Part shown: positions 1 through 64,000 of the stretch, piece after piece | Layout of the letters: each line of letters begins with the position of its first letter | Position numbering within the stretch: position 1 is the stretch's first letter | Assembly: GCA_032622095.1 (NCBI GenBank) | Contig: CP136061.1 | Span: forward strand, 251,233,582 to 251,297,581 | DNA: 64,000 nt | Direction: 5' to 3' | Origin: Siphonodentalium dalli | Lineage: Eukaryota; Mollusca; Scaphopoda; Gadilida; Siphonodentaliidae | The notes under the pieces: generated by a model | What the model was told of the DNA's origin: nothing | Seen by the model: the letters and a program-made list of their open reading frames with translations, nothing else | The model's database searches: none | Made by a program: the position numbers and the translations under genes

Positions 1-241
1 TTAAACCTTCGGTTACTAAATGCGCTGTAATGAGAATTGACTTGAATCCTATTGATTAATTTGTAGGAATGCTTAGCTATTAAGTTCAACAAGCAGTAAC
101 ATATAAAAAAGAGAAAGAATAATGCAGTTACAAATATTATTATATGGATGTTAATCCTTTGATGACTAAATGAGCAGCGACTTGAATCCTATTGATTCAT
201 TTGTAGGAATGCTCAGCTATTAAATTCAATATGCAGTAACA
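1..241. repeat. Diverged tandem duplication, ~139-bp period
   Basis: The segment at about 40-101 recurs at about 179-241 with few differences; both copies contain GACTTGAATCCTATTGATT and end in GCAGTAACA. Weaker similarity before each copy (GGTTACTAAATG versus GATGACTAAATG) puts the period near 139 bp. The window may start inside a longer array. No coding content is apparent. Confidence 0.7.
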
Positions 242-3175
242 GATTGTTTGATTGTATAGGGGTTAAGGAAAGGGTCACTCGACCCTTTCGAATATCCCGG
301 GGTTAGCCCCCCAAACCACTCTCCCTGCAGATTGTTTGAATTATTAGCTAAACATTCATACAAATGAATCATTAGAAATCAGTGGTATGTGTGTCTGAAC
401 CTGGCTATTATAAGGCACATTATTATTCATCGCTGATACCGTGTCAAGTGAGCAGGGACGTGGGCTGGAGGGTCTCCAATGTTGGGGCTTCCACCTTGGA
501 ATTTCCAACCGCACCATCCCCTTGAAACAGACCAAACTCATGCACAGGGCCTGGGCTTTGGTTTTTCCCAACTGCATGACACATTATAGCTCTAGATTGT
601 TTGCCATTATGAAGTGAATTGATCAGTGGACTTTGATTGGCCACCATGCAAACCGGGGTAGAAACCCAGGATACATGGGCCCAGTGACAAAATGTGGATC
701 TGAACCTGAAAATCATCTAGACTGTAAAAGAGCATACATTATTTAATACAAAGCATATTAATTAAATGGAATTAGATTCTTTGTCCATTAAAACCAGTTT
801 CTTGCCAATTGGGGGCGGGGGGTAAATGTGATATAGAAAACTAGACCACACCTGCTCCCTACTTCTTGTCCACTCATCATGAGTTTTTGGTCAACTCTAA
901 AGAAGAGGTATCCATTTGTATATGTCAAATATGGTCGATTACATGTTTAAAGTGTAGGAAAGTATGCAATTGTTGGTCTAAAAACGACAAATTCCCCACT
1001 ATTAAATTGTTGTCAAATCAAACTAACAGAACAATTTCAACATATTGTTAGTGTTAAATTTCAAACCAATTTATTGTAAGATAAGAAATATGTAACTGTT
1101 GAACATTTTGACCAAAATTGGGGATAGACACCAATTAAGCACCCCCTCCGCAAGTCCCACACCACCCCAATCACGTCATAAAAGATCAATGATTCAGTTT
1201 AACGTGATTTCATAAGTTATATTCATGTCTGGGCGACAAACATGTGTAAATGTCCCTCAGGAGGACTTCAGAGGAGGAAATATGATGGCGCTGGCATTGA
1301 AATATTGTCACACCTGGATCTTTCAACAATGCCCAGATTAAGTAAATGAATATAACATCTCATATTCTCCTGAGAGTAGATTTATATTACCATTGGTCAT
1401 TTATATAGGCGGGCATGTTATGATACTATACTCATCGGGACTTTCAATATTTTATTTCTGCCTATTAATGTCACTTCCCATATTAGGTATTTATTGTGTT
1501 ATTTCTTAATATACCTGTTCTATTATGCAAATTACATAAGCTACAGTCATTATCTGGTTTAAAAAGTCAGATACACAAGACGATTTTCGGACCAAAGTGC
1601 AGAAATCGTTCGAATAAATCTCATGTACAGAACCGTCACAGACATGATTGGTTTGAAATAGAACCGTAACACGCACCGTGTTGATTACGAGGTCACAGCT
1701 CCCAATTATCAACCCCTATCGGGATACTTTCTCAGCTATTTTACAAAAGAATAACACGGGTATACGTTAAAGTCAGTGTTTGTCTTCAGAATGCGTTTCA
1801 TATTTTATACGCCACGAAAATCAAAGGAATTGCGTCCACGTGGCTTGATTTTCATTGATAACATGTTGATATTTACGCATTAACTCGCTAATACCGAGTT
1901 AATTGTGGTCTAGAGTTCAGTTTTCGATAACACGGCACTTCTGCAGCCTCTGTTCATTCAGGAAAGTATTTTATATTCATGATATCTATAATTATGCGTG
2001 ATTTTGTCACAAAAATGATTATTTTCAATAATCAGGAACCGTAACAAATCCGGCAAGAACCATCACAATACCGGCGATAGAACGACTTCCGATGTAACAG
2101 TTCCTACACAGTGTGTTTTAGGGTGAACTTGGCTGTACCACATTAGTCGATCGCATAGATAAAACTTAACCGTTTCGTCGATTAACTGTAACCAATAGTC
2201 GATATCGAAATTTTGATTTTATCAATATTATAATTCAAATCGCCAGATAACGCACTATATAAGGCACTTGTTGCATGTTTACACGATTCCTGTGATGTGC
2301 CTTAGTATGAATATATACAATGCATGGATGTATTTGCCAATGCTGCATGTTTCTGTTTATTACCGTGTCCAGGATACCATAAATGGGGATTTTGGTACAC
2401 CATTGCAGTTCTATAAAAAATTAGAGTGCTAGGATATCTTTCCACATGCAGCTGTATCATTATTAGCAGCTACTTTCGACTGAGCTGGTCGCTTTCTGCA
2501 ATGCAAATTATGATGCATCTTTCTTCAGCTTAATTTTGCATACTTTCAGTGTTGAATTGCCTATATTCAGAACATTTTTGTTGTCAAATCATATTGTACT
2601 GAAATTTATATTTACCCCATGATGTTAGAAATTTATTCATGGTTATAACAATGTTTTCACTTTGCATGAGACCTGTCATAATTTTCACAATTAAAGGCGA
2701 AAATGTATGTTCTCAGGTGTACATATTCTATAGTATTAACGAGTAAGATATGTTTGTCTGTTCCCGACCCCTGGACCGATTTCAACCACATTTGGTGTGG
2801 TATCTCGGGGGTAATCTGGGTAATGTTATAGCTGCGTTATATTTTGTGATGTTGATTAAAACAAAGTTCAAATTAAATTGTTTAAATGTTAAATTGAGCA
2901 GTAAGTTGTCTATAAATAATTACAAAATTAAATTAAAAAAAATGTAATTAATTAAAAAAAATAATTGTTTAATTCAAAATGACTAGTTCTTCAAACACCT
3001 TGTCTCCTTGCGTCCGTAAGCTCCTCCCATTAATTAATAAGTGTGGGGAAACTCCATTAAGGCTTCGATCGGATATCCAAATCAACGTACCAAACTCACC
3101 GGAATTCGGTCTGTGGAAATAAACGTACCTACCCTACATCCATGGGGTTGGGGTAAACATTATCAACAGTTGGAA
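242..3175. other. No recognisable gene; mostly unique AT-rich DNA
   Basis: I find no coding region with recognisable residues or codon character here. A 76-bp stretch (252-327) holds the hairpin AAAGGGTC/GACCCTTT and lies between two copies of CAGATTGTTTGA (about 240 and 328), so it could be a small insertion, but I cannot name it. The open frames present (longest 90 codons, minus strand near 444-716) look random. Confidence 0.5.
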
Positions 3176-3290
3176 AATTCATGCCTGACACAACATTAGT
3201 TGGAAAGTATACATCACATATAGGTTGAAATTGTTCTCGTTGCTTGAATTTCTATTCAGTAATTAGTGGGGAAGGATACCATACATATAT
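3176..3290 (+). repeat. Dispersed repeat, copy 1 (second copy near 13252)
   Basis: A segment containing GACACAACATTAGTTGGA followed by an ATATAGGTTG block recurs at about 13252-13350 in the same orientation. The two copies are clearly diverged. Family not recognised. Confidence 0.5.
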
Positions 3291-3584
3291 CTAAAACTGA
3301 GACGCTATGCATATACAGTAATTTCACTAGTAGATGGTAACCGGTGCAGTTTAACTGACAAAATATTCCACCGGACGCACACTCATTGACCCAGTTTAAG
3401 TAACCCGGTGATATATTCCAGTGAGTGCTGAAGCGATGGAGATTTATAGACTATATAATACTTGTAACATACATGTAATACATTGATAATAAACCGATGG
3501 TATATGCCTGCAAACTTCATGGGCGGAGGACCGACCCGGAATTGATACATTGTGATTACTATATATGACACACAATTTAAAGGC

Positions 3585-3680
3585 CCACTTAATTTTCGAG
3601 TCACAGATTATTATTTTACAGTGCCTTGATATACCGGTTTAATAACAATTTATGCCATAAAATATGATTAAAATACTATA
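3585..3680 (+). repeat. Dispersed ~95-bp repeat, copy 1 (second copy 20603)
   Basis: GGCCCACTTAATTTTCGAGT through ATGCCATAAAATATGATTA is repeated at about 20603-20697 at roughly 85 percent identity by eye. The sharp shared start suggests an element end, but no inverted partner or target duplication was found. Confidence 0.6.
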
Positions 3681-4089
3681 ATTCGTCACCATTTGAAACG
3701 TCGGTGTCTCAGAAGATGCCCATAGAGAAATAGAAAACAGCTGAAATCATAGAAAGCTCCCCCGTTATCGCTCCCATAATGCAACAGAATTCAAACTAAA
3801 AATGTATTTTCAAAGGAAGGGGAATAACTCTATCTTTAAGATATTGTTATTCCGGCTCCATTGAACATAATACACTTTTCAGTACAAAACGTAAGCACAA
3901 AACTCGTCGGTAACTCAACAAAAACAACATCTTCACAGTTTATTACACCGGATAAGTTGATAATACAATGTTTTGAAGCTTCCTCTTTCGAATGGTATAT
4001 ACTATGGCATATATTTTATATATGTGATCTGGGGGTTCGAAAATTAAGCGCGCCTTTAAGATTCAGCAATCAGATGCAGTTTTAAATCC

Positions 4090-4345
4090 CAATTTTTATA
4101 CTGTTGTGATATATCGGCTCACATAAGTCAGAGAAAAGTATGAAATCTCGAGCTGCGATCACCCCTTAGTGAGAAGTATATTATTGAGGAACAAGTATTA
4201 ACAAAGAAACGAAACATATTCCCTGCCTTGTTTGTTCAATGTTATAAAGTTCGAGTCACAACATCAAAACGTTCCCCGGTTTTGTTCTGGTGGATTATGA
4301 TCTCAACGGGTGTTAGCTAGAGAAGATATTCGTGACACGATCTGG
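4090..4345 (+). repeat. Dispersed ~250-bp repeat, copy 1 (second copy 54860)
   Basis: This segment aligns by eye with 54860-55110 in the same orientation. Both include an ACATATTCC/AAATATATTCC block, a ...GGTGGAATATGATCTC-like block and a TCGAG(C/T)TG block. An inverted fragment of the same family lies at about 49556-49616. Family not recognised. Confidence 0.45.
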
Positions 4346-4388
4346 GTTGTATGACTGTAAATATACAAACTATTTTAGAGAATATATA

Positions 4389-4553
4389 TAGAGGATATCT
4401 ATTGTTTTTGAGTGGATACCGAAAAATATGTCATGAGTGAACGAGATAAATGTTTATTTCGCGAGCGGCTTGCCGCGAGCGAAAATAAACAGTTGTCTCG
4501 GTCACGAATGACATATTTTTCGGTATGCACTCAAAAAACACTAGATATTCTTT
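4389..4553. repeat. Snap-back inverted repeat (MITE-like hairpin)
   Basis: The two halves are imperfect reverse complements around about 4471. The left arm contains GATATCTA, TTGAGTGGATACCGAAAAAT and ATGTCATGAGTGA; the right arm has the complementary blocks ending in ACTCAAAAAACACTAGATAT. The centre is GCGAGCGGCTTGCCGCGAGC. It is flanked by TA-rich sequence and has no coding capacity. A fold-back MITE is the simplest reading; the superfamily cannot be set. Confidence 0.6.
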
Positions 4554-5533
4554 TTATTATACGCATTTCCAAAGAAATTCACCATTTACGACGTTAAATG
4601 ATCTCACAATCGTCTTCAATCGATGCATCATTTTTGAAGCCATCGGCTGATCGCTGCCTGTTCACGCAATGCTACTTCACCATCCGCAGAATATAAAAAT
4701 ATAGTTCCCGTATTCTTCCCTTTATTTCCCCCCATAAATATGTCGAATTTCAACATAAAATATAATTTAATTATAACTGTAATATCAGTGAATATAATAT
4801 AATTTAGAATATCACAGTGGGTTCTTTCACTTTGTCCTTCTTCAACAGTATAAACCGGAAACAGTATTGGTACACGCAAGTGAATCGGTCGCACGCGCGA
4901 GCTAGTGTGAAAGTATATTCTTCTATATCCCCTTCTGGGTGATATCAATGTTTATCTAAACGCGTTTTTTTCTATAATTCACTGTTGAGCGTATAATAAA
5001 TATATATATATATATATATATGGTTGCGCTAATATCTACACCATCCCTGCCTTTTTCGTACGATTGATTCCCACATTTACTTAATTTTTTTTATCAAATC
5101 GTCAAGATTTATTGGGACAATCGATATTGTAATACTCTCCCAGTACGAACTCTAAATGTAATAAATGGGATAAATGGGCCGATCACTCACAACTCCACGA
5201 TGACACGGGCGGGCGATATATTGCCAGAGATTCCCCAATCTCCATCAATTCACTCATACCATGAATTGGAGAAATTTGATTCATGCTCTAATATAACATC
5301 GTGACCAATATCTGATACAACATACACATTTGTTACGCCTGAGTGCACTAACGTCACATATCTAATATAACTGACAGATTTGTGCAATAATATGAAAAAA
5401 TTTCCACTCAAACAAATATTATCGTGATGACGCGTGGCTGTCAGGTCTAATAAATATACCTAGACTAAATAAGTGGAGTCTTTCTCACAACATCGTTGCA
5501 CGTTATAGGCTAATTGCGATATTGGGTATTATT
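4554..5533. other. No recognisable gene; AT-rich DNA with a TA microsatellite
   Basis: It contains a short (TA)n tract near 4999-5021 and no supported gene. The 106-codon minus-strand open frame at 4628-4948 shows no domain or signal I recognise. Confidence 0.5.
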
Positions 5534-5591
5534 ATTACAAAATAATCACGGCACGCAAAACCATTACAAAATAATCACGGCACGCAAAACC
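5534..5591. repeat. Perfect 29-bp tandem duplication
   Basis: The 29-bp unit starting ATTACAAAATAATCACGG is present twice without change (5534-5562 and 5563-5591), directly before the MITE at 5624. Perfect identity indicates a recent event. Confidence 0.85.
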
Positions 5592-5623
5592 ATTATCCCC
5601 TTATACTGCAATTTGCAAGCATT

Positions 5624-6024
5624 AATAGAGACCTTTCCCAAAAATCACTATGACGATTACGGATAGGATATACTGTCCTAGTAAGGTTGACACCATCACA
5701 ATTTACCTACGATGGCTAATTTATAAGACGGCATATGCCCCACTATATTCAGTTACACATATATCTGAAGGAAAAAGTAATGTGCGTCTCTTTCAGAACC
5801 CATGTTCGTATCCGTGTGTAATATACCACACGGTTAATGTTGGAGCGTCCCCAAGCAGGGCCGATGTCACATTATTAACACATCTGCACTTTACTAAACT
5901 GCGTGTGGTATATTTCGTCTCACATAAGAACCCCCGTGCGTATACAGGTCGAATATTGGCCGTATACTGGCAGGATATTTCCATATCCGTAATCGTATCC
6001 GTGAGTTTGCGAAAGGCCTCTATT
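5624..6024 (+). mobile_element. 401-bp MITE, uninterrupted copy (family also at 41094)
   Basis: The ends are inverted repeats: left AATAGAGACCTTTCCC, right complement AATAGAGGCCTTTCGC, continuing into ACGATTACGGATA on both sides. The interior matches 41094-41887 in inverted orientation over its whole length, except that the other copy has a piggyBac-type insertion. A 131-codon plus frame crosses it but is not conserved as protein. TIR length suggests a hAT-like or similar DNA transposon derivative; no target duplication was identified, so the superfamily is open. Confidence 0.75.
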
Positions 6025-6246
6025 GTCTCACAGACGTACGTGTAGTCGTCAATGGTGCGAAAATGTTTTTGGACCGTGCATGCGAAACATTCACAACTAC
6101 AAATAGCCATTCGTAAATATTATCTGTGGTCGTTCATTATGCGAAACTGCAGCGAAAGGTGTTAATTTAACGTCGATCGTTCGCTCGAGTATATCACGCG
6201 GTGCTTTCACAACCCAAGTTTGATAGGATTGGATAGGATAATTTTA

Positions 6247-9200
6247 TCTTTATATCTATATTTGCGAATGTCTGTCTGTCTGTCTGTGTTCTATAGAACT
6301 TCACAGGGGACCACCCAGACGGCACAAAAGGGGTCTAATAGGGGTCACTTTTTACGAGAAAGATAATGGCGAGGGTTAGAATTTTCTAAAGTGACGCCGT
6401 TGTTGTCAGGGGCAGAAAAGGGGAGGGGCAGAAAAAAAAAATTGTCGCCGATTGCCACCAAACTTATATATAATCATCCCCATAATGCGAATGTCTGTCT
6501 GTCTGTCTGTCTGTCTGTGTTCTATAGAAATTCACAGGGGACCACCCAGACGGCACAAAAGGGGTCTAATAGGGGTAACTTTTTACGAGAAAAATAATGG
6601 CGAGGGTTAGAATTTTCTAAAGTGACGCCGTTGTTGTCAGGGGCAGAAAAGGGGGAGGGGCAGAAAAAAAATTGACGCCGATTGCCACCAAACTTATATA
6701 TAATCATCCCCATAATATGAGGAATCTAATGGTTTGGTTTAAATATGTCAAAAGTCGCGCCGTTCGCGTCAGGGATGCACTGAAGTGGAGAGGGGCACCA
6801 AAATTGATCAAACTAATTTTAGCGCCGAATTTCACCAAATTGATGCACATTCTTCTGAGATCTTCTCCATGAAACAAGGAATCTTATTGTGTGATTTAAA
6901 GACGCCAAATTGGTGTCGTTGGGATGAGAGATTTGGGGGGGGGGGGGTGGGTGGGTAGTAAATCTGATAAGAATTGGTTTAGTCGCCGATTGCCACGGAA
7001 CGTATACACATTCATCCCCCATGGTATGAGGTGTCTAATGGCGTGGCTTAAAGCTGTCAAAAGTGGGGTCATTCGAGTCAGAGGTGCACTGAAAGGGGGA
7101 GGGGTACCAAAATTGATATACAATATATTTAGCGCCAATTTCCACCAAATTGATACACATTCTTATCCATGATATGAGGAATCTAATCGTGTGACTTTAA
7201 AGACGTCATATTGGTGCTGCTTTTGTGAGAGATGGGGTGGGGTGGGGTGGGCACTAAATTTGATAAAAAATTGTTTAGTCGCGAATTAGCACCAAACTTA
7301 CAAATAATAATCTCCATGATATCAGGGGTCTAATCGTGTGGTTTAACGATGTCAAAAGTGGGGCCATTCGAGTCAGTGGTGCCTAGAGGGCGAGAGGGAC
7401 ACACACATTGATAAACAATATGTTTAGCGCCGATTTCCACCTGATTGATACATATTCTTCTCCGTGCTACGAATAATCTAATCGTGTGGTTTAAATGCGC
7501 CAAATTGGTGCCTTTTGGGTGAGATATATGCAATGGTGGCCCTAAATTGGATACGAATTTGTATACTCGCCAATTTTCATAAATTTTATATATATTCATC
7601 TCTATAATGAGTCTAAGTGTGTGGTTTAATGATGTCAAAAGTGGTACCGCTTGAGTCCGAAATAGGGACGGGAGGGTCACCAAAAACTTATGTTTAGTGC
7701 CAATTACCATCAAACTCATACACGTTCTTCTCAAATGATACAATGAATCAAATATTTGCGAATATCTGTCTGTGTTCTATATATAACTTTAAGGGTACAA
7801 TCGAGATGGCACCAAGGCGGTCTAACATGGGTAACTTTTTACGAGTAAAATAATGGTGCAGGTTAAAATTTATAAAGTGACGTTGTTGGTGTCAGGAGAG
7901 GGGCTATTTTTAGCGCAGATTTCGACCAAATTGATATATTATTCTTCTCCGTGATACGAGGAATATAAACGGTGATTTAAAGGCGCGATATTGGTGCCGT
8001 TTGGGTGAGAGATGGGGGCGGGGCGGTAATAACTATGATAAGAATTTGTTTAGTTGCTGATTACCACCAAACGTATATATAATCATCTCCATTATATAGT
8101 GCGTGCATGAGTCTAATAGACGTGGTTTAAATGTGACAAAAGTGGCGCGGTTCAAGTCATGCATGAGGGGAGTTGCACCAAAGTTGATACAAATATATTT
8201 AGCACTGATTCCACCGAATTCATGCACGTTCTTCTCTAATGATATGATGAATTAAATCACATTTGGGGTCGTTTGGATCATGGATGGCGAGAGGAGATTC
8301 ACAATCATTTATAAGATTGTTCAATTCGCCGATATCCAACAAATTTATATATAATCATCTCCCAGGGCATCTCCGTGTCGTTCTAAGGAGTTTTTGGCAT
8401 TCCAATTTCACAATCTTGACAAATGGTGACCGAATTAAGTCACTTGAACAATTATATCTTCTCAACTGTCATATTTATATGGGGATGGAAATCAGGGCAT
8501 TCCTATAATGATCTAACACAGATACATAGAAGAAAGCATTGAAAGTATATTTATATCAATCTATTTAAGAGATACATATATATTCATTCAAACCGAGGGA
8601 CCTTGAATCGTCAGAGGATTGCATATTAGAATGGCTCATGTATATATTATAACACGATTGAGTCTGTCCCATTCAATATAGTTTCCACACAAAAAGTTAC
8701 AATTGCAAGCAATGGTCACAGTGTGCAGTCAAATATGGCTACTTCTGAGATAAAGTAAAACGCAGTCTGTAGCACATGACTTTTCAGGATCCTCCAATAG
8801 TGACATCTGACAAGGGTATATCTGCCCGATACAGAGGATTTCTTTAATTGTTTAGAACAGACTCATCGCCTAACATAAACAACTCAAAATATCGCTGTGT
8901 CGGGCACATGTAGCTGCTATACGTGCATAACATCATTTCTTTTAAACTGAAAATGATTAGCCAGTATATACCACCAGAACAGAGGAGCACCTGGACATAT
9001 CTTTAAAACATCTGTATCTTCATGAAGCTATGATAAACTAGATTGATTGATTGATTGATACATCTCTGTGTAAAACACAATTGTCGTCTTTTATTTTTTC
9101 GAACTAATGTGTTTATGATGTTCATGTTTCATGCTATAACGTCTGAAGTATACGCAGTTGTAAATAAATACTTCTTTATTGGTGGGACGGATTAAACGCG

Positions 9201-9410
9201 ATAAACAAAATGATAATCGCTCCGACCAAACAAGGTGAGCCACTACTTATATTCCATGTGTAAGAATCATGTTTTGTGATGCCATTTGGATATACAATTT
9301 ATGAGAATACGTGTAACACTTTGAGAGCAAGAGTATTCTCTATTCCCACCAAATATCCACAGAGTGTTTCACTTCACTTTAACCCGAGCAACGCCGGGTA
9401 ACCCTGCTAG
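6247..9410 (+). mobile_element. Helitron-like element, non-autonomous, 3.2 kb
   Basis: The 5' end reads A|TCTTTATATCTATATTTGCG and leads into (CTGT)n, like the two short Helitron clusters at 42.4 and 45.0 kb. The 3' end has the hairpin ACCCGAGCAACGCCGGGT, then seven bases, then CTAG|T. The same hairpin-7 nt-CTAG layout occurs in both other clusters. Insertion between A and T, 5'-TC, and a subterminal hairpin before 3'-CTAG are established Helitron traits. No Rep/helicase coding is visible. The interior is mostly degenerate tandem repeat (6266-8390). The 3' end is better supported than the 5' end, and a compound of several elements is possible. Confidence 0.55.
6266..8390 (+). repeat. Degenerate tandem modules inside the Helitron-like element
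   Basis: A ~222-bp module starting GCGAATGTCTGTCTGTC occurs at about 6266 and 6487 and, more diverged, at 7756. Between and after these are alternating ~140-bp half-units recognised by (GCCGATT)(GCCACCAAA), GATATGAGGAATCTAAT, GTGTGGTTTAAA and TTGGTGCCGTTTGGGTGAGA. A 13-base G run lies at 6935-6947. Short open frames here are not conserved between units, so I regard this as non-coding. Confidence 0.75.
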
Positions 9411-10008
9411 TTTACAATATACACACATGTAAAATACAATTACAAATAAATATAATATTAATAGACTATACATGTATATTGTTTGGGGTGATATAGTCAT
9501 GACTGACTGTCTTCATATGACCCCTGAATGTGTTGACAGATTATATGATGTATAGATGGCAGAAAGAATTTGATTGTTGTTTTTTTTTGGGCTACGTTCA
9601 TCATGTGCAGACTGGGTTTTGTTAGGGCGATGGTACGTAGAGTGGTTCATATGCATAGGCACCTACTTGGTCGACATACACCCTAAATATAGTTGGATAA
9701 GAAGTTATCCAACAGTCAACCAACCGTTGTATCACCTATCTACGTTGTATCACCTATCTACGTTGTGTGAAAAGTTGCATGACAATTTTGTTGGATACAC
9801 TTTTACACAACGTTGCATATATATTTACTACCGACCGTTGTATGTTAATTATACAACGTGTTGGATGAAATTTCACACAAAACTCAATCAACGTTAATTG
9901 CCCACATCACCTATCTACGTTTATTGAACTGTTGGGTGTTGGGTAGAGTTGGATGAAATTTGTTGATTGGAAAGTTTACCCAACGTTGATTGGAAAGTAA
10001 AATGGGGC

Positions 10009-10260
10009 ATAGCTTTGCCGGTTTAGTATACCTTTGTTATAATTATTCTTTGTACGATAAACTGATTATGTAGGTTTTATGTGTTGAGTGTATGAGTGTA
10101 CTACTTTAGCCAAATTAGTGCCGTCAGTAGTTGTGTAAATTTGTAAACTTCAAAATTTGGCAAATATAAATAAATATACACTCAATACATAAAGCCTACA
10201 TAATCAGTGTATCGCACAAAGAATAATTATAACAAAGGTATACTATACCGGCAAAGCTAT
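10009..10260. repeat. 252-bp fold-back repeat with ~90-bp arms
   Basis: The left arm begins ATAGCTTTGCCGG and continues through TATACCTTTGTTATAATTAT; the right arm is its near-perfect complement, ending CCGGCAAAGCTAT. The loop is about 60 bp. It is nested in the candidate element 9679-12226. A MITE is likely. I see no clear target duplication. Confidence 0.75.
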
Positions 10261-12226
10261 CCACGACGTCTTGTCATATTTTCCAGTCGCTCAGGAGTTT
10301 TTTAACGCAGTCGTCCATCTTGTTTTGAAATATTTGGAGCCAAAAACTCGCATACTCGCCCGCACCGGAAACGCGCTGCTATTGGATGACCCGGTCACGT
10401 GGAGGTTTTATACAATGTGGTCAAGGGGGGGGGGGGGCGTAAAAAAGTTGCGAGACGTGGGGGTCTTTTTTTTACATTCCCATTTGTTTACACCCACCCA
10501 CTCTTTCTTGCATTTTTTTTTCATAACATTTTAGACACCCACCCCAAAACTTCAAAGCTTTATGTTGGTCCCCTCTGTAAAAACGACCAACCGCTCTCTA
10601 TTGGTCCCTTCTTTGTAAGACCAAATTAAATGTTACTTTCTGTTAACAAACATGTGCAAAATTGAACTCTAAGCAATCAACAAAGGTAGAATATTATGTG
10701 ATTATATTGGTAAATTTATAACCCAGCCTATTCATCTGTGTCAGTACAGCTGGTGAGTAGATGAAAAATATGTTGAATCCCCTGGAATGACAACAACAAA
10801 TAACTAGGGCCAGTGTAATAAAAAATTACACAAACTTAAATTTATCTTTTTTCAGACATCAACCAGCATCAACTAGTAGGCCTAGAGCCTATAGTAATAC
10901 CAAAAAGGAAAATGTACGTATTAACTTGTATGTATGCCTGCATGACCACCGACCCGACCTCGCATTACGACTTAGAACTAGGCCTAAAATAATGCTTAAC
11001 CCTTTGAGTCTGAACGTTGATGGTCAATTTAGTGCCAAATCCATATACACGGATGTATATTACTGAGATTCATTTGGACAATCACAGCTGAACTTCGGTC
11101 ATGTACTGGACGGAGTTCATGTGCAATATGAAATTCACACACATTCTGTACATGACCTTTATGTGTGCCTTCAAACTAGACCACCTTACATGCACATCAT
11201 CTTATAAATATACACTAATTAAGTAAATTAATTTTTCTTCCTTGATAATTTTCAAATTAGCCTGAATTAGACATTAAGTGTCATTTACATACTAGTATAT
11301 GCAGGTAATTATGGGATATAATAATTACAATGTGAACAAAACTGTAATGTGTCCTGGCCCCACTTCACATCTATTTAAATAATATTTTTATACTTTTCAG
11401 ATGACTATCCAAGGAAGGTTATATTTTTGTTTCTTTCAATAAATGTTATTAAAACTTTATTTCATGTCTACTTATTTACTTATTGATGGTTGTCAACAAC
11501 ACTGAAACAAATAATTTGACAATTCAAATAATTATTTGACAAAAGTATATTTAAAAATCAATTTAGTATACAAACACTGATACAAATATTTAGTTCACAC
11601 ATTACACCCATGCATCAACTAACTGTATGAGTAAAGAGACTGTCATGAAGTATAAGAATTATTGTAATATTCTGTCATGAGTTGTTAGCTGATATTGTCA
11701 GACTGCATTAAGTTCACCCTACCCTAGAGCTATCTGAAGTATTTTTTTTATTGATCTACACCGTGAACTAGACAATTTTCAATATAAAAACTGCCAAGCA
11801 AGCTGAAACAGACACAATAAAAAAAAATTGGGCGCAAAAAAAATCAATGAAAATTTTGGGACCCACCCCCACAATATTCACTATTTTTCCATTTTATATC
11901 AACTTATGGGGGTAATTATAACAATATTGAATGTATTAGTGCTTCTCATATTGCAACAAGCCACAACATATAAACAAATATGTTTAAAACAGTTGAAAAT
12001 ATGTCAATGAAAAAAAAATGCAAAAAAGGTGGTCAAAAACTGTTTCCGGCCTCGGGTATCCACCCACCCCCCCACCTCATGTATCGTAAAAAAAAATCGC
12101 CCCCCCCTGATGTGGTATGAAGTAATACCACAGAAGACAGTTCACGCAATCAGTTGGATAATAAGTACACAACAAATTCGCACCCAACGAGTTGCATACA
12201 ATGTTCATCCAACTAGATTTAGGGTG
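10261..12226. other. No recognisable gene; AT-rich with homopolymer tracts
   Basis: A 13-base G run lies at 10425-10437 and C-rich or A-rich tracts occur near 10490-10550 and 11820-12110. No open frame has recognisable protein character. It may all be the interior of the element at 9679-12226. Confidence 0.45.
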
Positions 12227-12412
12227 TAATGAATGAATACTAGGAATATACATGTGTCAGTGGAACCGAGTAGGAATAATGAGAGTGAGGTCATGGGAAT
12301 ATTTTAATTAACATGTATACTTTTTTGTTTGTTTGTTTTACATTTGTTAGCAGAAAATTTATATATCGTTTATACAATCAGGGCATGTTCGGTTTTGCAT
12401 CGAACGTTCGCT

Positions 12413-14171
12413 GAGTCGTTATTTCGTGAGAATCCAGATTCAGAATCCGAATCCGATTACGGGGTCTGGGCTAATTCCTGATTCTTGGTCAGATTTTGAA
12501 ATCCACGTGGTCTCCGATACTATGTTTAATGTTCTCCCAGCGTCAAACATGGCTCATGTATTTGACACAAATATGATTTGTATCTTATATTTATAAAGTT
12601 CATGTTTGTTGTGAAAGTCATGCTTTGCTTCTATGTGTATATACATGGCACCTAATTAGCTGTCAATCCGACTTAATCGCATCTTTTGTTCAAGTTAAGG
12701 TGAGTTTATTGTTGAGGGCAAGCATTTCTAACAGCTCTAGGTCTCCTGAATCAAATTCCGAAGACGTTGTGGAGAACACACGAAAGTTGTCAGTTGTACA
12801 GGGACGTGGCGACAGGGGTTGGTTGGGGTGTCTCGACCCCTCCCGGAACTTTGGTACAATTGTCTTAGCTGTACAGTCATTCATACGTGTGGCAAATCGG
12901 GATTCTTTTGACTAACCAAATAATGATACGTACAAACCAGCAAACGCAACAAGCAAATCAGATTTTAAATAAATACATATACAAACTTATGACTAACTCG
13001 GGGAGGGGGTGACCGGTGATCTTTATATATGTTCAACTCGTTTTTTAGTCATGTTGCTTTACCTTTACTAATTATTTATTTTTCAGTGTAATAACATATG
13101 GGAGAGGGAGTACCATAAAGTGAGTCAGCACTTGTACTCCAATCTCGTCTGTATAAACAGATGTATGTGTTATATATCATCTGTCATCTAAATTTGACAA
13201 ATATTTTAAAATAAATGTGTCTAAACTAAACTTTGGTACATTTCCAGCAGTTCGAAATGTCATGCATGACACAACATTAGTTGGATATAAATTTGACACC
13301 ATATATAGGTTGGAATAGTTATCATTGTTTGATTTTTTTCAACCAGTAAAAGTTGGTTATTTTCAACTCTTAGGGTGTGTCAAGTTGGATATTTCTGATG
13401 GGGTGGAAATGGAATTCTGCGAACATGTGAGATTGATGTTTGGTTCAAGGGGGGGGGGGGGGGGGTGCAGTTGGTCGGAAATTTGAGGAAACCTCTAGCC
13501 ACAACCCTAGAACTTGTACGTTTGGGTACTTAATCAATAAATTGACTGACATTTGCACTATATAGTCCTGATATCCTAGAATAAGCTTTACATTTGTATT
13601 TGTGCGATTGTGAGATGAGTTCACGTGCGATCACAAGACCACAACATTAGCTTCATGGGCAAAGCTTTATTTTCCAACTAATGTACAGCACGTTGGCCAA
13701 AAAATGTATGTGTTTCTTCCTTATACAGAGACTATTGTGTAAAATGACTGCATTTGACGAAACAACACATTTTAAATATGAAATTGCTATAAGAATAGAT
13801 AGTACAACGTATATCTGATAATTCATCGATATAAAATAATCCTATTATTTCTTGAATAAGAAGGAACATATAATAAATTCTTTGATATAGATCGTTTATA
13901 TTCTGCAATAATTTGTACACAAGAGACGGATTCTTATGTTTTATTGTGTTTTTAAACTCTGAGGTGGCGAAATCTCGGTTCGTTTACATTACGAACATTT
14001 TAGTCCGTAATCGGAATCCGAATCCGAATCTGGATTACCACGAGATTACGATTACGGTCTGTCCGTTTACTGATTCTGGTCTGTTCGTTTACGGAACCAA
14101 GTCGTACGGGGACTAATCCATAATCTGAATCCAGATTCTGTATCCAGATTCCCACGAAATAACGACTCTGA
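12413..14171. repeat. Inverted repeat pair enclosing ~1.7 kb
   Basis: GAGTCGTTATTTCGTGAGAA (12413) is mirrored by TTCCCACGAAATAACGACTC (ending 14170). Both are followed inward by repeats of GAATCCAGATTC/GAATCCGAATC. The outermost bases (CTGAG versus CAGAG) resemble hAT termini, but I find no 8-bp duplication. The interior has a 17-base G run (13449-13465) and no recognisable gene. It could be a DNA element or two independent insertions. Confidence 0.4.
13252..13350 (+). repeat. Dispersed repeat, copy 2 (first copy 3176)
   Basis: It contains GACACAACATTAGTTGGA and the following ATATAGGTTGGAA block shared with the copy at 3176. Confidence 0.5.
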
Positions 14172-14637
14172 ATATATAGGTATTAATGATATCCTTTTCA
14201 TACGTTTTCGGAAGACAGGTCTTGATTGCTTGGATGTATTATTACTTTCTAGGGGAATGAGTGGTATGGGAGAACTTTAGAACACGAGATGGTCCTGAAT
14301 TTGTTTTGAACTATGGGATTAGGTTGTCGTCTATTGGGTTCTGCTCTCTTGTCATACATACCAGACAAAGAAGCCGGTAAGCGATCGTAGTACCAGTCAT
14401 GCATGAAAATGGATGCATGTAAGTTATCATCTATTAAAAAAAAAAGATTGCCGTGTTACTATCTAAACCTCTCTATTGTCCGGTGCAATCCCTTTGATAT
14501 ATTTTAAGAATCTATCAAGCAGAAATATGCGAATTTCAACTGCGTGTGTTCATGGCCGAATAAACCTGCACATTCCATTCAACATCAATGCAGACAAAAT
14601 CCTTATATTTGGAGATCCTGTGCAAGATGATGCACAT

Positions 14638-15066
14638 GATGATCACGGAAACAGGCGCGATAACTCTCCCAAATCCCTGATGATCACCGAGACTGGCGCG
14701 ATAACTCTCCCAAACCCCTGATGATCACGGAAACAGGGGCGATAACTCTCCCACATCCCTGATGATCACAAGACAGGCGCGATAACTCTCTCAAATCCCC
14801 GATGATCACCGAGACTGGCGCGATAACTCTCCCAAACCCCTGATGATCACGGACACAGGGGCGATAATTCTCCCAAATCCCCGATGATCACAGAAACAGG
14901 GGCGATAACACTCCCAAATCCCTGATGATCACAAGACAAGCGCGATAACTCTCCCAAATCCCTGATGATCAACGAGACAGGCGCGATAACTCACCCAAAC
15001 CCCTGATGATCACAGAAACGTGCATGGGCGATAACTCAACCCGAACCAATGATGATCACAGAGACA
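14638..15066 (+). repeat. 41-bp minisatellite, ~10-11 units
   Basis: The unit begins GATGATCACGGAAACAGG and contains CGCGATAACTCTCCCAAA. Variants alternate between GACTGGCGCG and ACAGGGGCG forms. The array decays at its right end. It has no coding role that I can support. Confidence 0.9.
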
Positions 15067-15069
15067 GTG

Positions 15070-17660
15070 AAACGTCAGGAAATTTTGTTTCTTAAATTAA
15101 GTTTTTATGATCAGTAAAACATTAGTTGATATTTAACCCAAAAACTTGTGGTTGTACTCGATAGTGTAATTGTAAATTAGTTTTGGGGTTTCTGGAGCGC
15201 CACTAGCCCCTAGACGCCAGGATTGCGAAACTTAAGAAATGTGCGATGGTTCAAGGGTGATACCAAATCGAGGGCACCAAACCTTTCGTGTGCGATAGTT
15301 TAATTGAAACCCTCCGGGCTCTCTGTCTAACAGCCGTTCACATATAAACAGCGTCGCATCCGGTCGCATCCGGTCACATCCGGTCATCGCTGGGCCGGGA
15401 AATAGAGTAAAATGTATCTATCGGACCTTTTCTGTTTAAGATACGGGCGGCGTTTGCGGTGGGTATGCTGTTAAAATATTCACCTCCGTCAAAAACCGCC
15501 ATAAACAGAAATAATAGTAAAATATAGTCAGACCTTGTTCTTATACCAATCACACTCTTCCAACTAATGTGTAGAAACGAGTTAAAAATTCCGAATTGTG
15601 GGTATATTGTGAGGATTGATTTGTTAAAATATTTAAGGCCATTACTGCCCTTAGACTCTTTTTTACAACCATGCCACGACCCTGGTGTGTTCATTTAAAA
15701 CACAAAATCACACATTACAGAGCAAAATAGTACGTACCATGTATTGTACGCCACGAACGTTTTAACATATAAATCTCCATATATCATTAATCACAGGTCG
15801 GAATACTGAACTTACATGCTTATCTACGATTTGTATGTGTAATAATATACACAAAATGTGTAAGGGATATTTGTTGATTTTATGTATCTTTGTGTATTAA
15901 AATGTAGAAATTGACCCATTGATTGTGTAAAAATTGTTACACAATTTGTGTACGTATATGAAACTACACCTATACTACACAAATATGTTTAAGATAAAAA
16001 ATGAATAATGATTGTGTAGCAGGGCTAGACAGTTTGTTTAGAAAACCTACACTTTAGTCATAAGAGTGCAGAAATATGGTATAAACAGTACGTTATTGTC
16101 AAATGTTCTTCCTTTGTTATGTACACAAAAGCAAAACACGTTACAGAACCTGGCTTTTGTTTAGATCCGGATATGGTAAACATAAAGAGCGTTATTTGTT
16201 ACTGTTTTCCTGATATGGAAATAATAAAGAGCGTTTATATCATTTGTGTGTGATTAACCAATAGCATTGCGCTGTGTTGTGTAAACAGAAGCAAAACTTC
16301 TGTAACACGAGCAGGCTCTTGTTTACGTACAAATCGTACGTCTTGACGACAATATGCTATTTACTCACTGATTATGTTTGGCATATGAACAAAACTATAT
16401 ATAATATTGATCTCGCTGAGCCTCACATGACACCTTATCCGACAACCAAGCGTCCCGTAACGTATTTATTATGTCAGTGGAGAAAGTCCAGCATATCCAT
16501 TTAATTAATCGTCGCTGTATTTTATTGTAATTTGGTTAGATAACTGAGTCGTCTATGGCCATTACAATGACGCGTCATGGGCGTTGAACGTCAACGCATT
16601 GATTTAATGGCTAATTACCAAAGATAGGACAACTTGTTGAGTTTGATAGTTAATTTATGAGTCTTTAGAATTCCTCAAATATATCGCATGCATGTTTTGG
16701 TACATGGTACTATGTCTTTAAATTCACAGAAAATGATTTCCGACAGATATCCCCTTTCTTGGCGCCAAAATACATCAAAAATATTCCCGAGGCGACTGCG
16801 TTTCTGAAAAAACAAGATGGCGGATAAGCACCTAATATTTATTTCATATTAGGTCACCGACCTAATATGGGTTCTTATGCCGTCACTATATATCGACGCT
16901 GATTGGATAATTGCAAGAGCTGACATAATAAATTTTAATATTCCTTCTGTTGATAGTGATTTGAACAAATATGAATATTTTTGCAACGAACGCCGCCCGT
17001 GCCTTTAATGTGGTACAGTTTGACAGATTACTATTGAGAAATGTGACGTAAATAGTATGGTATTGAAGTGTGAAATGTAAATCGTTCATCACATATTTTC
17101 TTAGCCGGTCAGGGGGGGGGGGGGGGGGGGGGTGAATTTTTTTTCCCGGCACGTATGCCGGGGTGGGTGGTCAAAACCACCAACAAGCAATTTTTTCCGC
17201 AACTAAAAAAAAAAAATCCTGCTTGTTTTTTAGTGTTTTGGCAATGAGTTGGGATTCAAACCCACTTTGAATGAGAGAAATAATGTAATTATAACTGTAA
17301 ACTGACTGCAGGCAGTTATCGTGTTGTATTTTGTTGCAAATTTTGAAATCCAAGATGGCCGCTGGCAGCCATGTTTTTTTGGCCGAATGACCTCAAAATG
17401 ACTCATTCCTATTTACATGTCCATGTTACATCCATGATAAATAGTATGCACAGAAATTCATATACAGCTGTTTACAGTGAATTCCCCCCCGCAAATATCT
17501 GTTTTAGTGTTAAAAGGGGGGTGGTTGTCAAAAAATGGTCGGAAAAAACTGCCGAAAACGGAAAAAAAATTGGCGGTGGGGGTGGTTGGGTACAAAAAAT
17601 GATCGAAAGGGAAAAAATGCCATACGTGCCTGAAATGTTTTTCCGACCCCCCCCCCTGAA
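15070..17660. other. No recognisable gene; small duplications and a G21 tract
   Basis: CATCCGGTCG-type triplication lies near 15357-15386. A diverged ~160-bp tandem duplication pairs about 16117-16260 with 16277-16330 (AAGCAAAACxxxxTxACA, CTTTGTTTAG-like blocks). A 21-base G run lies at 17112-17132. About 15400-15560 shares blocks with 21880-22050, so a dispersed repeat is present. Open frames here (up to 125 codons) show no recognisable protein. Confidence 0.45.
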
Positions 17661-19338
17661 CCGGTACTCAGTATTCACCCGCTCTGTTAACTGGTATCCA
17701 GGATTCATCCCTCAGTTAACTGGTATCCAGGATTCATCACTCTGTTAACTGGTATCCAGATTCATCACTCTGTTAACTGGTATCCAGGTTTCATCAATCC
17801 GTTAACTGGTACTTATTATTCACCCGCTCTGCTAACTGGTACCCAGGATTCATCGCTCCGTTAACTGGTATCCATGATTCATCACTCTGTTAACTGGTAT
17901 CCAGGTTTCATCCATCCGTTAACTGGTATTTAGTATTCATCCGCTATGTTAACTGGTATCCAGGATTCACCCGTTCTGTTAACTGGTATCCAGGATTCAT
18001 CCCTTCGTTAACTGGTATCCAGGATTCACCCGTTCTGTTAACTGGTACTCAGTATTCACCGGCTCTGTTAACTGGTATCCAGGATTCACCCGCTCTGTTA
18101 ACTGGTATCCAGGATTCATCCCTCCGTTAACTGGTATCCAGGATTCATCATGCTGTTAACTGGAATCCAGGATTCATCCATCTGTTAACTGGTATCCAGG
18201 ATTCACCACTATGTTAAGTGGTATCCAGGATTCATCCCTCCGTTAACTGCAATAACTGGTAGCCAGGATTCATCACTCTGTTAACTGGTATCCAGGATTC
18301 ATCCCTCCGTTAACTGGTATTAATTAATGATACACCCATCTGTTAACTGGTACTCATGATTAATCCCTCCATTAACTGGTACTCAGTATTAACCCGCTCT
18401 GTTAACTGGTATCCAGGATTCATCACTCTGTTAACTGGTATCCATGATTCATCACTCTGTTAACTGATATCCAGGTTTCATCCATCCGTTAACTGGTATT
18501 TAGTATTCACCCGCTATGTTAACTGGTATCCAGGATTCACCCGTTCTGTTAACTGGTATCCAGGATTCACCCCTTCGTTAACTGGTATCCAGGATTCACC
18601 CGTTCTGTTAACTGGTACTCAGTATTCACCGGCTCTGTTAACTGGTATCCAGGATTCACCCGCTCTGTTAACTGGTATCCAGGATTCATCCCTCCGTTAA
18701 CTGGTATCCAGGATTCATCATGCTGTTAACTGGTACTCAGTATTCACCGGCTCTGTTAACTGGTAGCCAGGATTTACCCGTTCTGTTAACTGGTATCCAG
18801 GATTAATCATGCTGTTAACTGGAAACCAGGTTTCACCCCTCCGTTAACTGGTATCCAGGATTCATCCCTCCGTTAACTGGTATCCAGGATGCATCATGCT
18901 GTTAACTGGAATCCAGGTTTCATCCATCTGTTAACTGGTATCCAGGATTCACCACTCTGTTAACTGGTATCCAGGATTCATCCCTCCGTTAACTGCAATA
19001 ACTGGTAGCCAGGATTCATCCCTCCGTTAACTGGTATCCAGGATTCATCCCTCCGTGAACTGGTATCCAGGATTCATCCCTCCGTTAACTGGTATCCAGG
19101 ATTCATCATGCTGTTAACTGGAATCCAGGTTTCATCCATCTGTTAACTGGTATCCAGGATTCACCACTCTGTTAACTGGTATCCAGGATTCATCCCTCCG
19201 TTAACTGGTATTAATTAATGATACACCCATCTGTTAACTGGTATTCATGATTAATCCCTCCGTTAACTGGTACTAAGTATTCATTCCTCCATTAACTGGT
19301 ATTATTATGCACCCATCTGTTAACTCAACGTAACTGGT
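17661..19338 (+). repeat. 29-30-bp minisatellite, ~56 units
   Basis: The unit is GTTAACTGGTATCCAGGATT plus a variable 9-10 bp tail (CATCCCTCC, CACCCGCTCT and others). GTTAAC is the HpaI palindrome and is nearly invariant. Blocks of several units recur in the same variant order about 600 bp apart (around 17880 and 18480; also 18890 and 19090), showing that expansion copied multi-unit blocks. Unit length alternates 29/30, so no frame is kept. Confidence 0.95.
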
Positions 19339-19619
19339 ATTCAAGAGTCAGAGGAGTGACACCATTCCATCAGTTTCATAACCCTTTATCATGTTGTACT
19401 CATGCGATATCAAATTAAATAGCACAATCAATTATAATTTTGCATACTATGACCGCGATATTCATATCAATTCCTGTAAAGTGCAAATGACGCTGTAGCT
19501 CAACTTGGGAAGGAGATCATTTTTGCCGAGCAATAAATAGAATAATAAAGAAGAAGGAAAGTCAAAAACGTAAAGGCTGGCTAAGGACTTGTATTGTGTA
19601 GATGAAATTATTTTCATTT

Positions 19620-20100
19620 AACAAATTTCTCTAAATGTGGTCTGCAGGGTGTGCCAATGGATTCAAATTTGAAATCAAAGATGTAGTCATGCAAAGAGTA
19701 AAATTCAACATGGCTGTCGGCGGCCATGTTTTCATCGAAAATCGTTAAAATTTTATAGAGATCACATACATGCCTCTAAACTTTCAAAACATTTTTCCAA
19801 TAAATGCGGGCCGCAGGGTGTGCCCATGAATTCAAATTTGAAATCCAAATGGCTGCTGGTGGCCATGTTTTTCAACGAATATCGAAAACAAAAAGATGGC
19901 TCCCATCTAGAGGTCACCATGAAGATCCAAATGGAGATTAGTGATGTTCTGATGAGGGATGTGGCATGTAGGGTGATCCAAAGGAAATTGTTGATGGATG
20001 GACGCACAGGGCGGCCCGACATACGCACACATGGACGACGGACGCCAACCACGGCAATAGCTCAAACTTTACAAAGAAAAGTTGAGCTAAAAAATATGGA
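19620..20100 (+). repeat. Dispersed element remnant with internal ~170-bp duplication
   Basis: CAGGGTGTGCC(A/C)ATG(G/A)ATTCAAATTT and the following GGCCATGTTTT block occur twice (about 19640-19740 and 19805-19880). A related block sits at 17345-17395. The right end has GACGGACGCCAA followed by GCAATAGCTCAA and a short inverted AGTTGAGCT, an arrangement I associate with dispersed repeats in invertebrate genomes; family uncertain. Not coding. Confidence 0.4.
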
Positions 20101-20602
20101 AGGCTGACACCAAAGTTGGCAAACACTGAATTAATTAAACGACCTTTCGCGTTATCTGCTGAGCAAGGAGCATTAAGTTAAAATCGAACACGACTATAGC
20201 GAGGCACGTTTAATCGGATTCCAGCTCCATTAGAATTTGACTTTAAATTGACTTTTGTTCGACTGTAAGTGACACGTGCTGTCGTTATCACTTCAGCCAA
20301 TGGTTGTCTGTCGTACGCGGACCAGATTGTCGAGATCGAAAGTAATCAATTTGCGCAATTTAAAACTGTGAAATCTCCTGATAATTCTAAAAATCCTCTC
20401 AGCATCACGGCAGCGACCTAAGGTGAAATTTCATCACTTGTCTGTCAATATTTGCGAGTTTTTGAAGCGTCGCATGACATCGCTTTGTGTCACAGGTCTC
20501 CAGAATAAAATGTGAGTTTTGTAATATACTTAATCCTATAGTATTATAGGATTTGTGTTAGCAAAAAGTAGTATGATGATATGGGTCTTATGTGAGTTAA
20601 GG

Positions 20603-20697
20603 GCCCACTTAATTTTCGAGTCACCGATTATTTTTTATAGTGTCTTGATATATGGTTCTAATAACAATCTATGCCATAAAATATGATTATCTTACTT
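20603..20697 (+). repeat. Dispersed ~95-bp repeat, copy 2 (first copy 3585)
   Basis: It shares GGCCCACTTAATTTTCGAGT and ATGCCATAAAATATGATTA with the copy at 3585. Confidence 0.6.
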
Positions 20698-20739
20698 TAT
20701 TACACTCCTATGAGTGATTTCCATTGAAAATTAAAAAAA

Positions 20740-21110
20740 TGGTAATGTTACTTACTGAATGTTCGATGGTTGATCTTTCTCCACAATGTATGTAGATTAG
20801 CCACATGAAAATACAGGTCAAGATAGAATTTGGATTCGGACCGCCCATTTTTGTTGGAGTTATGATCCTTGTTAACATAGAATTTGCAGATTATTTTGGT
20901 TTGCAGGTGATAACTTTAGTTTTATTTATCTGATTGTTTACACATTTCGTATGTGGATTACTGATATGAAAATACTGCTCAAGGTCGAGTTTGGTTTCCG
21001 TCCGCCTATTTTCCCCTGAGTTATGACCCTTGTTAACTTATAATTTGACGATTATTTTGATTTCCGGGTGATACATTTAGTCAGAGTTATCTGTTTGCTT
21101 TAAAATTATT
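20740..21110 (+). repeat. Two diverged ~150-bp tandem copies of a dispersed repeat
   Basis: The two halves share CACATGAAAATAC-like, GTTATGA(T/C)CCTTGTTAAC and GATTATTTTG(G/A)TTT blocks. The same blocks (GGAGTTATGTCCCTTTT, GATTATTTTGTTGTC) recur at about 27540-27740. It looks like an old dispersed repeat; no protein was recognised. Confidence 0.55.
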
Positions 21111-21473
21111 GCCCTTACTGGAAATTACCACGGGTGTATTTTGCCACGCCTAGCCATGTTCTTGTTTAATGTGCATTATGAATTTTCACAGCTCAGTTAC
21201 TAGTTTATTGCCATCAGACACACGTTAAAGCCACATGACGGTTTGGGCTCCAAAATACACCAAGTAATATTCGCTTTTGAATTTGTCCTGGGTATTAACT
21301 AATAAATATGAAACAAAGACCCCTGTCTGGAAACGCTTTTGTTAATTAATATTGAATTTATTTATAATTGTCTGGTATAATATATATACAATAAATCCTG
21401 GGTCATTTTACGGATCATGTTCGTTCGGAGCGTAGCATGCGAGATAACTATATCGGGATGGTCCCCCTTCATG

Positions 21474-21795
21474 TTATTGGGGGCGGGAATACCCCATGAT
21501 GGTCGGAATGACCGAGTGGTCTCCCATGACCCTGATATTATTGGGGAGGGGCTATAGCCCCGGGTGGTCGGCATGACCGAGTAGTCTATCCTGCACCCTC
21601 ATTTTATTGGGGAGGGGCTAGTCCCGTGGTGGTCGGCCTGGCCGAGTGGTGCCCCTTCACACCTCATATTATTGGGGGAGGGGTTAACCCCGTGGTGGTC
21701 GGCCTGGTCGAGTGGTCCTCCTCTTCATACCTCATATTGGGGGGGGGGCGTGATAGTCAGGCGGACCGAGTGGTCCCCCTTCACCCCTCATATTA
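21474..21795 (+). repeat. ~65-bp minisatellite, 5 units
   Basis: Each unit has TTATTGGGG(G/A)(G/C)GGG, a CCCCGTGGTGGTCGGC block and CCGAGTGGTC; unit starts are near 21474, 21538, 21604 and 21669, and the fifth is degenerate. The preceding DNA (21290-21400) shares blocks with the TTAA-flanked MITE at 37029, so the array may have grown inside a related element. Confidence 0.75.
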
Positions 21796-22091
21796 TTTTC
21801 TTTTTTGAATGGTCAAACACACACAATGGAAACATTAAAGGCACGGGTGGGCTTCGCGATAAGTATATGTTGTCCAATACGTCACATCCGTTACAACTGC
21901 CATAAGCAGAAATAATATTAAAATATAGACATATTTTATTCGTATACCAATGGTAAATATCGTGTAATATTCTTTATATTTATATATGGCGGTTTTAAGT
22001 AACTGTTTTTAACAACGATAACCCACCGCGAAGACCATCCGTGCCTTTAAATTACATTTCAAATTAACATGTATTATTCGTTTTCTTTCTC

Positions 22092-23690
22092 TATTCGGGT
22101 GGTAGTGGTGCTGTGTCTGCAGGTAATTATCCTTTTGGGTGATAGTGGTGTTGTTTCTGCAGGTAATTATCCTTTTGGGTGGTAGTGGTGCTGTTTCTGA
22201 AAGGTAATTATCCTTGTGTGTGATAGTGGTGCTGTTTCTGCAGGTAATTACACTTTCGGGTGGTAGTGGTGCTGTTTCTGCAGGTAATTACACTTTCGGG
22301 TGGTAGTGGTGCTGTTTCTGCAGGTAATTATCATTTCGGGTGGTATTGGTGCTGTGTCTGCAGGTAATTATCATTTCGGGTGGTATTGGTGCTGTGTCTG
22401 CAGGTAGTTATCCTTTCGGGTGGTAGTGGTGCTGTGTCTGCGGGTAATTATCCTTTCGGGTGATAGTGGTGCTGTTTCTGCAGGTAATTATCCTTTCGGG
22501 TGGTAGTGGTGCTGTGTCTGCAGGTAGTTATCCTTTCGGGTAGTAGTGGTGCTGTGTCTGCGGGTAATTATCCTTTCGGGTGATAGTGGTGCTGTTTCTG
22601 CAGGTAATTATCCTTTCGGGTGGTAGTGGTGCTGTTTCTGCAGGTAATTATCCTTTTGGGTGGTAGTGGTGCTGTTTCTGCAGGTAATTATCCTTTTGGG
22701 TGGTAGTGGTGCTGTTTCTGCAGGTAATTACACTTTCGGGTGGTAGTGGTGCTGTTTCTGCAGGTAATTATCCTTTTGGGTGGTAGTGGTGCTGTGTCTG
22801 CAGGTAATTATCCTTTTGGGTGGTAGTGGTGCTGTTTCTGCAGGTAATTACACTTTCGGGTGGTAGTGGTGCTGTTTCTGCAGGTAGTTATCCTTTCGGG
22901 TGATAGTTGTGCTGTTTCTGCAGGTAATTACACTTTCGGGTGGTAGTGGTGCTGTTTCTGCAGGTAATTATCATTTTGGGTGATAGTGGTGCTGTTTCTG
23001 CAGGTAATTACACTTTCGGGTGGTAGTGGTGCTGTTTCTGCAGGTAATTATCATTTTGGGTGATAGTGGTGCTGTTTCTGCAGGTAATTACACTTTCGGG
23101 TGGTAGTGGTGCTGTTTCTGCAGGTAATTACACTTTCGGGTGGTAGTGGTGCTGTTTCTGCAGGTAGTTATCCTTTCGGGTGATAGTTGTGCTGTTTCTG
23201 CAGGTAATTACACTTTCGGGTGGTAGTGGTGCTGTTTCTGCAGGTAATTATCATTTTGGGTGATAGTGGTGCTGTTTCTGCAGGTAATTACACTTTCGGG
23301 TGGTAGTGGTGCTGTTTCTGCAGGTAATTATCATTTTGGGTGATAGTGGTGCTGTTTCTGCAGGTAATTACACTTTCGGGTGGTAGTGGTGCTGTTTCTG
23401 CAGGTAATTATCCTTTTGGGTGGTAGTGGTGCTGTTACTGCAGGTAATTATCATTTCGGGTGATAGTGGTGCTGTGTCTGCAGGTAATTATCCTTTTGTG
23501 TGGTAGTGGTGCTGTTTCTGAGGTAATTATCAATTCGGGTGGTATTTGTGCTGTTTCTGCAGGTAATTATCCTTGTGTGTGATAGTGGTGCTGTTTCTGC
23601 AGGTAATTATCCTTTTGGGTGATAGTGGTGCTGTTTCTGCAGGTAGTTATCCTTTTGTGTGATAGTGATGCTGTGTCTGCAGGTAATGAT
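22092..23690 (+). repeat. 40-bp minisatellite, ~40 units, with abutted splice-like motif
   Basis: The unit is GGTGGTAGTGGTGCTGTTTC followed by TGCAGGTAATTA and a variable TCCTTTCGG/CACTTTCGG part. Variants (ATCC, ATCA, CACT) form repeated multi-unit blocks. Nearly every unit carries a pyrimidine-rich CTGTTTCTGCAG directly followed by GTAATT on the + strand, that is, a 3'-splice-site-like motif abutting a 5'-splice-site-like motif. There is no open frame of note. Confidence 0.95.
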
Positions 23691-24002
23691 CGTTTACATA
23701 TTTGTTATAACTGAATGAATCCGTTCAATACAGAATGGGTTCAACGCGTCATCTCGCCCTAAATATATCGTGAGGTATCGCGAGGTCAGCGGCTTAATAA
23801 CAGATAGAGGCGACACAGCTTTACTCCACGTTATTGAATAAGTCGATAAATTTACACTGTCTGAGCCAGCCCTTGTTTGAATGGTCCAAGCAATTAGGGT
23901 GTTATTCGTAGGATACTCGAGTTCAGAAGAGGAAGGGATCAAAGAAATCGCATATTCAAATGAGATAAAGATGAAGAGGCACTCCGTATTTCCCGAACAT
24001 CG

Positions 24003-25290
24003 GAAGTCGGTAGCCGAGAGGTAGCGCACTGGTCTCTCGTGCAATGCTAGCGGACCGGGGATCGCAACCTGGTCAGGGTATTCTGACAAAAATGAGAACT
24101 CGGTCAGATACCAAGTTTGTAAGGCTGAAAAGTTGCACGCTGTCCGATCGGGTGCGGACATTAATGGCTGACCCGTGTACACGAATCGGTGTGTGCATGT
24201 GCACGTTAAAGAGCGCTACTGGAGTCACCACATGGTTATAAAGTTACTCGGCCGTGGTAGCACCTACCGGAGTCACCACATGGTTATAAAGGTACTCGGC
24301 CGTGGTAGCACCTGCCGGAGTCATCACATGGTTATAAAGTTACTCGGCCGTGGTAGCACCTGCCGGAGTCATCACATGGTTATAAAGTTACTCGGCCGTG
24401 GTAGCACCTGCCGGAGTCATCACATGGTTATAAAGTTACTCGGCCGTGGTAGCACCTACTGGAGTCACCACATGGTTATAAAGTTACTCGGCCGTGGTAG
24501 CACCTGCCGGAGTCATCACATGGTTATAAAGTTACTCGGCCGTGGTAGCACCTGCCGGAGTCATCACATGGTTATAAAGTTACTCGGCCGTGGTAGCACC
24601 TACTGGAGTCACCACATGGTTATAAAGTTACTCGGCCGTGGTAGCACCTGCCGGAGTCATCACATGGTTATAAAGTTACTCGGCCGTGGTAGCACCTGCC
24701 GGAGTCATCACATGGTTATAAAGTTACTCGGCCGTGGTAGCACCTGCCGGAGTCATCACATGGTTATAAAGTTACTCGGCCGTGGTAGCACCTGCCGGAG
24801 TCATCACATGGTTATAAAGTTACTCGGCCGTGGTAGCACCTGCCGGAGTCATCACATGGTTATAAAGTTACTCGGCCGTGGTAGCACCTACTGGAGTCAC
24901 CACATGGTTATAAAGTTACTCGGCCGTGGTAGCACCTGCCGGAGTCATCACATGGTTATAAAGTTACTCGGCCGTGGTAGCACCTGCCGGAGTCATCACA
25001 TGGTTATAAAGTTACTCGGCCGTGGTAGCACCTGCCGGAGTCATCACATGGTTATAAAGTTACTCGGCCGTGGTAGCACCTGCCGGAGTCAGCACATGGT
25101 TATAAAGTTACTCGGACGTGGTAGCACCTGCCGGAGTCATCACATGGTTATAAAGTTACTCGGCCGTGGTAGCACCTACCGGAGTCACCACATGGTTATA
25201 AAGTTACTCGGTCGTGGTAGCACCTGGACCGGCTCATAATTGTCAGTACAATTTATGACAGTGAGCTGTAATGAGAAGAAGAAGAACAAA
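24003..25290 (+). mobile_element. tRNA-derived SINE, body expanded by a minisatellite
   Basis: The head resembles a tRNA promoter. TAGCCGAGAGG at 24011-24021 fits the Pol III A-box pattern TRGYNNARNNG exactly. GGATCGCAACC at 24059-24069 fits the B box with one mismatch. The gap is 37 bp. After about 150 bp of body comes TGTGCACGTTAAAGAGC and then the 48-bp array. DNA beyond the array (about 25236-25290) ends in AATGAGAAGAAGAAGAAC, a plausible SINE 3' tail. The SINE therefore appears to span both sides of the array. The family is not named; target duplications were not found. Confidence 0.6.
24222..25233 (+). repeat. 48-bp minisatellite, 21 units, inside the SINE
   Basis: The unit starts GGAGTCA(C/T)CACATGGTTA and includes ACTCGGCCGTGGTAGCACC. 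Units are almost identical; the recurring variants are CTACTGG, CTACCGG and CTGCCGG. Because 48 is a multiple of three, one plus frame stays open for 354 codons as a 16-residue repeat, but this follows from the period and is not evidence of a protein. Confidence 0.95.
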
Positions 25291-25829
25291 CGAACGCTGA
25301 TTATAAAGCGAACGCCAGAAATTCGAGGACAAGTTTGAATGTTCCTACATAATATAAGAGAAGTTATTTCTCGAACGAAATTTGTTTGAAGTCCTTTATA
25401 GCATTTATTTACGAAATTTTGGAATGAAACAAATACAAAATTGAAATCACCCGAAATACGTTAATGACAAAATAAAGGCCACTATTTTGAACTCATATGG
25501 TATTAACTTTAAATGCAAAAACAGAGAGATAAATGTCCCCCCCCCTAAGGACCACAAATTAAGTTACTTATCTTATTATATAAAAATATTAGCTAAGATC
25601 TAGCTCCACCTTTTGAGTTAAACCTCGTTAAATCGCCCTTATCGGACCCTGTTGACAGTCAATATATCCAATATGTAACCAGCGGTAACAGAACACGGTC
25701 CACCATAATGCCACACTGATATTGCCATTATTTTTGTTAAATATTAAAATGCTATATATCCGGTGTGACGCCCAGACCAGCCCGGACCCGACGGGACCCC
25801 GCCCGGACCCGCCCCTGTGGTGTATTGGG
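25291..25829. other. No recognisable gene
   Basis: AT-rich sequence with a C9 tract near 25538 and GC-rich CGGACCCG-type direct repeats near 25780-25815. Nothing coding was recognised. Confidence 0.45.
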
Positions 25830-26115
25830 GTGATTTTATCCCTTGAATCTCCGTGAATGTTGTCGGCGGTAGTATCGCAACATATTGGTGTGGAGTTATC
25901 AGCCGTATATACGAGGTCGACACGGGGTCGCGATTCTTGTTATTGCCGGCACTATATTGTAATTCTGGCTGAATCTGGCAAGTTATGTGTTAATATCGGC
26001 ACTCATGGTCGCCCGTGATCACCGCCCGTGCATATGAGGGTTTCCATGACACACACGCACTGTTATGGTCACTAAAATCACTCCTAGACGCCACAATGTC
26101 GGCCCGGTCTGATAC
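25830..26115 (+). repeat. Dispersed ~290-bp repeat, copy 1 (second copy 36346)
   Basis: It matches 36346-36645 in the same orientation, with long identical stretches such as CACTATATTGTAATTCTGGC and CTCATGGTCGCCCGTGATCA. Both copies lie beside GAACC/GGTTC-rich DNA, on the right here and on the left at the other copy. No terminal repeats were identified. Confidence 0.8.
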
Positions 26116-26735
26116 ACTCTAAGAACAGGCAAGAACCCTACGGTTCTTCACGCCTTCAAGAACCGATATTATGGGGACTCGCGCGTTTTGAAGAACCAAA
26201 TGAAGAACCAAATTTGTATAACATGAGTTGCGGTTCGTAATAAATGTGTGTCGCCCAAATGGAACAGAACTACGACCTCGTGTTTTGAGTTTTCAGAACC
26301 GCCATTTTCGATCGCTGATTTTGTGGGAGGCGATGGAACAAAATCCGACAGAATCAACAAGGGAACCGGCCATGTGGAGTGCGGCGATGTGGAGCAATGG
26401 TTGATCGAGTGTCAGACTGCCAGTTGACAGCACGTGTTTCTACTTTTGAAGGTTGTTATATTTGTTATCTTAATTTATATTTACGATGTTTTGTAAAATA
26501 ATCTCAGTTGAATTTAAATAAGGCCTAATATAAGTAAACTTGAAAGCTTTCAGAGTGTAGATCTATGTCACTTAATTTACGGTATTGACTATTATTACCA
26601 CTGTATAGGGCGTTCTCTGTGGTTCTTCACGCCGCCAAGAACCGATATTATGAGGATTTTGGTTCTTCGCGCTCTCTAGAACACTGACTCGCGCGTTTTG
26701 AAGAACCAAATGAAGAACCAAATTTCTATGCCGAA
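26116..26735. repeat. GAACC/GGTTC-rich segment with a ~90-bp duplication
   Basis: About 26128-26215 recurs at 26629-26733 with shared GAACCGATATTATG, CTCGCGCGTTTTGAAGAACC and AAATGAAGAACCAAATTT. The GAAGAACCAAAT motif also makes up the array at 35690-36270. The DNA between (26216-26628) holds nothing I recognise. Confidence 0.65.
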
Positions 26736-28440
26736 CTTAACTTAAGTGAAAAAAAAATTAACAAGGCATAAACTTAACACCACGCACTCTGACTGACTTC
26801 AGAGCAGCAATTCGTCGACATATCAGCACCAATAGTATTATCATTCTGCTTATATAGGCCTCATCTGGGAAGTATCTGTAGTCTCAAATTAACATTGATT
26901 TTTAGTTACTTTTCCCTTCTTAGAAGTTTCTATATCCCCTAGTTTGCAGAAGATACAATGCATAATCAAAGTATCTAATGGGTGAACATCACCAACTTCA
27001 CTGGGGAACCTCAATAGGATCCTAGGTCCCCCGTAGTAGTTGAGGCTTAATCTGAATGAAGTTCTCGGAGTGTGAATTTGGTGATGCTAGCCTGCTGTGC
27101 AGGATAGTGTCACTAAATTCATTCTCTGGGGAGATCATTCTGCAAATGACATACACAATATTGCAACTTGCTCGCCAGCGAATATATAGTCATTAACCCA
27201 TTCTGTATTAAATAATCATTGACGAGTACATGTAGTTCTCTCAGGAAATATTAAGATAATAAGTTCAACTAGAAAGGTATTTTATTAGACTGATAGGAAT
27301 ATTATCAGAAATGTAGATGTAGCATATAGCAATAGTTTTTATTTGAAACATCTCATTATTGGAGAATTATTGATAATAACAACAAAGTTTTACATGTAGG
27401 CCCTAATTGCTGATTGACATTTCACATGTGCCAATTATAGAATAATAATTATATAATATAGAAATGAGCGGTGCCCGTGTATCTGCATGGTATGCGTCCA
27501 TGTCTTGCCATCAGTCTGTGTGTGCATCTTAAATGTTTGTTGTCCGGATGATAACTTGAACAGTATTCAGTAACACAATTTGATGAAACTTAGCACATGG
27601 AAGTGGAAGATTTGGATCCATCCAACCATTTCTGACGGAGTTATGTCCCTTTTCGAATTAGAATTTGATGATTATTTTGTTGTCTGGATGTTAACTCAAA
27701 TTATGATTATCCGATACCTTTCAAATTTACTGTGTGGATTAATCAAACAAAGCCACCTTATTTGGGAACTTGTGGCCTTTTATTAACCCTTCTTTGGCTG
27801 GAGCTTCCTAAAAGTTTGCGAAAACCATGTGTGCCAATGCATTCTCTTAATACATGTGAGTCTCTCATAGGAGATGCATATTAAGAGAATACATTATCCC
27901 AACAATATTTACCATGACTGGTATATGCGAGGCTGCCTATGGGAGACTCGCATATATAAGAGAATGCCTGCCACAGGATCTTTTATTCTGCATCTGTTGT
28001 GCCGATCCCATCATGGAAGGGATATTAAAGCCACAGCGCGGTTTGTGCTCCATGATAGAAATAATATTATTAGCTTCAGATAAATATCTTAACTACCTTT
28101 CTACGAGCATTCTGTAACCCAAAAAGACGCATTGAAGTAATGAAAAATACAACTGTAGTGTGAATACGGTGTTGGGGTCCCAAACACAAAACAGCCATTT
28201 ACAAGAAATGGACCAGAAAAGAACGTTCCATGGTACTCTACTCCTGATATGGTAGCAATAAAGAGCGTTTATCTTACTTCTGGCGAAAGTTGAAAATGGC
28301 TGTGACTCTGGCAAAGTGTTTTTCAGAGCATATGAAGCCGGTACTTCAATAGTTTGTTTACTTTCGACATATCGTATGAACAAATTTGGCAGTTCGAATG
28401 AGCCATGTACGTTTAAGGCCCCGAGTCCTTTAATGAGATA
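26736..28440. other. No recognisable gene; several old repeat remnants
   Basis: About 26970-27150 is a decayed relative of the fold-back MITE at 34778 (shared GTGAATTTGGTGATGCTAGC and CATTCTGCAAATG). About 27540-27740 is a relative of the repeat at 20740. About 27835-27975 holds two decayed copies of the hairpin module found in the piggyBac-type MITEs (CAATGCATTCTCTTA and ATATAAGAGAATGC ends). No coding region is supported. Confidence 0.5.
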
Positions 28441-28457
28441 TTAATTTTTATTTGTAG
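28441..28457 (+). promoter_or_regulatory. Probable 3' splice site of the zinc-finger exon
   Basis: A pyrimidine-rich TTTTTATTTGTAG ends at 28457, just before the first zinc-finger cysteine codon. The zinc-finger frame continues upstream only briefly and without protein character, so an intron boundary here is the simplest reading. This is inference from motif and position. Confidence 0.45.
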
Positions 28458-28900
28458 ATGTCCAACGTGTCAGGTCAGTTTCAAAGACCGGTTATCCCTG
28501 AAACGTCATCAGTTGCTGCATATAGACAAGAAACATGTCAAATTACGTATATTTTGTGACTTTGTGTGCCGGCGATCTGTTTCATTGACATGTCATTTGG
28601 AAAGATATCACCCATCTAGCGGAGCTGTCTTCAAATGTGATGTGTATCCATTCGAGATGATTGACGAAAATATATTTAGTAGACAATTTCATTCTGAAAA
28701 TTCACATAGGAATGTAGTTGGAATCTAAATGCAGAGAGGTCAGATGAAACCATGTTAACAGATACCTCTGATATTCAAAATAAGAATGAACGACAATGTG
28801 ACCTTCAAAATAAGGATGAGAAACACTTTGACATTCCCTGCTCTAAGCATGTCAGCTATGAAACCGTGGATCAGCATTGTTACCAGAATAGTCAGATAAA
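28458..28900 (+). pseudogene. C2H2 zinc-finger exon, 5' part, split by a transposon
   Basis: The frame from 28459 has one complete C2H2 finger: Cys codons at 28459 and 28468, a 12-residue gap, His at 28507 and 28519. A second, degenerate finger has Cys at 28555 and 28567 and His at 28594 and 28609, with a shortened centre. A third (FKCDVYPF start) has lost its second Cys. That frame stops at 28726. The next frame is open from about 28719 to 28900 with a hydrophilic, D/N/Q-rich sequence, so a one-base shift near 28700-28725 probably links them. C2H2 fingers normally bind DNA or RNA in the nucleus. The coding sequence is cut at 28900 by the element at 28901-33306 and resumes at 33312. A decayed paralogue is as likely as a working gene. 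Confidence 0.5.
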
Positions 28901-29349
28901 CACAGTGGATCAACGGACACGAACCAAAACCGGAAGTCGAAGATTTCGAGGTGGAGAAATATCTGTCGACAAATATTTGTTGACATGTTTTGACGGTTTT
29001 TTGGGAAAATAAACGCTTGGATAGCATATCTGACCAACTGAAGGTGAGTGAATATTTCTTCGCTAATGTTCGGACACCGACGATCAATTTAAGTCGGTTG
29101 TCATTGTTCGATCGCGGAAAAAATGTCATTTAATCATCGCCGCGAGACGATTTCTTCCCCAAAATATCCCAGAAAATCATACTTTTCACATTCATCGCAG
29201 ACAGCTGTCGCAACAACCTATATACCGGTCGAAAGGCCCGTTTTCCCCCCACAAATGCATATTTTGAGTATTTTCACGGACTGTCTCAAAATTCCAAATT
29301 TCATCTTTTGATGCAAGTACCCACCTCGAAAATACTGTCCGGTTAGTCC
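28901..29349 (+). repeat. Left terminal inverted repeat of the Transib-like element
   Basis: It pairs with 32861-33306. By eye there are only scattered substitutions plus a longer C tract in the partner. The arm contains GACAAATATTTGTTGACA. An AAG|GTGAGT splice-donor-like site lies near 29041 (GTTAGT in the other arm), so the insertion could have brought a usable donor into the host exon. Confidence 0.9.
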
Positions 29350-29737
29350 TGTACACCCCGGAATTTAGTTGCAATCCACCAGACCCGGCGGACAGTTTTT
29401 GTTGTTCAATCAAGAGTCGAAATGGATTAGTTGGTTGGCTGCCTTTCGTTAACAGTGGCACGTTTTTGGGCAACTGCTATTCTGTTGCAACTATAGTATA
29501 CTGATCAAGTTTAGTTACCGAGTACAGTTTGCAATTTGTTCTCATATATTCGTTCAGATCGTGTAAGGTCATTAACCAATGAATCATTTATGGAAATATT
29601 GTTAGAACAAGAATATTACAATACCCTCCATGACCAAGGCCGGTAGCAACAGGATTGTTTTGATGGTGGGGGGTGTAGATGTATTTTCCAATAGTTTGAT
29701 ATTTCAGCCAGTATATAGCGTGAAATTTGATACTTAA
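29350..29737. other. Interior of the Transib-like element, left part
   Basis: No recognisable coding sequence. A 93-codon minus frame spans part of the arm and this segment but has no features I recognise. Confidence 0.4.
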
Positions 29738-30329
29738 AGGGGTACTGTACGCCATTTTCAATAAATTCCCGGTGATAACAACGATCTAGTATCGATACTA
29801 TATAGAAATATAAGTAATTTGAGTCGAAGATGTATTCTGTAAACGCTCAGGTTAATAGGCTATCTTAAAATTTAATAATTTAAAAGTTAATAATTTAATA
29901 TAAATTGATTTTATGGCTCCAGCCATAAAATGGCGTCTCTTAAAATTGGAATTTCCGTGTACAAAACGTAATCAAATTATAATTGAGGGATACTGGATTA
30001 ATAAAACAATTGCACACACGATCGTTTGAAACATTATGCTTATACGGGGAGAAAACCCAAGCCACTCATTGACTAGTGACCATACACTAACTTAAATGAG
30101 TATATGGGACTACTAAGCATATACTATAATGTTTATTTGATTCATTTGGTTGAAAACTGTACAAAAATTACTCGACAACGACAATTTGTATTTTTGCATT
30201 CCGGTAAATTTGCCATCCGTAACAATACTTCGTACTCAACATACTTTCAAAAAATGGAAAAGTTGTTACCTTATTCTCCGACTCGGGGATTATAGAAACC
30301 AACAACAACATCTTGGGTACAGTACCCCT
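29738..30329. mobile_element. TTAA-flanked MITE nested in the Transib-like element
   Basis: TTAA at 29734-29737 and 30330-30333 flank inverted ends AGGGGTACTGTAC / GTACAGTACCCCT. A TTAA target duplication is typical of piggyBac and Kolobok DNA transposons; the AGGGG terminus does not fit the usual piggyBac CCC start. About 592 bp with no transposase. The short TIR limits confidence. Confidence 0.6.
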
Positions 30330-30596
30330 TTAAAAAACAATTAAAATTCGATTAATTTCAGAAAAAAACAAATCGGGACCCATGGCTGTTCTTTTTCATT
30401 ATGGCCACTTTCGGGACCCACCACCCGAGTTTTTATTACGATTGTATAAAGTTTTAACTTCGTTTTCGGGTATATATACATCCCTTTATTTTTATGTTTT
30501 AAACTACAGGCACCCACCCATATTTCGGAGAATTTTCGCTAATATTACATATTATAGCATAGCCATCAAATATGCAGATGTTTATTTCTATTTCTA

Positions 30597-31468
30597 TGAG
30601 AGGCCAAATTCACATTTCATATTTAATTGCAGTTAAGCAATAGCACTTAAGCATAATTATTTGCGATTAAGCGCAATTCATGGTTATACTGTATGTAACT
30701 ATGTACCCCTGGTGAATAAATAGGTGTATCTATAACTAAACCTGAACTCATATTGACATATCACCTCCTTGTTTTCATTGCTTTGGATAGTTGGGATTGT
30801 GAACTAGCCTAAATTCTTTATCAAAATGGGTGACTCGCGACAGTATTACCTTCTGTTTTAGTCGAGTCGAGGAACCAATCCATCAAAGCTCAAGTGTGAT
30901 CAGATATCGATTATTGAAGTTTGTTATTTCAATTGATTGCTGCACAGAAACACGCCGTGAAAAGGGTGGTTTCGGTCAAAATTGCGGATGAAGATGGATA
31001 ACTCTAAAACAAGTGGTAATACGGTAAAATTTCGTGATACTTTAGTAATTATACGGCCATATTTTGTTGAACAAAATGTTTATAAATCACACGTTTTTGG
31101 GAAATTTGATACCATAGTTGAAGTGGTCAGCATTATTTTTTGCAGTTAATCGATTCTGATAACTAAAGCTTATATTGAAGAAATATTGTTGTTGTTGTTG
31201 TTGTATCTTTATAATATGGGTCTTTCTGATCGGATTGAGGACCTTTAGTTTAAATTAGCCAAATGCAGATACACCCGGTCATGCTAATAGTTAGGTTATA
31301 TGGGTAGTTACACTTACTCTCAAGCAACTCATAGCGCTTAATCGCAATTAATTGCACTTAAGCGCCATTCATTTCAATTATGCGCACATGCCATATGTGT
31401 GCTTTAGCGCGATATGTGGTATATGCGCTTAAGCGCAATTCATTATTAAATGTGAATTTGACCTCCCA
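30597..31468. mobile_element. TA-flanked inverted-repeat element nested in the Transib-like element
   Basis: The ends TGAGAGGCCAAATTCACATT and the complement TGGGAGGTCAAATTCACATT lie next to TA on both sides. Inside each end are CTTAAGCGCAATT-type motifs (30630-30680 and 31325-31445). About 872 bp, no transposase visible. TA duplications would fit Tc1/mariner-like families. Confidence 0.55.
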
Positions 31469-32860
31469 TACAGTTATTTTTTTGTCTATATATATGAACG
31501 AGTAGGGTCTGTCTGCATGTCTTCTGTCCGCTTAAATTTGAATATATACGCGACCATTTGCGTTAAAAACTTCCCAACCAAATTATCCAGTGTGTGAATC
31601 AATGTGGAAACAATTAATTATGGCGCGATTTGAATACAACAGGACAAAAATCACGTGCCTATATATTTACAAAAGTAACTTGCACCTGGTTCCACATTCA
31701 GTTGTACGCTATAGATTGGAATTTTACCCGCCGCTATATACATGTAGGAAACACAACACTTCTACATTAATGGACAGCCAAGGTGGGATTAAGAATACAA
31801 CAACTCGAAAGAACACTGGAGTTTTCATGATGATGTTTCTATTCTCTATATCAACCGAGAATACCAATATTTCGTATAGTATTGTATAGTATAGTATTGT
31901 ATAGTATTTTATTATAAATAATTTTTAAATTTTTTATTTTCAATAATTTTATTTTCAAACATTCATTCGGGTGTTGTAAAATCCCATCGTCGATTGCCTC
32001 AGCGAAGCCGCAAGCCTTTGCCTCACAGTGGTTACATATATGAAGGCAGGCATGCGATCCTCTCGCCAGTATAGCACCTGGAATTATAAAATAATATCGC
32101 TTAGTGGACTTGAACTTAAGCTAATATTAGTAACATATATAGCTGTACAACCCGCCGACTGTATGTTTTAGTCCCCTCCTCATTATTGTTTTAACCATTG
32201 CTGAATATTGAAAACAATAATTTTCTAAGTCGAAAAATGTCATATAACTCCACACAAAAAGGTCTGACATATTTCATAATCATATATGTACGCATGTTCC
32301 CATGGTACTAAATATATATATGCCAAGCCAAAAAACAAATGACCGCAAAACTTAGGAATAAAAACTCGGAAAATTGCATCCACGAAAGGACGAGCAAGCT
32401 GCTTCCTGTATAACCCCACAAGTTGTGGGCCACAACTCGTTGCGAGTGTATAATCAAATATAAAGGGTAAAAATCGGCACACCGCTGCATTTTTCTGAAA
32501 AAAGTTGGATGTAAATCATTTTTTTTTATGTCGGCCTGCCGAGAGTGATGACAAGTCGGAGTTAACAATATGACATACATCAAAAGTTATATGTTTACCA
32601 AACATGTACTTCGTAGTTGGATTTCAGTTACAGGTTAAAGTTCAGTTATATATATAATTCACCGCCTGGATGTTATGTTGTACCAGGAGACATATACAAC
32701 ATTATGAACACACAGAACCATTGTGGCCACGCAAAAGTCAAATGAAACGCCCATCATCTGCGGCAAAATTGCGATTTCGACCAGAAATTGAAGATGGCAG
32801 ACCTCAGCAAAATCACGACTAAGCGGACAGATTTTTTACAACTAATGATTAAATTTTTCG
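31469..32860. other. Interior of the Transib-like element, right part
   Basis: AT-rich sequence with a GTATAGTATT-type tract near 31870-31905. Open frames (up to 99 codons) show no domain I recognise. This and 29350-29737 are where a decayed transposase would be expected; I could not find one. Confidence 0.4.
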
Positions 32861-33306
32861 GGACTAACCGGACAGTATTTTCGAGGTGGGTACCTACATC
32901 AATTTGGAATTTTGAGACAGTCCGTGAAAATACTCAAAATATGCATTTGTGGGGGGGGGGGGGAAACAGGCATTTCGATCGGTGTATAGGTTGTTGCGAC
33001 AGTTGTCTGCGATGAATGTGAAAAGTATGATTTTCTGGGATATTTTGGGGAAGAAATCGTCTCGCGGCGATGATTAAATGACATTTTTTCCGCGATCGAA
33101 CAATGACAACCGACTTAAATTGATCGTCGGTGTCCGAACATTAGCGAAGAAATATTCACTAACCTTCAGTTGGTCAGATATGCTATCCAAGCGTTTATTT
33201 TCCCAAAAAACCGTCAAAAAATGTCAACAAATATTTGTCGACAGATATTTCTCCACCTCGAAATCTACGACTTCCGGTTTTGGTTCGTGTCCGTTGATCC
33301 ACTGTG
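32861..33306 (-). repeat. Right terminal inverted repeat of the Transib-like element
   Basis: Near-identical inverted partner of 28901-29349, ending CCACTGTG at 33306. It has a 13-base G run at 32951-32963 where the left arm has a shorter C run; this is the main length difference. Confidence 0.9.
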
Positions 33307-33311
33307 ATAAA

Positions 33312-33465
33312 GTCCCATTATGTTAAAACATCAAGGAATGTGGATGCTGAGGGCGTCGGATGGAAGCGACTTCAGAATATCTTACAGACTGAAGATCCCG
33401 AATCATTATGCGTGACCTGGGATGATTCAGTATTAAGTGGTCTCACTATTCAGGACTCAGAATGA
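33312..33465 (+). pseudogene. 3' part of the interrupted zinc-finger exon, with stop
   Basis: This frame runs open from the right-hand ATAAA to a TGA at 33463-33465, about 51 codons after the join. The sequence has protein character and includes VDAEGVGWKRLQNILQ and TEDPESLCVTWDDS. Removing 28901-33306 and one ATAAA puts codons 28893-28898 directly in frame with it, so it reads as the C-terminal end of the same exon. I do not recognise the C-terminal domain. The product would carry at most one to two working fingers, and the apparent frameshift near 28710 argues for a pseudogene or a young null allele. Confidence 0.5.
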
Positions 33466-34777
33466 TCCAAACTGAATTTCAACAATCAGCTCTTTCCTAA
33501 AATAGAGTATGTTACCCTTTCCATGACTAGGGAGCCTCGCATATTTTAGATAATGCATTGGCCTAACAATATTTAACTTGACTTTGTAAGTCAGTGTATT
33601 CTCTTATATATGAGGCCCTCTATAGGAGACTTGAACATATAAGAAAATGCGTTGGTACATGATCTTGATAGCTGCACCAGGTCAACTCACATCATGAAAG
33701 GGTTAAAGATATATTCAGGTATTAGTTTTAGACTTTTAGTGACAAATCCACAAAGAACAATGACCAAATAGAAAACTTGTATGTCTCAATTCCTCAAAAT
33801 GGAGATTTTAGATCTGTCTCAGGGCAGTCAGACCATAATAGAAACACATTGCCATTGGTAGCTGGAATGTATGTCTAGCTAACTGACCTTGATAAGCATA
33901 GTAGAAACACACTGCCATTTGTGATAGATATCAAACGTTCCAAACTAAATGTATTGCAGTTAGATGTTTGAGAGAGTAGATAGTACAAATTATTTCCTGT
34001 CTACGTCCACCAGTTGTCATACAAATACAAACGTTTTATGTTTTCTCAAATCTCACTATTTGGTGCAACTGTGTGGCTCAATAAGCTAATTCGCACTATT
34101 GGCATATTCGTGATTTGTATAATGGTCTTTATGATATATGACACGACTACTATGTTGCAAAGTGAAATATCAAGATTCAATTTAACTCGTATTTACTCTA
34201 TCGAGCTATTGATATTCCACCTGAATTTTTTTCTGTGACTAGTCAGAACTAGCTGTGTGTATGTTCTGGTTTTCGCGCACATGAGGCATGCGTTTGTTTA
34301 TTAGTCACTTGCGAGAAGTCTGAACTATCGAGGAAAACAACCAATGGATTCATTTGGAGTGGCATCTTCCGGAACCATATACACTCAAAGCTGTGTAAAT
34401 GAATGTAAAATTCTCAAATAATTAGATCTGGTTTAATTTGTGCATATCATTTGTTGACTTTCTGAATGGGCATTTTGCATGAGTAGTTGCACTTCTATTG
34501 TGGTTTGCCATTGGTGGTTAATGTATACACATCGCAGCGTCGCTATTTGATACTATTCTAGATGCCGTGTTCATTTTCTGACAACTGTTTGGCATTGTTG
34601 AAACGGGTAATAATTAATTAATTAATATTATTGGAAAGAACCATGAAATCGTAGGATGAAGTCAAAACGTGTCGCATATTTCTAAAACTTCCAGAAATTA
34701 TGCATCAAGATGATTCTGACTACTCCCAGAGCAAATTTAAATGGTACTAGTCTGAAGTATTTCCGGGCAGCTAAATA
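33466..34777. other. No recognisable gene; decayed hairpin module near 33540-33660
   Basis: About 33540-33660 has decayed blocks of the piggyBac-type MITE hairpin (ATTCTCTTATATATGAGG, AATGCATTGGCC). A diverged small duplication (AGAAACACA(T/C)TGCCATT) sits at 33838 and 33903. Nothing else was recognised. Confidence 0.45.
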
Positions 34778-35002
34778 AGGTGCCGGTCATTTGCAGATGC
34801 ATTTAGTGGTGCTACCCAGCATAGTGGGCTAACATCACCAAATTCACCATCTGAGGACCTCCTTCTGAAGCTAGTTCTCCATAGCTGATTAATATCTAAA
34901 CAGAATGGTGTCCCCAGATGGTGAATTTGGTGATGCTAGCCCGCGGAGTAGCATTACTAAATTCACCCTCTGGAACCCTCATTCTGCAAATGTCCGGCAC
35001 CA
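34778..35002. mobile_element. 225-bp fold-back MITE with nested palindromes
   Basis: The ends GGTGCCGGTCATTTGCAGA and TCTGCAAATGTCCGGCACC are inverted repeats. Inside is a second palindrome (34826-34942) built from GGGCTAACATCACCAAATTC and its complement. A decayed relative lies at 26970-27150. No coding capacity; superfamily undetermined. Confidence 0.7.
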
Positions 35003-35689
35003 TATTTTGAGGCCTGAGAATTTCAAGTAAGGAAATAAATTATAACGGAAGTTTATCGTCCCATCAGAAATGTTGCTACAGGGACTGAAATTCTTATTAA
35101 TATCCCATTTAAGACCAAATGATATTTCCAGTTGGTCATTAAACTCATTCATCATTTATCTCAAATAAATAAATAAATGTAAACAAATTTTCAACATGAC
35201 TTGGGGTTCTAGAACAAAATTGGGCAAGAGAATGATGGTGGAGTATTTGTAAATATATTTGAACAAAAGAAACTTGTGATCATCAAAAGTCATCAAACAA
35301 TTGAATATTTAGATTTCAAGTCTCATCTCATTATAATATACATATGCCAACATTTTAAAACAAATTCACGTTTACAACAAAACCATAAATGAGATTATTG
35401 ACTTACTGAAAAAATGATTTGTCCTAAAAATTATTTTTAAAGTGACAAATAAATCTACAAGCTATTGTCTACTATCCTTAAAATACTCAATACCTAAAAA
35501 ATATTGTGCCAAAATTTCCACCTGACTATATGTAGAATATTTTTCAAGTTTAATGAATAAATTATTGTATTTATGAAACAGTTTTCTTCTGATTCACCTG
35601 TACACAGAAGGAAATGCAATTTCAGTGTTGATAATGCGAACTATGTTACATATCCAACTGGTTCTTGGGGCTGTATCCAACAGGGAACT
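35003..35689. other. No recognisable gene; AT-rich spacer
   Basis: Low-complexity AT-rich sequence, including AAATAAATAAATAAATG near 35165. Nothing was recognised. Confidence 0.5.
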
Positions 35690-36270
35690 AAATTATTCCA
35701 AATGAAGAAACAATGGTTCTTGGTGGAAGGGAGGAGGGGGAATTGGTTCTTAAGTAAGAACCAAATTGGAACCAATGAAGAACCTGGGATTGGTTCTTGA
35801 GGAAGAACCAATGAAGAACCATTTGGTTATTGAGACGAAGAACCAAATTTTAATCACGAAGAACCTATTGGTTCCACCTGGAGGACAAACTTGAAAAACC
35901 AAATTTGGTTCTTCAATTTTCTCTGTGAGGAACCATTATTACTGTTGAAGAACCAAATTATTACTACCGAAGAACCAAATGGTCCCACATGAAGAACCAA
36001 TTATATCAATGAAGAACCAATTTTCGTCCGTGGAGAACCAACTGGTTCTGTTGGTGTAAATAATGAAGAACCAAATGGTTCTAAATTTGGTTCTCAATAG
36101 TCGCAATCATGAGGAACCAAATGGCTCTTGGTTTGGTTCCCGATAGACCCAATTCTGAAGAACCAAATGGTTCTAGGACCCCCGAAGAACCAGTTGGTTC
36201 TTCATTTGGTTCCGCCTGGAGGACAAGTGGGGAACCAACGAAGAACCATTGGGTTCCGATTTTTACTAAG
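35690..36270. repeat. Irregular GAAGAACCAAAT/GGTTC array
   Basis: Dozens of GAACC and GGTTC pentamers occur in both orientations, many as AGAACCAAATGGTTCT-like palindromes. Spacing is irregular (about 10-35 bp), unlike the clean minisatellites elsewhere. Similar motifs flank the related repeat at 26116-26735. Short plus frames across it are not conserved. Confidence 0.85.
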
Positions 36271-36278
36271 AGTGTACG

Positions 36279-36694
36279 GGCTGTTAGGTTCGTTCACTGT
36301 AAACATATTCGGGATAGCGGCAGTTTGACGATTAATTGACAGGCTACGGTGGGCGATTCGCCCTTGAGTCTTCGTGAATGTAGTCGACAGTAGTTCCGCT
36401 ACATACATGTACATGCGTGTAGTTATCGGCCGTGGGGTCCGGGCTGCGAGTATTGTTATTGGCGGCACTATATTGTAATTCTGGCTGAATCTGGCAAGTC
36501 AGGTGTTAATATCGGCACTCATGGTCGCCCGTGATCACCGTCCGTGCATATGTGGGTTTCCATGACACACACGCACTGATATGGTCACTAAAGTTGCTAA
36601 ACTCACTCCTAGACGCCACAATGGCGGTCTGGTCTGGCCCCGGCTGTTAGGTTCGTTCACTGCGATAGCGGCAGTTTGACGATTAATTGCCAGT
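36279..36694 (+). repeat. Dispersed ~300-bp repeat, copy 2, between direct repeats
   Basis: The core 36346-36645 matches 25830-26115. It lies between two copies of a segment starting CTGTTAGGTTCGTTCACTG and ending TTTGACGATTAATTG (36287-36340 and 36650-36690). The left copy has about 14 extra bp. The flanks could be a segmental duplication or part of a larger unit; they are too long and too different for a simple target duplication. Confidence 0.7.
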
Positions 36695-37028
36695 GAAACA
36701 TGTTTGATTTATTTATTCATACGCAGTCATGATTTCGGATAGTATAGACACACGTTGGATTCCTAAGCTAGATAATGCAGTGCATGCGTTTTTGAAAATA
36801 TATCATGTCAAACCCTCAAATGACCGCCTCAAAAATCGTGTTTTTTTCCCTAAATGTTTTATTTACTTAATTACAACATATCTCTTATATATAACGCAAG
36901 GGTAAGCATGTGGTGTGATAGTACTATATCATACATTGTTTATAAAGGATAATGATTTTTTAATGATAATGATAGTTGAGATTTTTTAGAAAATTCACAA
37001 AGATCAGTGCCTTTCTAAGTGACATTAA

Positions 37029-37537
37029 AGGTGGATTATCTCTTTGCAAACATGTATTATATAGTTACCGGGGTATAAACTATTAAATCTGAATAGAAGA
37101 CTCCTGTCCGGAAATGCTTCTATCGATTAATATTAATTTTATTTCGAATATTTTCTGGTCTAAAAAGGTGTGGTTGTTAGCTAACGAACAATAGTGGTTG
37201 CTGTTAACAGAGACCAGAAAGTTTTTGTGTAATTTTGTCACAAACGTTAATTATACTCATTATCGCTTATAACTATGGAATAATACAACCAATCAATCTG
37301 GGACATTTGACGTTCGGTACGTAGCCATAGGAACAGCCTAATGCTCTATATCGCTACATGGTATCACCCGAATGGTCTGTTCTAAAAATAGACAAATAAA
37401 CGGTCCCAATAAAATATTTGAAATAAAATCAATATTAATTGATAGAAGCCTTTACGGACAGGGGTCTTCAGTTCATATTTATTATTTTATACCCACGCAA
37501 CTATTTCAAATTTGTTATTTAAAGAGATAATCCATCT
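37029..37537. mobile_element. TTAA-flanked MITE with ~120-bp TIRs
   Basis: TTAA at 37025-37028 and 37538-37541 flank ends AGGTGGATTATCTCTTT / AAAGAGATAATCCATCT. The arms stay complementary for about 120 bp, through CTCCTGTCCGGAAATGCTTC and its partner near 37448. A related half-element is at 21290-21400. TTAA suggests a piggyBac- or Kolobok-type relative. No transposase. Confidence 0.7.
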
Positions 37538-37541
37538 TTAA

Positions 37542-38439
37542 CGTGATCACTCAATCGCTTCCTCGTAACAATATTTATACCAATATAATGTTAGTCGATT
37601 TCCGTATCATGTGTCATCATGAATATAGAGGATCTCCAACTCGTTATGTTGGGATATAAGATTTTATGAAACGAGTTTGATCAATTTGATTCACAACGAG
37701 TCATAGCCGGGTTGCGAATCAAATTTATTAAACGAGTTGAAGATCCTGTACATCACATGAAAAAAACTAGAGCTTTATGCATTTTTAACAAATGAAAATC
37801 TTTTAAAGAAGCTGAAAAATGCATGAAAAATGCATACATGTACGGTGTTAGCTGAGACGCTTCACAACATTATACGACAGTATTGCGCGCTCTGCCTTGC
37901 GACGAAAAATAAAGCCCCCCCCCCAATTTGCCTCTTTGTTTTGGGCCTATTTTCGTTAGTGCAACGAAGTTGGACAAGAATTTAACATTAATGAACAAAG
38001 CAATCATTTTTAATGTCTGGTATTAGCGCGGCTTTTCTAAATAGTATTAATCCACACGGTAATTTACTTGGCGCGATGCCAAATATCCCGGGCGATTTGT
38101 CATGCACTATTGAGATATAAGAAAATATCTAATTGGAGATTTCAATGATATTATAGGGGATTCATGTGATATAATACACTTTCGAATGTACAGGTGGATC
38201 CTATCCGCAAAGAAAGTGTTAATGTCGGCCTCCTATATCAATCCCCGCTGGCATGCCCGATAAATGTTATTTAGCTATATCTACGTCCGTATCGAAATCC
38301 ATTCAGACCACAATTTATCTGCGTCATTGCCCGGAAATGGAAAACACTCTTTATGTTCTCTAATTCGCGCTAGGAAAGTGCTTCAACGTATAACTACTTA
38401 ACGGCTAGGCGCCTTTTACAAAGAGACGCCCCGAGGCAA
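37542..38439. other. No recognisable gene
   Basis: It has a partial inverted pairing around 37640-37745 (AACTCGTT.. / ..AACGAGTT blocks) and a C10-11 tract near 37915. No supported gene. Confidence 0.45.
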
Positions 38440-38780
38440 TGTAATATGTTCACCTTAAAGTGACGTGAAACAATCCAGTACGATTAGAAATTAGAAATGG
38501 AGAACAATCTTGCTCAAAGTATTTATTTTCACAAATATTATATCCAAATTGACAACACACGCCGTCGTTCTTATATATTAATTAAATGCAGTGACTCACG
38601 ATGGAGAAATCGTTTTTGTTAGTTTATCTACGATAGTTGCGTCCCGCATTGAGAAGTAAATATTTACAATTGAGCGTAGTTCGGACGATGTTTTCTGTGG
38701 AGTGGTATGATCAATTTTCTTGAGTTTTTCGGCCATGTTAGTAGAACGCTATACATTGCTATGCTATGCTATGCTTTAAT
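38440..38780 (-). repeat. Helitron-associated ~330-bp family, inverted copy
   Basis: Read on the minus strand it has GTTCTACTAACATGGCCG, CACAGAAAACATCGTCCG, TGTAAATATTTACTTCTC, GCGGGACGCAACTATCG and TTTCACGTCACTTTAA in that order, as in the plus-strand copies at 39395, 60720, 61881, 62568 and 63735. Confidence 0.75.
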
Positions 38781-38841
38781 TGTCAAAGCTGCAAATTAAT
38801 GCAGAACATGGATATATACATATATAGAATCGGGTCACTTA

Positions 38842-38991
38842 CATCATCGTCATCATCATCATCGACGTGACGACGTCCCCATCGTTATCATCGTCCTCGA
38901 CATTGTCATCATCATCAGTTTCATCATTATCATCACCATCCTTATCATCCTCATCATTATCATCATTGTCCATCATCATCACCATCGTCAT

Positions 38992-39022
<31 letters not shown>

Positions 39023-39096
39023 GTCATCACCGTCGTCATCATCATCGTCATCGTCATCATTATCATCGTCGCTAATCATCTTCATATTGGCATCTT
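38842..39096 (+). repeat. (ATC)n/(GTC)n microsatellite, ~250 bp
   Basis: An irregular trinucleotide tract of CATCATCGTC type. Open frames on both strands over it encode only low-complexity D/M or S/I runs and are not genes. Confidence 0.95.
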
Positions 39097-39257
39097 AGTG
39101 ATTGTCGTCCTGGCAACGTTTATAACGTCATCATCAATATCGTCGTAATTTGTTTTCTCATTTTGTAGATTAGGTACATAAGACACTGCACATGCATAAT
39201 GACAGCATGTGTACATATGATTAATCGAATCATGTTTTGTCATCTCTTGTTCCACCA

Positions 39258-39395
39258 GTTGGCATATATAGCCTGAGTACTAACTGATCAGTTTCACACA
39301 CCCGAACAAGTACATAATATGTCTTTAAAGCTATATTATGGACTGGTTGGAGTCCGTGAAACTTATAGGTTAGTACCCAGGCGCTATGCCAACTG
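39258..39395. repeat. Imperfect hairpin next to the ~330-bp family
   Basis: GTTGGCATATATAGCCTGAG followed by TACTAAC...GTTTCAC (39258-39298) is complementary to 39357-39395 (GTGAAAC...GTTAGTACCCAG...GCCAAC). Blocks of this hairpin (GTTAGTACTCAG, GATATGG) make up the 38-bp array at 60318. Confidence 0.65.
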
Positions 39396-39720
39396 TGGAG
39401 AATGTAGCATTCTACTAACGTCGCCGGAAATTTCAAAGAAATCGACCATACCACTCAATAGAAAACATCGTCAAAACTACGCTCAATTGTAAATATTTAC
39501 ATCTGGATTCGGGACGCAAAATATCGGCGACAAACAACCACAAATTATTTCGCCATCCAGAGTCAGTGCATTTAATTAATATATCAGAATGTCGGTGTGT
39601 GTTGGCAACTTTGATTAATATTCGTAAAAATAACAACTTTTAGCAAGATTTTTGTCCATTTCTATTGGATCACCCTACTGGAGTGTTTCACATCACTTTA
39701 ACATTTTGGCGGGACGAAAC
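39395..39720 (+). repeat. Helitron-associated ~330-bp family, plus copy
   Basis: Order of blocks: GTAGCATTCTACTAAC, CACTCAATAGAAAACATCG, AATTGTAAATATTTACATCT, TTCGGGACGCAAAATATCG, then one copy of the 55-bp minisatellite unit (TTGGATCACCCTACTGGAGT through TTTCACATCACTTTAA). With 38440-38780 it forms an inverted pair around the microsatellite. Confidence 0.75.
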
Positions 39721-41093
39721 GAGAAATTGATTCCTACATGACGATATATGAATTACTCGATAGCCTGAAACAAAATATCAACTTTAGCATCAACGATCTT
39801 TTATTTTATTATAAATTTGATAATCGGAAGCCACTATTTTCTTAACCGGTAAACATTCGAAACAGCCTCGACCATATACCCCATCATTAGTGACAGATCT
39901 ATCATAACCCCATGCATATAATCAAAACATATGTATTACCACTTATAGGTATATCCCATAAGTTGTTGGATGCTTATTTGTCTATTATGAATTTACTATA
40001 TTCTATCCTTTCCATTATCATTTCACTTCACTGGTTGCCTCTCCATACATGTTTGTATACATATAGGGGCGACAGCAAGACGACTCATCTGAGCCATGTC
40101 GCTCCTGTATAATATCATTTTTGTTTGTGTATTACCACCATTGTCATACGCTTGTAAACATTATACAAATAAACAATCATACCCAAATTACTATCACAAG
40201 CGACATTGACATCATATTCCTGAAACGGAACTTTTAAGAAATCCCCGCCGCATTTCATTTGGGAATTTTTGCATTTTTGTTTATCTGAACTACTTGTAAG
40301 TATCACATGCATAATGTCAAACTATATGTTGATTTATATACGTAAATTAAAGTGAAGATATTAAATCATTCGCATATTTGGGGACGTTGTGAGTGAAAAT
40401 TGGTAAGTTGAACCATCGGCGACGAGACTTAAGGTCAATATAGTGGTTCAAAGCGCGCGATTTTTTATATTCACACCGAAAACCACCGTATCGTTGATTT
40501 GTCTGGTTACATGTGTACAGAATATTAATATCTAGTAAGGTTATTGTCAATACATGGAATCATAGCCGAAGTAATTATGATGCCTAAATTTCATTCTAAA
40601 TGGTAGGAAGTATCGAACAATTTTCACGTACATGTTTTAAGCACACGATATATGCTGCGTGGTTACTCGGCGCTGCTCTCATTTTTGTAGCGGGGAAAGT
40701 AATCAAGAATTTTAGGTTATCGAGAAATAACCTAAATGGCAAAGTGTGTGTCAGCCAATTGTTTTACAGTATTCCGTGGATTGACACCTTATGATTAAAT
40801 GATTTCACTTTAGCTTTCGTTATTTTACTGAAGCTTGTCGAATGACGTCATGATGTTTCCATTGGAATCGGTTTGCTATAATGCAGCTGATCGGTGTAAC
40901 CAGATGCCTGTTGCTTCCCGAGTATTTGTTGTACCATTAAAAGTGAAAATACAACACAATTTAGCAAATGTGAGCATTAGTAAGGAGCATACAAAACAGA
41001 ATACCTACAGTTTATGTTTGAATACCGAAAACATCTCATTCGTGTTTGGAGAGATATTTCCACTTGTCACTCGCGGCTTGCAGACTATATTCG
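39721..41093. other. No recognisable gene
   Basis: AT-rich sequence; the frames here (up to 67 codons, plus the 5' part of a 142-codon plus frame starting 40835 that runs into the MITE) show no recognised domain. Confidence 0.45.
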
Positions 41094-41887
41094 ATATTAG
41101 AGACCTTTCGCGAAATTACGATTACGGATATGGACTATATCCTGCCAGTATACGGCCATATACGCTATTTACGCCCTGGGGTTCTTATTTGAGATGGAAT
41201 ATACAATATACCACACGCAGTTTAACCCTTTACCCAACAAACCGACCAAAACCGGCCAAATAAAGCTTCAACAGCGTAAAATATCTTCGGTCTGTCTCAA
41301 TAGAACCATACAAATATGGATATCATTGGAACCGGCTCCTTGACCACATTGTGATAGTTACAGTTATGCCCTGTGCCAATGCATTCTCTTATATATGCGA
41401 GTCGACCATAGGTCGCCTCGCATATATAAGAGAATGCATTGGCCTAAAAACATATTTTTTTAACACTTTTTACCATTTTTTCTTACATTCTTTAACAATT
41501 TTATAATTTTTAATGTGTTAAGCCAATGCATTCTCTTATATATGCGAGGCGACCTATGGTCGACTCGCATATATAAGAGAATGCATTGGCACAGGGCCGT
41601 TCTGTTGGGTAAAGGGTTAATTATGTGCCTATATGTGTCATGCAAAGATGTGCCACCGGTCCTGCTTGGGGACGCTCCATTATTATCCGCGTGGTGTATA
41701 ACACACGGATAAGAACATGTGATCTGAATGAGACACATGTTACTTTTTCCATCGAATATAGGTGGAACTGAATAGAGTGGGGCACCCAATTAACCATCGT
41801 ATGTAAGTTGTGATGGTGTCCACCTTACTAGGACAGTATAACCCCTATCCGTAATCTTAATAGTGATTTTGCGAAAGGTCTCTATTT
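41094..41887 (-). mobile_element. 401-bp-type MITE, second copy, split by insertion
   Basis: Reverse-complement match to 5624-6024 with the same terminal AGAGACCTTTCGC blocks. Removing 41226-41616 and one TTAA leaves about 399 bp, almost exactly the length of the uninterrupted copy. Open frames near 40835-41263 and 41460-41789 partly reflect this element and are not genes. Confidence 0.8.
41226..41616. mobile_element. piggyBac-type MITE, copy 1 (391 bp, TTAA duplication)
   Basis: TTAA at 41222-41225 and 41617-41620 flank ends CCCTTTACCCAACA / TGTTGGGTAAAGGG. A TTAA duplication with CCC-starting inverted ends is the hallmark of piggyBac elements. The interior holds two copies, in opposite relative orientation, of a hairpin module (CAATGCATTCTCTTATATAT ... 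ATATAAGAGAATGCATTG) separated by AT-rich DNA. No transposase. Its host MITE provides an empty-site control. Confidence 0.85.
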
Positions 41888-42159
41888 CTTTCCAAAAACA
41901 CATGAGATATTTCGGTATTCATACAAAAACTGTTGGTATTCTCTATGTATGATATAGTTTCTGTCCCTGATGTCGCGTTATTGTATTAATATGCAATTCG
42001 CGTTTCAATCGGGTCCCTCATGGAAGCCTCTCTGACGCCGTTTAGATATTTCTTTGAGAATTTCAATTTCAATTTAATTAAGATTTTTTTTAGGTTGGAA
42101 CACTTTGTATTTCTTTTTCAAACTCTCATTTCAATTTACTCGAGGAGTCCATTGCAACA

Positions 42160-42403
42160 CATCGTAACTATGAAGCTCCATAGTAATTAAACATGATCGC
42201 ATTCATATTGGATTTTGAAATTGAGAAAACACATCAATGCAGCCTGTTTGCAAAATCTGCAAAACGTTTCACTTTGGTCGACGACATCGTTTGCATGAAG
42301 AGGGTGACATATCGAATAGATATTAGTTGTGCTAAAGCGTGTAGTTGTAATGAAATGTGTAGTTGTATGTTAGTATGACATATCGAATATATATATATAT
42401 ATA
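42160..42403 (+). repeat. Direct duplicate of 44078-44365, left copy
   Basis: Shared blocks include GAAGCTCC(A/G)(T/C)AGTAATT, TTCACTTTGGTCGACGACAT, GACATATCGAATAGATATTA and GTTGTGCT. The right copy has about 90 additional bp in the middle. The Helitron triplet at 42404 inserted at the right end of this copy. Confidence 0.75.
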
Positions 42404-43863
42404 CTAGAAGGTGACCCGACTTCGTCCGGGCTTTGACCTTGAATTGTCCATTTTGAAGGTCAAGGTCAAGTGGGTCACCATTTTACCAGTCCAAAACACT
42501 GCCCGGACAAAAGTACCCCTATGTATAAAATTTCGTCGAAATCCCATCAACATTGGCGATTTGACCTTGAATTGACCCGATTTCAAGGTCAAGGTCACGT
42601 CGCATGGGAAAATGAATATGCTTATGAGACTCCCCATACGAAGGTACCCCCACATACCAAGTTTCATCGAAATCCCGTGATATTCGGGCGTTTGACCTTG
42701 AAACGACCCGATTTCAAAGTCAAGGTCACGTCGCACGGACAAATGAATAGGCCCATGCCACCCGCCGGCCGAAAATACCCCCACATACCAAGTTTCATCG
42801 AAATCGGCTGGGCCGTTTTCGAGTTCATCGCGAACACACATACAGACACACACATAGACACACAAACAGATCTTCCAAAATATATAATAGACTAGAAGGT
42901 GACCCGACTTCGTCCGGGCTTTGACCTTGAATTGGCCATTTTGAAGGTCAAGGTCAATTGGGGTCACGATTTGACCAGTCCAAAAACACTGCCCGGACAA
43001 AAGTACCCGACAAACGTGCCCGTCGAAATCCATCCGGCTTTACCCGATTTTACCTTGAATTGATCATTTTGAAGGTCAAGGTCTGGTCGGGGTCACGATT
43101 GGACCCGTCCAAAACAATCAGTGGACAAAAGTAACCCCACGTATCAAATTTCGTCGAAATCCCATCAAAATTGGCGATTTGACCTTGAAGTTACCCGATT
43201 TCAAGGTCAAGGTCACGTCGCACAGGCAAATGAATATGCTTATGAGACTCCCCATACGAAAGTACCCCCACATACCAAGTTTCATCGAAATCCCGTGATA
43301 TTCGGGCGTTTGACCTTGAAATGACCCGATTTCAAGGTCAAGGTCACGTCGCACGGGTAAATTAATAGACCCATGTCACTCCCCAGCCGAAAATACCCAC
43401 AAATACCAAGTTTCATCGAAATCGGCTCGGCCGTTTTCGAGTCCATCGATTACAGACAGACACACACACAGACACACACACAGATCTTCCAAAATATATA
43501 ATAGACTAGAAGGCGACCCGACTTCGTCCGGGCTTTGACCTTGAATTGACCATTTTGAAGGTCAATGTCAGGTGGGGTCAAACACCAACACCCCAAAAAT
43601 GGTGGAAATCGGCCCAGCGGATACCGGGAAATCGGCCCAGCGGATACCGAGATACCCTATGCATCAAATTTCGTCCGTAAAAATCCGCCAGTTTAACTCA
43701 AATGAAAGTCCCGTAACACAGCGTAAAAAAAGTTTTGACCTCGGCACGTGAAAAGTTGACCTCGGATCTGAAAATTAATATGCCTATGCCACTTCCCGAC
43801 CGATAGAACCCTCACATACGAAGTTTCATCGAAATCGGGTCGGCCGTTTTCGAGTTCATCGCG

Positions 43864-43904
<41 letters not shown>

Positions 43905-43960
43905 CTCACACACACACACACCACACACACACAGACATATCTTCCAAAATATATAATAGA
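42404..43960 (-). mobile_element. Head-to-tail triplet of short Helitron-like elements
   Basis: On the minus strand each unit starts TCTATTATATATTTTGGAAG and ends with hairpin CCCGGACGAAGTCGGG, seven bases and CTAG. Units are 42404-42891, 42892-43505 and 43506-43960, joined with no base between them. The outer flanks are A before 5'-TC and T after CTAG, as Helitrons require. Units contain TGACCTTGAA/TTCAAGGTCA-rich segments and CA/TG-rich 5' tracts, including a (CA)n run at 43866-43904. Not coding: frames over them (up to 209 codons) simply follow the repeats. No Rep/helicase. Confidence 0.8.
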
Positions 43961-44077
43961 TTATAGTTGTATTGAAGTGTGTAGTTGTATGCCAGTATGT
44001 ACGACACATCTCGCCAGTTGAGATTGGAGCGGGCAAGTCGCATTAAGGAGGAGGTCAAGTGACTTTGAATACACCGT

Positions 44078-44365
44078 AACTTTGAAGCTCCGCAGTAATT
44101 TAATAGAATCGCAATTCATATTGATTATTTGAGATAAAGAAAACGTATCAACGCAGCCTGTTCTCGTGAAACAAACGCGGTGGGTTGGACAAAGGCGTCA
44201 GAACACGCGAGATGCAGCGAGGCTTCACAACACCCGAGATGCACCGATGATTTGAAAAAGTTTCGTTGCCTGGGTTCACTTTGGTCGACGACATCGCTTG
44301 TATGTCATGGTGACATATCGAATAGATATTAGTTGTGCTGAAGTGTGTAGTTGTATGTCAGTATG
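44078..44365 (+). repeat. Direct duplicate of 42160-42403, right copy
   Basis: Second copy of the segment described at 42160; it leads directly into the 53-bp array. Confidence 0.7.
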
Positions 44366-44705
44366 ACATATCGAATATATATCATAGTTGTATTGAAGTG
44401 TGTAGATGCATGTCAGTATGACATCGAATTTATATCAGAGTTGTATTGAAGTGTGTAGATGCATGTCAGTATGACATCGAATTTATATCAGAGTTGTATT
44501 GAAGTGTGTAGATGCATGTCAGTATGACATCGAATTTATATCAGAGTTGTATTGAAGTGTGTAGATGCATGTCAGTATGACATCGAATTTATATCAGAGT
44601 TGTATTGAAGTGTGTAGATGCATGTCAGTATGACATCGAATTTATATCAGAGTTGTATTGAAGTGTGTAGATGCATGTCAGTATGACATCGAATTTATAT
44701 CAGAG
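44330..44705 (+). repeat. 53-bp minisatellite, ~7 units
   Basis: The unit includes GACATCGAATTTATATCAGA, GTTGTATTGAAGTGTGTAGA and TGCATGTCAGTAT. The left-most units carry GACATATCGAATATATATCA instead. The same unit occurs on both sides of the Helitron triplet, so the triplet landed inside a pre-existing array. Confidence 0.9.
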
Positions 44706-44945
44706 TTGTGTTGAAGTATGTAGTTGTGTTGATGTATGTAGTGGTGTTGGAGTGTGTAGTTGCGTTGACGTATGTAGTTTTGTTGAAGTATGTTGTTGTG
44801 TTGAAGTGCGTTGTTGTGTTGGAGTGTGTGCACGCTTGTGTAGAAGTGTATAGTTGTATTGAAATGTCTAGTGTCGAAGTGTGTTGTTATATTGAAGTGT
44901 CTAGTTGTGTTGAAGTGGGTAGTTGTGTTGAAGTTGATGGTTGAA
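44706..44945 (+). repeat. ~18-bp degenerate repeat derived from the 53-bp unit
   Basis: GTTGTGTTGAAGTGTGTA-like units continue from the 53-bp array and decay to the right. Cys/Val-rich frames across it reflect the repeat only. Confidence 0.8.
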
Positions 44946-45029
44946 ACTACTGTTAAACCTTGTTTTTAAACTTTTTTTCTACCTGCATGAACACAGCGAA
45001 ATTCTGCACATTTGTGTATGCCATAAACA

Positions 45030-45553
45030 TCTCATATATATTTTGAAGACCTCTGTCTGTATGTATGTTTGTTTGTCTGTCTGTCTGTCATTAATACAAA
45101 TCTACGATTCTTGACCGATCGGGACGAAACTTGGTACGTGAGTGTAGTTTGACCAGGCGGTCGTCGTTGTCGTATTGGCGAGCCCGTGCGGCGCCCGCTT
45201 CGCGCATGCGCAGACGAGATATCGGAAACGGGTGGAGCTATCGACTTGAAATTCGCTATGTGAATGTATCTTGCCCCGGATGCGAATTTTATCGGGTCGC
45301 CGAGCCCGTGCGACACCAGCTTCGCGCATGCGCAGACGAGATCTCGGAAACGGTGTGGAGCTATCGACTTGAAATTTGGTATGTGAATGTATCTTGCTCC
45401 GGATACGAATTTTATCGGGTCGCCGAGCCCGTGCGACGCCAGCTTCGCGCATGCGCAGACCAGATCTCGGAAACGGGTAGAGCGATCGACTTGAAATTTG
45501 TTTTTTGAATAGCCCGGATGAATAGCCCGGACAACGTCGGGCTCATCGGCTAG
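45030..45553 (+). mobile_element. Short Helitron-like element 1 of 3 (plus cluster)
   Basis: Starts A|TCTCATATATATTTTGAAGA and ends with hairpin GCCCGGACAACGTCGGGC, TCATCGG, CTAG|T. It has a CTGT tract near the 5' end and three ~122-bp subunits, each with CGCGCATGCGCA (45201, 45323, 45446). The 5' end is clearly related to the minus-strand triplet. Non-coding. Confidence 0.8.
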
Positions 45554-45558
45554 TATAA

Positions 45559-45586
45559 TCTCATATATATTTTGAAGACCTCTGTT

Positions 45587-45622
<36 letters not shown>

Positions 45623-45949
45623 ATTTATACAAATCTACGATTCTCGACCGATCGGGACGAAACTTGGTACGTGTGTGTAGTTTGACCAGGCGGTGAACGT
45701 TGTCGTATTGGCGAGCCCGTGCGGCGCCCGCTTCGCGCATGCGCAGACGAGATCTCGGAAACGGGTGGAGCTATCGACTTGAAATTTGGTATGTGAATGT
45801 ATCTTGCCCCGGATACGAATTTTATCGGGTCGCCGAGTCCGTGCGACGCCAGCTTCGCGCATGCGCAGACCAGATCTCGGAAACGGGCGGAGCTATCGAC
45901 TTGAAATTTGTTTTTGAATAGCCCGGACAACGTCGGGCTCATCGGCTAG
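45559..45949 (+). mobile_element. Short Helitron-like element 2 of 3 (plus cluster)
   Basis: Same ends as element 1, separated from it by TATAA. It has two ~122-bp subunits, with CGCGCATGCGCA at 45734 and 45856. Confidence 0.8.
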
Positions 45950-46457
45950 TCTCATATATATTTTGAAGACCTCTGTCTGTATGTTTGTCTGTCTGTCTGT
46001 CTGTCTGTCATTAATACAAATCTACGATTCTCGACCGATCGGGACGAAACTTGGTACGTGTGTGTAGTTTGACCAGGCGGTGAACGTTGTCGTATTGGCG
46101 AGCCCGTGCGACACCAGCTTCGCGCATGCGCAGACGAGATCTCGGAAACGGGTGGAGCTATCGACTTGAAATTTGCTATGTGAATGTATCTTGCCCGGAT
46201 ACGAATTTTATCTGGTCGCCGAGCCCGTGCGACGCCAGTTTCGCGCATGCGCAGACGAGATCTCGGAAACGGGTGGAGCTATCGACTTGAAATTTGGTAT
46301 GTGAATGCATCTTGCCGCGGATACGAATTTTATCGGGTCGCCGAGCCCGTGCGACGCCAGCTTCGCGCATGCGCAGACGAGATCTCGGAAACGGGTGGAG
46401 CTATCGACTTGAAATTTGGTTTTGAATAGCCCGGACAACGTCGGGCTCATCGGCTAG
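45950..46457 (+). mobile_element. Short Helitron-like element 3 of 3 (plus cluster)
   Basis: It begins at the base following the CTAG of element 2, with no gap. Three subunits, CGCGCATGCGCA at 46121, 46242 and 46364. After its CTAG at 46454-46457 a fourth 5' end (TATATATTTTGAAGACCTCT) follows but breaks off by about 46520. Confidence 0.8.
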
Positions 46458-46840
46458 TATATATATATTTTGAAGACCTCTGTTTGTCTGTCTGTATTTT
46501 GTCTGTCATTGATACAAATCTTCTTTACTCAAATTGACCATTTTCAGCACCAAAAAAATGTTAGAGCCGAGAAATATTTGAAATAGAAAAAAAGTTATCA
46601 TAGAAATTAAAAAGAAAAGTCTTGTAAGTGCAGTTGACGCTATTCAGGGGATAGCTAATCGGGCTAGGTTCTTATAACCAAACGCATGTACTAAGTTGGC
46701 CTCCACTGAATACGAATATCATGTTCGTAAACCAAGTTATGACTTTTTTTTGGGTAAAATAAACATTCAAACCAGTAATGCTACATTTAACGCAATCTAG
46801 ACTAGCTGTTATACTCCAGATACTTATTTTTCTATTTTTT
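46458..46840. other. Truncated fourth Helitron 5' end, then unrecognised DNA
   Basis: The element-like start is lost after the CTGT tract near 46505. The rest shows nothing I recognise. Confidence 0.5.
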
Positions 46841-48822
46841 CAGACCCCATACAGCCCGTTAAATCATGTACTGTTACCATAACTACAGACCTCATACAGC
46901 CCGTTAAATCATGTACTGTTACCATAAATACAGACCTCATACAGCCCGTTAAATCATGTACTGTTACCATAACTACAGACCTCATACAGCCCGTTAAATC
47001 ATGTACTGTTACCATAAATACAGACCTCATACAGTCCGTTAAATCATGTACTGTTACCATAACTACAGACCTCATACAGTCCGTTAAATCATGTACTGTT
47101 ACCATAACTACAGACCTCATACAGCCCGTTAAATCATGTACTGTTACCATAACTACAGACCTCATACAGTCCGTTAAATCATGTACTGTTACCATAACTA
47201 CAGACCTCATACAGCCCGTTAAATCATGTACTGTTACCATAACTACAGACCTCATACAGCCCGTTAAATCATGTACTGTTACCATAACTACAGACCTCAT
47301 ACAGCCCGTTAAATCATGTACTGTTACCATAATTACAGACCTCATACAGCCCGTTAAATCATGTACTGTTACCATAACTACAGACCTCATACAACCCGTT
47401 AAATCATGTACTGTTACCATAACTACAGACCTCATACAGCCCGTTAAATCATGTACTGTTACCATAACTACAGACCTCATACAGCCCGTTAAATCATGTA
47501 CTGTTACCATAACTACAGACCTCATACAGCCCGTTAAATCATGTACTGTTACCATAACTACAGACCTCATACAGCCCGTTAAATCATGTACTGTTACCAT
47601 AACTACAGACCTCATACAACCCGTTAAATCATGTACTGTTACCATAACTACAGACCTCATACAGCCCGTTAAATCATGTACTGTTACCATAACTACAGAC
47701 CTCATACAGCCCGTTAAATCATGTACTGTGACCATAACTACAGACCTCACACAGCCCGTTAAATCATGTACTGTTACCATAACTACAGACCTCATACAGC
47801 CCGTTAAATCATGCACTGTGACCATAACTACAGACCTCATACAGCCCGTTAAATCATGTACTGTTACCATAACTACAGACCTCACACAGCCCGTTAAATC
47901 ATGTACTGTTACCATAACTACAGACCTCATACAGCCCGTTAAATCATGTACTGTTACCATAACTACAGACCTCATACAACCCGTTAAATCATGTACTGTT
48001 ACCATAACTACAGACCTCATACAGCCCGTTAAATCATGTACTGTTACCATAACTACAGACCTCATACAGCCCGTTAAATCATGTACTGTGACCATAACTA
48101 CATACCTCATACAGCCCGTTAAATCATGTACTGTTACCATAACTACAGACCTCATACAGCCCGTTAAATCATGCACTGTGACCATAACTACAGACCTCAT
48201 ACAGCCCGTTAAATCATGTACTGTTACCATAACTACAGACCTCATACAGCCCGTTAAACATGTACTGTTACCATAACTACAGACCTCATACAGCCCGTTA
48301 AATCATGTACTGTTACCATAACTACATACCTCATACAGCTCGTTAAATCATGCACTGTGACCATAACTACAGACCTCATACAGCCCGTTAAATCATGTAC
48401 TGATACCATAACTACAGACCTCATACAGCCCGTTAAATCATGCACTGTGACCATACCTACAGACCTCATACAGCCCGTTAAATCATGTACTGTTACCATA
48501 ACTACAGACCTCATACAGCCCGTTAAATCATGTACTGTTACCATAACTACATACCTCATACAGCCCGTTAAATCATGTACTGTTACCATAACTACAGACC
48601 TCATACAGCCCGTTAAATCATGTACTGTTACCATAACTACAGACCTCATACAGCCCGTTAAATCATGCACTGCGACCATAACTACAGACCTCATACAGCC
48701 CGTTAAATCATGCACTGTGACCATAACTACAGACCTCATACAGCCCGTTAAATCATGCACTGGGACCATAACTACAGACCTCATACAGCCCGTTAAATCA
48801 TGTACTGTTACCATAACTACAG
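46841..48822. repeat. 45-bp minisatellite, ~44 units
   Basis: The unit is CAGACCTCATACAGCCCGTT plus AAATCATGTACTGTTACCAT plus AACTA. Because 45 is a multiple of three, frames stay open on both strands for hundreds of codons, the longest a 473-codon minus frame of a 15-residue repeat. A one-base deletion near 48256 breaks these frames. Variants GCACTGTGACC, CATACCTC and CAACCCG mark unit lineages. There is no start context, splice signal or non-repeat coding to support a protein. Confidence 0.95.
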
Positions 48823-49555
48823 GATACGTAAAGTGTAGTTCCACTAGTAGCGATATTATCGAAATTTACCTGTAAATAGCAATACAATTATCTCGCAAGA
48901 ACCAATCATACAGGACTTTAAGACAGTATATTAGTAACACAGTTACATGTAGAACTACAGCAATATACTTCTCATTTCGTTAGCTTCGGTAAATATGTAT
49001 TTATATGTGACCCGCCATATCAAATCCAGTCGTAAGTACCCTGTGCCAATGCATTCTCTTACATATGCGAGTCGACCATAGGTCGCCTCGCATATATAAG
49101 AGAATGCATTGGCCTAACAATTTTGTTTACAATTTTAATAATTTTTGGGGGGGGGGGGGGGGGCTTAAACTTCAGAAGGGGAGGTGGGTTGGGGCTACAC
49201 AACTTCAAAAGGGCACATTTCCCCATGTAAATTATGCATGTGCACATGCTGGTCAAATGGGGTTTGAACCCCTTGAATGTCCCCCTGCTTTGCCGCCCCT
49301 GCCTCCGATAAACATACTGAGTTCGAACGAACTGTGTGATATTGATTCAGCTCTGTACTTTAATATGCATACTATAATTATAGATAATCATTATGTTCAC
49401 ATCCAAGAATCGTTATCGTCTGATATTACAGCCTCTAACTGTGACAAGTGTCGATAATGACCATTCCTGATCTGTTCTAAATCTAACGTCATCGGGTCAG
49501 TAACGCTCGTTTGATATGTGCTGCACTGCTGTCGCACAACTTCGTGCAAATAGGT
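48823..49555. other. No gene; one free copy of the piggyBac-MITE hairpin
   Basis: 49043-49112 is a nearly perfect copy of the CAATGCATTCTCTTA... hairpin module without TTAA-CCC ends nearby, followed by AT-rich DNA like that in the MITE and a 17-base G run at 49147-49163. The rest was not recognised. Confidence 0.6.
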
Positions 49556-49626
49556 ACACACGGAATATATTTCTTTGTTGTTATCTGTTTCTTAATACTG
49601 TACTTCACTATATAGACCGGCCCCCA

Positions 49627-51160
49627 GATGAGGGTAGTGTCACACGAAAGGGTAGAAATTTTGACGCCATCTCCAATTATCCTTGTCCCATGGGGGTTCC
49701 AAAACACTGAGGTATCCAGGGCGGAACATGTGGAAAATATATTTTTTTGACCTTTTTGGTGTTTTTGACCTGCAAATTTCAGTATAATCAGTAAAACCAA
49801 TAAAATAAGACAAATGTTGAATAAAATATACTTGAATATCAGATATTTATTCTATCTGGGTTGCTTAACATTTATGATGTGCAAAAAGTTATATTATCCA
49901 ACAAATTTTTTGAAAAATTCACGAAAATTCCCCAAAAATGCATAAATTGCAGTGCTTTTTCAAAAAAAAACGTTTTCCAGAAGATTTCCTATAAAATTTT
50001 CATTTTTCGGTATAAAGCTCTCAGTGGTGCAACAAAATTTTCAGCATTATATACCTGATTTAAAAATATCAATATCACAAGCAATGATATCCAAAAATCC
50101 GAGATATTTCCAAAAACTTAACCCACCCCCTAAAACTGATTTTCTATCTGAAAATACCTGTCAAGTCAAAATAGGCCGTTTTCGTTCGGTTTTGTTAACC
50201 AATTCAGAGTCTTATCATATATCATGGATTTAGCATGTAGCTGAGGAGGTTTATGTTATGGTAGAGTCTAGTTTGTTTAAATATTTGATTTTTTTGGGGT
50301 AAATTGGCTAAAGTTTGTATTATATTTAAGTGAAATTATTTTGAAAAATTCCCATGACTTTGTCAGTTTTATGGATACAGCTGCACAACATGTACCACAA
50401 TAAGCATAAATTCTTCCCCAATATCAGACATGAAATGCTATAATCATGTACCAGACCAGAATTGAGAAATATAGTAAAACTAAACCCTACCCCAAGATAG
50501 TGTTCTCAATGCTTTCAATTTTATGCTGTACTAAACTCGAAAGGTCGCTCATACTAGTTGATAGAATTCATATTATAAATTGCAATAGTTCTGCCCACGG
50601 ATTATGTAATCTCATCTTCCATGTCACTGTCAATTTCATCAAATGTGATAGTATCAGTTAATAGAATTTCTGTGCAACATCTTATGAGAAGAATGGTTCA
50701 AACAACTCAGGCTGCCTATCGGCCGTCCATCCATGAAGTGCTACACCGGGAGTGGTTGATTTGGCAACGGTTGCAAGTATCCACTGTTTTGCTATCATGT
50801 TGGCTCGTTTTGAGTGTAGAATTAAAGATTCCTCACTTGGTGGAAGTGCAGAAAGATCAACTACCTTTGCGGATTCTCGAACTTCATCTGGAACTTTACC
50901 CACCTAGCTTAATTAACTTTTCTCGAATGTGGACCATACATGTATAAGGCACATGTTCACTCCTTGATTGTATTAAGCGTGTCACTGTCCAAAACCCAAT
51001 TCATTCCTAAATAAGCCATGACTTCCATATATCTTGATGGTCTTTCCAGCAACATCCAGTAGTGTTTTTTTGTCCTTTTTGGAACAACGATGAAAGGTAA
51101 TTATTACCTGTGAAGTAATGGAACCCAACAACTGCATTCTTCTGTATATTCGGCTGCCAA
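49627..51160 (+). repeat. Left arm of a ~1.5-kb inverted duplication
   Basis: Reverse-complement match to 53335-54774 at high identity, starting GATGAGGGTAGTGTCACACG. Weaker inverted similarity extends outward to about 49556. No target duplication or known terminal motif at the ends, so it may be a segmental inverted duplication or a fold-back element. Confidence 0.85.
50660..51150 (-). pseudogene. Decayed copy of an uncharacterised repeated protein family (A)
   Basis: Reading leftward, one frame gives GFHYFTGNNYLSSLFQKG near 51120-51080. After frame shifts another gives LDVAGKT, and a third gives DLSALPPSEESLILHS and KRANMIAKQW with a GVALHGW segment (50715-50830). The order HxFTGN, KGK, PPC/SxxxLxxHxxRA, W, HGW is also kept in copy B. 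From memory it resembles the C-terminal half of an uncharacterised, often multi-copy invertebrate protein with FTGCD and PPxxxALxxHxxRAxYQA motifs; I know no function. Several frame breaks make it a pseudogene. It faces away from the spacer. The Cys of PPC is Ser here. Confidence 0.45.
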
Positions 51161-51780
51161 AATGTGGAAATGGTATATATTGACTCAGCGTGTCCCGCAA
51201 TCGCTTACAAGTTGTGGTTGATGTCTAAAGTTGGCTATTCTGCCTTATATACATTGAACACTAACATGTCTGATGCACCTTAGTTAATTTTTACTATTTT
51301 CACCACTGACATTACCAGAAATATTGGATTTCTCTCTCACAAACTTGACATAAATAACGGCACAAAAAAATTCAAGTAAAATGTAACTATGTTTGGTATG
51401 AAAGATGTTTATTGTTTTGATCTACCTTAAATGTGTCACACTAATGTGTTTATAAACTAAATTACTCAAAATGGCACCATTTTTTACATATATTCCGAAC
51501 ATTATTCTCTGCGTTTCCGAAAATGTAGCAAATTGTGACTCACTTGGTTATTTTACATGTTAACTGACAACTAAATGTTCCATTCTGGTTGTCCCATTTC
51601 CTTATGGGGTATACCAAATTAACGTTAAAGTTGCCTTATTTGTTTGTTTTCCCGAAAACCTCTTTTTGGATACTGGCTATATATTTTTTAATAAATGGGC
51701 AGAACTTTGAAATGGCACTGATATGAATAATAATGTGTGGCTATTCTGGCCTATTAGGATAAACATTGATCAACATGATA
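51161..51780. other. Spacer of the inverted duplication, no gene seen
   Basis: AT-rich sequence without recognisable coding or repeat structure. Confidence 0.45.
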
Positions 51781-53170
51781 CAGGCTGGAGGTCAATATGG
51801 CAATCAGGGAGTTACCGTGTGGTCATAGGTGAGCTGAATATGTATAAAGGGAGTTATTTTATGGTCATGAATGATGTGAATAGGTGTACATGATTAGCTA
51901 TATGGTCATGAATGGGGTGGCTATGGTGAGATGTAAATGTATGCAAGGAGTGAGAGTATGGTCATGTGTGAGGTGAATATATATACAGGGAGTGACTGTA
52001 TGGTTGTATGGTTATGGTTTCCCAGTACAGGTGTAAACAATGTGGCTCAATGGGCATTGCTGTGGTTTACATGTATGTAAATAACGAGAGTACCTACATT
52101 GTAGGTACTCTCGTTATTTACGTCCTACATGGTCATATGTGTGTTTATGTATATATGGAGTGACTGTATGTTCATGGGTGAGATGTACAGATGTACCTTG
52201 TGTGGCTGTATTGTCATTGTTAGGTGTATATGTATACATGTGTTGTCTACTTGTCTGTATGATCATTGGTGGGTTGAATGAATAAATAGATGTGCAGCTA
52301 TGTGTAATGCGTATAGGTGTACATGGAATGGCAGTAGTCATACTGCGTATATGTGTACCTGATGTATGCTGAATGGTCATTGACGAGTGTGTGGATGGTC
52401 ATGTGTGGATGTATATGCATATACCGAGTGGCTATATGATTATTGGCGTGGCAAATATATATTCAGTGAGTGACTCTATTGCCAATAGTGAGGTGAATAT
52501 GTTTTCAGGGACTGACTGTATGACCAATGGTGAGGTGAACAGGTATACAAGGAGTGACTGTATGATCATGAATGTGGTGAATATGTATACAGAGAGTTAC
52601 TATATGGTCATGGGTAAGGTGTAGTGAGGTGTGCCTGCATGGCCGTATGGTCATGTGTAGGGTGTACGGGTATACATAAGTGTGGCTGTATGGTTATTAC
52701 ATTAGTGAGGTGCATATGTTTACCTGGAGTGATTCTAGGGTCATGGTTGGGGGTATGTGTATATCTTGTGTTGAATATAGGTACACAGGGGGTGACTATA
52801 TGGTCATGGGTCAAGTGTATGCATATACCTAGTGTGCCTGCATGATGACTCATGGCTGTATGGGCATGTGTGGGGTGTACATCTATACACAAGTGTGGAT
52901 ATATATGGTCATGGGTGAGGGGTACGTATATCAAGCGAGTGGCTATATGGCCAATGGTGAGATGCATTGCATATGTATACATGGAGTGACTCTATGGTCA
53001 TGGATGGGGTGTATATGGCGAATAGGCATACAGGGATTTACCATATGGCCAATGGTGAGATGAATAGGTATACAAGGATTGACTTATGGTCATGAAAGTT
53101 GTGAATTGGTATGGTGTTTATGTGTATATATGGAGTGGATGTATGCTACTGGGTTGGTTATACATGTGTA
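51781..53170 (+). repeat. Degenerate ~60-75-bp tandem array in the spacer
   Basis: Recurrent blocks are TATGGTCATG(G/T)GTGAGGTG, (A/G)TATGTATACA, GGGAGTGACTGTATGG and TACCTAGTGTG. Units are strongly diverged and vary in length. All keep one orientation across the midpoint, so the array is not itself palindromic. Frames over it are repeat-derived. Confidence 0.75.
52077..52121. repeat. Perfect hairpin, 21-bp arms and 3-bp loop
   Basis: GTAAATAACGAGAGTACCTAC (first 20 bases at 52077-52096, last base 52097) and its exact reverse complement at 52101-52121 flank ATT. No mismatch. It lies about 100-150 bp left of the symmetry axis of the two large arms (about 52200-52255). Confidence 0.95.
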
Positions 53171-53330
53171 CCTTGGGTTGCTATTGCTTTCCACAATAAC
53201 TCAACGACATAATAATCGATAGAGAGGTCACGTCAGAGAGTTCTCCATCTTGATGCCGTTTATGCACGTTGGAGAAAACGTTAAATGATTTCCCCCTGAT
53301 AATAGTTAATAAATTGTGATGCTAATGGGC

Positions 53331-53840
53331 AGGTGATTCAAGTCAAATGTACTGAAGAATGCACTTATTGGGTTCCATTCATTCACGGGTAATAAATGAT
53401 ACCTTCCAAAAAGGAAAACAAACTTGTCTGGAAGTTGCTGGAAAGACGACCAAATATATGGAAGTCATGGCATATTTAGGAACGAATTGGGGTTTGGACA
53501 GTGACACACATGTGCCTTATATGTTCAACGTTCGAGAAAAGTGAATCAAGCTAGGCGGATAATGTTCCCACAGAAGTTCGAGAATCAGCAGAAGCTACTT
53601 GATCTTTCTGCACTTCCACCATGTGAGGAATCTTTAATTCTACACTCAAAACGAGCCAACATGATAGCAAAACAGTGGAGACTTGCAACCGTTGCCAAAT
53701 CAACCACTCCCGGTGTAGCACTTCATGGAAGGATGGCCGAAATTATATTGACTGATACCATCACATTGATGAAATTGACAATGAAGATGAGATTGAATAA
53801 TCCGTGGGCAGAACTATTGCAATTTATGATATGAATTATA
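53331..53840 (+). pseudogene. Decayed copy of an uncharacterised repeated protein family (B)
   Basis: One frame gives ALIGFHSFTGN then a stop. The next gives KGKQTCLEVAGKTTKYMEV and MAYLGTNWGLDS (53410-53500) and ends at 53544. A third gives VNQARRIMFPQKFENQQ and DLSALPPCEESLILHS, KRANMIAKQW and GVALHG (53541-53740). At least two frame breaks separate these parts, one at the A-run near 53536. Motif order equals copy A, and the diagnostic PPC Cys is retained here. Copy B reads rightward, away from the spacer, so A and B are divergent. Uncharacterised family; no function assigned. Confidence 0.5.
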
Positions 53841-54774
53841 TCCACTTAAGTATGAACAACCTTACGAGTTTAGTATAGCATAAAATTGAGAGCATTGAGA
53901 ACACTATCTTGTGGTAGGGTTAAGTTTTACTTTATTTCTTAAGTATGGTCTGGTACATGATTATAGCATTTCATGTCTGATATTGGGGAAGAATTCATAC
54001 TTATTGCGGTGCATGTTGTGCAGCTGTATCCATAAAACTGACAAAGTCATGGGAATTTTTCAGAAATATTTCACTTAAAAATAATCAAAAGTTTAGTTAA
54101 TTTACCCCCAAAAAATCAAAAAGTTAAACAAAAATAGACTCTGCCATAACATAAACCTCCTCAGATACATGGTAATTCCATGTTATATGATAAGACTCTG
54201 AATTGGTTAACAAAACGGAACGAAAACGGGCTATTTTGACTTGACAGGTATTTTCAGATAGAAAATCAGTTTTAGGGGGTGGGTTAAGTTTTTGGAAATA
54301 TCTCGGCTGTTTGGATATCATTGCTTGTAATGTTGATATTATTAAGTCAGGTATATAATGCTGAAAATTTTGAATCACCACTGAGAGCTTTATACCGAAA
54401 AATGAAAATTTTATAGGAAATCTTCTGGAAAACGTTTTTGAAAAAGCACTGCAATTTATGCATTTTTTGGGCATTTTCGTGAATTTTTCACAAAATTTGT
54501 TGGATAATATAACTTTTTGCACATCATAAATGTTAAGCAACCCAGATAGAATAAATATCTGATATTCAAGTATATTTTATTCCACATTTGTCTTATTTTA
54601 TTGGTTTTACTGATTATACTGAAATTTGCAGGTCAAAAACACCAAAAAGGTAAAAAAAAAATATTTTCCACATGTTCCGCCCTGGATACCTCAGTGTTTT
54701 GGAACCACCATGGGACAAGGATAATTGGAGATAGCGTTAAAATTTCTACCATTTCGTGTGACACTACCCTCATC
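53335..54774 (-). repeat. Right arm of the ~1.5-kb inverted duplication
   Basis: Reverse complement of 49627-51160, ending CACTACCCTCATC. Identity looks above 90 percent over most of the length, including non-coding parts such as the GGGGGTGGGTTAAGTTTTTG block, so the duplication is younger than the decay of the gene or was homogenised afterwards. Confidence 0.85.
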
Positions 54775-54859
54775 TCACGATTTAAGTGACTTTGTGAGCG
54801 ATTTTTCTTTGTGGTTTCTTACAATTATTGAATTTTTCCTGGGTAATTAATTGAATATT

Positions 54860-55110
54860 TATTGCGATATTGCTATCAAAAGTCACAGAAAAGCATGCAA
54901 TTTCGAGTTGGGACCTTCACATATAGTGAGGTACAGATTAAGGAACAGATAATCATTAAGAAATATATTCCCCCCCGTGTCATTTTTCCACTTTATATGG
55001 TTCCCTGTCAATACTTCAAAAAGTTCCAAGCTTTTGTACTGGTGGAATATGATCTCTAAGGACGTAAGTCATAGTATATATTCATGGCATGATCTAGATA
55101 TCTTAGTTAC
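54860..55110 (+). repeat. Dispersed ~250-bp repeat, copy 2 (first copy 4090)
   Basis: Aligned by eye with 4090-4345, see that entry. It directly adjoins the right arm of the inverted duplication. Confidence 0.45.
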
Positions 55111-55164
55111 AATCGTGTGATCATCGAAGTTAACCCGTTTATGACGGGAGCTGGCGCAACATTA

Positions 55165-55445
55165 AAGACCATCTGCCAATGCATTATCTATGGTCGCACC
55201 TAACACTTTTTAGATTATTTTTTATAATTGAAAAAAATAAATTGGAATATAAGAAATAATTATTAAAAATAAAAAAATTGTTAAAGAATGTAAGACAAAA
55301 TGATAAAAATTGATAAAGAATGTAAGAAAATTGATAAAAATTGATAAAGAATGTAAGACAAAATGATAAAAATTGATAAAGAATGTAAGACAAAATGATA
55401 AAAATTGATAAAGAATGTAAGAAAATTGTATTGATATTGTACTTA
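55165..55445. repeat. Remnant of piggyBac-type MITE interior with 32-bp tandem repeat
   Basis: CCAATGCATTATCTATGGTC and the following CCTAACACTTTTTAGATT match the MITE interior. The AT-rich part has expanded into a 32-bp repeat (AAAGAATGTAAGACAAAATG plus ATAAAAATTGAT) at about 55283-55435, four to five units. A 101-codon minus frame over it is not a gene. Confidence 0.65.
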
Positions 55446-55799
55446 TTTGATTCTGAAATCATACTTGTACCCGTTCTGAGCCTTGTCACTGAGTCGCGGC
55501 CATATTGGATCCATCCAGACCCGTTCCGTTTTTTTAGTGCTACAGGTCAAATTCTGGAGTAGCATTCCATATACAGAATTCATCAATATTCACGATAATT
55601 TCAACTTTGTATCCCGTATTTTTTCAAGATTCTACCCCCGGTGGATCCTGACCCCCATACCAACACACTCTCTGTTGTCATGCCCCTGCGCTGTACTCCT
55701 TGGTGTATATATGTAACTATTTTACTGTTTGGTTACTCAATTTAATTTAAGGATGTCGCCCTCATGGTTTTACTGATTTCTCCCCAATGTTGGATCGTA

Positions 55800-57915
55800 C
55801 ATATGTATCTGTATCTGTAGGATGTCCGTGCAGGGGCCAATGCTGACCTTAGGCGCACGGGGAGGAAGGTGTCTGTGTTTTTATAGTTGATCCTGGAGGC
55901 TGCGACGGGTGGAATTCTCCAGGAACAGTGATCTTGCGGAGTGCTCTTAAGAATTCCTCTGGATCACTGGCGCACACAACAGAGTCATCAAGTTTGTTCC
56001 ATTCGATGGTCGTTTTAGCGAAAAAGGAGTGTTTGTATTGGTCGCGGCTAGTACGCCTGAGTTGAAACGGCCATTGGTTATTACAAAAAGTCCGGGAAAG
56101 ATGTTGCAGTGATTTTGCTGCTTTTCTTTTTTGGTGTCAGGAAGTCATCTACATTGAGAGCTGGCACCATCCCCTTCACTATCTTATAGAACTGGGTTAG
56201 ATTAATCTCTCGACGTCTTTCTTGAAGTGATGGTAATTCCAGTTCATTTAGCATGGCTGTTACGGAGACGCCTATTCGTTTGTAGTTGTTTTTGATGAAT
56301 CTGGCGCCCCGTCATTGTACTTTCTCTAATGATGTTATGTCTTTCTGTTCATGTGGGTCCCAAACTGCAGCTCCATGTTCTAGTATCTGCCTGACTAGGG
56401 CGATGTAGGCTATTTTCTTGCACTTCTCCGGTGCGTGTCGAATGTTTCTGCGGAGGAGTCCCAGAGTGCAGTTTGCTTTTTTTGTTATTTTCCTCACATG
56501 TGCTGACCATGATAAATCGTCGGTGATGGTTAATCCAAGGTATTGTGTATCATGCACGGATTGAAGGATGTCGTTATTCAGTCCATACATGTGCGACGAT
56601 TTATTCCGAGTGCTCATGACGAAGCATTTTGATGTGTTAAACGCATTCCCCATGCACTTTGCCCATTTTTCAAGTGAGTTTAGGTCATCTTGGAGGATCT
56701 TGTGGTCTTCCTGCCTTGTGATGTTGCGGTATATGAGGCAGTCATCTCCGAAAAGTCGTATTTGGGATTTGACGCAGTTTGGTAGGTCATTGGCGTGTAT
56801 GAGGAACAGCAGAGGTCCTAGTACAGTGCCCTGAGGAACACCTGATTCAACTGGTACATACGAGGAGTAGGTTCCGCCTTTTGGTCAGGAAGGATGTCAA
56901 CCAATTTTGGATGTTATCTTGGATCCCGTAGTTTTCAATTTTCTGCAGTAGTTTGTTGTGTGGAACAGTATGGAAAGCTTTTGAGAAATCGAGGATTGCT
57001 ACATCTGTCTGCATTTTCTTGTCATGTGAAGCTAGTAGGTCCTCAGTTGTTGTTAAGAGCTGTGTGACGCACGAGTAGCCTTTTGTGAATCCATGCTTTA
57101 GCTTTGTTAGGATGTTATGTTTGTCCAGGTGGTCCATTATGTGGCGGAAAACTATATGTTGCATTATTTTGCAGGAAACTGATGTTAATGATACGGGACG
57201 ATAATTTTCTGGTTTGTGGACATCTCCTTTTTTGTATACGGGTGCAATGTTTGCATCTCTCCAATCCTGTGGTAGTTCACCAGACTTCAGGGATTTGTAG
57301 AAAATGTATGTCAGCCCTGGTGCTATTGATTCTGCACATATTTTCAGGACCTTGTTGGGGATGTCATCTGGTCCGGAGGCCTTTCCTGGTTTGACGTCTT
57401 TTAGAAGTTTTTCCACGCCCTGTCTCGATATTTCCAGGTCTGCTGTTGTTGGTTTGTTGTGTGGTAGTTTTATATCGGCGTGTTTTCTGTCCTTTGTGAA
57501 TACTGATAGAAATTGGTTGTTCAAAATTTCGGCCTTCCGTTCTGGGTCATTGGTGAGGCTACCGTTTTCTTTCAATGGGGCTATCCCGATATTGTACCTT
57601 CTTCGTGCTTTCAGGTAGTTCCAAAAAGGTTTGGTGTTATTTTCCTCTTCTACTATGGTGTTGACATGATTCCATTCAGCTTGCCTCAGCTCTCGCCGAC
57701 ATATTTTGTTTATGTTCAATATATTTTGTCCATGATTTTGTTTCTTTCGCTCGTTGGTGGAGTCTGGCTTTTCTCATCAGCATTGTTATCATTCTCCGAT
57801 TTAGCCAGTGCAGCTGATTTTACCGTTTTCTAGGGATGTGCTTGTCCATAAGTTTACGGATTCCATCTCTGAACGACTCCCATATGGTATTTACGCTGGA
57901 ATCTACAGGAAGTGT
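55800..57915 (-). pseudogene. 5'-truncated LINE (CR1/L2/Jockey-type) reverse transcriptase
   Basis: Non-LTR reverse transcriptase, which copies element RNA at the nicked target. From the 5' side: SVNTIWESFRDGIRKLMDKH and WLNRRMITMLMRKARLHQ (linker after the lost endonuclease), then an open 290-codon stretch (57719-56847) with KASGPDDIPNKVLK, NYRPVSLTS, HGFTKG and LDFSKAFHTVPH (the usual AFD is AFH). Next come SGVPQGTVLGPLLFL and FGDD (56741-56752), where most relatives have FADD; both Asp are present. The thumb and C-terminal part continues via LGLTITDDLSW and FAKTTIEWNKL to a stop near 55849. Breaks: stop at 57820-57822, frameshift near 57715, small deletion with frameshift near 56850, stop near 56309, frameshift near 56125. 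It has no endonuclease or ORF1, so it is dead. The GATACAGATACAGATAC-like end near 55805 may be the 3' tail. Confidence 0.85.
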
Positions 57916-59090
57916 TCTTTTCTACATTACGCGAAGCAAGACACACCACACTATGCATGAATGGCAGCAGTGTGGGGAGAGGTCAGGGGCTGCAGTGTCA
58001 TCTGTCCGTCAAAACTGCAATGGTCAGCCCGGTAGCTTCCGGGATCATACAGCCCCCTCGCTGTCGGGATCGTAGCCCTTGATTGGTCCCCGGACTATAA
58101 ACCTTGCCAGCGCTCTGCTTTGGACGTCGTTATTATAGACCGGTATGAACTATGGCCATTTTGGATCTCCGGTCAGAATTCTGACTGGGACTAAAATAGA
58201 ACAGTGCAAGCTGATTGGCTGAAGTGATCTGTGTGTTGTGTGCCGATCTCTGGCGGGAATAAATTATCAAAAAATATATTATTTTTATATCCTACTTAGT
58301 ATTTACGAATAGATATTTATAAATATGTAAAGTATTTTCGCAGACCACATGAGGCAACGTATTGTGTGTTGATGGGTATCCCAGTGTTGCTGTTGTCTCT
58401 CCGTCGTTATATTTGGATCGATGATGCAAATGACGTCATCTACTTAAAGATGGCTATAGTCCGTATACTGGTATCTTGTGGGAGGGCTCGTCACAGAGCG
58501 ATAGCGTCGTAGTGTTTCACATATGAGCCAGGGACGAGTCTATCGTAGCCCCTGCGTCTAGGAAATCCTTGTGCCATCGTGCACTGGTAAAAATATCAAG
58601 AGGACAATGCTAAGTAAGGGTTACAATACAATAATTTTTCTTTACCAGAATCAATCGAGTCGAAGACGAGATTTATTCTGGCAAAGAACTATTCGCGTGC
58701 TCTGACCAACTTAGAGCACAATTGATCCCACATAATGCAACAAAATGGAAATGTGCCGTGCGCTGGCCGCGATTGGACACAATGGCCGGTTAGCCAGGCC
58801 AAAAAACGCGATTAACATGAACTGATTGCCGTTGCATGTGAATATATATGTCCGAAACAACACGGACTGGTCCCACCTTGAAGCGCCCGTGCGATTTGTC
58901 TGTTATGCGTTGCGTGCCTAACAATGGGATGATCACACAGCTATTCCTTCGCCAGCCTTGGGAATTGGTGTGCTTTACCAATAATCAGTGAACGATTGAA
59001 ACAATTGGATTGTGCTCTAATGATTTAAACAGAACGTCCACATCGCGCGAACAATAATTGTAAGAGGCCTGATGACTTCAGCCGAGTTAA
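57916..59090. other. No recognisable gene
   Basis: The 5' end of the LINE fades near 57915. Beyond it I see no recognisable coding, repeat or RNA feature. Frames up to 79 codons are not supported. Confidence 0.45.
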
Positions 59091-59472
59091 CCCTTTACCC
59101 AACAAAACGGCAAAAAACGCCCAAATAAAGCTTCAACAGCCTAAAATATCTTCGGTCTGTCTCAATAACACCATACAAATATGGATATCATTGGAACCGG
59201 TTCATTGACCACATTGTGATGGCTACAGTTATGCCCTGTGCCAATGCATTCTCTTATATATGCGAGTCGACCCTTACATTTTTTAACAATTTTATAATTT
59301 TTCTTACATTTTTAAACAATTTTTATAATATTTTTCTACATTCTTTGACAAGTTTTGTCATTTTTAATATGTGTTAAGCCAATGCATTCTCTTATATATG
59401 CGAGGCGACCTATGGTCGACTCGCATATATAAGAGAATGCATTGGCACAGGGCCGTTTTGTTGGGTAAAGGG
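59091..59472. mobile_element. piggyBac-type MITE, copy 2 (382 bp, TTAA duplication)
   Basis: TTAA at 59087-59090 and 59473-59476 flank the same CCCTTTACCCAACA / TGTTGGGTAAAGGG ends as the copy at 41226. The interior is colinear and highly similar (CGGTCTGTCTCAATA, ATGGATATCATTGGAACCGG). The first hairpin module is cut down to its left half (59229-59268) and the AT-rich middle is longer. Confidence 0.9.
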
Positions 59473-59553
59473 TTAACGCTCTCTGTACATTCTGACTTGA
59501 CCTATTGTGATCGAACACATGCGTAGTGAATTGGTTATCAGTGGACAAATATT

Positions 59554-59573
59554 AGATAGATAGATAGATAGAT
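59554..59573. repeat. (GATA)5 microsatellite
   Basis: Five clean GATA units, about 120 bp before the possible LINE fragment. Confidence 0.9.
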
Positions 59574-59690
59574 ATGTTAATAGGTAAACACAACGGGATA
59601 TATATCCCATTTAAATGTCCTATATATGTAGATATAACATAATTACTCATAATAATGAACATTAAACATGATACAGTGACATTGATGTGT

Positions 59691-60000
59691 TCAGAAATTG
59701 CCGTGAATGTAATGTTTCACCTTGGATAGGAAATTGGATTGCCAGAAAAAGTCAAGCTCTAGGTGCACTTTCATGATATCATTGAGAGTTGTCGCAGTTC
59801 TAACCATAGGTGAGTTCATATGGATGTTGATGCGTGACTTTCTGTGCTTGAAGAAATCACAGTAACGCGGTGACATAATAGGAAAGTTAATGTTCACAGT
59901 GGCTACTAATTCAGGTACATCGTTGATTCCATGGAGGCATTTGTATATGAATGCACAGTTAGTATTCCTCCTCTCATTCGCAACTTTACTCACAGTTTTA
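59691..60000 (-). pseudogene. Possible LINE C-terminal fragment
   Basis: A 100-codon minus frame begins near VANERRNTNCAFIYKCLHGI and includes PELVATVNI, SPRYCDFFKHRKSRINIH and FFWQSNFLSKVKHYI. A run of R-R-N...C-F-I-Y-K-C-L-H-G followed by a basic stretch and a late F..K.K..L/I end resembles the domain after the thumb in many LINE polymerases. No catalytic motif is present upstream (60000-60200), so if it is a LINE it is a short 3' remnant. It is not part of the element at 55800, whose sequence differs. Confidence 0.3.
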
Positions 60001-60317
60001 GAAAAAAGTTACCGAAGAAACGACGGTTACGTTATTGACGTCATCAACCTCTTTTGTTCCAAAAGCCAATACTAACAGCACTGCATTATAGAAAATCATC
60101 CGTGGCATCGTTGTTTATGTCCTCCATCCATATAATTTAACATCAGGAGACTCTATACATCCGTCGCAATCTTGTATCCAAACTGGTTTTCAAAGTAAGC
60201 CTCGAAATTTAATGCAACAGACAGGTTTTACGAGAGAAATATTACACGACCCGCGACCTGTGTCCAAAAAGTCTCGTGTAATTCGCCAAGTGCACGATAT
60301 GTATACAGAGATTACAT

Positions 60318-60715
60318 ACTGGTAAGTTAGTACTCAAACGATATGGGTACGTGAAACTGGTAAGTTAGTACTCAGACGATATGGGTACGTGAAACTGATA
60401 AATTAGTAATAAGATGATATGGGTAAGTGAAACGGGTAAGTTAATACTCAGACGATATGGGTACGTGAAACTGATAAATTAGTACTCAGACGATATGGGT
60501 AAGTGAAACTGGTAAGTTAGTACTCAGACGATATGGGTACGTGAAACTGATAAATTAGTAATAAGATGATATGGGTAAGTGAAACTGATAAGTTAGTACT
60601 CAGACGATATGGGTAAGTGAAACTGGTAAGTTAGTACTCAGACGATATGGGTACGTGAAACTGATAAATTAGTAATAAGATGATATGGGTAAGTGAAACT
60701 GATAAGTTAGTACGA
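60318..60715 (+). repeat. 38-bp minisatellite, ~10 units
   Basis: The unit is ACTGGTAAGTTAGTACTCAG plus ACGATATGGGTACGTGAA. A second variant (CTGATAAATTAGTAATAAGATG) alternates, giving a two- to three-unit higher-order pattern. The array ends in GATATGCCAAGTGGAGAAATG and passes directly into the ~330-bp family, as the hairpin does at 39258. Confidence 0.9.
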
Positions 60716-60860
60716 TATGCCAAGTGGAGAAATGTAGCATTCTACTAACATCGCTACAAGCTCAAACAAATCGACCTTACCACTATAAAGCAAACACAAT
60801 CTTAACTGTGCTCAATAGCAAATAATTACGTCTCGAAATTCACAAAAAATTATCCCCACA
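60716..60860 (+). repeat. Partial copy of the ~330-bp family
   Basis: It has AATGTAGCATTCTACTAACA, CTTACCACTATAAAGCAAAC and TTACGTCTCGAAATTC, then loses similarity. Confidence 0.65.
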
Positions 60861-61647
60861 TACTTTATAGGTGTGAGTCTTCTCGCTTATAAATTTCCAT
60901 TCAAATTATGCTCGCTGTCGAAATTATTGATTTTCGCAATCAATAAAACGTGGCGGTCCGCATTAGGAAAGTACGATTAATTATCTCGACGATACAGAGA
61001 CACCACTGCTAAACCATTGGTTTGGGTGGACCTAGTTTAAACCAGAGATGACGAATGCGTCACTTAACCTGGTGTCGGGTTTATACCACGGAGTTAGCTG
61101 GCAAATGACTGTTTAAACCTAGATGTTTACGTAGACCAGGTTTAAACCTGATATTACGAATCCGGCCTTTGTGTGGAAGGGAGTGGATGTGAATGCTTGT
61201 TTGTGGTTGTGTTAATCGGATTATGTTTTGGGTGTGATGGTCGTTTGGCTGTATGCGCGTATGTGTGCATGTAAGTATGTGTGTGCTGCGTGGTTAGGTA
61301 TTGTCTCTAGTTTTCTTTCCATCTCTTCGATTGTAACTGTTCTCCTATTATCGACTTATTATAGGTGTTTTTCTTTTTGTTTTCTCACTTAATTTTCTAT
61401 GGTGATGGTTTTTGTGTTCAAAGTATTCATATAAAATTAGGTATTCATATAAAAAATATACATATTATTCTCCATTTCTACTTGATCACCCAACCGGGGT
61501 GTTTCACATCACTTTAACAATGGAAGGCCAGAAGGTATGTCTACATTTAAAAATGTTGTGTTATACTTATCATGTCAGAAATAAAACAAGAGAATAGGTG
61601 CCGATGAAGTGACGAAACGTCCATGTGTCGAATATCCAGGTGGCATC
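60861..61647. other. No gene; one isolated 55-bp-type unit near 61465
   Basis: TTTCTACTTGATCACCCAAC with GTTTCACATCACTTTAAC at 61475-61520 is a single unit of the family expanded at 62080. GGTTTAAAC-type blocks recur with alternating orientation at 61030-61150. A TGTGTG-rich stretch covers 61190-61300. Confidence 0.5.
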
Positions 61648-61876
61648 AACACAGTATTATTAATGTGGGTATCATTACATCGCTCAATGGAGCATCACCA
61701 CAGTATTATTAATGTGGGTAGCATTACATCGCTCAATGGAGCATCACCACAGTATTATTAATGTGGGTATCATTACATCGCTCAATGGAGCATCACCACA
61801 TCATTATTAATGTGGGTATCATTACATCGCTCAATGGAGCCTCGCCACAGTATTATTAATGTGGGTAGCATTACAT
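61648..61876 (+). repeat. 49-bp minisatellite, ~5 units
   Basis: The unit is CAGTATTATTAATGTGGGTA plus (T/G)CATTACATCGCTCAATGGAG plus CATCACCA. It leads directly into the ~330-bp family at 61881. Confidence 0.9.
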
Positions 61877-64000
61877 AAGCCTCCATAGAAAACATCGTCT
61901 GTACTACGCCCAATTATAAATATTTACATCTCAATTCGGGACGCAACTATCGACGATAAACTAACACAAATGATTTCGCCATCGAGAGTCATTGCAATTA
62001 ATTCATATATAAGATTGGTGGTGTGTATTGTCAATTCTGATTAATAATCGTAAAAAATAACTACTTTGAGCAAGATTATTCTCACTTTCTATTTGACAAC
62101 CCTACCGGAGTGTTTCACATCACTTTAAGATTAGTCTCACTTTCTATTTGATCACCCTACCGGAGTGTTTCACATCACTTTAAGATTATTCTCACACTCT
62201 ATTTGATCACCCTACCGGGGTATTTCACATCACTTTAAGATTATTATCCATTTCTATTTGATCACCCTACCGGAGTGTTTCACATCACTTTAAGATTATT
62301 CTCACTTTCTATTTGATCACCCTACCGGAGTGTTTCACATCACTTTAAGATTATTATCACTTTCTATTTGATCACCCTACCGGAGTGTTTCACATCACTT
62401 TAAGATTATTCTCACTTTCTATTTGATCACCCTACCGGGGTCTTTCACATCAATTTATGATTATTATCCATTTCTATTTGATCACCTTACCGGAGTGTTT
62501 CACATTACTTTAATGTTGTACCAGGCAGAAATTTTCAACTGTTGACAATTTTGACAAAAGTTGGAAGGAGGGAAAACACAAATTATTTCGCCATCGAGAG
62601 TCATTGCATTTAATTCATATATAAGATTTGTGGTGTGTATTGTCAATTCTGATTAATAATCGTAAACAAATAACTACTTTGAGCAAGATTATTCTCACTT
62701 TCTATTTGATCACCCTACCGGAGTGTTTCACACCACTTTAAGATTATTCTCACTTTCTATTTGATCGCCCCACCGGAGTGTTTCACATCACTTTAAGATT
62801 ATTCTCACTTTCTATTTTGATCACCATACCGGAGTGTTTCACATCACTTTAAGATTATTCTCACTTTCTATTTGATCGCCCCACCGGAGTGTTTCAGATC
62901 ACTTTAAGATTATTCTCACTTTCTATTTGATCACCCTACCGGAGTGTTTCACATCATATTGAGATTATTCTCACTTTCTATTTGATCACCATACCGGAGT
63001 GTTTCAGATCACTTTAAGATTATTCTCACTTTCTATTTTGATCACCCTACCGGAGTGTTTCACATCACTTTAAGATCATTCTCACTTTCTATTTTGATCA
63101 CCCCACCGGAGTGTTTCAGATCACTTTAAGATTATTCTCACTTTCTATTTGATCACCATACCGGGGTCTTTCACATCACTTTATGATTATTATCCATTTC
63201 TATTTGATCACCCTACCGGAGTGTTTCAGATCACTTTAAGATTATTCTCACTTTCTATTTGATCACCCTACCGGGGTCTTTCACATCACTTTATGATTAT
63301 TCCCACTTTCTATTTGATCACCCTACCGGAGTGTTTCACATCATATTGAGATTATTCTCACTTTCTATTTGATCACCCTACCGGAGTGTTTCACATCACT
63401 TTAAGATCATTCTCACTTTCTATTTTGATCACCCCACCGGAGTGTTTCACATCACTTTAAGATTATTATCACTTTCTATTTGACCACCCTACCAGAGTGT
63501 TTCACAACACTTTAAGATTATTCCCACTTTCTATTTTATCACCATACCGGAGTGTTTCACATCACTTTAAGATTATTCTCACTTTCTATGTGATCACCCT
63601 ACCGGGGTCTTTCACATCACTTTATGAGTATTATCCATTTCTATTTGATCACCTTACCGGAGTGTTTCACATTACTTTAATGTTGTACCAGGCAGAAATT
63701 TTCAACTGTTGACAATTTTGACAAAAGTTGGAAGGAGGGAAAACACAAATGATTTCGCCATCGAGAGTCATTGCATTTAATTCATATATAAGATTTGTGG
63801 TGTGTATTGTCAATTCTGATTAATAATCGTAAACAAATAACTACTTTGAGCAAGATTATTCTGACTTTCTATTTGATCACCCTACCGGAGTGTTTCACAC
63901 CACTTTAAGATTATTCTCACCTTCTATTTGATCACCCTACCGGAGTGTTTCACATCACTTTAAGATTATTCTCACTTTCTATTTGATCACCCTACCGGAG
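61877..64000 (+). repeat. 55-bp minisatellite in an ~1.17-kb higher-order array
   Basis: The unit is CACTTTCTATTTGATCACCC plus TACCGGAGTGTTTCACATCA plus CTTTAAGATTATTCT, more than thirty copies. The run is interrupted by a unique block beginning AATGTTGTACCAGGCAGAAA and ending ACTACTTTGAGCAAG (about 62510-62690 and 63680-63855), giving a larger period of about 1,168 bp. The GTGTTTCAC(A/T)TCACTTTAA part also occurs just before the 3' hairpin of the Helitron-like element (9363-9391). The array continues past the window. Confidence 0.95.

What the first reader, a model, noticed from the sequence alone, without database searches (positions are those of the whole stretch)
28896..33311. RAG/Transib-type transposon with the V(D)J heptamer at both ends
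Seen: a 4,406-bp element with ~447-bp inverted ends that both begin CACAGTG, flanked by a 5-bp direct repeat ATAAA. Known: 5-bp duplications and CACWRTG termini define Transib and RAG transposons, and CACAGTG is the vertebrate RSS heptamer. An 8-of-9 nonamer match (ACCAAAACC) sits 15 bp inward on both sides. Inferred: a non-autonomous member of the RAG/Transib superfamily in an invertebrate, with ends unusually like a recombination signal. Arms this long would be unusual for Transib.
Basis: partly seen in the sequence, partly recalled or inferred. Interest (0 to 1): 0.92.

Follow-up and report, generated by a model that had tools for sequence, protein, structure and literature searches.

The report
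Non-autonomous transposon with V(D)J-like ends
This is one copy of a large, recently mobile family of jumping DNA in which no mobility gene of its own was found; its ends look like the signal our immune system's RAG enzyme cuts, but the enzyme that moves it was not found.

Summary
A 4,406-bp element (28901-33306) has ~449-bp inverted ends starting CACAGTG, between 5-bp repeats ATAAA. Three uninterrupted relatives of the site carry ATAAA once in gap-free 389-bp alignments, so borders and duplication are exact. The genome (2.23 Gb) holds 573 exact copies of the first 20 bases. Of 50 copies with both flanks read, 39 have exact 5-bp duplications and 8 more match at 4 of 5 bases. It is a real cut-and-paste family; one sampled stretch is 99% identical to another copy. 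No copy examined encodes a transposase of its own; one holds a nested Harbinger-type gene. CACAGTG ends plus 5-bp duplications fit RAG/Transib. Against it: duplications are AT-rich (22% GC, flanks 46%), whereas RAG, Transib and ProtoRAG favour GC; the A-rich block has a 15-bp spacer at both ends, not 12/23; RAG1, Transib and ProtoRAG queries found nothing in an insensitive genome search. hAT5 elements also make 5-bp duplications. Verdict: a non-autonomous family, probably (about 0.6) moved by a RAG/Transib-type transposase, source unknown.

The parts
28896..28900 (.). left target-site duplication ATAAA
   Evidence: empty sites carry it once
28901..29349 (+). left terminal inverted repeat, ~449 bp
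28901..28907 (+). terminal heptamer CACAGTG
28923..28931 (+). nonamer-like ACCAAAACC, 15-bp spacer
   Evidence: 8 of 9; P about 0.005
28929..28937 (+). ACCGGAAGT, kept in the consensus of both subfamilies; looks like an ETS-factor site (recalled motif, not tested)
29350..32860 (.). interior, no transposase coding found
29738..30329 (.). nested 592-bp element, TIR AGGGGTACTGTAC, TTAA duplications 29734-29737 and 30330-30333; not part of the element proper
   Evidence: L009 has one TTAA and no insert
32861..33306 (-). right terminal inverted repeat
33276..33284 (-). nonamer-like ACCAAAACC, 15-bp spacer
   Evidence: sequence; arms identical here
33300..33306 (-). terminal heptamer CACAGTG
33307..33311 (.). 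right target-site duplication ATAAA

Best explanation
A non-autonomous cut-and-paste DNA transposon. A transposase supplied in trans binds the outer ~40 bp of each arm, cuts just outside CACAGTG, and joins the element to an AT-rich, weakly palindromic target (C-ATWAT-G) with a 5-bp stagger, giving 5-bp duplications. Shown: exact borders, 5-bp duplication, empty sites, hundreds of ends, target preference, no own transposase in the copies read. Inferred: that the transposase is of the RAG1/Transib type, that it binds these ~40 bp, and that its source is a rare, lost or undetected autonomous relative.
For: Empty sites at three loci, 389 bp without gaps, 96.7-96.9%. 573 exact 20-base ends, reversed control 0. 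39 of 50 copies with exact 5-bp repeats; flanks paired at random have a longest match of 5 bases in 1.5%. Terminus CACAGTG fits CACWRTG; 5-bp duplications as in Transib hopper and transib2 (PMC3276498), ProtoRAG (PMC8289069) and protostome RAGL (PMC7204232). Position 17 almost fixed: 2 places have the first 16 bases with another base next, against at least 573 with the usual one. One sampled stretch (L052) is 99.1% identical to L009 over 701 bp, which implies recent movement.
Against: No own transposase between the ends in the copies examined; RAG1, Transib and ProtoRAG queries silent in the genome. One copy (L021) does hold a DDE_Tnp_4 (Harbinger-type) frame between its ends, but in a 2.85-kb insert with a 3-bp overlap at its borders that other copies lack, so I read it as nested. 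Duplications are AT-rich, unlike the GC bias of known RAG/Transib. Ends do not match the protostome RAGL consensus beyond CAC (8 of 17; 79% of random CAC-sequences do as well). Spacer 15/15. 450-bp arms are long. 3 of 50 copies have no matching flanks.
Confidence: 0.6

Rival explanations
1. A non-autonomous hAT element of the hAT5 group, moved by a hAT transposase that makes 5-bp duplications.
For: hAT5 makes 5-bp duplications (PMC12730594, passage). hAT transposases are abundant in this genome (1,918 first-look candidates, 150 scored, all listed rows over the cut-off). Duplication consensus ATWAT has T at 2 and A at 4, like a shortened hAT motif NTNNNNAN (given for hobo in PMC3276498); CACAG fits the hAT end YANNG (recalled).
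Against: CACAGTG exactly terminal is a further coincidence under hAT; 450-bp arms are unusual for hAT (recalled). Of 208 known ends and the 150 listed hAT places the nearest two are 9,956 bp apart and the next 35.9 kb; in the nearest case the family match stops about 2.8 kb into the fetched stretch, 6.6 kb before the hAT frame.
Confidence: 0.2
2. Another CMC-type (CACTA/Mirage/Chapaev-like) lineage or an undescribed superfamily with CA..TG ends and a 5-bp stagger, heptamer resemblance by convergence or deep kinship.
For: CMCT lineages share 5'-CA..TG-3' ends in most cases and make 2 to 5 bp duplications (PMC12730594, passage). AT-rich target and silent RAG1/Transib searches fit.
Against: Known CACTA, Mirage and Chapaev make 2-4 bp (recalled); no transposase found either.
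Confidence: 0.18
3. A Polinton/Maverick-type element, suggested by the long arms and by a 24-kb copy that holds a retroviral-type integrase frame.
For: C5:42493477-42517698 has our ends, TSD ACACT, and an rve integrase match (E 1.5e-12) with a chromodomain match just under its cut-off inside.
Against: Those genes are nested: L009-type sequence resumes on both sides of them. Ends CA..TG and a 5-bp duplication do not fit (Polinton features recalled).
Confidence: 0.01
4. Chance inverted repeat or assembly artefact.
For: None.
Against: Hundreds of ends, empty sites, 5-bp repeats.
Confidence: 0.005

Closest known systems
Transib transposons (hopper, transib2, HzTransib)
   Same: CACWRTG-type terminus (from the finding and recall); 5-bp duplication; palindromic target flanked by C and G (CCANTGG for hopper and transib2 in PMC3276498; here, weakly, C-ATWAT-G)
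   Different: target centre AT-rich here; no Transib-like protein found; 450-bp arms; A-rich block at 15-bp spacing on both sides, while HzTransib ends have little or no nonamer likeness (PMC8289069, passage)
ProtoRAG (lancelet RAG transposon)
   Same: 5-bp duplications, CAC-initial heptamer-like end; full-length TIRs with promoter activity and a YY1 site in ProtoRAG (PMC7481187, passages), compare ACCGGAAGT here
   Different: ProtoRAG end is CACTATG with 27/31 spacing and GC-biased duplications (PMC8289069, passages); no RAG1L found here, RAG2L not sought
Protostome RAGL transposons
   Same: CAC start, 5-bp duplications, some non-autonomous copies known (PMC7204232, one section read)
   Different: consensus CACTWMCAAACKTYKBB not matched beyond CAC
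hAT5
   Same: 5-bp duplications
   Different: no hAT gene found within the ends; termini compared only from memory

Membership tests
RAG/Transib superfamily | terminal CAC, heptamer CACWRTG | tested here: met
   the 20-base key used to find copies fixes the first 20 bases, so their identity among copies is by selection
RAG/Transib superfamily | 5-bp target-site duplication | tested here: met
   39 of 50 exact, 8 more 4 of 5, 3 no match; empty sites
RAG/Transib superfamily | GC-biased duplications (usual, not strictly defining) | tested here: not met
   22% GC in 36 distinct sites against 46% in the 14 flanking bases
RAG/Transib superfamily | RAG1-like DDE transposase between the ends | tested here: inconclusive
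   none found; no positive control for the genome search
RSS-like ends (a subset of Transib; not required of the superfamily) | nonamer at 12 or 23 bp | tested here: not met
   8 of 9 match at 15 bp on both sides
RAGL transposons | RAG2L beside RAG1L | not tested
   no RAG2 search was run
hAT5 | 5-bp duplication | tested here: met
hAT5 | hAT transposase between the ends | tested here: inconclusive
   150 of 1,918 candidates scored; none within 9.9 kb of the 208 ends known here
CMCT clade in general | 5'-CA..TG-3' ends, 2 to 5 bp duplications | tested here: met
   definition from PMC12730594
Polinton/Maverick | integrase and other genes as the element's own cargo between its ends | tested here: not met
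   in the one copy with an integrase the genes are a nested insertion

The most novel reading that the evidence does not exclude
A transposase lineage, either a RAG/Transib branch that switched to AT-rich targets or a separate superfamily, that cuts at the exact V(D)J heptamer CACAGTG and was active recently in this animal; its ~450-bp arms would serve as promoter and binding site for a gene-less family of hundreds of copies.
Probability: 0.25. Interest if true: 0.65.

Novelty: new member of a known kind. Interest (0 to 1): 0.4.

Why it matters
A young family with exact V(D)J heptamer ends gives natural substrates for asking what RAG/Transib-type transposases need beyond CAC, and whether a GC-rich target is a rule or a habit. 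If the transposase proves unrelated to RAG1, CACAGTG ends plus a 5-bp stagger would stop being a safe fingerprint of RAG ancestry. As it stands, a gene-less DNA transposon family in an animal genome is ordinary.

Tried and rejected
Autonomous partner: sought among odd-sized pairs (2.9, 4.65, 6.1, 6.8, 8.8, 15 and 24 kb), copies with another base at position 21, and single ends. Where the extra length was traced it came from nested insertions (a Harbinger-type DDE_Tnp_4 element in L021; LTR-type reverse-transcriptase frames in the single-end stretch L108 and the 15-kb copy L115/L116; a segment with a 260-aa frame of no Pfam match and a Polinton-like nest in the 24-kb copy), or from segments present in some copies and missing in others; L026 and L027 (6.8 kb) hold a region of internal repeats. 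The extra length of L020 (6.1 kb) was not identified. None of these held a transposase that could be read as the family's own.

Protein route: PF12940, a recalled 74-aa and a recalled 518-aa Transib-like sequence (22, 24), ProtoRAG 203 aa (40), mouse RAG1 core 409 aa (59), HzTransib 472 aa (73): no hit in G000. The tool offers no control genome for these, so absence is not shown.

Literature: the end sequence CACAGTGGATC is in 22 papers, of which 8 were listed, none on transposons by title (listing only). 'Transib' with 'long terminal inverted repeats' or CACAGTG (3 papers) and with 'MITE', '5 bp TSD', 'long TIR' (8 listed of 9) gave no description of such a family in the listings. Repbase could not be searched. 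The 20-base end is absent from the viral contig collection.

Conservation of the outer 40 bp: positions 21-40 are 17 of 20 identical between subfamily consensuses against 316 of 406 in the arm beyond base 41, only a mild excess; positions 1-20 were the search key. The case for constraint rests on position 17.
Full report
What was checked. The window element runs from 28901 to 33306, with arms of about 449 bp, CACAGTG at both tips and ATAAA on both sides. The first 20 bases of the end occur only at these two places in the window. The A-rich block ACCAAAACC lies 15 bp from the heptamer at both ends; an 8-of-9 match to the RSS nonamer somewhere in positions 8-40 has P about 0.005 by chance.

A family. 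In the genome that holds the window (2.23 Gb, 9 contigs) the first 20 bases occur 573 times, against 0 for the reversed control; the first 100 places were listed. They make 31 facing pairs: 15 are 3.7-3.95 kb long, six 4.6-4.7 kb, three 2.9 kb and seven other sizes from 3.3 to 8.8 kb, the window copy among them. The window copy is 4.4 kb because a 592-bp element with TTAA duplications sits in it. 109 of the ends have a base other than G at position 21; 93 of the 100 listed have A. On 21 copies, the two group consensuses are identical at 38 of the outer 41 positions and at 316 of the next 406; the first 20 are identical by selection. Only 2 places have the first 16 bases followed by a base other than A, so base 17 is nearly fixed. 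One sampled stretch is 99.1% identical to L009 over 701 bp, so movement was recent.

Duplications and empty sites. I read both flanks of 50 copies: window, L009-L012, L014-L037, 19 pairs fetched as end stretches, the 24-kb copy and L041. Copies of which I held one end only (L013, L038-L040, L044 and the single ends) are not counted. 39 have an exact 5-bp repeat; of the 11 others, 8 match at 4 of 5 bases and 3 do not match (L024, L033, L041). The longest repeat is 5 bp in 38 copies and 7 bp in one; flanks paired at random have a longest match of 5 bases in 1.5%. Some copies are duplicates of one insertion (L026/L027; L028-L031 with L035 and L037; L084-L087; L019 and L090/L091); the 39 reduce to 36 distinct sites. 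The window insertion lies in an open frame that belongs to a repeated sequence (152 matches). Three uninterrupted relatives align over 389 bp without gaps at 96.7-96.9% and carry ATAAA once.

Target preference. In the 36 sites the duplication is 22% GC and the 14 flanking bases 46% GC; the symmetrised motif is C-A-T-W-A-T-G, each outer base at 46%. The Drosophila Transib elements hopper and transib2 prefer CCANTGG, and hopper was the one GC-rich exception among the Drosophila TIR families of that study (PMC3276498, passages). ProtoRAG, Transib and vertebrate RAG duplications lean to GC (PMC8289069, passage). This family weakly shares the C...G frame but not the GC-rich centre.

Transposase. 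Six-frame tblastn and a small profile built from HzTransib, a recalled Transib-like sequence and mouse RAG1 found nothing better than E about 0.7 in the window and all loci held at the time; in interiors fetched later the best profile match had E 0.83 and the best tblastn match E 1.0. Open frames were listed for L009, the window element and L014-L025 and some later loci; L001-L008 and L010-L012 were covered by the homology search only. L021 holds a DDE_Tnp_4 (Harbinger-type) frame (E 3.5e-10) in a 2.85-kb insert whose borders overlap by 3 bp on copies that lack it, so it is nested. Of 20 single ends sampled 500-1200 bp inward, 12 are covered by known interiors over at least 593 of 701 bases and 8 are not (L047, L048, L053, L054, L061, L063, L065, L066; L053 holds a run of N). 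Six of the 8 (all but L048 and L053) were followed for 6-8 kb: an LTR-type element (L108), tandem repeats (L111, L112), family sequence again (L111, L113), and two stretches with nothing recognised (L109, L110). Whole-genome queries with PF12940, Transib, ProtoRAG and RAG1 proteins returned no match; the tool warns that an empty answer without a control shows nothing. A hAT family search scored 150 of 1,918 candidates; the nearest of these to any of the 208 ends known here is 9,956 bp away and beyond the element that the end belongs to.

How it likely works. The anatomy is that of a cut-and-paste element moved in trans. Shown: exact ends, 5-bp stagger, AT-rich target, no own enzyme in the copies read. 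Inferred: a RAG1/Transib-type transposase, because CACWRTG at the tip with a 5-bp duplication is the mark of that group. hAT5 (5-bp duplications) and other CMC-type lineages (CA..TG ends, 2 to 5 bp) stay open (PMC12730594, passages). Long arms with ACCGGAAGT (ETS-like, from memory) recall the full-length ProtoRAG ends, which act as promoters and bind YY1 (PMC7481187, passages); this is a lead only.

Verdict. The RAG/Transib label is plausible, not proven; one usual feature (GC-biased target) fails and the decisive one (transposase) is unresolved. Ordinary as a gene-less transposon family, of moderate interest for its exact V(D)J heptamer.

Noticed in passing
window 29738-30329: 592-bp nested element with TIR AGGGGTACTGTAC and TTAA duplications; the same place in L009 has a single TTAA. 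Piggybac- or Kolobok-like by its TTAA (group recalled).
   Followed up: partly
window 28710-28900 and 33312-33462: The element interrupts an open frame of 114 codons just downstream of C2H2 zinc-finger matches under their cut-offs (28417-28725); the frame belongs to a repeated sequence with 152 matches in the genome, many of which end about 4 codons past the insertion point.
   Followed up: partly
G000 C5:42493477-42517698 (L042, L045, L046, L043): A copy of the family carrying a nested, partly inverted Polinton-like insertion: an rve integrase match with a chromodomain match just under cut-off, frames that read as histone H4 by eye (Pfam Histone under its cut-off) and arrays of a ~277-bp repeat.
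   Followed up: partly
L028-L031, L035, L037: Copies of different internal length share the same flanks, so one insertion seems to have been amplified as part of a larger repeat and shortened differently; the ~318-bp forms keep only about 23 bp of one arm.
   Followed up: partly
L013 (C4:124076016-124086015) at 320 and 7924: Two ends of the family point away from each other 7.6 kb apart and both abut TCATT, as if two copies arose from one insertion by duplication, or the pair moved together.
   Followed up: no
window 56847-57773 (-): Reverse transcriptase fragment (RVT_1, E 6e-16); a second frame lies at 56312-56884.
   Followed up: no
window 17669-19302, 22094-23695, 24221-25226, 46841-48822, 62072-63680: Long minisatellite arrays with 29-, 40-, 48-, 45- and 55-bp units.
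   Followed up: no
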